This document shows positions 1-64,000 of a stretch of 64,000 nucleotides of DNA, in pieces. The DNA is from Candidatus Pacearchaeota archaeon (GTDB lineage: Archaea > Nanobdellota > Nanobdellia > UBA10117 > JAFCGA01): positions 1 to 64,000 of the forward strand of contig JAFCGA010000007.1 of assembly GCA_017608345.1 (NCBI GenBank). Direction: 5' to 3'. The notes under the pieces are model-generated. The model did not search any database. It saw nothing but the letters and a program-made list of their open reading frames with translations, and was not told the DNA's origin. Position numbers and translations under genes: made by a program. Positions within the stretch are counted from its first letter, which is position 1; each line of letters opens with the position of its first letter.

Positions 1-604
1 AGAGATTACCCCTTCCTGCATTGTTCTGAAGCTGCTTAATACTCTGCGCCTTTTTATGATTACTTAGCTGTGCGTTTATTCTCTTCATTATTTGTTCTTC
101 AGGCAAGTCTCCACCACCTAATCTATGGATCTGAGTCGCATAGCTACTAGTAATTAGCAAGGCATTGTAATCTATCGCAGACAAGAAGCCATCTTCTGCT
201 AGTAAAGCCCATTCAACTAGGACTAATCCCAATTCACTTGCTATTTTAGTTTGCAAGGATTCATGTATTGCTGGATAAACCGTCTGCTTAAAATAATACA
301 TCTCATTCGGACTCTGAAAAATGATTTGCGATAGTTTTAATCTATCTATAGAAGTATCTTTATTAATTAGCTCGCTTCCTAATTTTGCTGAGAGCTCTCC
401 TCGCAGATAATAATAATCTGGATTTGTGCTTAAAATATCTCTCCTAATATCATCTATGCTATGATAAGGCATGCTAAGTCCATGTTTTCTAGCACATTGA
501 ATTAGTTTGTTGCAAGTATATGTTTTTCCACATGCAATCGAACCAGTTACTCCCAGTAAATAAGTTCCGGAATTTAATCTGCTCACTCGCTCCTTGGATA
601 TCAT
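1..604 (-). CDS. coaE: Dephospho-CoA kinase-like P-loop kinase, partial (runs off left edge)
   Basis: Not in ORF track. Reverse-strand translation MISKERVSRLNSGTYLLGVTGSIACGKTYTCNKL...: GVTGSIACGKT Walker A typical of CoaE; ATG overlaps the stop of the 601..1986 gene (ATGA). Confidence 0.65.
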   Translation of the reverse strand, partial: MISKERVSRLNSGTYLLGVTGSIACGKTYTCNKLIQCARKHGLSMPYHSIDDIRRDILSTNPDYYYLRGELSAKLGSELINKDTSIDRLKLSQIIFQSPNEMYYFKQTVYPAIHESLQTKIASELGLVLVEWALLAEDGFLSAIDYNALLITSSYATQIHRLGGGDLPEEQIMKRINAQLSNHKKAQSIKQLQNNAGRGNL

Positions 605-1986
605 CTATGCACCTCCCAATTTATACCATATTTGGCAGGACAGAAGGATATAAACTTCATCTGAGGATTTTTCTGCTTTAACTTAGCTAAACTTCTCCAT
701 TCTGCCGCATCTCTAATTGCTAAGTAGCCTTTTTTCTGGAGCTCCTGAGTTAAGTAAGACACATCAGCGGTGATCTGCTCAGGACTACAAATAGATAATT
801 TCGAATCCGGCTGACTATGATGTATATACTGAGAAGGAATAGCACCGTCAGGTTTAGGACATAATTCAGTACCTGCTCTTAGTGATAAGTAGTGAGCTCT
901 GATTTCATCTGACTCAGTATTCAGAATAAGATTAATTGTATCCCGTAAGTCCAGTTCGGTGGTTCCAGGTAGATCAAAAATCCAGCTAGTTCTAACTCTT
1001 AAACCAGCATTCTTTGTTTCATTTAATACTCTTTTAATTTGCGCAGGAGTAATTCGTTTGTGTATGCTATCTAATATTCTCTGGCTTCCAGATTCTGCAC
1101 CATAGTGAATCCATCTGAAGCCTGCTTTGTACATCTGCGCCATTACTCCTTTGTTGTATGCTGAGATTGTTCCTAAGCAGCCGAAAGTTGCTTCGAGGCC
1201 CCTGTCAATTATCTCCTGAGATATCCGCTGCATCCTGCTTTTATTTGCAGTTGCATTATCATCTAAGAATAGAATTTTCTTGGCGCCGTGCTCCGCAATA
1301 AGATGCTCCAGCTCATTAGCGACATTTTCTGGACTTCTCGATCTCCAACCGCACCAGTAGTTAGGTGTAGCGCAAAAGCTGCATTTTCCAGGGCAGCCTC
1401 TGCTAGACCAGATCGTCCTTACGTCAATGTAATCTGCTAAATCCACTAAGCTTCTGTCTGGAATCGGCAGGGAATCTAAATTCATTTTATCTAATCTAAC
1501 TGCAGTGGTTCTCACTTGCTGATCGTAGTGATAGGATATTCCCCGAATCTTTGACAAGTTTTTTTGCGACCAGTCTGTAAGTTTAAGCAAATCAGAAGAT
1601 ACTGACTCTATTTCTCCATTTATTATTACATCTGCACCGTTATCTAAGAACGCTGCGGGGAAGTATTTCGGAGTCTTTCCACCAATAACAACACGCGAAC
1701 CGTAATTCTTTGCTAGACGAGAGATTTGATTTACTCCAAGAATTGCCTTTGAAGTATGGAGAGGAATATGATAATCAAAGGGGATTATTGTTAACTCTGG
1801 CTGAAACGACTTTAATATTCCACTAATTGACGCTGGAGCCATCTGCTTTACATCCATATCGATAACTCGCACGTCGCTTCCCAAACTCTGAGCATAAGTA
1901 GCTATAGTCAAAACATCAATCGGCTCGATTAGCAAGCTTTTTTCAGAAAATGGAAAATTAGGAGGGTTAATTACTAATGTTTTCAT
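601..1986 (-). CDS. B12-binding-domain radical SAM protein
   Basis: N-terminal NPPN...GSDVRVIDMDV (B12-binding-like) and SRGCPGKCSFCATPNYW (CxxxCxxC radical SAM motif). Confidence 0.85.
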   Translation of the reverse strand: MKTLVINPPNFPFSEKSLLIEPIDVLTIATYAQSLGSDVRVIDMDVKQMAPASISGILKSFQPELTIIPFDYHIPLHTSKAILGVNQISRLAKNYGSRVVIGGKTPKYFPAAFLDNGADVIINGEIESVSSDLLKLTDWSQKNLSKIRGISYHYDQQVRTTAVRLDKMNLDSLPIPDRSLVDLADYIDVRTIWSSRGCPGKCSFCATPNYWCGWRSRSPENVANELEHLIAEHGAKKILFLDDNATANKSRMQRISQEIIDRGLEATFGCLGTISAYNKGVMAQMYKAGFRWIHYGAESGSQRILDSIHKRITPAQIKRVLNETKNAGLRVRTSWIFDLPGTTELDLRDTINLILNTESDEIRAHYLSLRAGTELCPKPDGAIPSQYIHHSQPDSKLSICSPEQITADVSYLTQELQKKGYLAIRDAAEWRSLAKLKQKNPQMKFISFCPAKYGINWEVHR

Positions 1987-2122
1987 TTTCTACCTCCTCA
2001 AGAAGTTTTCGGACAGCGAACTCAAATAAGTGTGATTTGTTCCTAAACGAGCCATCCTCCAATTTTCTCTTTACCCGAAGAAGAAGTTCTTCCTCAATGG
2101 TGATGCTGACCTGTGTTTTCAT
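1967..2122 (-). CDS. Ribbon-helix-helix (CopG/Arc-like) small protein
   Basis: Not in ORF track. 51 aa MKTQVSITIEEELLLRVKRKLEDGSFRNKSHLFEFAVRKLLEEVENENISN; RHH pattern; overlaps start of the radical SAM gene by about 20 nt. Confidence 0.75.
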   Translation of the reverse strand: MKTQVSITIEEELLLRVKRKLEDGSFRNKSHLFEFAVRKLLEEVENENISN

Positions 2123-2283
2123 GATGTAGTCTCCGCGTTTATCCTATTTCCTAATATATACATATAGTTGTAAAATTTATAGAAGTTTTTAGCAGTTTAT
2201 TGTCATACTAGTTGTATAAATCAGAACTACTTCATGGGAGGCATTTTCGGAAGTTTTAAAAAACAATTCTTTGAGATTAGCAT

Positions 2284-2826
2284 ATGAAAAAAGAGAAAAG
2301 AGTAATTGTTGAGGATATAGAATACATAGTCACTCGGCATCCTGTCTTTTGTACTTGTGAATGTTTCACCTGGACAGAAGGTGATAAAACTTATCGTTAT
2401 TACTTCGGAGACGCAGAAACTCCAGATCAAAAGGCGTGGATAGAGCGGGGAATGCTTCCGGGCGGTCAGGACTACGAAGAGCCACCTCATTATATTGGTA
2501 AGGGCTTAGATATTATTGTAGCTGATGAAGAATATATCTTTGCAATAAGACCTTCTTTCATTCAATATGGCTATCATAATATAGAACTCAGTGAAGACAA
2601 TGATTATTCTCAGAAAAAAGATCTCTCAGGTATTGGCTTTACTAAATACCTAACAGATAGGAGTGGGCCGCTGCCATTTGAAGGTAAATTCCCGGAAGTA
2701 CAACGCAGGAAAGCTGAAGTAATCTTCACTAATAAATCTAGACAAATAGAGAAAGTAAAAGAAAAAGTCAAAGCAGAAGAAACTCCGAAAAAAGAGCTTC
2801 CGCCCATAGATCTCTATTTATCATAA
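2284..2826 (+). CDS. Hypothetical protein
   Basis: 180 aa ORF; A/T-rich promoter-like sequence upstream; no family recognised. Confidence 0.6.
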   Translation: MKKEKRVIVEDIEYIVTRHPVFCTCECFTWTEGDKTYRYYFGDAETPDQKAWIERGMLPGGQDYEEPPHYIGKGLDIIVADEEYIFAIRPSFIQYGYHNIELSEDNDYSQKKDLSGIGFTKYLTDRSGPLPFEGKFPEVQRRKAEVIFTNKSRQIEKVKEKVKAEETPKKELPPIDLYLS

Positions 2827-2877
2827 ACAAAATACTGCTAGAGAAAGCTTTTAATTACATTATAATCAATCCTAATT

Positions 2878-3816
2878 ATGGATAAAAAACTAAAACAAGC
2901 TCTAGAAAAGATGCACTACGAGCCAGTTGGCAATCACAGCGCAGTCTCTATCTGCACGTGGACAAAGAAAAGCCTACTGAATGAAGGTATCTGCTACAAA
3001 CAAAAGTTCTACGGAATTCGCTCGCATCTTTGCTGTCAGATATCGCCAGTTCTAGATTGTGATCAGCGCTGCGTGTTTTGCTGGCGGCCATGGGAGATTA
3101 GCTTTGGTAAGACTAACAAGTGGGACTCGCCAAAAGAGATTATTGACGGCTGTATTGCAGGTCAGATTCGCAAGTTGTCTGGCTTTGGAGGTAATGAAAA
3201 AGCGAACTTAGCGAAGTTCGAGGCTGCGCAAGAGCCGATGCACTTTGCAGTTTCGCTAACAGGAGAGCCAACTCTTTATCCGAAACTTCCGGAATTGATC
3301 AAAGAGCTGCACAAGCGAGGTAAGACTAGCTTCTTAGTTACTAATGGACAGCATCCAGAAGTGCTAGCTAAATTAAAGACGAAAAAGGCTCTTCCTACAC
3401 AGCTTTATGTCTCAATCGAAGCTCCGACTGAAGAGCTATTCAAGAGAATCGATCAACCGCTTAACAAAGATGCTTGGCGGAGGATAAATGAAACTCTTGA
3501 GATGTTGCCGAAATTAAATTGCAGAAAAGTATTACGACTAACGATGATTAAGGGTTTGAATGATTTTGGGATTAAAGAATGGGCTAAATTTATCAAGAAA
3601 GCAGGGCCCGCAATGTTAGAGATCAAGGCTTACATGTTTATCGGCGGCTCTAGAAAACGGCTAAAGAAAGAAAACATGCCGAGGCATAGCGAAGTTAAAG
3701 TATTTTCTAAAAAACTCGCTAAAGAGCTTGGCTGGAAAATACTTGATGAAAAGAAAGAATCTCGTGTGTTATTATTAGCTGAGAAGGATTTTGAAGGAAG
3801 GATTATGACTTTTTAA
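2878..3816 (+). CDS. taw1: tRNA 4-demethylwyosine synthase (radical SAM, Taw1 family)
   Basis: CQISPVLDCDQRCVFCWRPWE radical SAM motif with Taw1-type context (HLCCQISP, FCWRP, SLTGEPTLYP). Confidence 0.92.
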   Translation: MDKKLKQALEKMHYEPVGNHSAVSICTWTKKSLLNEGICYKQKFYGIRSHLCCQISPVLDCDQRCVFCWRPWEISFGKTNKWDSPKEIIDGCIAGQIRKLSGFGGNEKANLAKFEAAQEPMHFAVSLTGEPTLYPKLPELIKELHKRGKTSFLVTNGQHPEVLAKLKTKKALPTQLYVSIEAPTEELFKRIDQPLNKDAWRRINETLEMLPKLNCRKVLRLTMIKGLNDFGIKEWAKFIKKAGPAMLEIKAYMFIGGSRKRLKKENMPRHSEVKVFSKKLAKELGWKILDEKKESRVLLLAEKDFEGRIMTF

Positions 3817-4249
3817 CTACATCCGCCGGAGTTTTCTCTAGTACAGCCTTAATATCATCAGAGCGCTCAGTGGATACATCTACTTGATATACTAGTGTGA
3901 GCTCGACTTCACCGCTATATCCTTCGAGAATTGCAGTTTCCATTTGATCTTCGAGTGTATCTCGATCACCGATTATCGGCTCGTCTAGTTTTATTGAATA
4001 ACCTACTGCTTGTCCAGGTTCGAGCTTTATAATGCGTTCTCTACAGTATACTGAACGCTTTCTCCTTAATTTCTTTGGAATCTCGTCCTCAGGTATTTGC
4101 TCAATCCGATATCCCCCACCAGTACAATATATTCTCTGACCGGGTTCAAGTTTTATCACTCGTTCTATCTGCGGTTTTCTTCTAGGTAGATCTAAAGGAG
4201 CTTTAAAGTAAACTGTATCGCCATTTCCCATTCTGTTTTGTTTCCCCAA
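3803..4249 (-). CDS. Hypothetical protein with internal repeat (R[VI]IKLEPGQ twice)
   Basis: 148 aa ORF; duplicated ERVIKLEPGQ / ERIIKLEPGQ segments. Confidence 0.6.
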   Translation of the reverse strand: MGKQNRMGNGDTVYFKAPLDLPRRKPQIERVIKLEPGQRIYCTGGGYRIEQIPEDEIPKKLRRKRSVYCRERIIKLEPGQAVGYSIKLDEPIIGDRDTLEDQMETAILEGYSGEVELTLVYQVDVSTERSDDIKAVLEKTPADVVKKS

Positions 4250-4371
4250 GAGCCGCTTTTAAACCTTACGATTTGTGTTATTTCATTAATTAACCTATCT
4301 AAATCTAAGATATAAACAATAAACAAACCTTAACACACGCTTCTTATTCTAAATTATACTCAGTATATACC

Positions 4372-4593
4372 TTACACTGAATAAGGACTCTTCGGCAGCA
4401 CATCGACTATGTATTTCGGGTGTGTATAGGGCATGTCGAAGATTGTCTTAAAGTCTCCAATTAGATTTGGGAGCAGCATGGCGAATTCCTCAGACTCCAA
4501 TCGAACTTGAAGATCCTCTTCTGCCGCTTCAAGCAATGCAAGCTGTCTCGCAGTTAACTCTTCATCGAGCTCGACCTTTAGAGCAATTGACAT
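4372..4593 (-). CDS. Hypothetical small protein
   Basis: 73 aa ORF, intergenic placement, no overlap with other genes. Confidence 0.45.
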   Translation of the reverse strand: MSIALKVELDEELTARQLALLEAAEEDLQVRLESEEFAMLLPNLIGDFKTIFDMPYTHPKYIVDVLPKSPYSV

Positions 4594-4673
4594 ATAATCA
4601 CTATACGCCCAAACTATAAAATCTTACTGATTAAAATCCAAACTAATATAAAGCTTTCAGAGCAATTCATATT

Positions 4674-4886
4674 ATGGCAGAAACGCTATCAAAAGACATT
4701 CTAGATATAATTTGCTGCCCGATGGATAAAGCTGATCTGAAGTACAATAAAACCAAGAAGACACTCACCTGTACAAAGTGCAAATTCATTTATCCAATCA
4801 AAGAAGGAATTCCAGTTCTTTTGCCGCCAGACTTGCAAGATAAAGAAGACGTTGAGCTGAGCAAGAAAAACGGCTGGAAAGGGTAG
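4674..4886 (+). CDS. Trm112-family zinc-ribbon protein
   Basis: LDIICCPMDKADLKYN...LTCTKCKFIYPIKEGIPVLLP is the Trm112/YcaR signature. Confidence 0.85.
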   Translation: MAETLSKDILDIICCPMDKADLKYNKTKKTLTCTKCKFIYPIKEGIPVLLPPDLQDKEDVELSKKNGWKG

Positions 4887-5047
4887 TTTGTTAAGAACTC
4901 GCTTTTAGGAAAAGCGAGGCCAAAAACTTAATAATTCGCTAGACAGAGGCGTGGGAGTAGCGCTTAGTAGAAGTCTAATCTAATTACTGTAATTAAATCA
5001 CATACTGGAAAGGATAGTCTTTTAAGAATTACCTTCGGCTTAGCCTT

Positions 5048-5464
5048 ATGGATGTTAAATACTCAATCCCTGAGGGCGCTAAAGCGAATTCTCAATTTTT
5101 TAGTAAGATTATAGAATATCTTGAGAACAATAGCGGAACTTTAGGAGAATGGCAAGAAGTTGGGGAAGTCTTCCGAGCAGACGGAGAGATAAAAAATAGC
5201 TCTAGCACTTATAACTTCAGCGTTATACTTCCTTCAACGGGATCTTATGCGCTACAGCGAGCAATAATAGCACCAAAAGAACTAACTAAAGGAATTCCAA
5301 CGCAAGTACAAATTATGTATGGGATTAAAACTGCTGTTGAAGTAGAAGAACCGATTGCAGTTGGATTCTTCATAAATCAAATGATGTTCGAGGGAGATTT
5401 AGTTAGAAAACTAGAGGACTTTGATACGCAAGTAACAGAATATATTCATAAACTCTCCGTGTAG
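5048..5464 (+). CDS. Hypothetical protein
   Basis: 138 aa ORF. Confidence 0.6.
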   Translation: MDVKYSIPEGAKANSQFFSKIIEYLENNSGTLGEWQEVGEVFRADGEIKNSSSTYNFSVILPSTGSYALQRAIIAPKELTKGIPTQVQIMYGIKTAVEVEEPIAVGFFINQMMFEGDLVRKLEDFDTQVTEYIHKLSV

Positions 5465-5511
5465 AGAACTAGCGCATACTTTTTAAATACGAATTTTATT
5501 AATTCTATTGT

Positions 5512-5628
5512 GCCGGGATCGCTTAATCTGGTCCTGCCCTGCTCGTTAGAGCAAGGGAGCAGAAAATAGCGCTGGCCTTGAAAGCCAGTTTCCGAAAGGA
5601 TATGTAAGTTCAAATCTTGCTCCCGGCG
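5512..5628 (+). tRNA. tRNA-Ser(TGA) with apparent D-loop intron
   Basis: Acceptor GCCGGGA/TCCCGGC, discriminator G, anticodon arm CTGGC-CTTGAAA-GCCAG, long variable arm, T-arm GTAAG-TTCAAAT-CTTGC; about 31 nt extra hairpin sequence (CCTGCCCTGCTCGTTAGAGCAAGGGAGCAGA) inside the D-loop. TTTAAATA box about 26 nt upstream of mature 5' end. Confidence 0.88.
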
Positions 5629-5691
5629 CATTCTAATTATATTCTGGGCTTCTGAAATCCTTAAAAGCTTTACTCGCTAAAGAAGATTAAG

Positions 5692-6468
5692 ATGAAAAAT
5701 AATAATCTGCTATACAGATTCAAGACTTGCATGCTCGGCAGCAGAGGTGTTGGTAAAACTGCAATGGTTCGAAGATATGTACGTGATCCGGTACCAGATT
5801 CGTGGCTAACTACGATTGGTACTAAAATAGTAATGAGAAATGAAAGGGATATTGATCTATCTGATCCGCTATGTATGGGAGTTTATGGGCAGAAGAAAGC
5901 AGATACAACACTGTTTATCTGGGATATAAACCACGAAGTATGCCGAGACGCTTTGATGGAGCTATTTTTTAAGGGAGCGAGAAGTGCTTTGTTTGTAGTT
6001 GATAGCACACACAAAGAAGCCCTGAAAACAATTGATCAAAATATAAAACTGTTCTATAATTCTATCGGGCCAACACCAATGGTTTTCGCAGCAGCGAAAT
6101 ATGACACGTGGTCATTAATTCGAGACAGACTAGCTGGAAGAAAAATTGACGGCGAAGCACTGGAAGAAATGGTTCAAAATTCACTGCATAATCTTAAAAT
6201 GGAAGAAGCTTGGACAGAGGCGCAAGTCGACTATATTAATGAGATACTAGAAGAAATTGACCCACACAATCCCAGCAGAATAGATCCAGGTAGTGTACTT
6301 TATAATGAAGATTTAGAAGAAATATCTAAATTAGGAGACGTTGATAAAACAGGTTATTCTGCTCCACAGTTCTTTACGAGCGCATTTACAGGACAGAATA
6401 TTGAGGACGCATTCAGGACTATAGCAAAAGAAATGTTAATGGGTACACGCGCGGCTAATCCTTCCTAG
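5692..6468 (+). CDS. Ras/Rab-like small GTPase, divergent
   Basis: GSRGVGKT (G1), TTIGT (G2), WDINHE (degenerate G3), AAKYD (degenerate G4), FTSAFTGQNIEDAF (G5). Confidence 0.75.
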   Translation: MKNNNLLYRFKTCMLGSRGVGKTAMVRRYVRDPVPDSWLTTIGTKIVMRNERDIDLSDPLCMGVYGQKKADTTLFIWDINHEVCRDALMELFFKGARSALFVVDSTHKEALKTIDQNIKLFYNSIGPTPMVFAAAKYDTWSLIRDRLAGRKIDGEALEEMVQNSLHNLKMEEAWTEAQVDYINEILEEIDPHNPSRIDPGSVLYNEDLEEISKLGDVDKTGYSAPQFFTSAFTGQNIEDAFRTIAKEMLMGTRAANPS

Positions 6469-8062
6469 CAATAGCTGCCTTTATCAACCCGACAAAAAGA
6501 GGTCTCGGCCGCAGTGGCCTAGATTTAAACTCTGGATGACCTTGCGTGCCAACAAAATAAGGATGATCTTTCAGTTCCATAAATTCCATAAGAACTCTAT
6601 CTGGCGAAACTCCGGAAAAAAATACTCCTGCTTTCTCTAGCTCGGAAATAAAGCGCGGATTAACTTCGTAGCGATGTCTGTGCCGCTCAGATACGTCTTC
6701 AGACCCATATAATTCATGAATTTTTGTTCCAGATTTCAACTTAGCAGGATATGCACCGAGCCGCATAGTACCGCCATAGTTAAGCTGTTTCATATACGCT
6801 CGCTGTTCTTCTAAAAAATCGATAATAGCAACAGATGGATCGCAGTGCATCTCAATAGAATTAGCACCTTCAATTCCAAGGACATTTCTAGCAATCTCAA
6901 TCAGAGCTATCTGCATGCCATAGCAAATACCGAGATACGGAAGCTTATTTTCTCTGCAATATTTTGCGGTCAAAATCATTCCTTCTGTTCCGTCCTTACC
7001 GAATCCAGGTGTTCCGATTATGCAGTCGAACTCGGCCAGACTAGCTGTTCCATCTCGCTCGATTATTTGCGAAGGAATCTGCTTGATTAATGGTCTAGCT
7101 CCGAGGCTAGCTGCTGCGTGTTTTACTGCTTCGAGTATTGAAATATAAACATCTGCGTGTTCGCTAGCGCCACTAGCGACGTATTTTCCAATAATTCCAA
7201 CTTTAACTATACGCTCAGAACTTTTTAGAACTTCAACGAATTTGCTCCATTCAGATAAATCAAACGGCTTATCTTCAAGACCGAAATGTTCGATCAGCTT
7301 TTTCCCTAGACCTTGCTTCTCAAACAGCAACGGAACCTCATATATGCAACTAACGTCGGGATCATCAATAACCCTCTCCCGATCAATAAAGCAGCGTTGA
7401 GAGATTATCCACTTGCGCGGACCATCTACAGGAATCTCTGCGCGAGTTATTACGAAATCAGGCATTATTCCTAGCTCTCTTAGTCTAGCAACTGCGTGTT
7501 GCGTTGGCTTCGTCTTGAGTTCGCCAACATTTCTAAGAAATGGAAGGTACGTAACCATCAAATAAACAGCAGGGTATTCCCTGCCGAGCTCTCGGATTGC
7601 GTGCAAGAATACTAAATTTTCAATGTCGCCAGTAGTTCCGCCAACTTCTACAATGCAAAAATCAAAATCCTTAGCCGCAGCGAGAATTCTTGCTTTGATC
7701 TCGTTAGGAATATCAGGAATAACTTCAACATCTCGGCCGTCATATTCTAACCGCCGCTCTCTTTCAATCACAGCTTTGTAAACTTGGCCAGTAGTGATAT
7801 TATTCTGCTTAGGAATATTAATATCCAAGAACCGCTCGTAATTTCCGAGATCTTGATCAATCTCGCCACCGTCTTCAGTAACCCATACTTCTCCATGCTC
7901 TGTTGGTCGTAAAGTTCCTGCATCGATATTAATATACGGATCAATCTTGACTGCGGTTACTGAAAAACCTCTCGCTTTGAGTAACTTTCCTACAGATGCT
8001 GAAACAACGCCTTTACCTAGCCCCGAGAGAACTCCGCCAATTACAAATATGAATCTTGTCAT
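6455..8062 (-). CDS. pyrG: CTP synthase
   Basis: MTRFIFVIGGVLSGLGKGVVSASVGKLLKARG...KIDPYINIDAGTLRPTEHGEVWVTEDGGEIDQDLGNYERF; GATase domain LGICYGMQ. Confidence 0.97.
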   Translation of the reverse strand: MTRFIFVIGGVLSGLGKGVVSASVGKLLKARGFSVTAVKIDPYINIDAGTLRPTEHGEVWVTEDGGEIDQDLGNYERFLDINIPKQNNITTGQVYKAVIERERRLEYDGRDVEVIPDIPNEIKARILAAAKDFDFCIVEVGGTTGDIENLVFLHAIRELGREYPAVYLMVTYLPFLRNVGELKTKPTQHAVARLRELGIMPDFVITRAEIPVDGPRKWIISQRCFIDRERVIDDPDVSCIYEVPLLFEKQGLGKKLIEHFGLEDKPFDLSEWSKFVEVLKSSERIVKVGIIGKYVASGASEHADVYISILEAVKHAAASLGARPLIKQIPSQIIERDGTASLAEFDCIIGTPGFGKDGTEGMILTAKYCRENKLPYLGICYGMQIALIEIARNVLGIEGANSIEMHCDPSVAIIDFLEEQRAYMKQLNYGGTMRLGAYPAKLKSGTKIHELYGSEDVSERHRHRYEVNPRFISELEKAGVFFSGVSPDRVLMEFMELKDHPYFVGTQGHPEFKSRPLRPRPLFVGLIKAAIARKD

Positions 8063-8118
8063 AAAACATAATATTTTAAAGCTAATAAAAGGTTTTATTT
8101 AGAGGAGACCTTAAGATC

Positions 8119-8436
8119 ATGAAAAAAATAGTAGCTAAAGGAATTGGAACAAGAGTTGTGGTTCCGCATAAATACCGAATTCATCTTACTTTTAGCGCAG
8201 ATACAGATATTTCCCCCCTGCTTGCTAAATTAGTTCCGAAAAGAAAGGAAGATATTGTAGCACTGGCTAGCAAGATCGATATGGATCATCCAGATCTATT
8301 TGACGTTCTCAATCTAGATAGCGAATACTATTTTGATATCTTTGTAAGTAAAAAACAAAAAACATTCACGCTTATTATCGGCCACATGAAAAAGAGTAAG
8401 CTAGTTGAGATTTCAGAGAAATATATTTCTTTCTGA
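8119..8436 (+). CDS. Hypothetical protein
   Basis: 105 aa ORF. Confidence 0.55.
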   Translation: MKKIVAKGIGTRVVVPHKYRIHLTFSADTDISPLLAKLVPKRKEDIVALASKIDMDHPDLFDVLNLDSEYYFDIFVSKKQKTFTLIIGHMKKSKLVEISEKYISF

Positions 8437-8508
8437 TCGATTGATACACGATTATCATCTCTGCATACTATAAATATTTAAAAATATGTTAAGACTAGAC
8501 CCAATACA

Positions 8509-9294
8509 ATGATTTTTCCAGAAGGAATAGAACGTGAACTTAAAATCATCGGAAGTTTTGCGCCGTTCGTCGATAAAGAACAAGTTAGTAAGCTTCTAAA
8601 TGTATTCAGCAAGCTAGTAGTTAATCCGCAATATGATCAGATGCATGGACTAATAAGCAGATACGCTTCAGATTTAGAAGAAACAATTGATTCAAAGGGA
8701 TTAAAGGAACTTGTATCAAAACAGAGCGCAAAGGCGCGCATTAAGCTAGCTGAGGCTAAACTACAAATAGAGCGAGGAATTGAAGGTCTTGAGGGACTGG
8801 CTAATTACACCGAGCAATTTAGTGAAATAGATTGGAATGTAATATATAGAAAACTAGGTAGAGGAGAACCAATATACAAAGACAGAATGCTATTCTTCGA
8901 TCGATTAGCAAATGATGACTTGTTTAGTAGACTAACAATTATAGATCATGAAGAATACGCAGGTCCGAAGGAATACGGTGGAATAATATATGCTTGCGCT
9001 ATGGGTAACGCAATGGACTATGCTCGAATTGGGTGTGGAGATGGACCAAAGTATATCAAACTAATCCCTGAAGGAGAGGCTATTTTTACAGCAATAGCTG
9101 ATGATCTCTTGGCCGGCATGATAAATAAAGAGAAAGCTCGATTATTTACTCGCGCAACAAGAAATTCTCTAATCCAAGGATGCAATTACCAAGACGCTGG
9201 ACATTTTGCAGGAAATCTCTTCGATCCGGCTTATACATTAAGTGATTACTCCATGCGACATGTAGCAAAAGACGCTGAGATCCCTACGTTCTGA
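8509..9294 (+). CDS. Hypothetical protein
   Basis: 261 aa ORF, no recognised family. Confidence 0.65.
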   Translation: MIFPEGIERELKIIGSFAPFVDKEQVSKLLNVFSKLVVNPQYDQMHGLISRYASDLEETIDSKGLKELVSKQSAKARIKLAEAKLQIERGIEGLEGLANYTEQFSEIDWNVIYRKLGRGEPIYKDRMLFFDRLANDDLFSRLTIIDHEEYAGPKEYGGIIYACAMGNAMDYARIGCGDGPKYIKLIPEGEAIFTAIADDLLAGMINKEKARLFTRATRNSLIQGCNYQDAGHFAGNLFDPAYTLSDYSMRHVAKDAEIPTF

Positions 9295-9330
9295 CATTAG
9301 GCTTATATACTTTCTAATTCTTAATTATTA

Positions 9331-9464
9331 TTACACGTCGGAAAGCCACGATGTTGGTTATTTTCCTCGTGTGTTCACCGAAGAACGCGAAAGCGTTATT
9401 GGAATCGAGAATTAAGTAGTAATTCTTGATATTGCTCTAGACGCAATAGGAACACGCAACGAAC
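9331..9464 (+). ncRNA. Putative structured leader/ncRNA upstream of archease
   Basis: TATA-like CTTATATACT at 9302-9311. Helix 9367-9376 / 9450-9462 (TCGT+GTGTTC with GAACAC+GCA bulge+ACGA) encloses three hairpins: 9384-9397 (AACGC-GAAA-GCGTT), 9404-9430 (11 bp incl. one G-U), 9431-9447 (ATTGC-N7-GCAAT). Confidence 0.55.
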
Positions 9465-9875
9465 ATGGTTTTCAAAACATACGAGCATCAAGCAGATATT
9501 GGTCTAATCGGAGAAGGTTCAACGCTAGCTAAAGCTTTCGAGGAAGGAGCTAAGGCTATGTTTAGCGTTATGAGTGACCTCAAATCAGTAAAACCAGCTA
9601 AGAAAGTTGCTATCAACTGCGCTGCTCACGATTCTGAAGCGCTGTTCGTGGAATGGCTGAATGCTCTACTAGCTCAGAAAGATATCAAAAATATGATGTT
9701 TTCAAAGTTCGAAGTTAAAATCAAAGATGGAAAATTAACTGGAGCTGCGTACGGCGAAAAGATGGATGTTAAGAAGCACAAAATTATGGTCGAAGTCAAG
9801 GCTGCGACTTATTCTCAGCTAAAAATTTGGAAAGAAAAAGGGAAGTTCTTTGCTAGATGCGTTGTTGATGTTTAA
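9465..9875 (+). CDS. Archease (RtcB cofactor)
   Basis: FKTYEHQADIGLIGEGSTLAKAFEEGAKAMFSVM ... LFVEWLNALL ... ATYSQLKIWK; Archease family pattern. Confidence 0.92.
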   Translation: MVFKTYEHQADIGLIGEGSTLAKAFEEGAKAMFSVMSDLKSVKPAKKVAINCAAHDSEALFVEWLNALLAQKDIKNMMFSKFEVKIKDGKLTGAAYGEKMDVKKHKIMVEVKAATYSQLKIWKEKGKFFARCVVDV

Positions 9876-9923
9876 CATCACCCTGCAGTAGTTTTTTAAA
9901 CCTTATTACTACTAAACTATAAT

Positions 9924-10325
9924 ATGGTATTAATTGATCCAAGCTCGTTAGATCCAACATCGGTTGAATATGGCTTTTATGCTATGGGAGCTATAGTTGG
10001 CGCGGTCAGTGGTTTTCTAATCTATAGACTTTTTAAACTCACTAGCTCTGCTGAAAAAAGAGGTCTGGCGGAACTAGCAGATGTCCAAGAAACATATCAA
10101 AAAGCACCAATGGAGTCTCTCGAAAGATTAGCAGCTGTAGATTGCTTACCTTCGAGAGGATGGGATGAACTAGCAGATCTAAGGCAAAAGATATATAATG
10201 AGCTAGCTCCGCAGATAAAAGACGAAGTTCGTGATACGCTTGCACAAGGAAAAGACATATTGCCAACAACTACGCTCTCAGATCTATCTGAAACGCATGC
10301 AAAATACCTCAAGTTAAAACGTTGA
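9924..10325 (+). CDS. Hypothetical protein with N-terminal membrane anchor
   Basis: AMGAIVGAVSGFLIYRLF hydrophobic segment. Confidence 0.6.
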   Translation: MVLIDPSSLDPTSVEYGFYAMGAIVGAVSGFLIYRLFKLTSSAEKRGLAELADVQETYQKAPMESLERLAAVDCLPSRGWDELADLRQKIYNELAPQIKDEVRDTLAQGKDILPTTTLSDLSETHAKYLKLKR

Positions 10326-10394
10326 TTCTTGCGAGTTTTGATAATTATTCTAACAAATCAATAGCCTTAAATATTTACGTCAGTTCTATTTATT

Positions 10395-11849
10395 ATGAAG
10401 CTAACTCTCAAAAAGAAGTCTAATTATATCTGGGAGCTGCCCAAAAACGGCGATATGCTAGTTCCGGGACTTGTTTATGGTAACAAGGCTATTGTTGATC
10501 ATCTTCTTGCTGATGTTAAGGAAGGCAAAGAATGGAATGCTCTAAGACAGATTTATAATGTAGCTTGCTTGCCGGGCTTGCAGAAAGCATCTCTGGCAAT
10601 GCCTGATGTCCATCCCGGCTATGGTTTTTGCATTGGTGGTGTTGGAGCTTTTGATACTAAAGAAGGTATAATTACTGTTGCGGGTGTTGGTTTTGATGCT
10701 GGCTGTGGCGTGCGAGATATAGCTACTCCCCTGAAAAGAAAGGATGTAGAGCCAAAGAAGAAGCAGCTAGCTGAGCGAATGTTTAAAGATATTCCTGCAG
10801 GATTAGGAATTCGCGGAAAAATAGCAATTTCTTGGGATCAGCTAGAAGAAGTACTGACTAAGGGAGCGGCATTTCCGATTTCTCTCGGCTACGGCAAGAA
10901 AGAAGATTTGAAATTCATTGAACAACAGGGCAAGATTCCCGGAGCAGACCCCGAAAATGTTTCTGAAACCGCCAAGAAACGCGAGTCAAAACAGATCGGA
11001 ACGCTAGGATCTGGAAATCACTATATGGAGATCCAATATGTTGATGAAATCTTTGATCCGGTAGCTGCTAAAGCTTATGGCTTAGAAAAAGATTCTGTTA
11101 TAATTTCGATGCACTGCGGCTCTAGAGCGCTAGGACATCAGATTGGAACCGATTACTTAAAGGTCTTGGACGCTGCTAGCAAAAAATACAAGATCCCAAT
11201 CCGTGAGAGAGAGCTAGTTTGCGCTCCGTTCCAATCAGAAGAAGGGCAGCAGTATTTCTCGGCTGTTAATTGTGCTCTAAACTACGGACATGCTAATCGG
11301 CAGGTTCTGGCTCACTTGATTCGAGGAGTTTTTACAAAAGTCTTTGGAATTGATTATGATTCAATGAAAATGATCTATGAGATTAGCCACAACTCAGCTA
11401 AATTAGAAAAACACAAAGTTGATGGCAAGACAAAGGAATTAATAGTTCATCGCAAGGGCGCTACTCGCGCGTTTGGTCCCGGACATCCGGAGTTGCCTGC
11501 TCCGATTAAAAAAGTTGGTCAGCCGGTTTTGGTTGGTGGGACAATGGGAACTTGCTCCTATATTTTAGCTGGAACTGAAATTGCAATGCGAGATACCTTT
11601 GGCTCAGCTTGCCACGGAGCTGGAAGAAGGATGAGTCGCCATCAAGCTAAAAGGGAGTTCCGAGCTCAGGAATTGGTTAGGAAACTCGAGAAAGAAGGAA
11701 TAATCGTCAAAGGACATGGCTGGGGCGGAATAGCTGAAGAAGCGCCAGGAGCTTACAAAGACGTTGAGAATACTATCAAAGTAATGCACGAGACAGGAAT
11801 AGCCACGAAGGTTGCTCGAATGAAGCCGATGGTTTGCATTAAAGGATGA
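10395..11849 (+). CDS. rtcB: RNA-splicing ligase RtcB
   Basis: PDVHPGYGFCIGGVGAFD, GVGFDAGCGVRDI, LGSGNHYMEIQ, MHCGSRALGHQIG, THRKGATRAFGPG-like; no intein in the 484 aa ORF. Confidence 0.97.
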   Translation: MKLTLKKKSNYIWELPKNGDMLVPGLVYGNKAIVDHLLADVKEGKEWNALRQIYNVACLPGLQKASLAMPDVHPGYGFCIGGVGAFDTKEGIITVAGVGFDAGCGVRDIATPLKRKDVEPKKKQLAERMFKDIPAGLGIRGKIAISWDQLEEVLTKGAAFPISLGYGKKEDLKFIEQQGKIPGADPENVSETAKKRESKQIGTLGSGNHYMEIQYVDEIFDPVAAKAYGLEKDSVIISMHCGSRALGHQIGTDYLKVLDAASKKYKIPIRERELVCAPFQSEEGQQYFSAVNCALNYGHANRQVLAHLIRGVFTKVFGIDYDSMKMIYEISHNSAKLEKHKVDGKTKELIVHRKGATRAFGPGHPELPAPIKKVGQPVLVGGTMGTCSYILAGTEIAMRDTFGSACHGAGRRMSRHQAKREFRAQELVRKLEKEGIIVKGHGWGGIAEEAPGAYKDVENTIKVMHETGIATKVARMKPMVCIKG

Positions 11850-12004
11850 GCGGGTACAATATTGTCAAGTGGTTGAAGCGAGCGTTCTTAATTTTTGCAA
11901 TAATAATTACTGTTCCAGTTATAGTCAAACGCCCGCCAGGTTGGTACATGTATTTGATAATCGCTTGGCTATTTATTTACGTTAAGATTATTAGGAATAA
12001 ATAA
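11846..12004 (+). CDS. Small membrane protein overlapping the rtcB stop (ATGA)
   Basis: Not in ORF track. 52 aa MSGYNIVKWLKRAFLIFAIIITVPVIVKRPPGWYMYLIIAWLFIYVKIIRNK; two hydrophobic stretches. Confidence 0.5.
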   Translation: MSGYNIVKWLKRAFLIFAIIITVPVIVKRPPGWYMYLIIAWLFIYVKIIRNK

Positions 12005-12139
12005 TCCTAAGTTAAATTTGTAACAGGGCCAGCTGTAAGGTGAATTATTCTGAGAAAATTTATATACTATAAAGAATATAAGACTAGTAAAATATATTGA
12101 TCTCGCATAAGCGAGATTAATGTTATTCCGGAGTAGAAT

Positions 12140-14971
12140 ATGGTAAAAAGGAAAATAACCAAAACGCAAACACACTTTATAATCGCTATTAGTATTGCAA
12201 TCGCAGTAATCATTAGCGGAATTGTAGGGATCGCGCCAGCGATAACTGGCTCGAGTGTAGAGATTACAGATTCAGTGAACTTTGGATCTTCTGACCTAAA
12301 AATAACAGAAATTAGACCAAACCCAGTCGGATCAGACACGAGCGGGTCTGAACAGGAGTGGATTGAAGTGCAGAATACTGGAACTAGCGCAGTAACACTG
12401 TATGGAAATAAACTATATTCTGGAATTGATACAGACGTTTGGTCTTATACTGAAGAAACAGGCTATAGAAATTCTGGCGGAGCTTATACTAGCAGTTACT
12501 GGAAAACATTAGCTAATGTTCCTGCTGCGGAAGACCCAGTACCAATAACCTTAGAACCTGGAGAAGTTGTAATTTTTGCAAGAAACGAACAAAAATTCAG
12601 AAATACCTACCCTGGAACAGAATGTAGTATATTTGATTGGACAAACAAATATGCATTAAATAACAATAAAGATACTTTCTTTATTCGAGATGGAAGCAGC
12701 GGTGCTTCAAGCATCGTAGTACACCAAGGATATGATCTAGGACACTATGTTTCAGATCAAGATTCACTTCATTTTGATCTAGAAGGAGGATTAGTTGAAG
12801 CAGCTCCGACACCTTGCGTAGGACTTGATCTCGTTCAAGACGAAGATGGTGATGGTGTAGTAGATGACGAAGATTTATGTTTCGGGAGTGAATTAGATAA
12901 TATTAATCTAAATCCAAATCATTATGCTCAAAACGAAGAAGCACTTACGGATGAATTAATCATCTTATATGAAGAGGATTTCGAAGAATACAAGAAAGGA
13001 GAAATTCCTGAAGATTGGGATATAGAATATACTGAAGATTGTAATCCTGCTCCCGGAGTAAATAAAATAAAGAGTAACGCTGCACTCGGACTTAGTGGCT
13101 GTGAAGTTGTAGAAGGCGAGACAATAATCAATGAAGATCCACTTGTGAAAAAAATAACTGTGGAATATGATGTTTATTTTCCAAGTAATAATTATGAGGG
13201 ACACAATGGATTATTCTTCCAAGGCGATGCTGCAACTCGACCATCCACTCCAATGGGTGCGAATATCGGAACAGTAAGATATTCTCAAGGAACTTGGGAA
13301 TGGGGTCAATGGACGCCATGGGGTGGAGGAAATATAAACAACGGAAGAAGCTACCGAGTAGAACTAAATGGAGATTTAAAAACTAATGATTGGAATCACA
13401 TAAAAGCAACCATCGATATGAATTCATTACAGGTCGAGGCTGAGATAAATGGTGAGTTGAATATTTTTAACAGAGCTGAGGAATTCTCTCAGTACTTGGA
13501 ACGAATCGGCATAGGAACTGAAGAATCTTGGGGATTTGGTAGCATATATTTTGACAACATTAAAATAACAACTTACGGCGAGGATGGAGTCAGATCATAT
13601 GGGCTATTCGAAGAAGGTCCTAATAGCAAAAGTGAATACACACAAGCGATGACAAAGGGCTGTACGTGTAAGCAAATACTCAATACCAAGCCCGGGAGCG
13701 ATAAGGGAGAATTAGAAACTGGATGTACTGCTGGAACAATGGATAACTGGATACAGGGAAGAGGTTGGGCAAAAGATCTTGGAGATGCATCAATAATTAT
13801 TTCAGATGATTTCAGCGATGGAATCTTAGCTGAGAATTATGACTTCAGTCTAGGTGAGTATGCAACTCTTTCAGAAGTTAAGGGAAAATTGTTATTAAAC
13901 TATTACCAATCTAATCCAGGCGAATGGATTGAAGAAGAACCAATGTTCATTATAACTGAAGAATTAGACGGGAATTTCGAAGTTTCTATTGACTACAACA
14001 TACCTAGTAAAGAATATATGGACAATGTGGAAATTGCAATTTTAACAATTCCTTTCCAAAATGGAGCAAGAGTATTCTATGTTGGATTTAGTCCAGATGG
14101 AACAGTATCTTTCCGTGAAAGGGATGGAGGGGGAGATAATATAATCGGTGAAGCAGTTGCATATCCTAAAACTGGAACAGTTAAAATTGTAAGACAAGAT
14201 GGAGATGTATCGGGTTATTTAATAACTGGAAACAAAGAGATTTTGTTAGGAACAAGTTCAGGAAGTACTAATCCGGCCGCAACAGAAACAGTTTATTTCC
14301 AACCAAGTATTTTAGTATTAGGAAATGATCTTGTAACTTTTGATATCTATTTTGATAACTTAGTTATAAAAAAACTTGCTCCAACTGAAGAGTCAGATAT
14401 TATCGATGACTTCGAAGACAATGAGTATACTGACTCATGGGATGTAATTGAACATGGTACACTAACTCAGCAAAACGGCGTTCTCAAAAGCGAGCTCGAT
14501 GGAGTCACGCAAGTAGGTGCTTGTGCAAGTAATAGACTAGTTTCAAAAGTAGCTTTAGTTGATGGTGATTTTGATATAAGCGTTGATTTTGCTGTTAATC
14601 CTGAGTTTCACGATGCTGGCCAAACAAATGGTGGCATTAAAGTGACTAATCTACCCGGTTCAGAAATATTCTCAGCAATAATACGAAATTATGCATATAC
14701 TTGCCACAAAGTTTCTAATGGAGTTGGAACACAAATAGGAATACATCATGAGGATAGCACCTTATCTGGAAAGTTAAGGATAAGCAGAACAGGTACTATA
14801 TTAAAAGCATATTACTATGAAAACGGTGCATATCATGAGTATGCTTCAGTAGACTATCCTAAGCTCAAAGATAACTTAAAGATAATACTGCACTCTTGGA
14901 CTTGTGATACAAATGGAGATGGTTCATCTCCAAGTTTATGGTATACGTGGGACAACCTCGTATTCCTATAA
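12140..14971 (+). CDS. Secreted multi-domain surface protein (lamin-tail domain, thrombospondin-3-like Ca motif, LamG/ConA-like modules)
   Basis: N-terminal TM/signal; LKITEIRPNPVGSDTSGSEQEWIEVQNTGTSAVTLYG (LTD-like); DEDGDGVVDDEDLC; repeated 'DDFEDNxYTDSWD..', 'FEVSIDYNIPSKE' jelly-roll-like modules. Confidence 0.75.
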   Translation: MVKRKITKTQTHFIIAISIAIAVIISGIVGIAPAITGSSVEITDSVNFGSSDLKITEIRPNPVGSDTSGSEQEWIEVQNTGTSAVTLYGNKLYSGIDTDVWSYTEETGYRNSGGAYTSSYWKTLANVPAAEDPVPITLEPGEVVIFARNEQKFRNTYPGTECSIFDWTNKYALNNNKDTFFIRDGSSGASSIVVHQGYDLGHYVSDQDSLHFDLEGGLVEAAPTPCVGLDLVQDEDGDGVVDDEDLCFGSELDNINLNPNHYAQNEEALTDELIILYEEDFEEYKKGEIPEDWDIEYTEDCNPAPGVNKIKSNAALGLSGCEVVEGETIINEDPLVKKITVEYDVYFPSNNYEGHNGLFFQGDAATRPSTPMGANIGTVRYSQGTWEWGQWTPWGGGNINNGRSYRVELNGDLKTNDWNHIKATIDMNSLQVEAEINGELNIFNRAEEFSQYLERIGIGTEESWGFGSIYFDNIKITTYGEDGVRSYGLFEEGPNSKSEYTQAMTKGCTCKQILNTKPGSDKGELETGCTAGTMDNWIQGRGWAKDLGDASIIISDDFSDGILAENYDFSLGEYATLSEVKGKLLLNYYQSNPGEWIEEEPMFIITEELDGNFEVSIDYNIPSKEYMDNVEIAILTIPFQNGARVFYVGFSPDGTVSFRERDGGGDNIIGEAVAYPKTGTVKIVRQDGDVSGYLITGNKEILLGTSSGSTNPAATETVYFQPSILVLGNDLVTFDIYFDNLVIKKLAPTEESDIIDDFEDNEYTDSWDVIEHGTLTQQNGVLKSELDGVTQVGACASNRLVSKVALVDGDFDISVDFAVNPEFHDAGQTNGGIKVTNLPGSEIFSAIIRNYAYTCHKVSNGVGTQIGIHHEDSTLSGKLRISRTGTILKAYYYENGAYHEYASVDYPKLKDNLKIILHSWTCDTNGDGSSPSLWYTWDNLVFL

Positions 14972-15015
14972 TTTTCTTTTTTTATTAATTATTTTTAGAA
15001 TTAGAAATACTTTAT

Positions 15016-15432
15016 CTATTTTCTTCCAGATATTAGTTTTTCTAATTCTAGAGCATCTTCGGGACTTAGCTCTTCTTCAGGAAGAGGAATTCCTAGCTCT
15101 TCTGCGATGCTATCTGCTACGCCGTAGGTTCTGCGTCTCAAATGATTATATATAAATCCATTAAGAGTCATCCAATATGTCTTTCTCCTCGGCAGAATAT
15201 TCTTATCATTTGTAATCGGAATGATACTTAGATCTTTAGGCAAATCTCCAGAAATATATATTTCCTCCACGATGATTTTTAGTCCATTATTTTTCTCTAG
15301 AGCATACAACTTATGAGGGTGACCAATAAGAGTGTAATAAAACAATTCGGATTCCCCTTCTTCTAGCTCGGCTCCGAGCTCTTCTAATTTGCTCTTGATT
15401 TCTTGCAGAACCATCTCGATGTAGTGGAGCAA
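15016..15432 (-). CDS. Hypothetical protein
   Basis: 138 aa ORF, C-terminal helical region. Confidence 0.55.
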   Translation of the reverse strand: MLHYIEMVLQEIKSKLEELGAELEEGESELFYYTLIGHPHKLYALEKNNGLKIIVEEIYISGDLPKDLSIIPITNDKNILPRRKTYWMTLNGFIYNHLRRRTYGVADSIAEELGIPLPEEELSPEDALELEKLISGRK

Positions 15433-15501
15433 GAGATTATTAATATTCCTTCAATGGAGTAAATAATAAGCTTTTTAAAGTAATTATTACTTTTTAGTGA
15501 T

Positions 15502-15813
15502 ATGATAATCCCCGAACACGAAGATGCTAAATATAGTGACCCAGACGATCCCGAAGATACTTGGAAGCAAGTATATAGATCCTATGGTGTTAATCCCAAT
15601 CAGCTTACTGGCTCAGATCTAGAATCATCTATAGAAGAACATCAATCTATATGCGAAGAGTCTATAGAGATTATAGTTAAAAAATCTACTCAGACAGTAT
15701 TTGATGTAAAGTGGGAGAAAAAGTTTGCGAAAAAAGATACTTCTACCGAATGGGCGGATAAATACAAGCCAGATAGAAAACAAAATTCAGGGAAGGATGC
15801 ATCATGGAGTTAA
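15502..15813 (+). CDS. Hypothetical protein
   Basis: 103 aa ORF. Confidence 0.45.
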   Translation: MIIPEHEDAKYSDPDDPEDTWKQVYRSYGVNPNQLTGSDLESSIEEHQSICEESIEIIVKKSTQTVFDVKWEKKFAKKDTSTEWADKYKPDRKQNSGKDASWS

Positions 15814-15843
15814 GTTCTTAAGGCTGTTTCTTTTGAGTTTATT

Positions 15844-16746
15844 ATGGACTGCGGACTATGCAACAAAAAGCCAGCTAAAGTCGAACTTAAATACTTGGGC
15901 AAGACTATCTGCAATTCTTGTTTTATTAGAATAACTAAGCGGAGAATCAGCAAGAACATTCGAGTTAACAAGCTAGTTGAGAAAGGCGATAAGATCGCAG
16001 TGGCTGTTTCTGGCGGCAAGGATTCTGTGCTGACTTTGCGAGTTTTAGCTGAGCGTTGTAAGAAACTTGAAGTTCCGTTAGTTGCTCTTTATGTAGATCG
16101 CGGGGATGAATTTGCTAAAAAATGTGGAAATATAGCTGAGAAAGTTGCTAAGGCGCTTGGTGTTAAATTCTATAACTTGAGTTTCAAGAAGGAATTAGGT
16201 GTCAGCATGGCTGACATAATTAAGATTACTGGAAAGATTGGTGCTAATCGCTGCTCGGTGTGCGGTGTTTTTAGAAGGAGAGTTCTTGATCGGAAAGCTC
16301 GGGAATTGGGCTGCAATAAACTAGCTACAGGTCATAATCTAACTGACGAGGCGCAATCGGCGCTGATGAACTTTGTTAAAGGGGAGTTGAAGAACTTCTC
16401 GCACTTCGGCGCGATATCGCCTAAGAGCGGCTTTGTCCGAAGGATCAAACCTCTACGCGAGGTGCCAGAAGAAGAAGCTCGGAAATATGTTGAATTGAAA
16501 AAGTGGGATCATATTCCCCTGCCTTGCCCATGCCGAATTGGTTCTTTACGGTTTAACTTTATGAGCTATCTAGAGGATATTAAGCAAGTCCGCCCAGGAG
16601 CAGAGTTTGCTATTTGTAAGATTGGGGATGAATTGGCTAAGGTTTCTGAGAAAAAGCTTAATGGGGCTGCTAAAAAGTGTACTAAGTGTGGAGAGCTGAC
16701 TTCTCGGGAAGTTTGCAGGGTTTGTGAATATCTTACTTTTAAGTAA
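15844..16746 (+). CDS. tRNA 2-thiolation ATPase, Ncs6/TtuA family
   Basis: CGLCNKKPAKV.. N-terminal zinc finger, AVAVSGGKDS PP-loop, GANRCSVCGVFRRRVL, ATGHNLTDEAQ, C-terminal CTKCGELTSREVCRVC. Confidence 0.93.
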   Translation: MDCGLCNKKPAKVELKYLGKTICNSCFIRITKRRISKNIRVNKLVEKGDKIAVAVSGGKDSVLTLRVLAERCKKLEVPLVALYVDRGDEFAKKCGNIAEKVAKALGVKFYNLSFKKELGVSMADIIKITGKIGANRCSVCGVFRRRVLDRKARELGCNKLATGHNLTDEAQSALMNFVKGELKNFSHFGAISPKSGFVRRIKPLREVPEEEARKYVELKKWDHIPLPCPCRIGSLRFNFMSYLEDIKQVRPGAEFAICKIGDELAKVSEKKLNGAAKKCTKCGELTSREVCRVCEYLTFK

Positions 16747-16747
16747 T

Positions 16748-17074
16748 TTACTCTTTAAGCAAATATTCTCCACGGTCGCTTAGAATTTCGTGAGCTTCAT
16801 GTGCTCGCTCCGCGAACTCACCATCACAAACAAGATTGCCAGCGTTTTTTACTTCCCAAATTAATTCATTTAGGGTAGCTCTCTTTCCGTGTTGGCTTGC
16901 CCAAGGCATTTGCACACCAATTTCACAATCTATTCCACCACAAGTATTTTTAGTATGCTTATTTACCGCACGCGCCATCTTTGCTAACTCGTTTCGTGTG
17001 AAGTTAGTATATGGTTCTTCTATTCGTGCTACTCGACTGTTTATTGCTCGTCGTAGATAGTTTGGAATTGCCAT
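16748..17074 (-). CDS. Hypothetical protein
   Basis: 108 aa ORF. Confidence 0.55.
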   Translation of the reverse strand: MAIPNYLRRAINSRVARIEEPYTNFTRNELAKMARAVNKHTKNTCGGIDCEIGVQMPWASQHGKRATLNELIWEVKNAGNLVCDGEFAERAHEAHEILSDRGEYLLKE

Positions 17075-17153
17075 TTTAATCTGAATTACTACTTTTAAGT
17101 AACCTTATAACTCTTTCCATTTCACTTCCACAATCTTTATAACCAGAAATCCT

Positions 17154-17250
17154 CCGGACCAGAGAAAAACGCTGTGTCGTTTTTCTTGGCCAAGAAAAAT
17201 CCCTCGGATTTTTCTCTGGTTTCCGGAATTGCAAATCTTATGATTTGCAA
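17154..17250. repeat. Double-hairpin palindromic element A (CCA-stem-TGG/CCA-stem-C-TGG) plus adjacent hairpin
   Basis: 17159-17189 CCA-G-AGAAAAACG-CTGTGT-CGTTTTTCT-TGG; 17190-17219 CCA-AGAAAAATCC-CTC-GGATTTTTCT-C-TGG; outer CCGGA/TCCGG 17154-17158/17222-17226; hairpin TTGCAAATC-TTAT-GATTTGCAA 17229-17250. Confidence 0.8.
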
Positions 17251-17291
17251 TAAATATAAACTCTATTCCGTAATATTTATAAATGAAAGCG

Positions 17292-17305
17292 TATTCATAT
17301 GAATA
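17292..17305. promoter_or_regulatory. Perfect 14-bp palindrome TATTCATATGAATA, candidate operator of the ArsR/isc operon
   Basis: Lies between TATA-like TAATATTTATAAATG and the ATG at 17318; a second inverted repeat CGTATT...AATACG (17290-17317) spans it. Confidence 0.55.
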
Positions 17306-17317
17306 GCTATTAATACG

Positions 17318-17638
17318 ATGAATCAATACCACATGTTTTTCCACACGCTATCAAATCCGCTAAGGATCGACATAATCAGCTCGCTATCAAAAGGAGAGAA
17401 ATCAGTTACTGAGCTAGCTAAAGACTTAAATGTTGAGCAAAGCAAGCTCTCGCATGCTCTCAAAGCTCTACTTACTTGCCACATAGTTGAAGTTGAGCAA
17501 AGGGGCAAGCGAAGAATATATTCGCTAAACAAGGAAACAATCATACCAATCTTAAATCTGATCCAAAAGCACTCGTGTGATCAGTGTCAGATCTGCGCTA
17601 AGATGGAGGGGAAGAATGCTAATAACACGAAAAGATAA
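17318..17638 (+). CDS. ArsR-family winged-helix regulator with C-terminal CxxCxxC
   Basis: HTLSNPLRIDIISSLSKGEKSVTELAKDLNVEQSKLSHALKALLTCHIVEVEQRGKRRIYSL; tail HSCDQCQICAKMEG. Confidence 0.9.
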   Translation: MNQYHMFFHTLSNPLRIDIISSLSKGEKSVTELAKDLNVEQSKLSHALKALLTCHIVEVEQRGKRRIYSLNKETIIPILNLIQKHSCDQCQICAKMEGKNANNTKR

Positions 17639-17999
17639 TACAGAACCAATCATAAACTCAACCGGGGAGCGCGTCTATGAGCTGATCGGTCTCGGTGAGA
17701 ACTTAGGCAACGCTACTAAGCACAGTGTTGGCTATGTTGTAATACCTGCTGGTTGTTATTCTCGGCCGCACTTACATCCAGAAGATGAAGAAACTTATTG
17801 TATGTTAAGCGGTGCAGGTAAAATAAAGATAGATAATATTGAGTATGCCTTGACAGCAGGAGATTTTATACTTATTCATCCACCCGAAAAACATCAAATA
17901 TTCAACGCAGGAGACGATGATTTAGAATTTATTGTAGTCTGCGCACCGGCATGGACACCGACAAATAGCGTGTTTCTTGACGAGGAGGAGAGTAGATGA
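17616..17999 (+). CDS. Cupin-domain protein
   Basis: AGCYSRPHLHPEDEETYCMLSGAGKIKIDNIEYALTAGDFILIHPPEKHQIFNAG; start moved to internal ATG overlapping upstream gene end. Confidence 0.85.
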   Translation: MLITRKDNTEPIINSTGERVYELIGLGENLGNATKHSVGYVVIPAGCYSRPHLHPEDEETYCMLSGAGKIKIDNIEYALTAGDFILIHPPEKHQIFNAGDDDLEFIVVCAPAWTPTNSVFLDEEESR

Positions 18000-19168
18000 A
18001 AGTATACATGGATAATAGCGCAACAACGCAAATGGACAAAGCAGTCCTGAAAGCTATGCTACCTTACTTCAATAAGCAGTACGGAAATGCTTCTTCGCTG
18101 CACCAAATGGGTCGCGAAGCTAGGAAAGCTCTTGAAAAAGCGAGATCAGACATTGCTAAAACAATCAACGCTGACCCTGAAGAAATCATATTCACATCTG
18201 GCGGAACAGAGTCAGATAATCTAGCGCTAAAAGGAGTAGCTGCTGCTAATCAAGGCAAGCACATAATCACCTCAAAGATCGAGCACCCTGCAATCATGAG
18301 CTCGTGCAATACTCTCAGCAAGCAAGGATACAAAATCACTTACTTAAACGTCGACAGCTGCGGAATCGTAGATCTAAAACAGCTAGAAAAAGAGATAACG
18401 AAAGATACAATTCTCGTTTCTATAATGGCTGCCAATAACGAAATGGGTGCGATTCAGCCAATAGAAGATATCAGCGAGATTTGCAAGAAACACGAAGTTC
18501 TTTTTCACACTGATGCAGTTCAAGCTTTCACAAAAGTTCCAATTGATGTAAAAGAATTAAACATCGATCTTATGTCAATTAGCTCTCACAAAATACACGG
18601 GCCAAAAGGAATCGGAGCTCTCTTCGTCAAGAAAGGAACAAAGATAAAAAGACAAATGGATGGCGGCGGACATGAATTCAAGCTAAGAGCTGGAACTGAA
18701 AACGTAGCTTCAGCAGTTGGATTTGCAGTAGCTGCAAACTTAGATCCAAAAGTAAAGCAAATAAAAGAGCTACAGGAAGAGCTAATCAAAAGGATTGAGT
18801 ATGATATCAAAGACATTAAACTAAACGGTCCGAGAAAACAGCGGCTATGCAATAATGTAAACTTCTCATTCAAATTCATCGAAGGCGAAGCACTATTAAT
18901 GCTGCTAGACCAAAAAGGAATCTGCATCTCGACAGGTTCTGCTTGCGCTAGCAAATCATTAGAGCCCTCACACGTTTTAATTTCAATGGGAATCGATCCA
19001 GTTACATCTCACGGATCAATTAGATTCAGCCTAAGCAAGTTCAACACGCGAAGGGAGCTAGATTATGTAGTCAGAAACCTAAAAGAAGTTGTTGAAAAGC
19101 TAAGAAGAATGAGTCCATTCAAGGGAGATAAGGATATTAAAATCAAAGAAAAGGAATGGGAGTGCTAG
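17996..19168 (+). CDS. iscS: Cysteine desulfurase (NifS/IscS family)
   Basis: MKVYMDNSATTQMDKAVL..., FTSGGTESDNLALKG, SSHKIHGPKGIGALFV, STGSACASKSLEPSHVL. Confidence 0.96.
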   Translation: MKVYMDNSATTQMDKAVLKAMLPYFNKQYGNASSLHQMGREARKALEKARSDIAKTINADPEEIIFTSGGTESDNLALKGVAAANQGKHIITSKIEHPAIMSSCNTLSKQGYKITYLNVDSCGIVDLKQLEKEITKDTILVSIMAANNEMGAIQPIEDISEICKKHEVLFHTDAVQAFTKVPIDVKELNIDLMSISSHKIHGPKGIGALFVKKGTKIKRQMDGGGHEFKLRAGTENVASAVGFAVAANLDPKVKQIKELQEELIKRIEYDIKDIKLNGPRKQRLCNNVNFSFKFIEGEALLMLLDQKGICISTGSACASKSLEPSHVLISMGIDPVTSHGSIRFSLSKFNTRRELDYVVRNLKEVVEKLRRMSPFKGDKDIKIKEKEWEC

Positions 19169-19171
19169 AAT

Positions 19172-19546
19172 ATGGAATATAATAAAAGAATCATAGAACT
19201 ATTCACGAACCCAAAGAACATGGGCGAAATGAAAGATCCAGACGGAGTTGGCAAAGTCGGAAACCCTATATGCGGAGACGTTATGCACTTATTCATAAAC
19301 GTCAAAGACAATAAAATCGCGGATATTAAGTTCAAGACTTTTGGTTGTGTGGCTGCAATCGCAACTTCTTCAATTGTAACTGAGCTAGCTAAAGGTAAAA
19401 CTCTCGAAGAAGCTGAGAAAATAACAAATGCAGATGTTGCTAAAGCACTTGGAGGACTGCCACCAATTAAAATGCACTGCTCAGTCTTGGCTCAACAGGC
19501 TCTTAAAGCAGCTATTAAGGATTATCGAGAGAAAAAGACAAAATAA
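19172..19546 (+). CDS. iscU: Fe-S scaffold IscU/NifU
   Basis: NPKNMGEMKDPDGVGKVGNPICGDVMHLFI, KFKTFGCVAAIATSS, KMHCSVLA (three scaffold Cys). Confidence 0.95.
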   Translation: MEYNKRIIELFTNPKNMGEMKDPDGVGKVGNPICGDVMHLFINVKDNKIADIKFKTFGCVAAIATSSIVTELAKGKTLEEAEKITNADVAKALGGLPPIKMHCSVLAQQALKAAIKDYREKKTK

Positions 19547-19632
19547 ACAGAAATTCGAGCTAAGGAATTTCCGTAATTCTCTTTTTGAGCAATTGTAGCA
19601 ACTTTGGAGTTTTAAATTCAAAAGAGAATAAT
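19543..19632. repeat. Stop-codon-proximal structured element, copy 1
   Basis: ATAAACAGAAATTC-N7-GGAATTTC-N-GTAATT with following ATTCTCTTTT/AAAAGAGAAT stem (19576-19585/19620-19629); same spacing as 49418-49510. Confidence 0.65.
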
Positions 19633-19699
19633 TATATACTTCGCTTGTAATTTCGGTATATGTTCAAAAAGCTAAGCAAGTTAAAGCCACTTCATCAAA

Positions 19700-19852
19700 C
19701 TAACAGCTTTCAATAGCTTCTTTACAAGTAGCATCACACTTACAGTCTTTCTTTAGTATTGCTTTATATTCATCATCCATTTCAAAGCAGTCTGAACAGA
19801 TTGCTACGCAAGCTCCACATCCAATGCATTTTTCTCGGTCTATTTTTACCAT
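19700..19852 (-). CDS. Small 4Fe-4S ferredoxin-like protein
   Basis: Not in ORF track. 50 aa MVKIDREKCIGCGACVAICSDCFEMDDEYKAILKKDCKCDATCKEAIESC. Confidence 0.85.
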   Translation of the reverse strand: MVKIDREKCIGCGACVAICSDCFEMDDEYKAILKKDCKCDATCKEAIESC

Positions 19853-19961
19853 ATCAATCTGAGTTCAGAAAGAAGTTAATAAACATTTCGAGAATTACTC
19901 AGTAGATATTACAGTATCAAACAACTAAATCATTTTAAAGAATATACTGACTTCTCAAAGC

Positions 19962-21404
19962 ATGGGTTTTAACACAATTTCCTCAAGAGATTTTCTTCCC
20001 TGTACGTCTAGCGGTTTTGTAGGAACGCCTCTTTCTGAAGATAGAGCACTTGTACAAGCACTTAGTCTTATTGACAAAGCTGCCTTTACTGCAACACATC
20101 AATCCGAACGGGATAGAGGGCAATGGAGATACTCAATAATTGCTTCAGATTTAGACCCGAGAGTAGATCCACATACACATACTATATATGTTGGCTCAAA
20201 ATTAATTAATAAAATCGGACGAAAAGTTCCTGTAACAATAATTGATGGCAAACACCCTGAAGCGATACTCGAACAAGTAAGTGGAGAGATGCGTTCAGTA
20301 CTCATCGCCGGAGTTCAATATTTCCAAGCAAAAACAAGCTTTGACGAAAAGGACAATAGATTAGCTTATGTAGTTGAAGATTTGAAGAAACAAGGGTTGA
20401 TGGTCGCATTTACAGGTATAGATAAGTGGTTTAATGGGCAGCCAACCGAACCAACTGCAACATTAATGTGTCTAGCAGAGAGCGTTAACAAAGTATATTC
20501 GTTATGTGATCTTTGTTATCCTCGTCTCAGAAACCATGGTACTTATTATTGGAAGTTCGAGGGAGATACTCCAGTTGATCACAGATCTCTAAGAACAATA
20601 GAACCCCATGAACACTTCCGAGCACTTTGTTTAGAACACTTTATTGAAACCACAAATGAGCCACAATATGAAACACTGAAGGAGCTAACAGAAGGGTACA
20701 AAGCAATTACTGATCGAGTACCTGAATTCACAGCATTTAGCGGACCAATGTACGGTGGAAAATCAGATAGCATGATATCAACAGTAATAAATATGAGCGG
20801 GAAATTGGGGTGCGAATATGTTTTCTTTAAACCAAAAGAAGATACTCGTACGCCAGGAAAAATAGTCACTCGTGCAGGAGCTTTTCCAGGACAGCAATTT
20901 GGCGGAGAATTCGATGCAATAGAGATAGTGAATAAAGATCCCGAAGCAGGTGAATATTTAACCGCGGAGATCGCCCAAGCAGTGATAGATAAATATGATA
21001 ACAAACCAGTTATAGTTGGTTTTGATGAACCGTGGCTTTTAGAAGAGAGCAGTTTAATGCGCAGCATAATGGAATTAAGGTTAATGGGTCATCCGGTAAT
21101 AGTTGGAACGCTTAGCTCTGACTTCGCTAAGAAAGGCATAGGATCAACTCCAGCTATACTTAGTGCCGCCAATGAAGTCGAAGTACGAAGCGCTAGCTGT
21201 GAATGCAATAATCTCTCTAATTACACTCAGAGATGGGTATGGGATAAAGCTAAGAAAGTTTATACTACGCCATCATTCAATGCACCAGTAGTTTCAATTG
21301 AAAAAACTAAAAAACAAATGGAAAACGATGTTCATGCAGATATCTATGATACACGATGTTTATTCTGCCTTACAGTAAACGATACGCCAGCAGATTGGAG
21401 TTAA
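19962..21404 (+). CDS. Tandem-duplicated thymidine kinase-like protein (N-terminal half degenerate)
   Basis: C-terminal half: FSGPMYGGKSDSM (P-loop), VIVGFDEPWLL, VIVGTLSSDFAKKGIGSTPAILSAANEVEVRSASCECN. N-terminal half: VLIAGVQYFQ...LMVAFTGIDKWFNGQPTEPTATLMCLAESVNKVYSLCDLCY aligns with the TK DEAQFF/GLDxDFRGEPF/LxxxAExVxKLxAxCxxC region. Confidence 0.75.
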   Translation: MGFNTISSRDFLPCTSSGFVGTPLSEDRALVQALSLIDKAAFTATHQSERDRGQWRYSIIASDLDPRVDPHTHTIYVGSKLINKIGRKVPVTIIDGKHPEAILEQVSGEMRSVLIAGVQYFQAKTSFDEKDNRLAYVVEDLKKQGLMVAFTGIDKWFNGQPTEPTATLMCLAESVNKVYSLCDLCYPRLRNHGTYYWKFEGDTPVDHRSLRTIEPHEHFRALCLEHFIETTNEPQYETLKELTEGYKAITDRVPEFTAFSGPMYGGKSDSMISTVINMSGKLGCEYVFFKPKEDTRTPGKIVTRAGAFPGQQFGGEFDAIEIVNKDPEAGEYLTAEIAQAVIDKYDNKPVIVGFDEPWLLEESSLMRSIMELRLMGHPVIVGTLSSDFAKKGIGSTPAILSAANEVEVRSASCECNNLSNYTQRWVWDKAKKVYTTPSFNAPVVSIEKTKKQMENDVHADIYDTRCLFCLTVNDTPADWS

Positions 21405-21442
21405 ATCGTAAGGCTTTTATTTATTTCATATCTAAACATTTC

Positions 21443-22654
21443 ATGGCGTTTAATAAATCACTCAAAATAGCTATTCCGGTCATAATCATAGCAATTATAG
21501 CTATCTTCGCATATTCTACGTTCAATAGCAATCCAACTGGCGCGGTCGTTGAAGAGAACGAAGAAGGTTATCCGATTTATCTATTTTATGGCTCAGGATG
21601 CCCGCATTGCGCAGATGAAAAGGCATTTCTTGCTTCGATTTCACAAGAATATAATATCAATATTAATGAATATGATTTAAGCAAAAATATTGAGATGTAC
21701 AAGGATTTCGTAACTCGTTATAATGTCCCTAGAACCCAATGGGGAAGTGTACCGATAATATTTATTGGCGAAGATTATATTGTCGGATATGGCTCTGACG
21801 AGACAACTGGAGCCGAAATTGAAAGGTTAATACAAAAATGTCCGGAAGCGTGTGTCGATCCGTCTGAAAAAGAAAAGGATGGAGGAGAAGCAATTCATCA
21901 TGAAGCTTCTCAAACAACTATAGAAGGGAAAGAGCATGTTATCTCTGTGTTTGGCAGAGAAATAAAAATCGGAGTTTCAACGCCATTGGTCTTATTAGCT
22001 GTTTTACTAGCTCTGGTGGATGGAATTAACCCTTGCACACTGATTGTTATGCTTATACTTCTGGGCTATTTAGTTGGCGTTGGCTCTAAGAAATTAGTCC
22101 TAAAAGCAGGAATCGTATTTGTATCAGTCGTATATATTATCTATTCTCTATTCATGTTTGGACTATTCAACATTATGGTTATGATCCCCTTCCTGGAAAA
22201 GATTAAATTAGGGGTTGCAATCTTCGCACTCTTTGCTGGCGCGGTTTTCATTAAAGATTTCTTTTTCTTGCATAAGTGGTTCTCTCTAAAAATACCTAAA
22301 TTTACTATTCCAACTCTTCAAAAACTCAAAAAGACCACTTCCTTGCTAGGTGTAGCGGTCTTGGCGGTCTTTGCTTCGATAGTCGAGCTACCTTGCACAG
22401 CTGGCTTTCCAGTAATATACACAACAATAATGGCTGACCGAGCTGTATCTAGCGCATCTTCTATCGCTTATATTCTTTGGTATAATATTTTCTATGTGAT
22501 TCCTTTGTTTGTTCTAGTTGGCTTGGTTTACTGGGCTAAGCTAAAAGTAGAAGACATGGAAGCCTGGAGAAAGAAGGCTACTCGATGGATGAGACTAGTT
22601 GGTGGATTAGTTATGCTCGGATTAGGGATTGCGATTCTTACTGGGATGTTATAG
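21443..22654 (+). CDS. Thioredoxin-fold + CcdA/DsbD-like membrane protein
   Basis: FYGSGCPHCADEKAFL (CPHC) after N-terminal TM; DGINPCTLIVMLILLGYLVGVGSKK and ELPCTAGFPV in a multi-TM C-terminal part. Confidence 0.8.
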   Translation: MAFNKSLKIAIPVIIIAIIAIFAYSTFNSNPTGAVVEENEEGYPIYLFYGSGCPHCADEKAFLASISQEYNININEYDLSKNIEMYKDFVTRYNVPRTQWGSVPIIFIGEDYIVGYGSDETTGAEIERLIQKCPEACVDPSEKEKDGGEAIHHEASQTTIEGKEHVISVFGREIKIGVSTPLVLLAVLLALVDGINPCTLIVMLILLGYLVGVGSKKLVLKAGIVFVSVVYIIYSLFMFGLFNIMVMIPFLEKIKLGVAIFALFAGAVFIKDFFFLHKWFSLKIPKFTIPTLQKLKKTTSLLGVAVLAVFASIVELPCTAGFPVIYTTIMADRAVSSASSIAYILWYNIFYVIPLFVLVGLVYWAKLKVEDMEAWRKKATRWMRLVGGLVMLGLGIAILTGML

Positions 22655-23173
22655 ATTTCTTAAAACTAACTTCAATCGTTCCTCAACAGATATCTTCGGA
22701 AGGATTACTAACGCGTATCCTAGCTGCTGGCTAGTATCTCGCAAGCAAGCACCAAGTGAGATTGCAGTATCTTCATTCTCAACCCTAAACTCTTTAATAT
22801 CATATTTTACTTGCTCGAGGAAGAATACTCTTCGATATAATGATCTGGCCATTTGAACGATCTCCGGCGAAGGCTCAGCACCATAAAAATAATCATAGGC
22901 AACACTATCCACTAATCCGCGATCAAAAAAGACAATCTGATCTCTCGGAGCGCTAGTAATATCTTCTAACCTACGCGCTAGAACAATCTTTGTAAAATAA
23001 ACTTCGTCCTGACGCACGTCTTCAGGAGTTTTTCCAGCTGCCTTGCCTTCATCAATTAATGCCTTAGAAGCTTCAGGAATTATACAATAACCTAACTTCG
23101 CTAATTCTCCAATTAAAGTAGTCTTTCCAGAAGAGGGTCCTCCAGTTAGCAAGTACCAAGAGTTTAGTCCCAT
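22649..23173 (-). CDS. P-loop NTPase (AAA_28/nucleotide-kinase-like)
   Basis: LLTGGPSSGKTTLIGELAKLGYCIIPEASKALIDEG ... IVFFDRGLVDSVAYDYF. Confidence 0.75.
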   Translation of the reverse strand: MGLNSWYLLTGGPSSGKTTLIGELAKLGYCIIPEASKALIDEGKAAGKTPEDVRQDEVYFTKIVLARRLEDITSAPRDQIVFFDRGLVDSVAYDYFYGAEPSPEIVQMARSLYRRVFFLEQVKYDIKEFRVENEDTAISLGACLRDTSQQLGYALVILPKISVEERLKLVLRNL

Positions 23174-23213
23174 AGAATATATGGATAAAACAACTATAAA
23201 AAAGGTTCTATGA

Positions 23214-24731
23214 TCAAGCAGAACAGCTAATCTCTGAAATATATGCTTTCACATCCCACTTATTATTAGCTAAATTGATTCCGCAATCGGGATCGAAGCA
23301 TAACTGTTCTTCTCCGGCAGATACGCAATTTTGATTAGCCTGATCATGAGCTCCAGATACAATAGCACCAACATACAGCTCTACCCATTTTCTAGCTCTA
23401 AGATTAGCATCGTATTTATTCCAGTCAGCACTCTGGTTCTCTGACCAGCCATAATCTCGCTCATATTTAGACCGGATAAAACCCGCTATATGCGCTGGAT
23501 GCCAGCCAACCGATAGCATAGTAATTATTAACTTTTGAAGATTCGGGGGCTCAAGCATTCGCGGATTAGGATTATTAATTGTCTCTCTAACACAACCCGG
23601 CAGCAATTCCCCCATGTATGAGAATGGATCATAGGTGGATGGCCAGTTCTGCCAAGGCTCCTGCGGCGTCTGATCGAAATCTTGGTGGAACTTTCTAAGG
23701 TCGGTTTCAAGATACGCTCCGATGAGATTCTCTAGCCCTTCACCGGCACCTATCGCAATATGTCCATCTACTCTTCTAGCAAGCTTAGCTGCTTCATTAA
23801 AGTTATAACGTGCACCGAATACCTCTGCAAGAGCAAGTTCTACCTGTTCCCCTTTGCGATCATTGAACAATCGAGGTACTGTAATTATTGGTCTCTCGCT
23901 CTTATAATGCATACTAAATAAAATTCGTGCTACTCGCATGTAAAGCGGATCAGTGTACCAAGACCAATCGAGGACAATACAATCTCGATCCATATTCTTG
24001 CTAGTAATCCCGGGCAAAGTATCGCACAAGACTAGCGGCAGTCCGCCAGGAGCTGGATTCTCTTTCATTAGTTCATAGAACATATGTGCAACAATTCTCC
24101 CACCACCATCAAAACCTAATCCGTCCGCTAGCGGAACTTTGCGATCTCTGCGTCCGCCAGGTTTAATATAATTATATTTGCCTTCAAGCGTATCTGGAAT
24201 ATATCCAACCTCCTGCAATAATTCATGAGATCGTGTTCCTAATGGCACAAAGAACTCGAAGTGATAGCCTTGGCCAGTAACTTTAACAGAATGATCTATT
24301 TTATTTCGATCAAGGTACGTTCGAAAAGAGTTATAGAACTCCTCCATCCGATTGTATACTCCCCATGCATCATCATACACTTTACGCTCATATTTACTAT
24401 TAAATTCAACATCGGCAAGAGTCCACACTCCTCTTTTTTCTTCTTCTGGAGCGGGGAATGCACTCCGGAATTCCTCTAAGCCCTTTCTACTACTAAAATC
24501 CAGTGCATTTCCAACATTAGGTATAGACATTCTTGTTCGACCATCATCTTTACCGAACATCTTGCGTATTTCAGGAACAGCCTTACCTTTAATAGTAAGA
24601 TAATCACATCCCGGCGTTATGAGTATTGGCCATCCACGTTCTAATCTATACTCACTTCCAAGATATTCTAATTTACATCTCCGAACATCCGGGTCGTTAT
24701 AAAATTGGATCGGATTATTAAGATTCATCAT
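23214..24731 (-). CDS. Divergent archaeo-eukaryotic primase (AEP)-like protein, paralog A
   Basis: LADVEFN (DxE motif I-like), HSVKVTGQGYHFEFFVP (SGxxGYH-like motif), IVLDWSWYTDPLYMRVARILFSMHYKSERP (hD..vT.D..R..R...S.H.K as in PriS motif III); C-terminal PPNLQKLIITMLSVGWHPAHIAGFIRSKYERDYGW and Cys-rich tail. Confidence 0.55.
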   Translation of the reverse strand: MMNLNNPIQFYNDPDVRRCKLEYLGSEYRLERGWPILITPGCDYLTIKGKAVPEIRKMFGKDDGRTRMSIPNVGNALDFSSRKGLEEFRSAFPAPEEEKRGVWTLADVEFNSKYERKVYDDAWGVYNRMEEFYNSFRTYLDRNKIDHSVKVTGQGYHFEFFVPLGTRSHELLQEVGYIPDTLEGKYNYIKPGGRRDRKVPLADGLGFDGGGRIVAHMFYELMKENPAPGGLPLVLCDTLPGITSKNMDRDCIVLDWSWYTDPLYMRVARILFSMHYKSERPIITVPRLFNDRKGEQVELALAEVFGARYNFNEAAKLARRVDGHIAIGAGEGLENLIGAYLETDLRKFHQDFDQTPQEPWQNWPSTYDPFSYMGELLPGCVRETINNPNPRMLEPPNLQKLIITMLSVGWHPAHIAGFIRSKYERDYGWSENQSADWNKYDANLRARKWVELYVGAIVSGAHDQANQNCVSAGEEQLCFDPDCGINLANNKWDVKAYISEISCSA

Positions 24732-26044
24732 GTAACTCCAACTTCAAATTCTGTATCTACTGAGCGAGCAAGATTTTTATGACTATCCATCGCAATAGCC
24801 TTCTCCGCAGTATACACCAAAGTATAATATCCTGTGCGAGTTTCAGCATCATATTTTTTCCAATATAAGTTATCCCGCTGACCAGGAGCATTTACTATTT
24901 TTCGGAAGAAACGGTGCGATAGCACGCCTGCAATGAACTTCGGATGATATCCTCTTTCCATCATTTCACTACAGAACGCTCTTATACATATTGGTTGCAA
25001 AAGTTTAGGATCAGGCTTACGAAAAATATCAGCAACTCCTTCAGATAGTGAATAAACATCAAACTTCATGCATTTCTTCCAATTAATTGGTGTATTATGG
25101 AAATCATCAGCAAATCTCGCCAGAGAGGTCTTTTTGTATTCTTCAAAAACTCTTAACCAGCCTGCACTTCCATCTGGAAGAGTTGTATCTGCAAAATGGC
25201 TGTACTCGATAACCTTATTTCTATCAAACATTATCTCAACACCATCTTTATACGAAAGATTACCTAGAGGAATACACGTTAGAGCTCCGATTCCTCGTGT
25301 AAAGTCTAGCCCGCCGTACTTCCAAGCTTTAGTTAACTGCTTCTGCCAAGCTGACCAGGGCATGCGCATATCTCTCATATAGCCAGGGTCTGTAAAGCAG
25401 GTAAGATCTAGAGCTATCCCTTCATAAGCGCTATCAGCAATATATATATCCATGTCGCTCTTTGTTTTCTGCTTAACTCTCAAAGAGATATATAAGAATA
25501 GCTCTCCGAGGGCTGCCCAAGCCCGCTCTTTATCCGGAGTAGCATGCTCTTGCTTAGAATCAACTTTATTCAAAGTGCACTTATCTTCTAAAGACTTGCT
25601 AATCCTTCCATGAGCAGCAAGAGCTCGGTAGGCATCTGAATCATAAAGAAGCTTATTTTCAACATGAAATCCTGAAGGAGTTAGACTTACAGCACAAGGC
25701 ATATCAAATCGAGCGTACTCTTTTAGAATTGAATTTAGCACGTTTTCCAGATGTCCTGCTGCTAGCATAGGGTATTCTAGGATCCACTTAAGATCATCTT
25801 GCTTGAAAATCTCAACATCATATGTGGCTATTTCCCCATCTGCACCCATACTTGATCTAAAAATTTGTACATTGCCGTCGCCTTCATTTAACAGGCGATC
25901 TAACTCAAAAGGAGAGTAAATATCTAAGGGATCTGTGTGACCTTTATCCACAAATGCTTGACCATGACCAATATAATACCAAGCACCTTGAGCATATTTC
26001 TGTAGCTGTTCTCTTACCTTGCCTTCAAAATAATGGTTCATCAA
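24728..26044 (-). CDS. Divergent AEP-like protein, paralog B
   Basis: Alignable with paralog A: YDVEIFK, VSLTPSGFHVENK, GIALDLTCFTDPGYMRDMRMPWSAWQKQ, RFADDFHNTPINWKK, HPKFIAGVLSHRFF; overlaps paralog A by 4 nt (ATGA). Confidence 0.5.
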   Translation of the reverse strand: MMNHYFEGKVREQLQKYAQGAWYYIGHGQAFVDKGHTDPLDIYSPFELDRLLNEGDGNVQIFRSSMGADGEIATYDVEIFKQDDLKWILEYPMLAAGHLENVLNSILKEYARFDMPCAVSLTPSGFHVENKLLYDSDAYRALAAHGRISKSLEDKCTLNKVDSKQEHATPDKERAWAALGELFLYISLRVKQKTKSDMDIYIADSAYEGIALDLTCFTDPGYMRDMRMPWSAWQKQLTKAWKYGGLDFTRGIGALTCIPLGNLSYKDGVEIMFDRNKVIEYSHFADTTLPDGSAGWLRVFEEYKKTSLARFADDFHNTPINWKKCMKFDVYSLSEGVADIFRKPDPKLLQPICIRAFCSEMMERGYHPKFIAGVLSHRFFRKIVNAPGQRDNLYWKKYDAETRTGYYTLVYTAEKAIAMDSHKNLARSVDTEFEVGVT

Positions 26045-26206
26045 TGTTAGAAATTAAAAGTGATTAAAAAGTGTTGATAGTCTCAACAAAACACTTTGCC
26101 ACTATCTCAAGCTTTTTAAAGTTAGAAATATTAGTTATAATATGACAATCGGTGGTTATCGGTGTTGAACTAGGAAGAACCGCTAGCCAAAGCTCTATTA
26201 TTTTAG

Positions 26207-26410
26207 GTGATCATCCCTGCCTCAATAAGTACAGTATTTAATATACTTATTAGCAATCCGAATATTTCTCAAAAGATACTTCAACAACTAACTGGCCTAT
26301 CTAACCGATCCGTTCGATATGCGCTCGAAGATTTGAAAACTGCGCAATTAATCACCGAAAAGATAGTTCTAAAAGATTTGCGTAAAAAATCATATGAGGC
26401 GATCCTATGA
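26207..26410 (+). CDS. Small winged-helix protein
   Basis: MIIPASISTVFNILISNPNISQKILQQLTGLSNRSVRYALEDLKTAQLITEK: wHTH pattern; GTG start; overlaps cysK start. Confidence 0.65.
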   Translation: MIIPASISTVFNILISNPNISQKILQQLTGLSNRSVRYALEDLKTAQLITEKIVLKDLRKKSYEAIL

Positions 26411-27282
26411 ATATCTTAAATACAATCGGCAACACCCCGCTAATAGAAATCAAAAAGCTAAATCCCAATCCAAAAGTCAAAATTCTTGCTAAACTTGAGA
26501 AATTCAATCCTGGCGGTTCTGTAAAAGACCGAATTGCAAAGTACATGATTGAAGCTGCTGAGAGATCTGGTAAACTAACAAAAGATAAAACCATTTTAGA
26601 GGCAACTAGCGGCAATACCGGCATTGGACTAGCTCTAGTAGCTGCAGTAAAAGGCTACAAACTCAAAATAGTGATGCCAGATAATGTCAGCCCAGCTAGA
26701 AAAAAGATTCTGAAAGCTCTCGGAGCAGACTTAATCCTAACTCCGGGAAAAGAATCAACTGACGGAGCCATTATTCTTGCCAGAGAATTAGCTATAGATC
26801 CCAAATATCTTCTGATTGATCAATACAGAAATCCTGCTAATGTTCTAGCGCACTATGAAACAACTGGACCGGAGATCTGGAAGCAGACAGATGGAAAAAT
26901 AACTCACTTTGTAGCAGCCATTGGCACAACCGGAACTTTAATGGGAATTTCGAAATATCTCAAAGAGAAGAATCCTAATATTAAAATCCTTGGCGTTGAA
27001 CCTTCACCGAGCCACAGAATTCAGGGATTGAAGAATCTAAATGATAAGATTATTCCAGAAATATTTGATGCTTCGCAAATCGACGACATGATTAGAATAA
27101 AAGATAGAGATGCATTTAGAGTAACGCGAGAATTAGCTCGCGAAGGATTATTCGTAGGAATGAGCTCCGGAGCAGCGATGTGGGCTGCAGTGAGAGTTAC
27201 TAATAAACTAAACAGCGGTGTTGTAGTAGTAATCTTTCCAGATGGAGGAGAGAAGTATTTAAATACGAATCTATTTAGATAA
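26407..27282 (+). CDS. cysK: Cysteine synthase / PLP-dependent beta-family enzyme
   Basis: NTIGNTPLIEIKKL, FNPGGSVKDRIA, EATSGNTGIGLA, GTTGTLMGISKYLK, GMSSGAAMWAA. Confidence 0.93.
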   Translation: MNILNTIGNTPLIEIKKLNPNPKVKILAKLEKFNPGGSVKDRIAKYMIEAAERSGKLTKDKTILEATSGNTGIGLALVAAVKGYKLKIVMPDNVSPARKKILKALGADLILTPGKESTDGAIILARELAIDPKYLLIDQYRNPANVLAHYETTGPEIWKQTDGKITHFVAAIGTTGTLMGISKYLKEKNPNIKILGVEPSPSHRIQGLKNLNDKIIPEIFDASQIDDMIRIKDRDAFRVTRELAREGLFVGMSSGAAMWAAVRVTNKLNSGVVVVIFPDGGEKYLNTNLFR

Positions 27283-27289
27283 TAAACAT

Positions 27290-27348
27290 GCGCAGGGTTC
27301 ACAGAATCAAAGATTCCGCGGATCCTTCGCAATCAAAGATTGCGCAGG
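27290..27348 (+). repeat. Direct repeat of acceptor strand GCGCAGG flanking two AAA-loop hairpins
   Basis: GCGCAGG at 27290-27296 and 27342-27348; hairpins GAATC-AAA-GATTC and GCAATC-AAA-GATTGC between them. Confidence 0.8.
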
Positions 27349-27500
27349 TGGCCAAATCCGGTAAATTGGCTGAGCTAATATCAAATTGCATCGGTTAAAC
27401 CGATGGCGGTCGGTTGCAGCCCGACAGGTTGTGGGTTCAAATGCGAACGAAGTTCGAATTTACGTGAGAACTTGTTCGATCGAAAATCCCACCCTGCGCT
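27342..27500 (+). tRNA. tRNA-Leu(TAA) with T-loop intron and extra sequence 5' of the anticodon arm; transcript may start at 27290
   Basis: Acceptor GCGCAGG/CCTGCGC, D-arm GCC..CCGGT..GGC, anticodon arm CATCG-GTTAAAC-CGATG (27389-27405), variable arm GTCGG/CCGAC, T-stem GTGGG/CCCAC separated by TTCAAAT + about 43 nt insert. Discriminator reads T. Confidence 0.75.
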
Positions 27501-27509
27501 TTGATTAAA

Positions 27510-27908
27510 ATGGGCGCTGAAGAAATTGATAAACTATACCGAACAATCGAAGATGCTATACTCGAAGCGGAGAGCGGTGATGATCGATTCAACATAACAA
27601 TAGATGATGGAACGAGAGAATACCCTATTGGGAAATTCGAAAACAGGCTTATCAATGAGATAGTACCAGACATACAGATAATGAAGGACGGAAAAGTCTC
27701 GATGGATGAATTAAGAGCGATGGCACAGGATTTATCAACTAAAACAAATATATCTACTAAAAATCTCAGAGATTACATGCTGGAGTATAACGAGAAAGGA
27801 AGAGGCCTTGCTATATCCGGAACATCAATCGGGTTCTGGCACTTTGGAAGACCGCCAACATTATACGCTAATGTCGCAAAGATTCATTACGCTCGATTCA
27901 AAGAATAA
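27510..27908 (+). CDS. Hypothetical protein
   Basis: ORF; ATG 27510 preferred to the TTG 27501 given in track because the tRNA ends at about 27500. Confidence 0.6.
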   Translation: MGAEEIDKLYRTIEDAILEAESGDDRFNITIDDGTREYPIGKFENRLINEIVPDIQIMKDGKVSMDELRAMAQDLSTKTNISTKNLRDYMLEYNEKGRGLAISGTSIGFWHFGRPPTLYANVAKIHYARFKE

Positions 27909-29242
27909 TGGCACTTCAAGTATACAATACCCTAAAGAAAAAGAAAGAAGCTTTCAAGCCTAGATCGGGCAAGAAGGTAAATATATTTGTATGCGGACCA
28001 ACGGTTTATGACTTCTCGCATATTGGACATGCCAAGACGTATGTAGCTTTTGACGTTATCGTGAGATATCTACGAGCCAAGAGCTATGATGTTTTTTACT
28101 TACAAAATATTACAGATATTGATGACAAAATAATCAAGGAAGCGCGAGCTAAAGGAATTGATCCGCTAAAGTTCTCTGAGAAATTCACAAAAGAGTATTA
28201 CAAGGATATGAAAGCTCTGCGAATAACAACGGTAGACAAATATGCAAAAGCGTCCGACCATGTAAAAGATATTATCTCCCAAGTTAGGCGGTTAATCAAA
28301 AAGAACATAGCTTATGAGCTAAATGATGGAATATATTTTGATATTACTGCGCCAAAGGACTACGGCAAGCTATCTGGCAGAACTTATGTACAAGAAGAGG
28401 ATTCTGTATCGCGCATAGACGAATCAATCGACAAGAAAAACAAAGGAGACTTCAATATTTGGAAATTCTCAAAGCCAGGTGATCCAATCTGGAAAACAGA
28501 GCTAGGAGAAGGCAGACCTGGCTGGCACATAGAAGATACTGCAATCACAGAGCATTACTTCGGCCCGCAGTATGACATTCACGGCGGAGCTAAAGATTTG
28601 ATCTTCCCGCACCACGAAAATGAGATAGCTATAATGGAAAGTATTTCTGGCAAGAAACCATTAGTAAAATATTGGTTCCACACTGGCTTTTTGAATGTCG
28701 AAGGTAGGAAGATGTCTAAGTCTCTTGGTAATTTTATCACAATCAGGGATGCTTTGAAGAAATGGGACGTAGACACTTTCAGAATGATGTTTGTTTCGAC
28801 TCATTATCGCAGTCCGATTGATTATTCTGAAGCTTCTTTGAGACAAGCTAAGGCTAACTTAGAGACGATCCGGACTGCTGTTGAAGCTGGAAAGAAAAAG
28901 ATTTCTATTAAAAAATGGATTGATAGATTTGAAGCTCTGATGGATGACGATTTTAATACTCCGAAAGTTGTTGCTTTGTTGTTAGAGATAGCTAAGCATA
29001 TAAACAAGACTGGTGAGGACTTGTCTTCGGTTATTTATTCTATTGGCGAGATTCTAGGAGTTGATTTCAGGCCACACAAGGCGAAAATACCTACTGAGAT
29101 TAAGAAACTAGTCGCGGAGAGGGAAAAAGCTCGTGCAAAAAAAGACTGGGCAAAGTCAGATAAGATCAGAGACGAACTTAAGAAAAAGGGATGGACTGTT
29201 GAGGATTCTTCAAAAGGGGCGAAGGTTAAGAAGCTATTTTGA
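27908..29242 (+). CDS. cysS: Cysteinyl-tRNA synthetase
   Basis: FVCGPTVYDFSHIGHAKTYVAFDVI, FYLQNITDIDDKII, GWHIEDTAITEHYFGPQYDIHGGAKDLIFPHHENEIA, KMSKSLGNF. Confidence 0.97.
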   Translation: MALQVYNTLKKKKEAFKPRSGKKVNIFVCGPTVYDFSHIGHAKTYVAFDVIVRYLRAKSYDVFYLQNITDIDDKIIKEARAKGIDPLKFSEKFTKEYYKDMKALRITTVDKYAKASDHVKDIISQVRRLIKKNIAYELNDGIYFDITAPKDYGKLSGRTYVQEEDSVSRIDESIDKKNKGDFNIWKFSKPGDPIWKTELGEGRPGWHIEDTAITEHYFGPQYDIHGGAKDLIFPHHENEIAIMESISGKKPLVKYWFHTGFLNVEGRKMSKSLGNFITIRDALKKWDVDTFRMMFVSTHYRSPIDYSEASLRQAKANLETIRTAVEAGKKKISIKKWIDRFEALMDDDFNTPKVVALLLEIAKHINKTGEDLSSVIYSIGEILGVDFRPHKAKIPTEIKKLVAEREKARAKKDWAKSDKIRDELKKKGWTVEDSSKGAKVKKLF

Positions 29243-29611
29243 TGCGAAATATTTCTTCCCTCTATGGGTAATTCCTGGTTTTCTATCTAGAAGATTAGCT
29301 AAATAATTACAACTTTCTTCGAAACCACAAGAGTTCTTCTCAATCACTTCTTCAATATCTATACTTTCACCGTAAACTCTTTTTATAAGATATTGCTCAG
29401 TTATCTCTTCTTTAGTTAGTCCCTTTGGATGATCAGCGAGAATCTTATCCATATCACGAGAAATAGCATCTCTTGCTTCTTCTATTCCGCTAGTTATAGC
29501 CTTCCGATAAAAATCTCCAGTAGTTAATTGTAACCCGAGGCGAGTTATGAGAAAGTCTACTTCTTTCTTATCTTTTAACGGAATTATAAATTTCATTTCT
29601 GTTCCTTTCAT
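29234..29611 (-). CDS. Hypothetical protein between cysS and a cysS 3' fragment
   Basis: 125 aa ORF, 3' end overlaps cysS 3' end by 9 nt. Confidence 0.55.
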   Translation of the reverse strand: MKGTEMKFIIPLKDKKEVDFLITRLGLQLTTGDFYRKAITSGIEEARDAISRDMDKILADHPKGLTKEEITEQYLIKRVYGESIDIEEVIEKNSCGFEESCNYLANLLDRKPGITHRGKKYFASK

Positions 29612-29663
29612 ACTATATCAAATAAGAATACTTTTTTAAGAATATCGCTATTCAGAAAAACGA

Positions 29664-29755
29664 TCAAATCTTCAAGCTGCCGAAATGAGCTTAAGAAAAA
29701 GGGGTGGTTAGTTGAGGAGTCTAGAGAGTATGCGAAGGTTCGGACGCTGTTCTAA
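29664..29755 (+). pseudogene. Degenerate duplicate of cysS 3' end
   Basis: Frame reads ...CRNELKKKGWLVEESREYAKVRTLF* versus cysS ...IRDELKKKGWTVEDSSKGAKVKKLF*; CTTAAGAAAAAGGG.TGG identical at DNA level. Confidence 0.8.
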
Positions 29756-29838
29756 GATTCTACCTATTATTTATAGGAATTTTGACGGATTTGACGTATT
29801 TTAGAAACCTTTTTAAATATTACGTCCCTATTTAAAAT

Positions 29839-30432
29839 ATGAAATTTCCCTATACCCTTAAATCAGGAAGCTTAAAGAAGTACTTCGAGAAAATACCTTC
29901 AGTTGGGCTCGAAAAGAAGATAACTTTAAAGTATATCGAGTCACTCGGATTCAAGAGCAGCAATGATAGAAGTATCCTCCCAATTCTAAAATTCCTAAAA
30001 TTTATAGATGATTCTGGCGCTCCAACTAAAAAGTACGAAGAATATCGCGATAAAAGCAAGTCTTCCAAAATACTCGGTGCAGCAGTAAAAGAATCTTATT
30101 CTGCGCTATTCAGACAATATCCGGACGCTGAAAATAAAGAGCATTCAACTCTACAGAATTATTTTAGCACAAATAGTGGATTAGGCAAAAGCGCAGTTAA
30201 GGCGATGGTTGAGACCTTTAAAGCACTGTGCTCCATCGCGGACTTGGAAGGTGGAGAAGAATTAACACAAGAGTTCAAAGAAGACACTAGCACGGCAGAA
30301 ATAGAAGATACCACATATCATAATATTCTTCTAGGTCTATCTACAGGTAAAAAGGCTAAGTTGGTTATTCCTCGAGATATCCAGCAAGAAGATATTGAAA
30401 AATTAAAGAAATTACTTGATGTATTTGGATAA
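29839..30432 (+). CDS. DUF5343-like protein
   Basis: FPYTLKSGSLKKYFEKIPSVGLEKKITLKYIESLGFKSSNDRSILPILKFLKFIDDSGAPTKKYEEYRD matches my recollection of the DUF5343 N-terminal pattern. Confidence 0.6.
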   Translation: MKFPYTLKSGSLKKYFEKIPSVGLEKKITLKYIESLGFKSSNDRSILPILKFLKFIDDSGAPTKKYEEYRDKSKSSKILGAAVKESYSALFRQYPDAENKEHSTLQNYFSTNSGLGKSAVKAMVETFKALCSIADLEGGEELTQEFKEDTSTAEIEDTTYHNILLGLSTGKKAKLVIPRDIQQEDIEKLKKLLDVFG

Positions 30433-30530
30433 TACTCGCGCGAGAAGTGGACGCAAGCCATAGCGCTCCTCACTCTATGGCTCCACTTACCCCAATACTA
30501 ATAAATTCAAAAGAAGGTATAAAAAAGTTG

Positions 30531-30770
30531 TCATTTAAGCTTCAAAAGCTCCCTAATCCTTCCTTCATCAAACCCAACAAGCCACTCGCCATCGATCTTA
30601 ATAATCGGAATACCGCTTTGACCAGTCGCTTTGACAGCTTCCATTGTTTTTTCTCGGTTCTCAGGCAGATTTACATCAACTTCTTCAAAATCTATATTGT
30701 TTTCCTTAAAGAAATTCTTCGCTTTTACGCACCAGAAACAGCGCTCTGAACCATACATTATTATTTTCAT
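30531..30770 (-). CDS. Glutaredoxin-like protein
   Basis: MKIIMYGSERCFWCVKAKNFFKENNIDFEEVDVNLPENREKTMEAVKATGQSGIPIIKIDGEWLVGFD; CxxC and cis-Pro. Confidence 0.92.
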   Translation of the reverse strand: MKIIMYGSERCFWCVKAKNFFKENNIDFEEVDVNLPENREKTMEAVKATGQSGIPIIKIDGEWLVGFDEGRIRELLKLK

Positions 30771-30812
30771 TCTTTATTCACCCCCTTATTATTTTTCGAG
30801 TTCATCAGATAT

Positions 30813-31898
30813 TTATTTTCTAAGCCTCGCTTTAGCTATTTCTATAGCAGCATCTCTTGGTTTGATCCCATTATTTTTAGCTTTATCGAGAACTTCTAGT
30901 GTATTCTTCTTTATTTTTTCTTCAACTAACTTAAACATCTCTTTTGCTGAGCCACCGATATACTCCACATAACTGCTTATCACTCCGCCAGCATTAGCTA
31001 CAAAATCAGGTACTACTAGGACATTTTTCTTATGTAAGTACTCCTCAATTTCAGGAGTAGCCGGTATATTCGAGCCTTCTACGATTATTTTAGCCTTTAC
31101 CTTACTCTTATTTCCTGCCGTAATCAAATCTGGCACAGCTGCAGTTATAAGAATATCAACGTCTAAACCTACAATCTCCTTACTTGCTAATATCTTGCCT
31201 GGAACGTACTTAATAACAGTTCCTTTTTGTTCTTTGGCACGCATAATCTTTTTGAAGTCAATTCCAGCAGAATTATATATTAGTCCCTTGCTATCGCTAG
31301 CTGCCACAAACTTAGCTCCAGCTTCAGATAAATATTTTGCAGCGAACTGACCCACATTGCCAAATCCTTCCACAGCAAAACTCAATTTTTTCACATCTAA
31401 GTCCAAATGATTTATTGCTACGCGTGTTGCGTGATAAACTCCAAAACCAGTGCTGCCTAACTCATGTGGAATCCCTCCAATGCTGGTGGGCTTGCCCGTG
31501 CAAGCTTTTTTAGTTCCAATTGTATTTGAGATTATTCGCATCTCTTTTTCTGCCATGTACATATCTGGCGCAGCAACATACAGTGACGGGCAAATCGGTT
31601 TTATTGCAGTAGCAAAGGCTTTGACAATGTTAGTTTTTTGTTCCTTAGTGAGCTTCTTCGAGTCTGCGACAATGCCTGATTTTCCTCCCCCAAAAGGCAA
31701 GTCAGATATCGCGCATTTGTATGTCATGGCGCGAGCCAGCTTAAAAACTTCTTCCTTGCTTACGGATGGTGTCATTCTAATCCCGCCCTTAGCTGGTCCA
31801 CGGACTGTTGAGTCTAAAACTACAAAACCTTTCATTCCAGTCTTAGGGTCATATACTTCCAGAATTTTCTCTGGTCCGATTTCATCAAATTGTATCAT
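30813..31898 (-). CDS. Glu/Leu/Phe/Val dehydrogenase
   Basis: PAKGGIRMTPSVSKEEVFKLARAMTYKCAISDLPFGGGKSGI, APDMYM, FAVEGFGNVGQFAAKYL, VEGSNIPATPE, PDFVANAGGV. Confidence 0.92.
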   Translation of the reverse strand: MIQFDEIGPEKILEVYDPKTGMKGFVVLDSTVRGPAKGGIRMTPSVSKEEVFKLARAMTYKCAISDLPFGGGKSGIVADSKKLTKEQKTNIVKAFATAIKPICPSLYVAAPDMYMAEKEMRIISNTIGTKKACTGKPTSIGGIPHELGSTGFGVYHATRVAINHLDLDVKKLSFAVEGFGNVGQFAAKYLSEAGAKFVAASDSKGLIYNSAGIDFKKIMRAKEQKGTVIKYVPGKILASKEIVGLDVDILITAAVPDLITAGNKSKVKAKIIVEGSNIPATPEIEEYLHKKNVLVVPDFVANAGGVISSYVEYIGGSAKEMFKLVEEKIKKNTLEVLDKAKNNGIKPRDAAIEIAKARLRK

Positions 31899-32717
31899 TT
31901 TGATTTCCTCATTAAATCGTTATAAGCAGAATAAGCAGCTATTGCTCCTTCTCCACATGCAGTTATTATCTGTTTTAGTGGATTGTTGGTTATGTCTCCG
32001 GCAGCAAAAACCCCGCGGATGTTTGTCTTCTGCGCTTTATCTGCTTTAATATAACCCTTCTCCATCTAATTTAACTGCTTCGAGCTTATCTTTTCCAATT
32101 ATCTCAACAACATTCGCATCAAATATCGATTTTATTTTTTTATTTTTATTTACGCTCTCAACCCATGCTGGCTCTGCTCTGAAAAAGCGATCCTGTCGAT
32201 AGATAATATAAACTTTTATTGCAAATTCCGAAAGCAGAAGAGCAGCAGTGAGAGCAGCATTGCTTCCCCCTACCACGCCAACTATTTTATCTTTGAAGAA
32301 CATAGCATCGCAGGTAGCACAACAAGATATCCCTCTACCTAAAAATTTATCCTCATTTTTCAAACCTAGTTTCCGTTCTTCTGTACCCAAAGCTAAAACT
32401 ATTTTCCTTGCAGAATAAATATTCTTTCGTGTCTCAATCTCGAAATATTTACCCTTCCGATTAACTTTAAGCACCTTTTCATCTTTGATTTTAACGCCCA
32501 AATGCTCTACTTGCTCTTTCATGCCCTTAACAAGTTTAAACCCCTCAATTTCTTTGCAACTCGGAAAATTGCAGATCTTATAAGCTCTGCTAGCCATTCC
32601 ACCAATAATTTCTCCAAGAACAAGAGTATTTAGCCGATATCGCGCCGCATAGACAGCTGCAGTTAAGCCTGCCGGTCCTGCTCCAAGTATAATTAAATCA
32701 TAAACTTTTCCACTCAT
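31895..32717 (-). pseudogene. Thioredoxin reductase, frameshifted with internal deletion (N part 32046..32717, C part 31895..32065)
   Basis: N part: DLIILGAGPAGLTAAVYAAR, CCATCDAMFFKDKIVGVVGGSNAALTAALLL; C part in another frame: MEKGYIKADKAQKTNIRGVFAAGDITNNPLKQIITACGEGAIAAYSAYNDLMRKSK*. The usual 'GVFIEIGHxPNTxxL' segment is missing at the junction. Confidence 0.85.
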
Positions 32718-32873
32718 TTTACCACCGTATTTACCCTATTACGTTAATGAGATTTAACTAATTCCTCTCTATCTCAGCGCATCTTCCAAATTAACTATAT
32801 ATTATTAAGCTTTACTAGTGGAAGACAAATAATCCGCGACACAAAAAGATATAAACTTCTGATGCGTTCTCCA

Positions 32874-33440
32874 CTTATGGATTTTAAGGATTACTTTATT
32901 CACGAAGAAATAAAAGAGATTTACTGCGGTGCTTCGCTTGAAAAAGGTTTACTGAATTCCCTAGTTGATGGCACAATTAATAGCATCGAATATAAGCGAT
33001 CCATCCTCCGAGCAGCTAGAAAAGAAGAGGTTGATTTAGAGCTCTCAGATGTCTTGCAATCGGTGCTTACAGTTATACAATTATACAAAATGTATGACTG
33101 CTCAACCTCAATTGCTGTGATGCATATCTTATTGAACAAGGTTGATGAGAAAAACAACAGTTGCTATGCTTCGCAAGTACCGGGTTTTTGGTGGCGAGAA
33201 GGAAAATATACGCCACCAGCGCTGATTCTTGAGCTAACTAAAGATTCAAGCCGAAGATGGGTATGCACTCCAGCGGAACGGGAAAGATGCGGTGCGCAAC
33301 CTGAATGTATATATGCTAATTCTAAATTAAATCAAAAAGTAGAATTCCAAGATGAACCAACAATAGAAACTAAGAACTTTACGATCTACCCGATCCCATG
33401 GGGACCGAGCCACTATGCGCGAAGAACAGCGAAAGCATAA
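32874..33440 (+). CDS. Hypothetical protein
   Basis: About 190 aa ORF, Cys-containing. Confidence 0.6.
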   Translation, partial: LMDFKDYFIHEEIKEIYCGASLEKGLLNSLVDGTINSIEYKRSILRAARKEEVDLELSDVLQSVLTVIQLYKMYDCSTSIAVMHILLNKVDEKNNSCYASQVPGFWWREGKYTPPALILELTKDSSRRWVCTPAERERCGAQPECIYANSKLNQKVEFQDEPTIETKNFTIYPIPWGPSHYARRTAKA

Positions 33441-33525
33441 AAAAGAATAATCTATTGCTTAAATCTACAAATTACACTATAGAAATGCTTAAAAAAGCTC
33501 ACTTCTATGCATAAAACAGTGATTT

Positions 33526-34005
33526 ATGATGGAAAATGAACAAATTCAACCTCAAAACCCAATTCAACAGCCGCAAGTTCAACCTCAAGCAGCTCCAGTA
33601 GAACAGCCGCAGATGCCGGTAGCTCCAATTGCAGACGCAACTGACGAAGAAGATGATAGTGGACTACCATTCCCGCGTGCTAGAATAGTAAATTTAATGA
33701 AGGCTCAGATCGGCGGAGCTAAGCAAATCCGATCGGAAGTAAAAGAATCTATGAATCTATGGATGGGCGAGCTATTGCAAAAGCTATCCCTTGAAATGAG
33801 CAAGACTCAGTTCGGCTCAGTTGGCATGGCTGACTTTAATCGAGCTACCAAGCCATATGATATGATTACTGATATTGTCAAAGACGAGCGAAGATTAATT
33901 GTTAGCTTAGAGAAATTAAAGCTAGACGCAGACCAATTAATCCGCGAGATGCAGAGATTCTTTGCTAACTTAAAGGGCGAGAAGCAGGTTGAATTTGTCG
34001 GGTAA
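33526..34005 (+). CDS. Hypothetical protein with Q/P-rich N-terminus
   Basis: MMENEQIQPQNPIQQPQVQPQAAPVEQPQMPVAPI low-complexity start. Confidence 0.65.
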   Translation: MMENEQIQPQNPIQQPQVQPQAAPVEQPQMPVAPIADATDEEDDSGLPFPRARIVNLMKAQIGGAKQIRSEVKESMNLWMGELLQKLSLEMSKTQFGSVGMADFNRATKPYDMITDIVKDERRLIVSLEKLKLDADQLIREMQRFFANLKGEKQVEFVG

Positions 34006-34433
34006 TGACGCTAGAATTAACCCTACTCGACACCTTGCCAGACATCATTGAAGAATTAGATTCTCTAGGATATAAGCTCCATAGAACTGCATATGGAGAT
34101 ACAGTAGAATGCCAAGAGAATAAGATTAGTTTTATTGAGCATATAGGGACTATGACAGGTATATCGGGAATTATAGAATCAACAACCATTGTAATACGCG
34201 ATCCCATTCTAGCAAAACATATGCTAGAACAGTTTGTAGAAAAAGGGGAAATTATTCTCCCGTTAACCCCAAAGAGTGCGAGCCTAACTTTTAGCAGTCC
34301 GAATAATAATGTTGATACCTATCGAATAATTATTGATAGATTTACTTCTCCTCCAGAAATAATTGCTAGCTATAAAAAAACTCCTAGAGAAATAATGAAG
34401 GTATTTGAAAAATATGGTTGGAAAAGAGATTGA
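34005..34433 (+). CDS. Hypothetical protein
   Basis: 142 aa ORF, start overlaps previous stop. Confidence 0.6.
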   Translation: MTLELTLLDTLPDIIEELDSLGYKLHRTAYGDTVECQENKISFIEHIGTMTGISGIIESTTIVIRDPILAKHMLEQFVEKGEIILPLTPKSASLTFSSPNNNVDTYRIIIDRFTSPPEIIASYKKTPREIMKVFEKYGWKRD

Positions 34434-34435
34434 AT

Positions 34436-35221
34436 TTATTGGCTAAGCAATCTCTTAATTATTTCTTTTGTTTCGTCTGGACCTGAAATAGCTATGCACT
34501 CTACGCCAGCGGCTTTTACAGGATAGTCGTTTCCGCCTTCAAATAACCCATCGCCGATAAAAAGCATATCTGGAATATCTATTCCTAAAATCTCTTTGAT
34601 TTTCTTTATCCCGTATGACTTATCTATGCCTTTTCGAGTAACATCGATCGTAGTTGCTCCACCGACTCTGATTTCAAACTCCGGAATAAACTTCATAAGT
34701 ACCTTAATAATCTCCTTCCGCTTCTTAGCATCAGGATCCCACTTCTTTTTTAGTTCTGTTGGTGCTCGCTGACCTAGCGCGGAAAATGCAATCTGAGTTC
34801 TACGGTCTTCAATGAGCTCTCCAAAAGTTTCTTCGGGCTTTTCGTAAACGCCTTCCTTAAACGCAGACTCAAATCCGTCAAAGATTTTCTTTCTCTCTTC
34901 AAGACTTAATTCCTCAGCATATACTTGCTTCCATCCATTTTCAAATCTATAAAAAACTGTTGAGCAAGTTGGAAATAAGTAAAATTTATGTAGCAATTTT
35001 TCATCAAAATTCCGCGCATTCTTCAAAGTCCTAACAAGCTGCTTTTCGAACTGCGCATATTTTCCGCCAGATATAACTGCTACTTTAAACTTTCGCAGTA
35101 AATCCATCAGTAACTCCGCCATTTCTTGATCAAGCTCTGCTTTACTCTCTGCTAACGTCCCATCTAAATCAAAAATAATCAATTTCTTATTGGAATTAAT
35201 CGGTTCCATGCAGATTGACAA
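34436..35221 (-). CDS. Phosphomannomutase-like HAD hydrolase
   Basis: KLIIFDLDGTLAESKAELDQEMAELL, VISGGKYAQFEKQL, DVTRKGIDKSYGIKKI, LFIGDGLFEGGNDYPV (eukaryotic-type PMM signature). Confidence 0.85.
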   Translation of the reverse strand: MSICMEPINSNKKLIIFDLDGTLAESKAELDQEMAELLMDLLRKFKVAVISGGKYAQFEKQLVRTLKNARNFDEKLLHKFYLFPTCSTVFYRFENGWKQVYAEELSLEERKKIFDGFESAFKEGVYEKPEETFGELIEDRRTQIAFSALGQRAPTELKKKWDPDAKKRKEIIKVLMKFIPEFEIRVGGATTIDVTRKGIDKSYGIKKIKEILGIDIPDMLFIGDGLFEGGNDYPVKAAGVECIAISGPDETKEIIKRLLSQ

Positions 35222-35256
35222 TAAAATACATTAAAATAATTTCTGGAACTAAAGCA

Positions 35257-36237
35257 CTAAAGTAATCTAACTGATCCAGCTCCAACCCTTTCTTCGGGCT
35301 TAACGAACTTAACACCTAATTTCTTGTAAATCGACTTCTCAGTTTTTCCAGCTACTTGCTCGCCGGTTTTTCTATCAAAAAGGCCGTACTCACTGAGTTT
35401 ATAGCCCTTCTTTATAGCGATTCTTCTCAAAGCAATATTATGCTCTTTGTCTCCGGTGAAATATTGCAAAGCGCCACCAAAGCTCTTCGGAGCCACTACG
35501 CGAATATCTGCCTGCAAGTTATTCTTCAATAGAACCATTGATTTGGTATTTCCCTTCGCTAGTATCTTTTTCACCTCTGGCATCGAGCAGAACTTGTTCA
35601 TTACGATCTTAGGTTTGCGAGAGATTGCTAGAATATCAATATCTCCAATTGTCGGTTTTTTTCTTCTAACTGATCCAGCTACTTCAAACTTAGAAACATA
35701 AGACAAAGACTTCATTTTCTTCTTTATCTGCTCTACAATTGGGAGAACTTCTTCTAGCGGCAATCTTTTATCGCCTCTAGCTCTATATAGCTCAATTCCT
35801 TCTAAGATTTCCCTCTCAGACTTCTCTCCAAAGCTAACTAATTTACGAATCGCTCCAGATTTGGCAGCTTCTTCTAGCTGCTCGAGAGTTTCAATCCCTA
35901 ATTCTTCATTTAATTTCATAGCTTTCTTTGGACCAAGCGATTGGATCTTCGCGATTGCAGCTAATCCCTTTGGCAGCTTCTTGACGTGCTTACTATGACT
36001 AGCGATCTTGCCAGTTTTAATATATTCCTCGATCTTCGAAGCAAGTGCAGCTCCGATTCCTGGAATCTTTTCTAATTCTTTTAGCCCGCCGCGCTTGTAG
36101 AGATCTCTAACATCTTCTACATTGTTTAGCGAAGCTGCTGCTTTTCTATAAGCTATTGGCCGCCATTGATCACCTTGAAAGGCTAGAGCCTCAGCAATAT
36201 CATAGAATAATTTGGCTATCTCTGCATTGTAAGGCAT
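35257..36237 (-). CDS. Family X DNA polymerase (pol beta-like), without PHP domain
   Basis: LFYDIAEALAFQGDQWRPIAYRKAA, IPGIGAALASKIEEYIKTG, AGSVRRKKPTIGDIDILAIS, DIRVVAPKSFGGALQYFTGDKEHNIALR. Confidence 0.93.
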   Translation of the reverse strand: MPYNAEIAKLFYDIAEALAFQGDQWRPIAYRKAAASLNNVEDVRDLYKRGGLKELEKIPGIGAALASKIEEYIKTGKIASHSKHVKKLPKGLAAIAKIQSLGPKKAMKLNEELGIETLEQLEEAAKSGAIRKLVSFGEKSEREILEGIELYRARGDKRLPLEEVLPIVEQIKKKMKSLSYVSKFEVAGSVRRKKPTIGDIDILAISRKPKIVMNKFCSMPEVKKILAKGNTKSMVLLKNNLQADIRVVAPKSFGGALQYFTGDKEHNIALRRIAIKKGYKLSEYGLFDRKTGEQVAGKTEKSIYKKLGVKFVKPEERVGAGSVRLL

Positions 36238-36277
36238 AATAAATAAAAGCAAAAGAAGTATTTTAAGGTTGCTAAAT

Positions 36278-37696
36278 CTATCGGATCTTCAAATGTCTAA
36301 ATAGATGCAGATAAAATTCTATAGTCTTTTCTGAAACTAATTCTGGACCAAGATCACCGTAGAGATCTACTATGATTGTTTTCGTAGCAGCCATAGCAAC
36401 GTATCTTGTTGATCTAATTTTAGAAGAGCGAGCCTCAGTTATATAATCTGGGTGAAACGGATTTATCTTTATTACGCCGTCTTCGAGAGCGCTTCTTAGA
36501 TTTGTATTGCGTGGTTCTTCTTCAGTTATTATTGGTGTTACGATTGTTCTTGTTGCGGGTTTTCCGCTAGCGCTTGGTGGCACGCTTCTACTTCCTTTTT
36601 TTCTTCCACGCTTGCCTTTGCTATAGGGAATACTTATCTCATTCGTCTTCTTCTTAAATTGAGTACTATGAAAGTCTTCTAACGCAGCAGTAACTTTTGG
36701 TCCGAGGGTCTGAACGAAATCTACCCAACCAAAGTAAGTATCATCAGGCACATACCTATTTCTAAGCTGAGTCAATGTAGAACGCTCATTAGTTATCTCT
36801 CCGAATAAATATTTACTATTCCATGGCTCTTCTTTGAACTCATCCAGATCAGTAAGACTGCATGTACGTACTCTCTTCTGTAAGACCTGTACACCCGAAG
36901 CGCTTCCTCTAGGATCAATATATAATTCAACTCGCTGGCTTGGCGTTGAAGCGCCACAGATCTTAATATAATTACTGAATCTTATCGGTTTAACTGTTCT
37001 AGTTTCGCGCCGTGTAGTTCTACCTGCCCGTATGGGATAAGTTATATCTATTTTACAAAAACCTTCACGAATGAATGATCCAAAAAAACCCGCTAGAGAC
37101 TCCTCTAACAGAACTGGGTTGCTAAAGGATTTCTTGTAAACTGCACTCGGTATTTGCTGGATCTCAACGCGAGTACCATAAGGAAAAACATTTTTTTCTC
37201 CCTTTTCATTTTTCCATAATACACTACCACTACCTACTTTTCCCCTTTGCATATCCAAACAGAAAGTATTCGCAGTATCCATCTTCCTAGAATATATTGT
37301 CTGACGACCAGCAAAGGATTGGAAAGCTAAGAAAGCGATATGTTTCTCACCAATCAAATCCGATCTATCTTTCTTTTCAGAAACACCTGCTTGAGTTAAT
37401 ATCCCTTCCAGATCGCTGTAGATCATACCTACACCATTATCAACAACAGTTACTTTCCCAAGCCCTCTCCCTCGCGGAGGGTATAGCTCTATATTTACTT
37501 GACCGAAATATTCTGGTTGAATTACCTTAACTTCCTGAATTCCATCTAGAGAATTACTGACTAGTTCCTTAAATGCTTCTATGGGTTTATAACCAGACCC
37601 CAGTTGTAACGCGATAGCGTCTTTATCCGGGAATTGCAGAGCTACTGTCTGCCCATTATGTTTACTTCTCCCCATCTGCCTTCCTCCGTGGAACAT
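36278..37696 (-). CDS. GHKL-type ATPase (Hsp90/MutL/MORC-like N-terminal fold)
   Basis: AFKELVSNSLDGI (N-box), VTVVDNGVGMIYSDLEGI (G1), IGEKHIAFLAFQSFA (G2-like). Confidence 0.75.
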   Translation of the reverse strand: MFHGGRQMGRSKHNGQTVALQFPDKDAIALQLGSGYKPIEAFKELVSNSLDGIQEVKVIQPEYFGQVNIELYPPRGRGLGKVTVVDNGVGMIYSDLEGILTQAGVSEKKDRSDLIGEKHIAFLAFQSFAGRQTIYSRKMDTANTFCLDMQRGKVGSGSVLWKNEKGEKNVFPYGTRVEIQQIPSAVYKKSFSNPVLLEESLAGFFGSFIREGFCKIDITYPIRAGRTTRRETRTVKPIRFSNYIKICGASTPSQRVELYIDPRGSASGVQVLQKRVRTCSLTDLDEFKEEPWNSKYLFGEITNERSTLTQLRNRYVPDDTYFGWVDFVQTLGPKVTAALEDFHSTQFKKKTNEISIPYSKGKRGRKKGSRSVPPSASGKPATRTIVTPIITEEEPRNTNLRSALEDGVIKINPFHPDYITEARSSKIRSTRYVAMAATKTIIVDLYGDLGPELVSEKTIEFYLHLFRHLKIR

Positions 37697-38336
37697 TCAT
37701 CGTTGAAAACATAACCCACTCTTCTAATCGCCGCTCATCTCCTGAAACTAATGCACGTAGCATATCTGATAAATAAGAAACAGTTTTATATTCAATCTGA
37801 GAATGGAGTGCTTTCTGTACATCTTTTCTACCCCATTGATCAAGAGCTTCCTGACAAACAGTTGTTAGTTCATATACTGTCGCCCGAATGTAATTCGCAG
37901 TAGCATCCAGATCTTGTAAATCTGTCCGATGCTTAAGATCTTCCCCGAGCATAACACCTAATCGATTCATATTAAACCATATATTATCTACAACATCACC
38001 AACTGTACCTGCTTGAGTCAGCATAGACATTCCTGCCTCTCGAAGAGTTCGAGATTGAGCTGCTTCTTCGCTAGCAATCTGAGCATAAAGTTCAGGATAG
38101 ATATCTTCAGGTATATCTGACGCAGTAAATGGATTATATCCTACTGCTTCAATTATTGCTTGCTGATCACTTCGTTTCTTAAGAAGATTACCGCTTCGCA
38201 TATAATGTTTGAAAGTATTATATCTATCTTCGATATCTGCCTCTCTGCAGAATTCTATCATAGATATGCCTTTAAATTCTAATATTTGCTTAAGCTGCTG
38301 ATTCCAAGATTTAGCTTGTGGTTGTTGCTCTACCAT
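37662..38336 (-). CDS. Hypothetical protein with XRE-like N-terminal HTH, paired with GHKL ATPase
   Basis: LKQILEFKGISMIEFCREADIEDRYNTFKHYMRSGNLLKKRSDQQAIIEAVGYNPF; overlaps downstream ATPase gene. Confidence 0.55.
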   Translation of the reverse strand: MVEQQPQAKSWNQQLKQILEFKGISMIEFCREADIEDRYNTFKHYMRSGNLLKKRSDQQAIIEAVGYNPFTASDIPEDIYPELYAQIASEEAAQSRTLREAGMSMLTQAGTVGDVVDNIWFNMNRLGVMLGEDLKHRTDLQDLDATANYIRATVYELTTVCQEALDQWGRKDVQKALHSQIEYKTVSYLSDMLRALVSGDERRLEEWVMFSTMNVPRRKADGEK

Positions 38337-38396
38337 ACTAAATCATAAGAGTAACACAAATCTTAAAAGAGTTTCTACTACCTTACAGTGACCGAA

Positions 38397-39881
38397 TTAC
38401 TTCTTGGATTTATCTTTCGGTCGCATCATCGGAAATAGAATTACATCTCGAATACTTGGCTGATTGGCAAATAACATTACTACTCGTTCGATTCCGATTC
38501 CAACTCCGCAAGCAGGCGGCATTCCATATTCCAGTGCCGTAACAAAGTCCTTGTCAGTTGGCATTGCTTCGACATTTCCTCTCTTTCTTTCTGTTTCCTG
38601 TTCTTTGAAATGTTCTAATTGGAGTGCTGGATCATTTAGCTCAGAGTAAGCTCTAGCTAGCTCCATTCCGCCGATGAATGGCTGGAATATTTCTGCTTTT
38701 GTAGGGTCTCCGCGCTTCGGTTTTGCAAGCGGTGCTAACTCAATAGGATAATCAGTTAAGAATGTTGGCTGAATTAATTTATGTCGAAATACCTTCATTA
38801 GCTCGTCAGCGATGTTTCCTTTAGTCACTCCGCTCGTATCAACATCATATTTTTTAGCAACTTTCTTAGCTTGAGTGTCTGTTTTTATTCTACTAACGTC
38901 TTCGCCAAGATATTTCTTGATCGCAGTTAAGAGCGGGATTCGCTTCCATTTCGCTAAATTAATTTTATGTCCTTGATATTCGATAATCAGCTTTCCAAAC
39001 AGTTTCTTAGCAACGGATTTTATCAACGCTTCAACTAAATCCATCCCCTCATTATAATCTGCGTATGCCTGATACCATTCAATTGTCATATGCTCGGGGT
39101 TGTGCATACTATCTGCGCTCTCATTTCGGAATTTCTTGGTAACTTCATACACTCTATCCAATCCGCCGACTAGCGCTTTCTTTAGCGGTAACTCTGGAGC
39201 GATTGCTAAATACATATCGGTCTTTAGTTCATCGCAGCGGGTTTTGAACGGTTTTGCAAATGCACCACCATAGACTGTTTGCAATAACGGTGTTTCTACT
39301 TCGATAAAATTATTTTTATCCATAAATTCTCTCATAGCTTGGAGAATCTTTGCCCGCAAAACAAAAACATTTCTAACTTCGGGGTTCATTATTAAATCCA
39401 CGTATCGCTTTCGATATCTTTCTTCGATCTCTTTAAATCCATGCCATTTATCTGGAAGTCCTCTGAGAGACTTTGCGAGCAGTTCAAACCCACTTACCCA
39501 AAGACTAAGCTCTCCGGCTTTTGTTCGGTAGGGATAACCTGCGACACCAATAATATCTCCGGGGTCGAGCATTTTAGCCATCTGCTTGAAATTCTCATTA
39601 CCGATTGTTCCTTTTTCAAAAACTAGCTGAATCTTTCCTGAAGAATCCTGCAAGTGACAGAAAGCTAATCTTCCGATGTTTCTAAAAGTCATTAATCTGC
39701 CAGCTAGTTTTATTTTAACTTTCTTGTTAGAATTATCTTTCTTTAACTTAGAGTACTTTGACCTTACGTCTTCAGCGAAGGAATTCCGCTTGTACTTGTA
39801 TGCATAAGGTTCTATTCCTTGCTGCCTTAGCTGTTCTACTTTCTTTTTTCTAATGTCGTACTCTTTTACCACTATATTCAC
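38397..39881 (-). CDS. lysS: Lysyl-tRNA synthetase, class II
   Basis: AGRLMTFRNIGRLAFCHLQDSSGKIQ, RNESADSMHNPEHMTIEWYQAYADY, GVGIGIERVVMLFANQPSIRDVILFPMMRP. Confidence 0.97.
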   Translation of the reverse strand: MNIVVKEYDIRKKKVEQLRQQGIEPYAYKYKRNSFAEDVRSKYSKLKKDNSNKKVKIKLAGRLMTFRNIGRLAFCHLQDSSGKIQLVFEKGTIGNENFKQMAKMLDPGDIIGVAGYPYRTKAGELSLWVSGFELLAKSLRGLPDKWHGFKEIEERYRKRYVDLIMNPEVRNVFVLRAKILQAMREFMDKNNFIEVETPLLQTVYGGAFAKPFKTRCDELKTDMYLAIAPELPLKKALVGGLDRVYEVTKKFRNESADSMHNPEHMTIEWYQAYADYNEGMDLVEALIKSVAKKLFGKLIIEYQGHKINLAKWKRIPLLTAIKKYLGEDVSRIKTDTQAKKVAKKYDVDTSGVTKGNIADELMKVFRHKLIQPTFLTDYPIELAPLAKPKRGDPTKAEIFQPFIGGMELARAYSELNDPALQLEHFKEQETERKRGNVEAMPTDKDFVTALEYGMPPACGVGIGIERVVMLFANQPSIRDVILFPMMRPKDKSKK

Positions 39882-39957
39882 CCCTAGCTGTGATTTTATT
39901 TAATGCTTTTGGAGTTTGAGAACTATCTCTTGGGATAACCACCCAAAAAAGTATTAG

Positions 39958-40075
39958 CGGGCCGTAAGGGATTTTCTACCACTCTAGTACTTTGGAGCAG
40001 ATTTGAACCCTTGACACCTCGGTCTCTTCCACAAAGGTAAAAGCCGAGTGCTCTGCCAGGCTGAGCTAACGGCCC
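39958..40075 (-). tRNA. tRNA-Lys(TTT) with a 37/38 intron (14 nt, 40024..40037) and a T-loop intron (about 30 nt, within 39971..40007)
   Basis: Acceptor GGGCCGT/ACGGCCC, discriminator G, D-arm GCTC-AGCCTGGCA-GAGC, anticodon arm CTCGG-CTTTTA[14 nt]A-CCGAG, T-stem AAGGG/CCCTT separated by 37 nt beginning TTCAAAT. Confidence 0.9.
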
Positions 40076-40240
40076 ACAATTTATTTTTGTATCTGGCATT
40101 AAAATTAACTGCTTTCTTTCTTTTGGCCTGGATTTTCTTTCTTTCGCAAAGAAAGAAAAGGCAGTCGTAGAATCATCTAGGTTTGGTCTTCTAACGTTTC
40201 CGATACTCACCTATCTGATGCATATTCTAAGCTTACTAGA

Positions 40241-41083
40241 TTAGTTTAAAAGCTTTACCTTAACTTGCTTTTGCGTTATATTTATTATTGCATATTCGCC
40301 TTTTGCTCCAAAACCGCAATTAACTACTTTTGTTTTGCCAATCTTAATTACACCTTGGTTCTCATGCATATGACCACCAACACATAAACACGGTTGGTAC
40401 TTTTCAATCATGTCCTTCACAATTAAAGAACCATAGTGCTTACCTCGCACGCTTTCCGGAGCTGCTGGCGAAGTGATCTTATCTAGCAAGGTATTAAACG
40501 GAACATTATGCGTTAAGAAGATTATCGGTTTATCTGCTGCTAAAAAGAGTTTACTGACGTTCTTATGAATTTTATCATACTCAGCGTTCTGGCGAGCTAG
40601 CTTTTCCTTGCTTACTTTTTCATACTGATCGATTTCCGGTCCGGAGTTGTTATCTCCATAACCAATAATATTATACTCTCCAAACGCGCGTTTTCGGAAA
40701 TCCAAGAAATATATGTTATCCATCTGCTCAATATGCGGTGATAAAAAATTCTGCTTGAGATAAGCCCAGATTCTTCCAGCTCTGCCAGTCAGTTCAGCAT
40801 TGCCGGGCACGAAGTAAACCGGGACTCCGATGCGATTGAGCTCTTCAAGGATTGCGACGCCTTTTTCTACACTCTCTTGGATTAGCTGCTTCGCCTTGGG
40901 TTTTCCAATTATGTTATACCACTTCTTTCTAGAGGTATAGTTAGCAAACATTATTTCTCGGATTTTATCCATGTAGCTAACATCGCCAGGGCAGAGAATC
41001 AAGTCAATCTTTTCTTTTGAGCAGATCTGCTTTAGATCGAGAATATTCTTACCATGGAAGTCTCCTATTGCTAGGATTTTCAT
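40241..41083 (-). CDS. Calcineurin-like metallophosphoesterase
   Basis: ILAIGDFHGKN, CPGDVSYMDK, PGNAEL, LTHNVPF, GGHMHENQG. Confidence 0.92.
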   Translation of the reverse strand: MKILAIGDFHGKNILDLKQICSKEKIDLILCPGDVSYMDKIREIMFANYTSRKKWYNIIGKPKAKQLIQESVEKGVAILEELNRIGVPVYFVPGNAELTGRAGRIWAYLKQNFLSPHIEQMDNIYFLDFRKRAFGEYNIIGYGDNNSGPEIDQYEKVSKEKLARQNAEYDKIHKNVSKLFLAADKPIIFLTHNVPFNTLLDKITSPAAPESVRGKHYGSLIVKDMIEKYQPCLCVGGHMHENQGVIKIGKTKVVNCGFGAKGEYAIINITQKQVKVKLLN

Positions 41084-41107
41084 ACAGCATAAATCAAAAG
41101 AGAGCCT

Positions 41108-41791
41108 TTAAACTTTTTCGGCTTGCTTATATGAAGATAAAAAAAGCTGCTTCATCATCTTAATAAACGATTTATCTTTAACTACTAAAAGCGTATTTGA
41201 CTTAATCAGAGCAATCCAAACATATTTATCGGTGATATCCATTGCGACGCCGTCATTTGATAATTTGCGCATAGCAATATTCGGGATGAATTTCTTCCAA
41301 GTCTTGATATTTTCAATTGTATCTTTATCAACACGTACTAGTTGCTTGATATCAAGTCCTTTTGATTTCAAACGTCTATGATTACGAACCCATTCTGGCC
41401 GAACTTCAATAGTATGCTTTAGCTGATATGAATATTGCTTAGCATCTGGCAGATCATGAGTAACAGTATAGAAATTTCGCTTCCCTTTTGCCACAAATAC
41501 AGCATCTTCTGTAGTCTCAGCATATTGCTCTTTTAATTTTTCTACGCCTAGCTGAACCTTATCTAATTCTCTCTGACGTTTCTTGAGTAGATCAGCTAGC
41601 TTAGCTGGATCTCCAGGAGCATATTTTTTCGCTTTCTCAGGAATTATTTTCGCTAGTCCCTTAGCCACTAATGAATGAAGTGTATCATAGATCCTACCGT
41701 ACGGTACTCCTGACTCTCGTGAAATTCTTGGAGCACTACTTTTACCGAGTCGTACTAACGCTTCGTATGCTTGCGCTTCGTACTTATTCAA
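41108..41791 (-). CDS. TrmB-family transcriptional regulator
   Basis: NKYEAQAYEALVRLGKSSAPRISRESGVPYGRIYDTLHSLVAKGLAKIIPEKAKKY wHTH of TrmB type. Confidence 0.88.
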   Translation of the reverse strand: MNKYEAQAYEALVRLGKSSAPRISRESGVPYGRIYDTLHSLVAKGLAKIIPEKAKKYAPGDPAKLADLLKKRQRELDKVQLGVEKLKEQYAETTEDAVFVAKGKRNFYTVTHDLPDAKQYSYQLKHTIEVRPEWVRNHRRLKSKGLDIKQLVRVDKDTIENIKTWKKFIPNIAMRKLSNDGVAMDITDKYVWIALIKSNTLLVVKDKSFIKMMKQLFLSSYKQAEKV

Positions 41792-41880
41792 TCCTAACAG
41801 CTTTAAATCTTCTGATATAATTACAACAACTCAAGTTGTGCTAAGTTTATAAAAGTACCTATTTATCCTTATATAGTAAA

Positions 41881-42084
41881 ATGTTTGACTTTATTAAATT
41901 AGAAAGATTCGTATTCGATAGCAAGCCAGAACTTAAGGATGCGTTCTTCGAAGGCTATGGAAAGAAAATCATTCTATACAGATTATGCCGCCATGTTGGT
42001 TTTCTCAGCCTAATGATCGAAGCAGGAAATAAAGAAATGACTGAGAAAGCCATTGATGAGATTAAGGAATTAATAAGAGAATAA
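41881..42084 (+). CDS. Hypothetical protein
   Basis: 67 aa ORF. Confidence 0.5.
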   Translation: MFDFIKLERFVFDSKPELKDAFFEGYGKKIILYRLCRHVGFLSLMIEAGNKEMTEKAIDEIKELIRE

Positions 42085-42107
42085 TCAAAACACCGAAGAA
42101 AATAAAG

Positions 42108-42524
42108 ATGAAACTAAAAACGCTTGCATATCAAAAAATTACAGTAGGTACTCCCAAGGGATATGACACTCCATTTGCAATAATGAACGAAAAAACCTGG
42201 ACCTATCTAAAACAGGAATGTAAAATAAGAGCGACTGCCTATTCTTTTACGTTCCCTACGTATGTAGACGGAAACGTAATTCTCAGAGGTAACATGTTAG
42301 CACAACGTATGCAGGATGGGAGCGAAATAGATTTAGACTTAGAAGATCTAGCGAATATAGATGATTCTCTAATGATTTCACCATTTAAGGAGTGTGCTGG
42401 AGAAAAGCTAAGTTGGCTATTTGATAGGATAATTAAGCGCGGCAATGCAACTTTCAATGCTCTGCCTTTTGGAGGAATGATGCGAAGTGCGTATAAAACT
42501 CGATTAGCTATGCAAACTAGATAG
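42108..42524 (+). CDS. Hypothetical protein
   Basis: 138 aa ORF. Confidence 0.55.
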   Translation: MKLKTLAYQKITVGTPKGYDTPFAIMNEKTWTYLKQECKIRATAYSFTFPTYVDGNVILRGNMLAQRMQDGSEIDLDLEDLANIDDSLMISPFKECAGEKLSWLFDRIIKRGNATFNALPFGGMMRSAYKTRLAMQTR

Positions 42525-42534
42525 AATTAGGAAA

Positions 42535-42720
42535 CTAATCCAACCGCTTCCCTCTTTTCTTCTCGTTCCAATTATAGTGCCGTAATTTCTTAGTTTCTCC
42601 GAAGCCACAGCTAGCACAGCGCTTCTTTCTCATATGGTAAGCGTGTTTTCCGCATCTGCGGCATCTGATATGTGTATCTTTACCAGATTGCTTACCCTTA
42701 CTTGGAGTTCCCTTTGACAT
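42535..42720 (-). CDS. rpl37e: Ribosomal protein L37e
   Basis: [51 protein letters not shown]. Confidence 0.96.
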
Positions 42721-42764
42721 CGTTCAAAAGTCTGACTAGTGTTTTAAAAATCTATCGATAAGTC

Positions 42765-42983
42765 TTAAGCAGGAGCAATCATAACAACCATATCGCCTCG
42801 AATGAAGATTCTCCCTAGTTTTCTAACGATCTTGCCATCTTCTCGCTCTTCAGCATTATCGATCACAACATTTGGGTGAATATCAAATGCCATCAAAGTT
42901 CCAATTACTTGCTTTCGGTTCTTAAGATCGATTATAACTTTCTTGCCTTTTGCTTGATTCAATGCATCTAATGGTCTTTCCAT
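42765..42983 (-). CDS. LSm / Sm-like RNA-binding protein
   Basis: MERPLDALNQAKGKKVIIDLKNRKQVIGTLMAFDIHPNVVIDNAEE...GRIFIRGDMVVMI; start moved to internal ATG. Confidence 0.94.
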   Translation of the reverse strand: MERPLDALNQAKGKKVIIDLKNRKQVIGTLMAFDIHPNVVIDNAEEREDGKIVRKLGRIFIRGDMVVMIAPA

Positions 42984-43050
42984 GGTGATTAGCGAGTGGA
43001 AGCAATATATAAAAGGATTGCGATTGTCAAGGAGACTACTCAATTATTAA

Positions 43051-43371
43051 TTAATCAGCAATCTCGGGCTCAACATAGTTAAGCTCCATCTTTGCACGTG
43101 AAAGAATAGCTTCCATGTCGAATGCTCGCAAGTTAGTACTGGCTTCTGCCTTAGAAATAGTATGCTGGTATAATTGTTTCCGACGGTTAAGGAGCTCTAT
43201 CGAATCTGTAAGGTGACTATCTATCATAATATATACTGGGTCTTCTGCTATAACTCCCGAAGCAATCTCTCGACGTAGATCATTAATCGCAGCTAGTCGC
43301 TCTTCTAAGATTGGCAGCGAACCACGATATTCTTCAATTTTCTCGATTGCGTTTCCAATAGTCTTTCCCAT
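43051..43371 (-). CDS. Hypothetical coiled-coil protein
   Basis: 106 aa helical ORF. Confidence 0.55.
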   Translation of the reverse strand: MGKTIGNAIEKIEEYRGSLPILEERLAAINDLRREIASGVIAEDPVYIMIDSHLTDSIELLNRRKQLYQHTISKAEASTNLRAFDMEAILSRAKMELNYVEPEIAD

Positions 43372-43472
43372 AATTAATGCTTCTCGAAAATCGTTTTAAA
43401 GGTTCCGAAACTCGATTCGATAGCTCAGACCTAAACGTAACTTATTTAAAGAGTCTTTCTAACCAATAACTT

Positions 43473-43853
43473 ATGTCAATTTGGAAAAAACGATCAAAGA
43501 GAAAGCCTAGCGGAGGTCGATATCACGCTAGATCTAAGCGAGCTAGTGATTTAGGCAGAGATCCACTATACACGAAGGTCGGCAAGGAAAACAAATCCAG
43601 AACCCACCGCGGACAGGGCGGAAATATCATTAATAATCTAATCACTGCAGCATTTGCTAATTTATCTGATGGAAAGAAAGCTAAGAAAGTAAAAGTAACA
43701 GATGTTGTTGAAAACGCAGCTTCTCGCCACTTTGTCAGACAGAAAGTTATCACAAAAGGAGCCATTGTTAAAACCGATGCCGGCTTAGCTCGCGTGACTT
43801 CCAGACCTACGAGAGATGGGATTGTTAATGCTGTATTGCTCAAAAAGGCTTGA
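43473..43853 (+). CDS. rps8e: Ribosomal protein S8e
   Basis: KRKPSGGRYHARSKRASDLGRDPLYTKVGKENKSRTHRGQGGN..., ASRHFVRQKVITKGAIVKTDAGLARVTSRPTRDGIVNAVLL. Confidence 0.96.
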   Translation: MSIWKKRSKRKPSGGRYHARSKRASDLGRDPLYTKVGKENKSRTHRGQGGNIINNLITAAFANLSDGKKAKKVKVTDVVENAASRHFVRQKVITKGAIVKTDAGLARVTSRPTRDGIVNAVLLKKA

Positions 43854-43994
43854 TTTTTTGCGCAGATTCTTTGTTCGTTTTAGTCAGCTTTTGCCGAATC
43901 GCCCCGATTCGCGCAGAGCGAACTGATGAGTGAGCGATTGTTCCGGAGCCGCGCAGCGGCGTAGTAATATGCTTTTTCTTTCTTGGACGCCTAG

Positions 43995-44072
43995 TTCTTT
44001 CTTTTTCGCAAAACCAAAGAGAATCGAAGATTCTCTTGGCCAATCGGAACGAGTTCCGATCTGGAGAAAGAA
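43995..44072. repeat. Double-hairpin palindromic element B, same architecture as 17154-17250
   Basis: Outer TTCTTTCT/AGAAAGAA (43995-44002/44065-44072); 44014-44039 CCA-A-AGAGAATC-GAA-GATTCTCT-TGG; 44040-44064 CCA-ATCGGAAC-GA-GTTCCGAT-C-TGG. Confidence 0.8.
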
Positions 44073-44080
44073 ATGGCCGT

Positions 44081-45331
44081 CTAACGGTCGTGATGCTTAT
44101 GCACCATTTCGTGAGTCACATGGTGCTTTTTATATTTTGTATTAGTGTAAGAATATAGCCAGCGCGCTTTGATTATGTGCTTAGACATCAATAATAGAAT
44201 TACTCCCATTATAAGTGCTATAGTGCTTGAAGTCATAAGCGCAAATTTTACAGAATAGACCTCAGCCATCCAACCAGCAATCAGCGCTCCGAACGCATAC
44301 GCCAGAGAAGTTACTGCGCCGAATAATCCAACTGCTCCGCCGTGCTCTTTTTTAGGAGTTCTACGTGCGAGAGAAGCATAAGCTGGATGCCAAGACATAC
44401 TAATCCCAGTGGAATAACCAATTCTACTCAGAGCATATCCAATAAGATTTCTAGTCCATATCAATGCATACCCTGAAAGCCACATTAAAAAGAAACCTGG
44501 AATTATTAGCCAACGCCCTGACATTGAATCTGTCCACTTTCCAAGGAATAGGTGAAAAAAAGCAATAAATAATAAATTCACAGTTAAAACTCCACCAATA
44601 ACTACGGTACTAAAACCTAATTGAGTTAAATATATTGGGAAAAGCAAGTACCAGAAAGCCCATACAAAGTTGGTCAAAACGCAGATAAATGCAACTATTC
44701 TGAAACCCTTGCTATTAATAATATCACTATACTCTTTTTGTAAGTATTCCCAATCGATCTTTATTTTCTTATGTTTACGAGTCTTATTTTTCTCTATTAA
44801 CAGAGCTAGCGGGATAGCCGAAGCTGTTACTGCTGCGCTAATGTAGAATAGATTTGTGAATCCGAGGCTCGCAATTATCACTCCAGCGATTAAAGGCGCA
44901 ACTGCAGCACTAAGACATGAAACTATATTTCCCCCTGCGATCTGCCTACCTTCGTGCTTCTTGCTAACTACATCAAATAAGTAAGCTCCAATCCCAACCC
45001 AAAAAACCATAGAAAATATGTTGAAGATGACTTTCGCGCTAGCAAAAAAGAAGGTATTTTGTGAAAAAGCAATTAAGATAGCAAATAAGGGATATCCCAG
45101 CACTCCAATCAATAATAGCGGGCGGCGTCCAAATGTATCTGAGATTGCTCCAACTGGAAAACGCAGAATACCTGCTATGATCGCTGCAAAAGCGTAAATT
45201 ACTCCAATATTCAATAAACTTATCCCTAGCGAATCAAGATAAATCGGGAGAAAGTGCGATATAAGATGATACCCGAACGTAACTATAAGAACTAAAGAAT
45301 AAATGTAGAGTAGCTCCTTTCGGATGTTCAT
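44081..45331 (-). CDS. MFS transporter
   Basis: Multi-TM; GAISDTFGRRPLLLIG MFS loop motif; His-rich C-terminus HHVTHEMVHKHHDR. Confidence 0.9.
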   Translation of the reverse strand: MNIRKELLYIYSLVLIVTFGYHLISHFLPIYLDSLGISLLNIGVIYAFAAIIAGILRFPVGAISDTFGRRPLLLIGVLGYPLFAILIAFSQNTFFFASAKVIFNIFSMVFWVGIGAYLFDVVSKKHEGRQIAGGNIVSCLSAAVAPLIAGVIIASLGFTNLFYISAAVTASAIPLALLIEKNKTRKHKKIKIDWEYLQKEYSDIINSKGFRIVAFICVLTNFVWAFWYLLFPIYLTQLGFSTVVIGGVLTVNLLFIAFFHLFLGKWTDSMSGRWLIIPGFFLMWLSGYALIWTRNLIGYALSRIGYSTGISMSWHPAYASLARRTPKKEHGGAVGLFGAVTSLAYAFGALIAGWMAEVYSVKFALMTSSTIALIMGVILLLMSKHIIKARWLYSYTNTKYKKHHVTHEMVHKHHDR

Positions 45332-45375
45332 ATAATAAATAAATTAGAACTTGTATTTAAGCGTTGCTTACCGCT

Positions 45376-45840
45376 TTACACTCGTTCTTCTTCAGAATAA
45401 ATCATATTAAGATCTACTCGCTCGTAATCGAAAATTTCTTCTAGCTTGAAAAATCTAGCGATTTCCTCTTTTGCGTTCTCAACAGAATCTGATGCGTGGA
45501 CCACATTCTGCATTCCCATAGCATAGTCTCCGCGAATTGTTCCCGGAGCAGCTTCCTTTCCATGCGTCTGACCAGCTAGCTTTCTAACAATTTCTACGGA
45601 ATTCTTTCCTTCGAGAACCAGTAGAACAGTAGGGCAAGTTCGCATAAAGTTCTCCAGTCGCGGATAAAAAGGCTTCTCAACATGATGCGAGTAATGCTCT
45701 TTTAGTTGCTCAGGAGTTAAATGAATCATCTTCATTCCGATGATTTTTAGCCCTTTTCTTTCGAATATATGAATCAGTTCTCCGATGATGGTTCTATTTA
45801 CTGCATCGGGTTTTAGTATGATTAGCGTGCGTTCTTTCAT
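45376..45840 (-). CDS. ndk: Nucleoside diphosphate kinase
   Basis: MKERTLIILKPDAVNRTIIGELIHIFERKGLKIIGMKMI, TIRGDYAM, NVVHASDSVENAKEEIARFF; start moved to internal ATG. Confidence 0.96.
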   Translation of the reverse strand: MKERTLIILKPDAVNRTIIGELIHIFERKGLKIIGMKMIHLTPEQLKEHYSHHVEKPFYPRLENFMRTCPTVLLVLEGKNSVEIVRKLAGQTHGKEAAPGTIRGDYAMGMQNVVHASDSVENAKEEIARFFKLEEIFDYERVDLNMIYSEEERV

Positions 45841-45891
45841 AAACTTCGCTTCTATGGAAGGTTTAAAAAGATTCCCAAACACAAAAAAACC

Positions 45892-46425
45892 ATGAACTCT
45901 GCGGACGATCAACCATATCATCGACTCGCAGAGGATATTATGCGTGAAAAGTATCGGACGCAGAAACGAGGACATATTTCTACATGCCATGTTAACTTGC
46001 CAGAGGATCTGAGAGGAATTGAAGTTATTATTGGTAATCCCAGCACGCTTGAGGACCTCCGTAGTATTATCGTAAAGACTGCCTGGAACCTGCTATTCTA
46101 TAATAAATATTCAGAAAAGAAAAAATCTGCAAATAGGGGCGTAGGAATAATCTTACTAAATTATGAATCAGATAAAGATAACTTAAATCTAAGCGAGCAG
46201 AGTATGATTAATTCAGTACGGCCATTGACGAATAATATATTAATTCGTCAAGCTGAAATGATATGGCGACTCGCTAAGGAAGAAGGCTATCAGTACAGTA
46301 GAGCGCATTTTGAAGATAACCGAGAACTGGGGAAAATAATACAAAAGCAACAATTAAAAACCACTAAATCATTACGTTCTTATGACACGGCTCGCTATTA
46401 TCCGCAAGTCAAAATGCCACTCTAG
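45892..46425 (+). CDS. Hypothetical protein
   Basis: 177 aa ORF overlapping rli1 start. Confidence 0.55.
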   Translation: MNSADDQPYHRLAEDIMREKYRTQKRGHISTCHVNLPEDLRGIEVIIGNPSTLEDLRSIIVKTAWNLLFYNKYSEKKKSANRGVGIILLNYESDKDNLNLSEQSMINSVRPLTNNILIRQAEMIWRLAKEEGYQYSRAHFEDNRELGKIIQKQQLKTTKSLRSYDTARYYPQVKMPL

Positions 46426-48148
46426 AAAGTGCTCTAAAGAATGCATTTCGGTCTGCCCGAGAAATCGGATGGGTGAAGAATGTGTCTTCATGGGCGAAGA
46501 TAATAAAGCTCAAATCAACGAAGAGCTATGCGTAGGCTGCGGAATTTGCACAAAAAAGTGTCCGTTCGAAGCTATCACAATTATTAATCTCCCCGAACAG
46601 TTAAGGGAGAAGCCAGTTTTTAGATATGGAGAAAATCAGTTTGAGCTGTTTAGACTACCTATACCTAAGAAGGGTTCAGTAGTCGGCATTTTGGGAATAA
46701 ACGGGATCGGGAAGACTACTGCTATTGAGATTCTTTCTGGTTTGAAGAAGCCGAATCTCGGAGAATTAAACAAAAAACTGCTCGAGAAAGAGATTATTTC
46801 AACCTTCAAGGGTACAGAGCTGCAGAATTATTTTACTAAATTATTTGCAAACAAGATCGATGTTGCATATAAACCACAGTACGTAGATCAAATCCCTCGG
46901 CTGTTCAAAGGAACGGTAATTCAGCTATTAGAAAAGCAAGGAACTAAAACTCGAGTTAAGGAAATCTCTAAAAAACTGAGGATAACTGACGTTCTAGATC
47001 GAAAATTAAATGATCTCTCGGGTGGAGAGCTGCAGAAAGTAGCAATCGCTGCTGCTATGCTCAAAGCAGCGGATTTATACTTCTTTGACGAGCCAGCATC
47101 CTATCTTGACGTTAAAGAAAGAATAGCTATAGCTAAAGTTATTCAAGAACTAGCGCAGGAAAAGGCAGTTTTAGTTGTTGAGCATGATTTGATTATATTG
47201 GATTATTTAGCAGATTCTATTCATATATTATTTGGAAAAACAGCTTGCTATGGAATAGTTTCGCATCCACTTTCAGCTAGGAACGGCGTGAATACGTATT
47301 TAGAGGGATATATTAGAAATGAGAATATTCGATTTAGAGCAGAGCCGATTAAATTCCACGTACGCGCAGGAGCAACAGTTAAAAACGAAGATATTTTAGC
47401 TAGCTGGTCAGAGATTAAGAAAAAGCTCGGCTCATTTTCGTTAGAATCAGATAAATCAGAAATTCGAAGCCGGGAGATAGTCGGAATCGTAGGTGCTAAT
47501 GGAATCGGCAAGACAACTTTTGTTAAGATCTTAGCGGGAGTTCTAAAGGCAGATAAAGGTAAGATCAATAAGAAACTGAAGATAGCATATAAACCGCAGC
47601 ACATAGAGCAAAAGAAGGATACAGTTTTAGGTGCTTTGTCTGCAATAACTAAAAATGTGATGACGCAGAAGTATAAATTAGAGATTCTTCGACCGCTAGA
47701 ATTAGAACATTTATTAAATCGCTCGTTGGATAGCTTATCTGGTGGTGAATTGCAGCGGGTTTACATCGCAGCTTGCTTATCTTATGATGCGGATTTGTAT
47801 TTATTCGACGAGCCGTCGACATATTTAGATGTTGAGCAGCGATTGCAAGCTGCTCGAACTATCCAAAAAGTTATAAAATCAAGAGAAGCAGCTGCTTTAA
47901 TCGTTGACCACGACTTAATGTTGATCAATCACATTTCAGACAGAATTATGGTTTTCAATGGCGTGCCAGCTAAGAAAGGTCGAGCAAATAAGATCGAGTC
48001 AGTTGATTCTGGAATGAATTTTTTCCTGAAAAAGCTAGATATTACTCTTCGGCAGGATTTAGAAAGTGGACGTCCTCGAGTGAATAAAGCTGGGAGTCAG
48101 AAGGATAGAGAGCAGAAGAAATCAGGTAAATATTATATTTCTAAGTAA
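46382..48148 (+). CDS. Ribosome recycling ATPase Rli1/ABCE1
   Basis: Two Fe-S clusters (CHSRKCSKECISVCPRN, CVGCGICTKKCPFEAI) and two ABC domains (GINGIGKTT, LSGGELQKVAIA; GANGIGKTT, LSGGELQRVYIA). Confidence 0.97.
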   Translation: MTRLAIIRKSKCHSRKCSKECISVCPRNRMGEECVFMGEDNKAQINEELCVGCGICTKKCPFEAITIINLPEQLREKPVFRYGENQFELFRLPIPKKGSVVGILGINGIGKTTAIEILSGLKKPNLGELNKKLLEKEIISTFKGTELQNYFTKLFANKIDVAYKPQYVDQIPRLFKGTVIQLLEKQGTKTRVKEISKKLRITDVLDRKLNDLSGGELQKVAIAAAMLKAADLYFFDEPASYLDVKERIAIAKVIQELAQEKAVLVVEHDLIILDYLADSIHILFGKTACYGIVSHPLSARNGVNTYLEGYIRNENIRFRAEPIKFHVRAGATVKNEDILASWSEIKKKLGSFSLESDKSEIRSREIVGIVGANGIGKTTFVKILAGVLKADKGKINKKLKIAYKPQHIEQKKDTVLGALSAITKNVMTQKYKLEILRPLELEHLLNRSLDSLSGGELQRVYIAACLSYDADLYLFDEPSTYLDVEQRLQAARTIQKVIKSREAAALIVDHDLMLINHISDRIMVFNGVPAKKGRANKIESVDSGMNFFLKKLDITLRQDLESGRPRVNKAGSQKDREQKKSGKYYISK

Positions 48149-48185
48149 ACAATGGTTTTTAAAATATTTATCACTAAACAGACAT

Positions 48186-48494
48186 ATGGCAGAAAGTCTT
48201 AGCGAAGTAATTAGAACCATACGAAGACATGCATATATAGCTGGACCAGAGTACGTTTTTGATGTATGGGTAGATAATATAAGCTTCTTTAATTTTTATA
48301 GAAAAGCAAAAAAGATGGACGGCTGCCCTACAACCATAAAATACTTACCTAAATGGAGAATTTTCAAATGGATTGGGAGTTATATTTCTCGGAAAAATGA
48401 ATTGCCGACGCCAATACAGAGAGGCGCTAAACTATATGCTGAAATCGAATCTTGCTTATTAGAATACGAAAAAGGCGCTAAAATGAATGTATGA
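48186..48494 (+). CDS. Hypothetical protein
   Basis: 102 aa ORF. Confidence 0.5.
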   Translation: MAESLSEVIRTIRRHAYIAGPEYVFDVWVDNISFFNFYRKAKKMDGCPTTIKYLPKWRIFKWIGSYISRKNELPTPIQRGAKLYAEIESCLLEYEKGAKMNV

Positions 48495-48534
48495 ATTAGC
48501 AAACCCTTAAATGTTTTTACCTAATGAGTACAGC

Positions 48535-49152
48535 ATGGTACTTCTATCTGATTCTCACTTGCTAAGGATGATTAAGAATCATCAGCTAGTTATTGAGCCA
48601 TTTGACGAAAGCATGGTTCATTCAGCATACATCGAGCTCAGATTGGGAAACAAGTTCACAGCGCTATTACCTGAAAGCAAGGGCTATCTCGATCCATCTG
48701 CCCGGCATACTCCATTAAAACAAAAAGATATGCTTCAAAATGAACCGCCAATCACTTCAAAGCAAAAATATAATGTTATGAAAGTCTCTGAAGACGGCAA
48801 ATTCCTAATTGATCCGCATGAGTTCATCCTCGGTACAACAAAAGAGAAAATCATGATGCCCGAAGGCTATATTGGCGTACTGAACGGCAAATCATCTCTC
48901 GGAAGACTAGGAGTTCAAGTATTCTGCTCGGGCAAATACGTCGACCCAAAATTCAAAGGACATTTAATTCTCGAAATATTTAATGCCAACCGCGTACCTG
49001 TAGCTCTGCATCCCGGAATGATTGTAGCTAAGCTAGCTATATTACCTCTCAGCAAGACCCCAGTAAAAGAAAAAGTCCATGATGATATATTTGATAAAGA
49101 AGACATGGGAAAACTCACTAAATGGGTCTCGGATAAGATTGCAGAAGGCTAG
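48535..49152 (+). CDS. dcd: dCTP deaminase
   Basis: YIELRLGNKF, FILGTTKEKIMMPEGYIGVLNGKSSLGRLGV, GHLILEIFNANRVPVALHPGMIVAKLAILPLS. Confidence 0.92.
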   Translation: MVLLSDSHLLRMIKNHQLVIEPFDESMVHSAYIELRLGNKFTALLPESKGYLDPSARHTPLKQKDMLQNEPPITSKQKYNVMKVSEDGKFLIDPHEFILGTTKEKIMMPEGYIGVLNGKSSLGRLGVQVFCSGKYVDPKFKGHLILEIFNANRVPVALHPGMIVAKLAILPLSKTPVKEKVHDDIFDKEDMGKLTKWVSDKIAEG

Positions 49153-49283
49153 CTCAAATAAGCACGATAAAAAACAAGATGCTTAGCCCCGAATTGTGTA
49201 TCTTAATTTGTATTATATCTTCATTAATACTATTACATAATGCGAAGAAAGCTATATAATACCCGATTTTCTAATTTTAGTAG

Positions 49284-49421
49284 GTGATAGATGTGAGACC
49301 AATAAATAACGAAAACCAACAGACGGGGATGAGATGCCCAAACTGTAAAAGCGGATCGATAAGTACTAATTATTTTACAGGAGAGATTTATTGCCTGGAA
49401 TGTGGATTAGTACTGGGATAA
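49284..49421 (+). CDS. Mini-protein equal to the TFIIB/TFB N-terminal zinc ribbon
   Basis: Not in ORF track. MIDVRPINNENQQTGMRCPNCKSGSISTNYFTGEIYCLECGLVLG; CxxC...CxxCGLVL of TFB, ends exactly there. GTG start. Confidence 0.6.
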   Translation: MIDVRPINNENQQTGMRCPNCKSGSISTNYFTGEIYCLECGLVLG

Positions 49422-49510
49422 ACAGAAATTCCTGAGGCGGAATTTCAGTAATTATTTCCCGGAGAAGCCGCAGCACGCTTCGGGTTTCAGACCCAGAAAA
49501 TAATGAATAA
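49418..49510. repeat. Stop-codon-proximal structured element, copy 2
   Basis: ATAAACAGAAATTC-N7-GGAATTTC-N-GTAATT as in 19543-19632; hairpins GAAGC-CGCAGCAC-GCTTC and GGGT-TTCAG-ACCC downstream. Confidence 0.65.
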
Positions 49511-49653
49511 GTAACTACCTCAACACAGAAGTTCTATCTAGTCAGTTTTATGACCTTATTTTTGCAAATATAAAGGTTTTTAAGAGTTCTGTTGTATCGT
49601 TTTAATAGAAAGCCGTAAGGCTAATCGGAGGTGCTAATCCTAGCGCTAGTCAT

Positions 49654-50916
49654 ATGATAAAAAGATTCAATTCGGATGGCAGTCTATACCGTAATGTCCA
49701 GTATAAACCCGATCAATTAATCAGCTATCAAAACCTTGAAACAATACTGGAAGTCTTAGAAGACACAGCTCGATCTGGAATGCCAATACCTCAGCCAGAC
49801 GGAGTGCGCAAAATATGTAGTTTATATGGGGACGAAGTAACATATCTCGGACAGAAAGGCGGACAGAGGGCTGATTTCTATAGAATAACTGAAACTGATG
49901 ATGGACGACCACGACTTCTGAAGATTGATAGGCGTATTGGCGGTCGAGAATCTGCTAAAAATGCTGAATCATTCAGAGCAGCAAATAAATTGGGGGCAAT
50001 TGGCTATACTTTCGGAGCAGACTGGATCGAAGGAATTACTCTCGAAGAAGCAAAAAGACTACAGACTACCTTCGAAACTAACGCACTACCACAATACAGG
50101 AATTTATTTGAATTAGATTTCTATGTTTTATTATATAATGGAACTTTCACAGCAGATAAATATTTGAGAGGTACAGACAATACAGTTCTCAAGAATAACG
50201 CCATAGAAATCGGAAAGTTCCTGGGCGAAATTTATTCAATAGAGCAAGACGTTGAGCCAGGACAAATTAAAGCACAATTAGAATTTCTACTAGATCTCTG
50301 CCAAGCATACATTAACGGCCCAGAGTTCTCAGATTTAAGAAGATCAGAATTAGAAATAGAAGTCGCAGATTTCAGAACTAAGGTCGGTGAACTTAAAATA
50401 ACCGATAGAAATGGTAATCCATTAAAAAAAGCTGCATTCACTCCATTAGATTTAAGATTAATACATATCGCTGGTCTACAAGAGGAAGGGCTAGAAATTT
50501 CTCATGACTTCTTAGGAATATATGACGAAGGAGTAAATACGATTAAACAAAGAACCTTATGGCCGGGTTGTATAAAAAAATATAATTTACCTTATGATGC
50601 TACACCCTTTCAAGGAATCGTTGAATCTAGTGTAGGCAAATTACATCAAAATATAGTTGTATCTCTAGAAGATATTGATCGTTCTGCGGCGAATATACTA
50701 ACGCAAGACCTTGAGGATTTCGGAGCAACTAATCAAATGGGAGACTATGTTAGAAAAATAGCTCCGAATAAAACGCTTTCAAAGTTCGGATTTGTAATTG
50801 GAAAATTATATAACAAAATATTGCAAGAAAGAGAAGCAAAGAGCAGAGTAACCGAACGTGAATCTGATACCAACCGAACACTCGCAGAAGTCAGGGCCTT
50901 AAGCCCACTCAGTTAA
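49654..50916 (+). CDS. Hypothetical protein
   Basis: 420 aa ORF; GGAGG upstream at 49628. Confidence 0.7.
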   Translation: MIKRFNSDGSLYRNVQYKPDQLISYQNLETILEVLEDTARSGMPIPQPDGVRKICSLYGDEVTYLGQKGGQRADFYRITETDDGRPRLLKIDRRIGGRESAKNAESFRAANKLGAIGYTFGADWIEGITLEEAKRLQTTFETNALPQYRNLFELDFYVLLYNGTFTADKYLRGTDNTVLKNNAIEIGKFLGEIYSIEQDVEPGQIKAQLEFLLDLCQAYINGPEFSDLRRSELEIEVADFRTKVGELKITDRNGNPLKKAAFTPLDLRLIHIAGLQEEGLEISHDFLGIYDEGVNTIKQRTLWPGCIKKYNLPYDATPFQGIVESSVGKLHQNIVVSLEDIDRSAANILTQDLEDFGATNQMGDYVRKIAPNKTLSKFGFVIGKLYNKILQEREAKSRVTERESDTNRTLAEVRALSPLS

Positions 50917-52744
50917 CAAATACATAGGGAAGTTTATTATCAAACATATGCTTCAAATCGAATTTATCTTTAGAAACAATATTTATATGCCCACCACGTA
51001 AATATTGATACAGTTCTGGAAAAATACTATCTTTCTCATGAATACCGCCAGAATAACTGACCTCCTTAGAGTAGTTTAGTGTATCGATATACTCAAACCG
51101 CTTAATTATTTCAGGATCATGTTGTTCCCCAAGCGCAATACGAATATTCCCCCCATGTTTCTGAATTACCTCATTTGAGAATTTTAGGGTTTTATCCGCA
51201 AGAGACAGGTTGTTCTTGATGCTTCCGTTATTTAGGAAAAATATCGCTTCGCTAAGACCAAAGAAACGTATCGAATATAATCCGTCTTCAACCGGCAAAT
51301 AATTCCACTTCTCTCGTTGTACGGACCGAAATATAATCTTAGTTCTACGGTAAGTATCTCCAGCAATCAATTCAGTCATTACTCCAAAAGCATGGATACA
51401 AGATTTCAGGATACTCTCTAATCTAATAAAAAAATCTTTCTCATTCTTGCTATCTAGCGCAATCCTCGGCAAGTTCACAGTTATCCTTTGTACTTCTCCA
51501 GTGCGTATAACTCTAAACCAACTATTCCAATTACTATCAAACCTAGTCAGTCCAACGTAACTACTCGTTATTTGCTGCCAGGGAAGCGTCATGTTCGCGA
51601 AATAAAGCGGATAGTCCTTATTCGAAATAGTTCCATTTACTTTCTTAGAATCCCATACTTTTATTATACAATTGATATTCTCTAATTTTTTATCTCTCCG
51701 AAACTTCAATATTTGTTGCAATATTTTCTCAGCAACCGGAATGAAATGTTCGTATGTTTTTTCTGGTTTAAGCGTACGAACATAATAAGTTGTGGGTACT
51801 ATCTTAAGGAAATTCGGTTGACCTAGATCTAATCCAAAATACGCAGAAATATTTAATTTATCTAATGCTACTAAGAACTTCTCGAGAACCGCATTGAGTT
51901 CTTCATCTTTCATTCGGGAAGCTAAGGGTGCAATAAAATAATTAAATGAATCAAAACAATGCACGGGATTAGTAATATCTTTCATCGTTTCAAGAATATT
52001 TAACAATTGATTGAATAGATCAGATAGATTACTTGGTGCTTTATTATCTATACCATGAATAGAAATCCCGCGAATATCATGAATAAAATTAAGTAACTTG
52101 GGTTCGCTCAGGTTCTGAATAAAAATATTCCCCTGCATATGCATTTTCAATGCCTCCGGATGGAGCAGCTGTAATATATCTGAATAAGTTCTATCTTTTG
52201 GCTTTAGCTGAGCTAAGGATTGAATCGCATTATTCAAAGAATTAATTTTATCCTCTAAAAATTTCTTAAATATTGCCTCGAGCTCGAGAGAAGTTATCCC
52301 ATCATATACTCTTTTTTTAACTAGTTCCGCACCTTGTTCGATTGTAGCTAGGGGAAGACCGTGAGGAAGATATCTATTCATAAGTTTATTAACATCAAAG
52401 AATTTCATCTTTCCAGTTCTAGTCAATACGCGAATGTCACCATTGGCGGATTCAGGTGTTTTGTCCCCTTCAACTAACTTCTTAGGAGAAATCTCAATAT
52501 TAAAATCATTAACATAAAACAACCGCTTAAGTCTATTCTTAAGAACAGTGTTAGACTTTAGGAGTCCAGCCTTCTCGAGCTGTTCTAAATATTTATGTGT
52601 AGTAGAAAAATTAATTTTAAGTTCCTTAGAAATATCTGTAATAGACAGAGCTCCTCGCTTAGTCAAGAGCACTATAATACTTAGCTTGACTTCATTATCT
52701 AACGCTCGAATTCTACTTGCCAGTTGTTTGAACTCATTCTTCAT
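50909..52744 (-). CDS. Winged-helix + ATP-cone + NrdD-like (glycyl-radical domain absent) protein
   Basis: N-term wHTH (SIIVLLTKRGALSITDISKELKINFSTTHKYLEQLEKAGLL); ATP-cone (VLTRTGKMKFFDVNKLMNRYLPHGLPLATIEQGAELVKKRVYDGIT); NrdD-like HPEALKMHMQGNIFIQNL, RTGEVQRITVNLPRIALDS, SEAIFFLNNG, YLRGGHINIV; ends before Zn/glycyl-radical region. Confidence 0.7.
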   Translation of the reverse strand: MKNEFKQLASRIRALDNEVKLSIIVLLTKRGALSITDISKELKINFSTTHKYLEQLEKAGLLKSNTVLKNRLKRLFYVNDFNIEISPKKLVEGDKTPESANGDIRVLTRTGKMKFFDVNKLMNRYLPHGLPLATIEQGAELVKKRVYDGITSLELEAIFKKFLEDKINSLNNAIQSLAQLKPKDRTYSDILQLLHPEALKMHMQGNIFIQNLSEPKLLNFIHDIRGISIHGIDNKAPSNLSDLFNQLLNILETMKDITNPVHCFDSFNYFIAPLASRMKDEELNAVLEKFLVALDKLNISAYFGLDLGQPNFLKIVPTTYYVRTLKPEKTYEHFIPVAEKILQQILKFRRDKKLENINCIIKVWDSKKVNGTISNKDYPLYFANMTLPWQQITSSYVGLTRFDSNWNSWFRVIRTGEVQRITVNLPRIALDSKNEKDFFIRLESILKSCIHAFGVMTELIAGDTYRRTKIIFRSVQREKWNYLPVEDGLYSIRFFGLSEAIFFLNNGSIKNNLSLADKTLKFSNEVIQKHGGNIRIALGEQHDPEIIKRFEYIDTLNYSKEVSYSGGIHEKDSIFPELYQYLRGGHINIVSKDKFDLKHMFDNKLPYVFVN

Positions 52745-52793
52745 ATTATATTCTATGATAGTAACCTTTATAATTCTTATTATAACTCATGTA

Positions 52794-52820
52794 TTGCGGT
52801 ATTTTATATTGCAATATCTA
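52794..52820 (-). promoter_or_regulatory. TATA-like element flanked by inverted repeat ATTGC...GCAAT, candidate operator of the NrdD-like gene
   Basis: Reverse strand reads ATATTGCAATATAAAATACCGCAATAC. Confidence 0.4.
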
Positions 52821-52896
52821 ATTTTTAAGCTATTATATTCTGGAATATATAGTTTACTAGACAAAACATTTTAAATGGTTGTCAAAGTTGAAGATT

Positions 52897-53430
52897 ATGC
52901 GAACTGGTATCCGTGCGATTGACATTATGACTTCTAAGGTTATTTCTGCTCATCCGGACATGGCTTTAATCGAAGCAGGCAAGCTAATGAACAAATACCG
53001 AATCGGCGGACTTCCAGTAGTTAAGAATGACAAGCTTGTTGGAATAATAACTGAGCGCAATATTATGCGAAGTGTAATTGCTCGCGATAAAAAGCCGGGG
53101 AAAGTTAAAATTAAAGACATAATGATTAAGAAGTCGAAGTTAATAACTGGGGATAAATTCGACGATATTGACTTAGTGGCTAAGAAAATGACTAAGCATG
53201 ACATCACTCGAATTCCTGTTCTCGACAACGGCAGATTGGTTGGAATCATAACTAATCGAGATGTCATCAAACACTCTAATGAATATCTATCAGTTCTTCT
53301 AGAGCAAGCTAGAATAAAAGGTCCAGCTGACTCGCGTATGCCGCTTGCGCATGGTAAGTGTGATCGATGCGGAGCAAAGGGGCATTTGATTGCGAAAGAA
53401 AACGAGCTTTTGTGCGAGTTCTGCCTGTAA
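52897..53430 (+). CDS. CBS-domain pair + C-terminal zinc ribbon protein
   Basis: DIMTSKVISAHPDMALIEAGKLMNKYRIGGLPVVKNDKLVGIITERNIM; DIMIKKSKLI..; CDRCGAKGHLIAKENELLCEFC. Confidence 0.9.
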   Translation: MRTGIRAIDIMTSKVISAHPDMALIEAGKLMNKYRIGGLPVVKNDKLVGIITERNIMRSVIARDKKPGKVKIKDIMIKKSKLITGDKFDDIDLVAKKMTKHDITRIPVLDNGRLVGIITNRDVIKHSNEYLSVLLEQARIKGPADSRMPLAHGKCDRCGAKGHLIAKENELLCEFCL

Positions 53431-53471
53431 TTACAAAGCCTTTTAAATTTTAGTTGTAGTATATACTTATT

Positions 53472-54221
53472 ATGCTTTGGCTAATCCCAATAGTCCTTGT
53501 AATATTCTTTTCCGGAATTAGAATTATCTATCAATATCAGCGCGGAGTTAAGTTTAGATTCGGCAAGTACGTAGGAACACTCGAGCCAGGTTTTAGGTGG
53601 ATTATTCCAATTGTTGAGCGAATTCAGAAAATTGACACTCGAGTAATCACTGTAGATATTCCTTCTCAGGAAGTTATGACCAAAGATAATGTTCCAATTA
53701 AAGTTAACGGAGTTATATTTTTTAGAGTTCTAAACGCAGACAAAGCAGTATTAGAAGTTGAAAAATACAAATACGCTGTTTCTCAATTAAGTCAGTCTGC
53801 ACTCAGAGACATGTGCGGTAAAGCAGATCTAGATGACGTTCTAGCAAAACGCGAGGAGATTGGCAACAAAATCAAGAAAATTGTTGACAGCGAAACTGAC
53901 CCTTGGGGAATCAAAGTCACAGAAGTTAAGATCAAGGATATTGAGCTGCCGGACAACATGAAGCGAGCTATGGCTCACCAAGCAGAAGCTGAACGAGATA
54001 GGCGAGCAAGGATTATATTAGCTCAAGCTGAAGAACAGGCAGCTAAAAAGTTATTGGAAGCTGGACAGATTATCGACAAGTCTCCTTCAGCCTTGAAGTT
54101 ACGGTTATATCAAACTTTATCCGATATTGCCTCTGAAAAGAATTCTACAATAGTTTTCCCTTTCCCCGAAGAGATGCTGGAGATGTTTAAGGCGGTTGGG
54201 AAGAAGAAAAAGAAGGATTAA
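53472..54221 (+). CDS. SPFH/stomatin-like membrane protein
   Basis: RIIYQYQRGVKFRFGKYVGTLEPGFRWIIPIVERIQKIDTRVITVDIPSQEVMTKDNVPIKV. Confidence 0.95.
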   Translation: MLWLIPIVLVIFFSGIRIIYQYQRGVKFRFGKYVGTLEPGFRWIIPIVERIQKIDTRVITVDIPSQEVMTKDNVPIKVNGVIFFRVLNADKAVLEVEKYKYAVSQLSQSALRDMCGKADLDDVLAKREEIGNKIKKIVDSETDPWGIKVTEVKIKDIELPDNMKRAMAHQAEAERDRRARIILAQAEEQAAKKLLEAGQIIDKSPSALKLRLYQTLSDIASEKNSTIVFPFPEEMLEMFKAVGKKKKKD

Positions 54222-54887
54222 TTACAAAAATCCGTTTTCTTTTAAATACTTGAAACCTTCAGTTCGGACATCTCTTAATTCTACAAGAGAATGCGCATCA
54301 CTATTAACAATAATTAGATCAGCACCGCGCAGCATTTTCTGAAGATTATCCATATTAGTTCGCCGATTATGTAGATTTGCGCAATTGAATTCCATTGGAA
54401 TTGAGTACAAGTTTGCAGCTTTGATAAGTTTCTCAATATCCAAGGATTCTTCAAAGTAATATGCGCAAGGGTGCCCGATGAAATCGATCTTATTATGATA
54501 GCGTTGGATTGCGTTCAGATAAGCTTCTGTTATTCGTTCATCACCGCCAGTATACATTTCGGGATGCGCTGAGAGAATGAGTAGCTGAGACTCGACTTCT
54601 TGAATATGCGAACAGATATCTCCATTCGCCTTCAGAAGATCTCCTTCTACACCGAAAAGAACCTCTACGGAATTATGCACATTCTCCCATCGATCAAGCA
54701 TGTCTCGATAAGTTTGCTTAGAAAAACCCTTACAATTTAGCATTGCTTGACTATGGTCTGTAATAGCGATTGTTTCTAAGCCAATCTTGCCAGCAAATCT
54801 TACTAGTTCATAAATCGTATTAAGTCCATCAGAGAAGGTTATACTATGCATATGATAGTCCTCCTTTCCGGGATTAATTATTCTCAA
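54222..54887 (-). CDS. PHP-domain phosphoesterase
   Basis: DYHMHSITFSDGLNTIYELVRFAGKIGLETIAITDHSQ, GVEGDLL, LSAHPEMY, IVNSDAHS. Confidence 0.88.
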   Translation of the reverse strand: MRIINPGKEDYHMHSITFSDGLNTIYELVRFAGKIGLETIAITDHSQAMLNCKGFSKQTYRDMLDRWENVHNSVEVLFGVEGDLLKANGDICSHIQEVESQLLILSAHPEMYTGGDERITEAYLNAIQRYHNKIDFIGHPCAYYFEESLDIEKLIKAANLYSIPMEFNCANLHNRRTNMDNLQKMLRGADLIIVNSDAHSLVELRDVRTEGFKYLKENGFL

Positions 54888-54956
54888 GTATTTACACCAT
54901 TAAGCAGGCCTAGCAGCGCCTTATAAATATTTCGATTAGCATCACTAGTAAGTGAT

Positions 54957-55769
54957 CTAAGTTAACATCAAACTAATAAAATTCCTAATCCCCTGCGAGA
55001 AACCAATAACTGCTATCGCAATAAGCAAGAAATTTCTCAAATCTTTCTTATCTTTAAACTCGCCGAAGACTAAGTAAATGGCTGGCAAAAGAACAGCCAG
55101 CTTCAGCGGAATAAAAGCAAATCCTGTTCCAAGTTTTTCTATAAAAAAGCGCGGGATTGGATGCTTTTCCCAGCCGCCGAAGAAATCTACAATTACTGCT
55201 GTGTTAGTTGCATCCCAAAGATGTGCGGCAAGAGCAAGAAAAGATAATTGAAAGCTTAGCCAAGTTAACTTGAATTTCTTAGCTAATAACCAAAATCCGC
55301 CAATAAAGATTAAGAAAAGAGCTAGTATTCCTAACGCTCCCCAGCCATGCTCTAATCGAATATTACTAAAAACAAAAGCATAAGCGAGTACATTCGCAAA
55401 GATTCCTGCTATCAGGCAAGATTTCCAATACTCAAACTTCGTCTTTCGCTCGAAGAGATAGCTCACTAAAAAAATTAGGAAGAAGAGCGCTGTTGAGGCC
55501 AGCCATATTCCTGGAGAGATCGTCCAGAGAGTTCGAGAAATATATTTAGTATCAACAAAAACTCGAACAGATGCACCAAGTACGCTAAATGGAAGTACTG
55601 CAAGGAAAAACTTGAAGTCAATATTAATTTTTAACCGCCTTAAGACTAAATATAAACAATACAAAACGATGACGGCTAGCAATGCATAAGCAATCGTATT
55701 GAAGATATTGTATCCACTTTCGACTCTAAGCGGTTGGAGAAAATACGTGTCAATAAACTCTGCTAGCAT
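54957..55769 (-). CDS. DUF63-family membrane protein
   Basis: YNIFNTIAYALLA..., HLWDATNTAVIVDFFGGWEKHPIPRFFIE; about 7 TM helices. Confidence 0.82.
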   Translation of the reverse strand: MLAEFIDTYFLQPLRVESGYNIFNTIAYALLAVIVLYCLYLVLRRLKINIDFKFFLAVLPFSVLGASVRVFVDTKYISRTLWTISPGIWLASTALFFLIFLVSYLFERKTKFEYWKSCLIAGIFANVLAYAFVFSNIRLEHGWGALGILALFLIFIGGFWLLAKKFKLTWLSFQLSFLALAAHLWDATNTAVIVDFFGGWEKHPIPRFFIEKLGTGFAFIPLKLAVLLPAIYLVFGEFKDKKDLRNFLLIAIAVIGFSQGIRNFISLMLT

Positions 55770-55803
55770 AACAAATAAGAAAATCCAAAACTTAAAAGAT
55801 TAT

Positions 55804-56244
55804 CTAGAAGTGCCATCCAGAATCTTGCTGCTGCGGTGGTTGTTGAGCTGGCTGTTGAGTTTGTTGTTGAGTTCCAAAGCCAAAAGTCTGTCCGAGGCTT
55901 GGCTGCTGAGGTTGAGCAGGTTGCTGAGCTTGCTGTGCTAGCTTAGCTTCGATGTTAGACAATCTCTGCAAAATTGTATCCATACTAACTCTCAGGGAGT
56001 CAAGCTTGCTAGTAATTAGTTCCATGTCTTTCTGAACCATTTGGTTAGCAGCGCCCATTGCTCCACCCATGCTAGGTAAAGTTGGTGCTGCTCCGGGGAG
56101 ACCGAGCCCTCCGCTAGCAAGTCCGGGTGATCCAAATCCAGCTGGTCCTGGAACTCCTCCCGCGCCTAAGGTCTTATCATACGATAAAAAATCATCTTCG
56201 TCTTTCTTTTTCCCACCGAAAAGGTTTCCTAATACTCCTGCCAT
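55804..56244 (-). CDS. Hypothetical protein with Q/P-rich tail and coiled-coil core
   Basis: GAANQMVQKDMELITSKLDSLRVSMDTILQRLSNIEAKLAQQAQQPAQPQQPSLG... Confidence 0.75.
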   Translation of the reverse strand: MAGVLGNLFGGKKKDEDDFLSYDKTLGAGGVPGPAGFGSPGLASGGLGLPGAAPTLPSMGGAMGAANQMVQKDMELITSKLDSLRVSMDTILQRLSNIEAKLAQQAQQPAQPQQPSLGQTFGFGTQQQTQQPAQQPPQQQDSGWHF

Positions 56245-56318
56245 GTTTATCGCGCTCTCCTATCGCTCCAAGAGCGATAAATACTTAGCGAAGCATGCCA
56301 TGCTAACTTCGCGTAGTT

Positions 56319-56828
56319 TTAAACTAACCTGCTAATTGCTTCTCCGAACACTTTTGCTGCTTTCGGTCCGTTAGCAGTAACAAGCTTACCATCTACTACA
56401 ACATCATCACTTATATATTTTGCTCCAGCTTCAACTAGTGCAGCAATTAATTGCTGGTTTGGAAATACCGTGACCTTCTTTCCAGCAAGTATTCCTGCAG
56501 CAGCTAGTACTACTGGAGCTGCACAGATTGCGCAAATAATTTTTCCTGCAGCACTTGCGCGCTTTATCAGATCAATCACTTCCGGATAATTTGCTAGCGC
56601 TATTGATCCCGGACCACCAACTACTACAATTGAATCAAATTCTTCTGCGCTAGCTTCCTTGATAGCAAGGTCAGGAATTACTCTCGCGCCGAGCGATCCA
56701 ACTGCAATTTCATGAGTAATCGAAGCGATCTTGCAAGTTTTGCCATTATTCTCTAGGACGCTTTTTGTATCTAACAATTCTTCGTCTCTAAAACCCTGCT
56801 GGGCAATTATAAATAATACGCGCGTCAT
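56319..56828 (-). CDS. DJ-1/PfpI-family protein
   Basis: MTRVLFIIAQQGFRDEELLDTKSVLE, VVVGGPGS, ICAICAAPVVLAAAGIL; start moved to internal ATG. Confidence 0.92.
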   Translation of the reverse strand: MTRVLFIIAQQGFRDEELLDTKSVLENNGKTCKIASITHEIAVGSLGARVIPDLAIKEASAEEFDSIVVVGGPGSIALANYPEVIDLIKRASAAGKIICAICAAPVVLAAAGILAGKKVTVFPNQQLIAALVEAGAKYISDDVVVDGKLVTANGPKAAKVFGEAISRLV

Positions 56829-56888
56829 AGCGTTCCACCACAAAGAATATATAAAACGTTGTATATATTTTATCATATAATAGCTGTA

Positions 56889-58304
56889 ATGGCAGAGTTC
56901 AAACTTCCTAAGCCCGTGCATGAGTTAAGTCTAACTGTTGATAGCTTGCAGTCCGGAGTTGAGAGATGGTATTTCTGGTTACTTGACTTTGTGAAAGCTC
57001 AAGGTTACGATGTTAAGAAAGTTGAAGATAAATTCATTGCTAGCGAAGCTTCGTCATTCTGGGGAGTAACTGAGCAAAGAAAAGGTATGCAGCAAGAGAA
57101 AGCTATGCAATATATAATGCACATTGGGAATATGACTAAAGCGATATTCCAGATTCTCCGTGAATTAAGGATAATGGATGAGCGGATAGGATATTATGAT
57201 GACAGTAACAAAGGCATGCAATCTGCAGAAATTGCTCTAAAGGCGCTGTGGGTTGACATGGTCGAGGGCGGCGGCAAGAATATAAATTCTGTTACTGGAC
57301 TTGCTAGCCAAGTAGGTTTTGTTACCTTACCGGATTTCTTCTATTCAGTGCATCCCAAAAAATACGAAGAAGTAGACAAATTCGTCGATAAAATTGATAC
57401 AAATAAAAAGCTAAAAGAAGTTCTGAGAAGAAAGTTACATCAATACTTACTCTGGAGAAATAATACTGAAAAGGAAATCAAAACGCGTAAGAATTATGTC
57501 CTAAAATATCTCAGACAGCACTTCAACACAATCAAACTGTATATGAGTTGGGTAAAGCCATACCTAAAGAACGTAGCTAAGCTTCAGCCAGACGAGACAG
57601 TAATGAACGAAGAAATCATTACCGCCACAGAAGGTGCTCTAATTGATCTCGAGCTTTTTGGGGTTAAATGGTCAAAACAGCCAACTTCAAGACACAAATG
57701 GAATCGAAAGTGGGGTGTTGCACTCAATAAGCGATATCAGCTATGCATACAGATATTCTTCCATTATCGCACTATACCGCAGATGACGTTCCAGCAAGAA
57801 TATCAACGTGGTGCAATCCATGTCGGCAAAACTGAACTAAGATTCAAATCGTATGTTCTAACTGAAAAACAGATAAAGGAGCACCTAAAGAAACAAGATA
57901 GAGAAACTGCAGATATGATTGAAGCTATGAATGCTTCACTTGGAGCATTAAGAGAAGATTTAGACAAATACTTAGAAGAAGCACAGGAAGTAGACACGAG
58001 CTTATATGGTGAAGAAAAAAGAGAGAAGAAAAAAGATCCTAAAAAGAAAACTTTCCTGCAGAGCATGGCAGAACCATTTGCTAGTCTCCTCACTTCAGTA
58101 TTTGGACCAAAACCCACGGGTGAAAAGGAAGACGCTAAGACTACTTGGGAAAAACAAGTCATTGCAGCACATGAAGAATCATTAAAGAAATCACCAAATT
58201 GGAAAGACAAACTGCAGGGGGCCGAGGTCAAAGGCAAGGCCAAGAAAGATCTCTGGTCTATATATGAAATCTTCAAGAAAAGCAATGGCTTCCTATGCTG
58301 GTAA
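56889..58304 (+). CDS. Conserved hypothetical helical protein
   Basis: About 471 aa; start moved to MAEFKLPK. Confidence 0.7.
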   Translation: MAEFKLPKPVHELSLTVDSLQSGVERWYFWLLDFVKAQGYDVKKVEDKFIASEASSFWGVTEQRKGMQQEKAMQYIMHIGNMTKAIFQILRELRIMDERIGYYDDSNKGMQSAEIALKALWVDMVEGGGKNINSVTGLASQVGFVTLPDFFYSVHPKKYEEVDKFVDKIDTNKKLKEVLRRKLHQYLLWRNNTEKEIKTRKNYVLKYLRQHFNTIKLYMSWVKPYLKNVAKLQPDETVMNEEIITATEGALIDLELFGVKWSKQPTSRHKWNRKWGVALNKRYQLCIQIFFHYRTIPQMTFQQEYQRGAIHVGKTELRFKSYVLTEKQIKEHLKKQDRETADMIEAMNASLGALREDLDKYLEEAQEVDTSLYGEEKREKKKDPKKKTFLQSMAEPFASLLTSVFGPKPTGEKEDAKTTWEKQVIAAHEESLKKSPNWKDKLQGAEVKGKAKKDLWSIYEIFKKSNGFLCW

Positions 58305-58840
58305 CTCAATTATCATCTAAAATGAATTCCAAAACTTGGGATAAGATAAAATCAGGAGTAACTAAAGCTCATCCCTTAGCAAGGATACGCAAGCTTCACC
58401 CAATAATACAAAATAGACGAATATCTAAGAAAATACGTGATGAAGCTAAAGAACTAGCTAACAAAGCGCGGCAGGAGCTCGATGAACAGCATTGGTGGAA
58501 AAGCGGAATTACAATTCTGCCTACTCGTTCATCACCGCAGCCAGAATTAGAAGAGCTAGCAGTAGAAAGACCACAAAGATCACTCGAAGACACTGTTGAG
58601 GCAGCTGCGCCGACTATAACCAAATCCGGTGAAGATGGTCTTAAAATAATGTACGGTGCCCAAAGCGGCGAAGAATATCTCAATAAGGGTTACTTCAGTA
58701 AAGCTAAAGAAGATACTTACGAACACGTATTCGAAGCTGAGCGAGCGCCGGATCCAGCGAGTATGGCTACTACCTCAGAAATAGCCACTGGCGAAGTAAG
58801 CTACACTCGAAGAAAAGCGAAGTCTGACGTAAATTATTAA
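58295..58840 (+). CDS. Hypothetical protein
   Basis: 181 aa ORF overlapping previous gene end. Confidence 0.55.
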   Translation: MLVTQLSSKMNSKTWDKIKSGVTKAHPLARIRKLHPIIQNRRISKKIRDEAKELANKARQELDEQHWWKSGITILPTRSSPQPELEELAVERPQRSLEDTVEAAAPTITKSGEDGLKIMYGAQSGEEYLNKGYFSKAKEDTYEHVFEAERAPDPASMATTSEIATGEVSYTRRKAKSDVNY

Positions 58841-58887
58841 TTATTACTGATGAAAAGCTATAAAAATAGCAAACGAGAGATAAAAAC

Positions 58888-60732
58888 ATGAAATTCGGAG
58901 AGGTAAATTATTGGCATTCTATGGATAGACAGGCTGCTCAGAATATGAACGCTTCTCCTTCGAAAATAGGTATTTCTACGCCACCAATGAAAGATCAACT
59001 GCAGTCGCTAAAAACAAGAATATTTCAAGGTGCTCAGACTGTCGAGCTTGGCTTTTTGGGACGCGGAAAGGGAAGCATGGCTCAAGGCTCAACCACTCCA
59101 GGAATGTATGGAAAAGATGAACGCCAAGCCATGAAAGAAATGGCTAAAGTTAATAAAGTAAATCTCCAGACACATGCAACGCTCCAGGTTGGAAGTTTAA
59201 GCGGATTCGGTGGGCGAGAGGAGACTTTTAGCGAAGACGTTAGGAACCAGAATATAACTGAAGTCAAGCGCACTATGGACTTCGCTGCAGATGTAGCAGA
59301 AGGTGGATCAGTTACAGTCCATACTGGAGAATTCCCCCGAAGTATTTCTGAACAAGAATATGGAAAAGACTTTGAGAGTTATCCTGGCGAATCAGAAAAA
59401 GCAATTTTATACTTAGTCGACAAGAACACTGGTCAGATGATAAATGCTATACGTAAAGATCAAACGATTTATGCACCGAAGTTTGATGAAGAGGGGAATC
59501 CAGAATGGGATGCTGAGAAAAAAGAATTCAAACTTGTACCCCGAACTTATGCTTATTACAAAGAAACGGCGGATGATTACAATAAAGAACATGCTGAGGA
59601 GATAGCAAAAAACCCGGATGAAGAAAGACATGCTGAAAAGCTGATGTTCAAAGATGTTATTAAAATGAAAGAGGATAACGCTCGTGCGTGGGGAGAAGGT
59701 TATCAAATGCGCGTAGAAGAGCACTTGAAAGAGCAAGAAGATCTTAAGAAAGCGCTAAAAATATACGAAGAACGAGAAGCTGATGTACCTGAGCACCGTA
59801 GGAAGGAACTCGAACAAGACTTTCCAACCGACAATCAAGGAATACTACCGCCTAAAAAACAATTACCTTCACAATATATTCGAGAAAAATTAGAAGGGAT
59901 TCAGAAGCAAATCTTAAATGACCAAGATATGGCTATAACCCATAGAGAACAATCTGCGGAGCTCAAGCAGAAAAGAGATAATGCTATTCCCATCGCCGAA
60001 TATGCGACTAAGAAAACTTCTGAATCGCTTGCAGACTTAGGTATATATGCTATGAAAAAAACAGAGTCTCAAAAACTACCTAGACCTTTATTCATAGCAC
60101 CGGAGAACATGTTCCCGGAAGGCGGATATGGATCTCATCCAAGTGAGATAAGATCAATAATCACTAAAGCTAGAAACGAGATGACTGCACAACTAAAAGA
60201 AAAAAAAGTTAGCGAATGGAAAGCAAGGCAGCTTGCAGATAAACATATAAAATCAACGTTCGATATCGGACATGCATATACTTGGAAGAAGTTCTTCAAG
60301 ACAAAACCCGGAGAAACTGAAGTTGAGCATGCGAAACGATTTGATAAATGGGTAATTGGCGAAGCTGAGAAACTACAAAAAGAGGGGATAATTGGTAAGA
60401 TTCATCTTTCTGATAACTTTGGTTATTATGATGAGCATACAACTCCGGGGCAAGGAAACGTACCAATGAATGATTTTTTCCAGAGAATGAGAAAAGCGGG
60501 ATATGACGGTCCGATGATCGTCGAGCCAGATCATAAAGATCATCTATCTTGGACTGGCGCCATGAGAACTTTACAATCTCCAGTTTATCGAATTGATAGA
60601 ACTTCTCAAACCTGGACAGATATCGAAGGATCTTATTTCGGGCAAACTCGAGCACCGTCTTACTTAGTTGGCGAAGGCGTTGTCCCCGACGCCAAAGAGT
60701 GGACGCTTTGGAGTGGAATACCTTTAGAATAA
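58888..60732 (+). CDS. TIM-barrel (AP endonuclease 2 / sugar-isomerase-like) protein with long helical insertion
   Basis: QGAQTVELGFLGRG, VNLQTHATLQVGSLSGF, EGGSVTVHTGEFPRS, STFDIGHAYTWKKF, GKIHLSDNFGYYDEHTTPGQGNVPMNDFFQRMRKAGYDGPMIVEPDH. Confidence 0.8.
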   Translation: MKFGEVNYWHSMDRQAAQNMNASPSKIGISTPPMKDQLQSLKTRIFQGAQTVELGFLGRGKGSMAQGSTTPGMYGKDERQAMKEMAKVNKVNLQTHATLQVGSLSGFGGREETFSEDVRNQNITEVKRTMDFAADVAEGGSVTVHTGEFPRSISEQEYGKDFESYPGESEKAILYLVDKNTGQMINAIRKDQTIYAPKFDEEGNPEWDAEKKEFKLVPRTYAYYKETADDYNKEHAEEIAKNPDEERHAEKLMFKDVIKMKEDNARAWGEGYQMRVEEHLKEQEDLKKALKIYEEREADVPEHRRKELEQDFPTDNQGILPPKKQLPSQYIREKLEGIQKQILNDQDMAITHREQSAELKQKRDNAIPIAEYATKKTSESLADLGIYAMKKTESQKLPRPLFIAPENMFPEGGYGSHPSEIRSIITKARNEMTAQLKEKKVSEWKARQLADKHIKSTFDIGHAYTWKKFFKTKPGETEVEHAKRFDKWVIGEAEKLQKEGIIGKIHLSDNFGYYDEHTTPGQGNVPMNDFFQRMRKAGYDGPMIVEPDHKDHLSWTGAMRTLQSPVYRIDRTSQTWTDIEGSYFGQTRAPSYLVGEGVVPDAKEWTLWSGIPLE

Positions 60733-60871
60733 GTTAGTTTACCTGAGTAGTTACTAAATTATAAAAGGGTGTAAGGTTATTTCTTACCTATAACGCGAAT
60801 TGTTATACGTGAGGGGCAAATTCGCGAACTACATAGACGCTCTATGTAGCGAAAAAAACTCGCGCAATGTA

Positions 60872-61687
60872 GTGAAATTTAAGATCCCTATTCGAAAAAC
60901 TAATGAGCACAAGTATAATCCAGCACATATCAAGCTAGCTAGGAGATTTGCGAAGAAAGTGTATCGAGAATTAGGAGATTTTATCGTAGCGCTTACGCTA
61001 TTTGGTTCTGCTGCTAGAGGACAGAGCAAGAAAAACAGCGATATAGATATTCTTGTGATTGTTGATGATATTCACGTAAAATTAGATAGAGAAATCGTCG
61101 AGACATATAGAATAATAATCGCTAAAGCGGCTGCAGATATCGATCCTAAGCGATTGCATGTTCAGACAATGGCTTGGAGTGCCTTCTGGGAATATGTGCG
61201 AGCTGGCGATCCAGTAGCAATTAATATTCTTCGAGATAGCATTGCGCTAATCGATATAGGTTTCTTCGATCCAATGCAGATCTTATTAAGCGCAGGCAGA
61301 ATTCGCCCGACTGTTGAATCAATATGGACTTATTTTGCTCTGGCTCCAGCGTCGATGCAGAGAGCTAAAACGCATATAGATATGGCAATCGTCGATCTTT
61401 ATTGGGCAGCTATTGATTCTGCGCACGCTGCTTTGATGAGCTTGGGTGAAATTCCTCCTTCTCCTTCCCACGTAGCTGGAATAATTGAAGAGAAGTTAGT
61501 GAAACCCGGGCACGTAACGCAGAAATACGCTGATATCATGCGACATTTATATGAAATTTCTAAGAGAATATTGCATCGAGAATCTTCAGGTTTAGATGGC
61601 GCGACTTATGATAGATATAAGCGACTTGCGGATAGCTTCGTTGAAGTTATGAAAAAATTCATAGACAGCAGACACGTTACTAGCTAG
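60872..61687 (+). CDS. MNT/pol-beta-type nucleotidyltransferase with C-terminal helical (HEPN-like) part
   Basis: LTLFGSAARGQSKKNSDIDILVIVDD; GTG start at 60872 preferred to TTG 60800 because 60792-60855 is hairpin-rich leader. Confidence 0.8.
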   Translation: MKFKIPIRKTNEHKYNPAHIKLARRFAKKVYRELGDFIVALTLFGSAARGQSKKNSDIDILVIVDDIHVKLDREIVETYRIIIAKAAADIDPKRLHVQTMAWSAFWEYVRAGDPVAINILRDSIALIDIGFFDPMQILLSAGRIRPTVESIWTYFALAPASMQRAKTHIDMAIVDLYWAAIDSAHAALMSLGEIPPSPSHVAGIIEEKLVKPGHVTQKYADIMRHLYEISKRILHRESSGLDGATYDRYKRLADSFVEVMKKFIDSRHVTS

Positions 61688-62348
61688 TCGCTGTCGCTGC
61701 TTGTGGTTGAGGCTGTGGTGCGTATGCTTCTGCAGCAGTTGCTGTGGTTGTTGCTTGTGGTTCTTGAGGTGCGTATGCTTCTGCAGCAGTTGATATATAT
61801 TTTTTAATTTTGTCTTTGCTGTATTCTAATCTTTTAGGAAGCACTATTTTAATAAAATCAACCATAAGCTGCTTAAATCTAAGTGGCACTCCTGCGCTAT
61901 AATATTCTGCTTCAGCTTTATTAACTCCGAAACTAGGTGCCACAGCCAAGAGAACATCAGCATTAATTTTCTTTTCATCCGAGATCATTTCAGATAAGCC
62001 AGCATACTGCAGGATTTCCTTTACATCTTCGTCTTGTGAATCTTGTATCGTCTTAGTCATTCCAACTGACATTAAAAGACCCTGTAATTCAGAACCAGAT
62101 AATGCATCGATCTTTGTATTTAGTTCTTCTTGATTCTGCAAGATATATTGCATTAATGCAGAATTAACTAGAGAATAACGCTTATTAGCACCACTCAGTG
62201 CTATATCTGGAGTTACTCCGCGATAATCAAGCGGTGCAGAGAGCTGGCTAAGGGTTTCCCTCAGAGTTGGATCCCAGGGATCTTCCTTTATAGCGGAAAT
62301 AAGGTTCTTAGTAGTTCCAGCTAATTGTAATAGTTGATCAAGTGTCAT
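61680..62348 (-). CDS. Hypothetical protein with C-terminal AAEAYAPQ repeats
   Basis: STAAEAYAPQEPQATTTATAAEAYAPQPQPQAATATS. Confidence 0.65.
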   Translation of the reverse strand: MTLDQLLQLAGTTKNLISAIKEDPWDPTLRETLSQLSAPLDYRGVTPDIALSGANKRYSLVNSALMQYILQNQEELNTKIDALSGSELQGLLMSVGMTKTIQDSQDEDVKEILQYAGLSEMISDEKKINADVLLAVAPSFGVNKAEAEYYSAGVPLRFKQLMVDFIKIVLPKRLEYSKDKIKKYISTAAEAYAPQEPQATTTATAAEAYAPQPQPQAATATS

Positions 62349-62524
62349 AATATACTACTTTTTAGTGGTTTTATAAAGGTTTCGATTGCTCAGTCTGCTG
62401 ATTTAGCACCCATACATAAGCTTTAAACAACTCAAAAGCCGGTCTCAAAGTCCTTTCGAGAGTTTAAGGCTCGCATTCGCAAACCTTAAATAATCTTCGA
62501 AGTATATACTCAATGATATAGACG

Positions 62525-64000
62525 ATGGTTAATTCTCTACCCCCTACGCCGAAAACTATGCCTCCTAACGCTAAAAAGGAGCTAGAAAAGCGAGCTGAGC
62601 TAGCTAAGAAAATGCGGAAATCAATGGACGCTATGAAGAAGAAAGCTACTGGTTTCAAAAAGCAAGTTCTATCAAAATATAAAAAAGAATTAATCGGAAT
62701 TCTAATTTTACCGCCAAAAGAGCCTCAGGCTTCAACAGATTTGCTTGTTGTGGTCGATTTCAAGAACGCTAAGGACCTACGGGACAAGTTCGAGAAGAAG
62801 CGGAAATTCGAGGACACGATTTGGACTATTGGAGATAAAACTATTGGGAAGATTGCACGTCCGCCATTCAACGAAGAAACCCGCGGCATAAGGATTAATT
62901 GCGTGCTAATTGATGAAATCTGGGATATGTGTACTAAAGGAAAGTACGAAATTCTTAAACTATTAACTCTCGGAGTACCTATTTTCGATATAGGCTGGAT
63001 AGGTGCTATGCGAGCATTAGAAATACATAAAATGCGCGTGCTAGAAAAATTCGAGAAGTACGTAATCGCTTACGTAATGACTGGCTCGATGGTTCGAGGA
63101 GATACAGTCAAGGGGTCTGATGTTGACGCGTTCATAGTCATTGATGATACCGACGTTACTCGAATGACTTCTGCTGAGCTTAAAGCTAAACTTCAGCAAA
63201 TCATACTCGGAATGGCTAGCGAAGCTGCAATGCAAGCTGGCGTTGAGAACAAACTAAACGTGCAAATTTGGGTTCTAACAGATATGTGGGATTCCATAAA
63301 GAACGCTCATCCAGTTATATTCACTTCCTTGCGGGACGGCATTCCGCTATACGACAGAGGTATGTTTGTTCCATGGAAGATGCTGCTGAAGAAAGGAAAA
63401 ATATCGCCTACACCTGAAGCAGTTGATAATTATATGAAATCAGGTAAGCAAATGCTAGAAAGAACTCGCCTAAAGCTCCGAGAAATGGCTATTGAAGATT
63501 TCTTCTGGGCAACTTCGTTACCATCTCAAGGCGCACTTATGCTTGCTGGTTTTCCACCGCCAACTCACAAAGAACTAGCTCCTCAGATGAGAGAGCACTT
63601 TGTCAAACCCGGACTAATTGAAGAAAAGTGGATTAAAATATTAGAAAAGAATGTTCAAACTAGAAAAAAGATCGAGCACGGAGAGATTAAAACCGTCGAT
63701 CCGAAGTATATCAGCGAGCAATTAGAAGCTTCTGAGAAATATCTAAAACGCTTGGAGAAACTATTCACACAGCTAGAAAAGGAAAAAATCTCTGAGGAAG
63801 CCGCAGATTTATATGAAAAGAGCATGGAAGACATACAAGCTGCTCTGAAGATGGTGGGAATCAAAGTTACTAAAAAGAACGCTTTGAAAATGCTACAGCA
63901 AGAACTTGTCGATAAAAAATTAGCACCATCCCGATATAAAGATGTGCTATCTCTGGTCTTCGAAATTAAAGATAGCTTAAAAACCAGCAGACAAGAACTT
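62525..64000 (+). CDS. Nucleotidyltransferase-domain protein, partial (runs off right edge)
   Basis: Not in ORF track. 492 codons open to window end: MVNSLPPTPKTMPPNAKKELEKRAELAKK...; VMTGSMVRGDTVKGSDVDAFIVIDD (GSxxRGxxxxxSDxD). Confidence 0.85.
   Translation, partial: MVNSLPPTPKTMPPNAKKELEKRAELAKKMRKSMDAMKKKATGFKKQVLSKYKKELIGILILPPKEPQASTDLLVVVDFKNAKDLRDKFEKKRKFEDTIWTIGDKTIGKIARPPFNEETRGIRINCVLIDEIWDMCTKGKYEILKLLTLGVPIFDIGWIGAMRALEIHKMRVLEKFEKYVIAYVMTGSMVRGDTVKGSDVDAFIVIDDTDVTRMTSAELKAKLQQIILGMASEAAMQAGVENKLNVQIWVLTDMWDSIKNAHPVIFTSLRDGIPLYDRGMFVPWKMLLKKGKISPTPEAVDNYMKSGKQMLERTRLKLREMAIEDFFWATSLPSQGALMLAGFPPPTHKELAPQMREHFVKPGLIEEKWIKILEKNVQTRKKIEHGEIKTVDPKYISEQLEASEKYLKRLEKLFTQLEKEKISEEAADLYEKSMEDIQAALKMVGIKVTKKNALKMLQQELVDKKLAPSRYKDVLSLVFEIKDSLKTSRQEL

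Follow-up and report, generated by a model that had tools for sequence, protein, structure and literature searches.

The question raised by this locus is what purpose may be served by a protein that joins a DNA-binding domain to the barrel of a class III ribonucleotide reductase (RNR) but lacks the radical domain of the enzyme. The gene, here called P0001, is located at positions 50909..52744 (minus strand) of the window, i.e., the entire stretch of 64,000 nucleotides that was analysed (from genome G000). It starts with ATG and encodes 611 amino acids, which comprise a winged helix-turn-helix (wHTH), a cone-like segment, and an NrdD-derived barrel without glycyl-radical domain (open reading frame, Pfam, Foldseek, hhalign). 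An initial annotation had described a wHTH and an NrdD-like barrel ending at a GGH strand; this architecture is borne out by the reading frame, Pfam, profile–profile comparison, and an AlphaFold model searched with Foldseek, and all four peptides quoted at the time occur in the translation.

The winged helix (residues about 10-80; 52505..52717, minus strand) is of the ArsR/MarR type, recognized by Pfam in 10/10 family members and by Foldseek through its similarity to CzrA, ArsR, and MarR. In P0001, residues 17-63 match HTH_24 (28.1 bits) and HTH_5/ArsR (PF01022; 27.1 bits versus a cut-off of 22), both above the Pfam thresholds, which identifies the N terminus as an ArsR/SmtB-type winged helix. 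The recognition-helix region NFST.HKYLE (residues 45-54) is invariant in all family members. The metal-binding cysteine motif of ArsR/SmtB proteins is absent, because none of the three cysteines of P0001 precedes residue 263, and a profile search with TIGR00244 (NrdR) gave no match at all.

The barrel (residues 190-600; 50945..52177, minus strand) matches Pfam family NRDD (PF13597) over residues 190-529 with 49.4 bits (cut-off 26.2; E 3.8e-13), but its score of 53 bits against the NCBIfam NrdD equivalog is far below the cut-off of 326 bits. Profile–profile alignment of the P0001 family with 21 NrdD-type sequences (hhalign) yielded a probability of 100% and an E value of 2.2e-47. The comparison of an AlphaFold model with NrdD, which the initial annotation had proposed, gave the same picture: the first 27 PDB matches of the model (11-row alignment; pLDDT 69.9, pTM 0.58) are all class III RNRs (best E 3.7e-17), with ArsR-type regulators next in the list. 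Pfam, Foldseek, and profile–profile comparison all identify the alpha/beta barrel fold of NrdD, and the homology of the two barrels is certain. The wHTH and the barrel are kept in one chain in all full-length members, as in a one-component regulator, with the barrel as the putative effector domain.

As an enzyme, the barrel is dead. Residues were mapped via L093, a member of the closest NrdD subtype, onto P. copri NrdD (without the s-site Glu290, whose mapping is unsure), and the functions of NrdD residues and loops were taken from PMC11226230. The position of the active-site Cys171 is occupied by F220 (52085..52087, minus strand), an invariant phenylalanine in the family, and that of the thiyl-radical Cys416 by L399 (51548..51550, minus strand), which is never a cysteine. 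The chain ends 25 residues past the GGH of the RGGH strand (residues 583-586; 50987..50998, minus strand), with neither a glycyl-radical domain nor zinc cysteines beyond; no family member has a CxxC or an RVxGY motif, and counterparts of Gly711 and the zinc cysteines are missing. The zinc site, the glycyl-radical loop, and the two active-site cysteines are thus missing from every full-length copy, so that the protein cannot be an RNR, exactly as the initial annotation had concluded from the absence of the CxxC site and the RVxGY loop.

The losses extend to the elements that contact nucleotides. The triphosphate-binding HxHD motif is replaced by FIQN (residues 208-211; 52112..52123, minus strand), which reads F-I-x-N across the family; F208 and N211 do not vary. 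Nothing in P0001 corresponds to the NxN flap, loop 2 (RGGQ) has been deleted, and another sequence stands in place of the TPAE triphosphate loop. P0001 has thus lost the contacts through which NrdD is known to hold nucleotides, and a nucleotide ligand would be possible only via a rebuilt site.

The segment between the two domains (residues 103-190; 52175..52438, minus strand) had been interpreted as an ATP-cone, which is the least secure part of the initial annotation. The AlphaFold model shows the expected order of secondary structures (strand-strand-helix-helix-helix), and profile scores against the cones of NrdD and NrdR, in the same register, were equalled by only 0-4 of 100 column shuffles. 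However, this profile similarity is marginal, the Pfam ATP-cone model matched none of ten family members, and the basic KR(D)G-type motif is missing from the segment. A Foldseek search with the N-terminal 203 residues returned wHTH proteins only and has no bearing on the cone. We regard the segment as a possible degenerate ATP-cone.

Conservation of the fusion in other archaea, another point raised initially, is evident from 11 further genomes, all from the same DPANN archaeal order as G000. Nine of them encode full-length or near full-length copies (frames of about 570-640 amino acids, 33-41% identity); the copy of G015 is split over two contigs, and that of G014 consists of the start only, at a contig edge and facing its CBS gene. 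The named loci are from DPANN metagenome-assembled genomes labelled Pacearchaeota, Woesearchaeota, or Nanoarchaeota. Searches of 378 genomes from the class and 371 from the phylum revealed no further member, and all other matches were NrdD-type proteins; a scan of viral contigs, limited by the two peptide patterns employed, found no relative. The family forms a single clade (support 100/100), and the C-terminal end is alike in all members but one (L044). A truncation artefact with orthologs that keep the glycyl-radical domain, which had been considered initially, is not what we found: no full-length ortholog possesses the domain. The gene is under purifying selection, with a dN/dS of 0.076 between L043 and L045 (about 0.08 for the barrel alone; approximate values, since dS is high), and is thus neither pseudogene nor truncation.

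The locus is also conserved. P0001 is located beside DUF63 and divergent from a gene encoding a CBS-domain and Zn-ribbon protein (52879..53430, plus strand; locus comparison), an arrangement preserved in the window and at 9 of the 10 named loci. Of the 18 genomes of the order, 17 have the CBS gene, whether or not P0001 is present, and the same gene block without P0001 in family f4 and in G004 represents clean empty sites. The initial annotation had also pointed to a nearby dcd gene, which indeed lies at 48511-49152 of the window but is not adjacent to the orthologs of P0001; the linkage was therefore dropped. On the other side, a 420-aa gene without Pfam family (49654-50916) is convergent with P0001 and overlaps it by 8 bases; its place is taken by different genes in relatives.

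The intergenic region between P0001 and the CBS gene (52745..52878) contains TATCACAAA/TTTGTGATA sites in several relatives (motif search), whereas the window itself has no exact motif and only the near match TATCATA. Six of the 11 promoters of the P0001 family contain TATCACAA, the core of TATCACAAA, versus 0.09 expected under a first-order model, an enrichment that is inflated because these promoters are related by descent and not independent. Five of seven tested genomes have a single occurrence of the pattern TATCACAAAGN{0,14}TTTAAA, each time in the P0001/CBS intergenic region, and the reversed control gave zero matches; in G002, its orientation is flipped relative to the P0001 gene. The motif is absent from the promoters of L038 and L042 and may represent a promoter element instead of an operator. 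Its position suggests that part of the family may be autoregulated. An operator common to P0001 and RNR promoters was rejected, because the TATCACAAA motif was not found in the RNR promoters of eight loci; the distribution of the motif lends no support to RNR control.

The RNR complement of these genomes differs widely. The real RNR of G000 is an NrdD (L035:5969-8458, on C1) whose score exceeds the equivalog cut-off and whose N terminus is a full NrdR (TIGR00244, 159 bits); next in order come a separate gene for the glycyl-radical domain and NrdG. A free-standing gene for the missing domain, of the kind contemplated initially, does exist in the genome but adjoins the real NrdD and not P0001. 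P0001 co-occurs with class III RNR alone in G000, G001, and G009 and with class II RNR alone in G005, G006, G007, G012, and G015, which encode no glycyl-radical domain. No RNR was detected in G002 and G010 (86-88% complete), and there is at most a fragment in G016 (all incomplete genomes). The presence of P0001 thus does not track RNR class. NrdR was not detected in eight P0001-bearing genomes (G002, G005, G006, G007, G010, G012, G015, and G016), which would be compatible with an NrdR-like role without showing it; in family f4, four genomes with class II RNR encode neither NrdR nor P0001. According to PMC9110341, NrdR is found alongside all RNR classes.

Class III RNRs of this lineage show several other peculiarities. 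The glycyl-radical domain (about 49-102 amino acids) forms a separate small gene (L035:5727-5972 in G000) in 13 genomes (G000, G004, G014, G019, G145, G304, G027, G037, G024, G047, G054, G365, and G363), where it usually overlaps or directly trails the large subunit; the zinc cysteines are divided between both chains. Differing junctions in the 13 genomes and a distance of about 1.2 kb in one of them show that this is no sequencing error. GrcA is a replaceable radical subunit for pyruvate formate-lyase, and by analogy, such replaceability may be one possible reason for the split; our literature search found no paper on a split glycyl-radical subunit of class III RNR. A complete NrdR (Zn ribbon and ATP-cone) is fused to the N terminus of active NrdDs in G000 (C1), G009, G014, G145, G033, G027, and others, so that these enzymes may be able to bind DNA or to control their own genes. 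Long NrdD frames at L105, L111, L112, L113, L114, L115, and L116 (about 1030-1150 amino acids where complete) have, by visual inspection, a thioredoxin/glutaredoxin-like extension past the glycyl-radical domain, and a thioredoxin-reductase-like gene that is apparently interrupted by an intein (L036:2999-5104; G001, C19) adjoins NrdD.

A DNA-binding domain has been joined to a dead NrdD also a second time. In G328 (C67; L139:2369-4696, sequence L096), an NrdR Zn ribbon and ATP-cones precede an NrdD barrel in which the radical domain and the two active-site cysteines are missing; the genome has a class II RNR. The sister of this protein is the active NrdR–NrdD fusion of G145, and a common clade with the P0001 family was rejected (AU p 0.007). 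The case of G328, encountered in one genome only, is independent of P0001.

The reading of P0001 as a transcription regulator derived from a dead enzyme is well supported by the sequence evidence, and the protein is most likely a gene switch built from an enzyme. Specifically, we assign a probability of about 0.6 to a one-component regulator that evolved from the large subunit of class III RNR, with a remodelled effector barrel and probably autoregulatory. The N-terminal winged helix would bind TATCACA-type half-sites in the promoter region shared by P0001 and the CBS gene, and the barrel, devoid of both catalytic cysteines, zinc site, and radical domain, would act as a dimerizing effector module. 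The former active-site cavity may have been remodelled for a different small molecule, whose binding would reposition the two winged helices on the DNA. The strongly conserved residues of the barrel are for the most part shared by descent with the closest NrdD subtype (L093, L094) and are therefore, taken alone, no indication of a new ligand.

The initial annotation had favoured an NrdR-like sensor, whose cone and barrel would read (d)ATP/ATP or the dNTP pool, repress the RNR genes, and replace NrdR in the order. The eight genomes without NrdR and the occurrence of NrdR with all RNR classes agree with such a role, and the fusion of NrdR to active NrdDs of the same archaeal class, and once to a dead one, shows that a link between regulator and NrdD exists. 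However, the elements that bind nucleotides in NrdD are replaced or deleted, the cone lacks KR(D)G, the motif does not occur in RNR promoters, the f4 genomes manage with neither NrdR nor P0001, and P0001 persists with either RNR class and even in G002 and G010, where no RNR was detected; we consider dNTP sensing unlikely, and this part of the initial interpretation is not supported. Control of the CBS gene as the main target, which would explain the conserved divergent pair and the position of the motif between the two genes, is less likely still: the CBS gene persists without P0001 in the f4 genomes and in G004 and is therefore not dependent on it, and autoregulation from the same site is already covered by the one-component regulator.

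We regard it as very unlikely that P0001 is a scaffold or chromatin-like protein with the barrel as a ligand-free dimerization body. All NrdD elements that contact nucleotides are gone and the conserved residues may be structural, but the entire barrel is under strong constraint (dN/dS), and the conserved GDIFIxNL, NFxHD, RFD..W, and GGH segments line the cavity in NrdD. An active RNR that receives its glycyl-radical domain in trans, for which the free-standing gene of G000 would be a source, is hardly conceivable when no member has either of the active-site cysteines and the five genomes with class II RNR alone keep P0001 without any such domain; the class-II-only genomes also make a pseudo-subunit that partners the NrdD of the cell unlikely. 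Loss of the catalytic domain would fit a decaying pseudogene or a truncated assembly of NrdD, which we practically discount in view of frames that have stayed open in ten independent genomes (33-41% identity), a shared C-terminal end in all but L044, and the low dN/dS.

RNR barrels are known as enzymes. Among open-licence PMC papers, to which the literature search was limited, we found no case of an RNR barrel that acts as non-catalytic effector of a DNA-binding protein. If confirmed, the one-component regulator would show a route from an essential enzyme to a regulator and provide a tractable candidate with which to study gene regulation in DPANN archaea, whose transcription control is little known. 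The NrdR–NrdD fusions and the split glycyl-radical subunits suggest repeated rebuilding of class III RNR in this lineage. The broadest interpretation, that an RNR barrel became the ligand sensor of a factor replacing NrdR in dNTP-pool control in a DPANN order, and that DNA-binding domains combined with dead NrdDs arose independently on at least two occasions within the class, is a rather doubtful one.

Compared to known systems, P0001 is closest to the NrdD subtype of L093 and L094, with which it shares the whole alpha/beta barrel up to the GGH strand, including the segments WQ..N..Y.G..R.D and R.G....I..NLPRIA. It differs by the added wHTH and by the absence of the thiyl cysteine, Cys171, HxHD, the NxN flap, loop 2, the zinc site, and the glycyl-radical domain. 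Like NrdR, the bacterial repressor of RNR genes (TIGR00244), it has a DNA-binding head followed by a cone-like domain, and both consist in part of RNR-related modules; by contrast, P0001 has a wHTH instead of a Zn ribbon with two CxxC motifs, a possibly degenerate cone, and an additional NrdD-derived barrel of 400 residues, and RNR genes are not evidenced as its targets. The winged helix resembles that of one-component regulators of the ArsR/SmtB and MarR types in Pfam assignment and fold but lacks the metal-site cysteines of ArsR/SmtB, and the effector part is an enzyme-derived barrel. The NrdR–NrdD fusions of the same archaeal class (G000 C1, G009, G014, G145, and others) likewise combine a DNA-binding domain and NrdD in one chain. 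Unlike P0001, they are active enzymes with a Zn ribbon and true ATP-cones, with the exception of the dead fusion in G328 (L096), which represents a parallel case.
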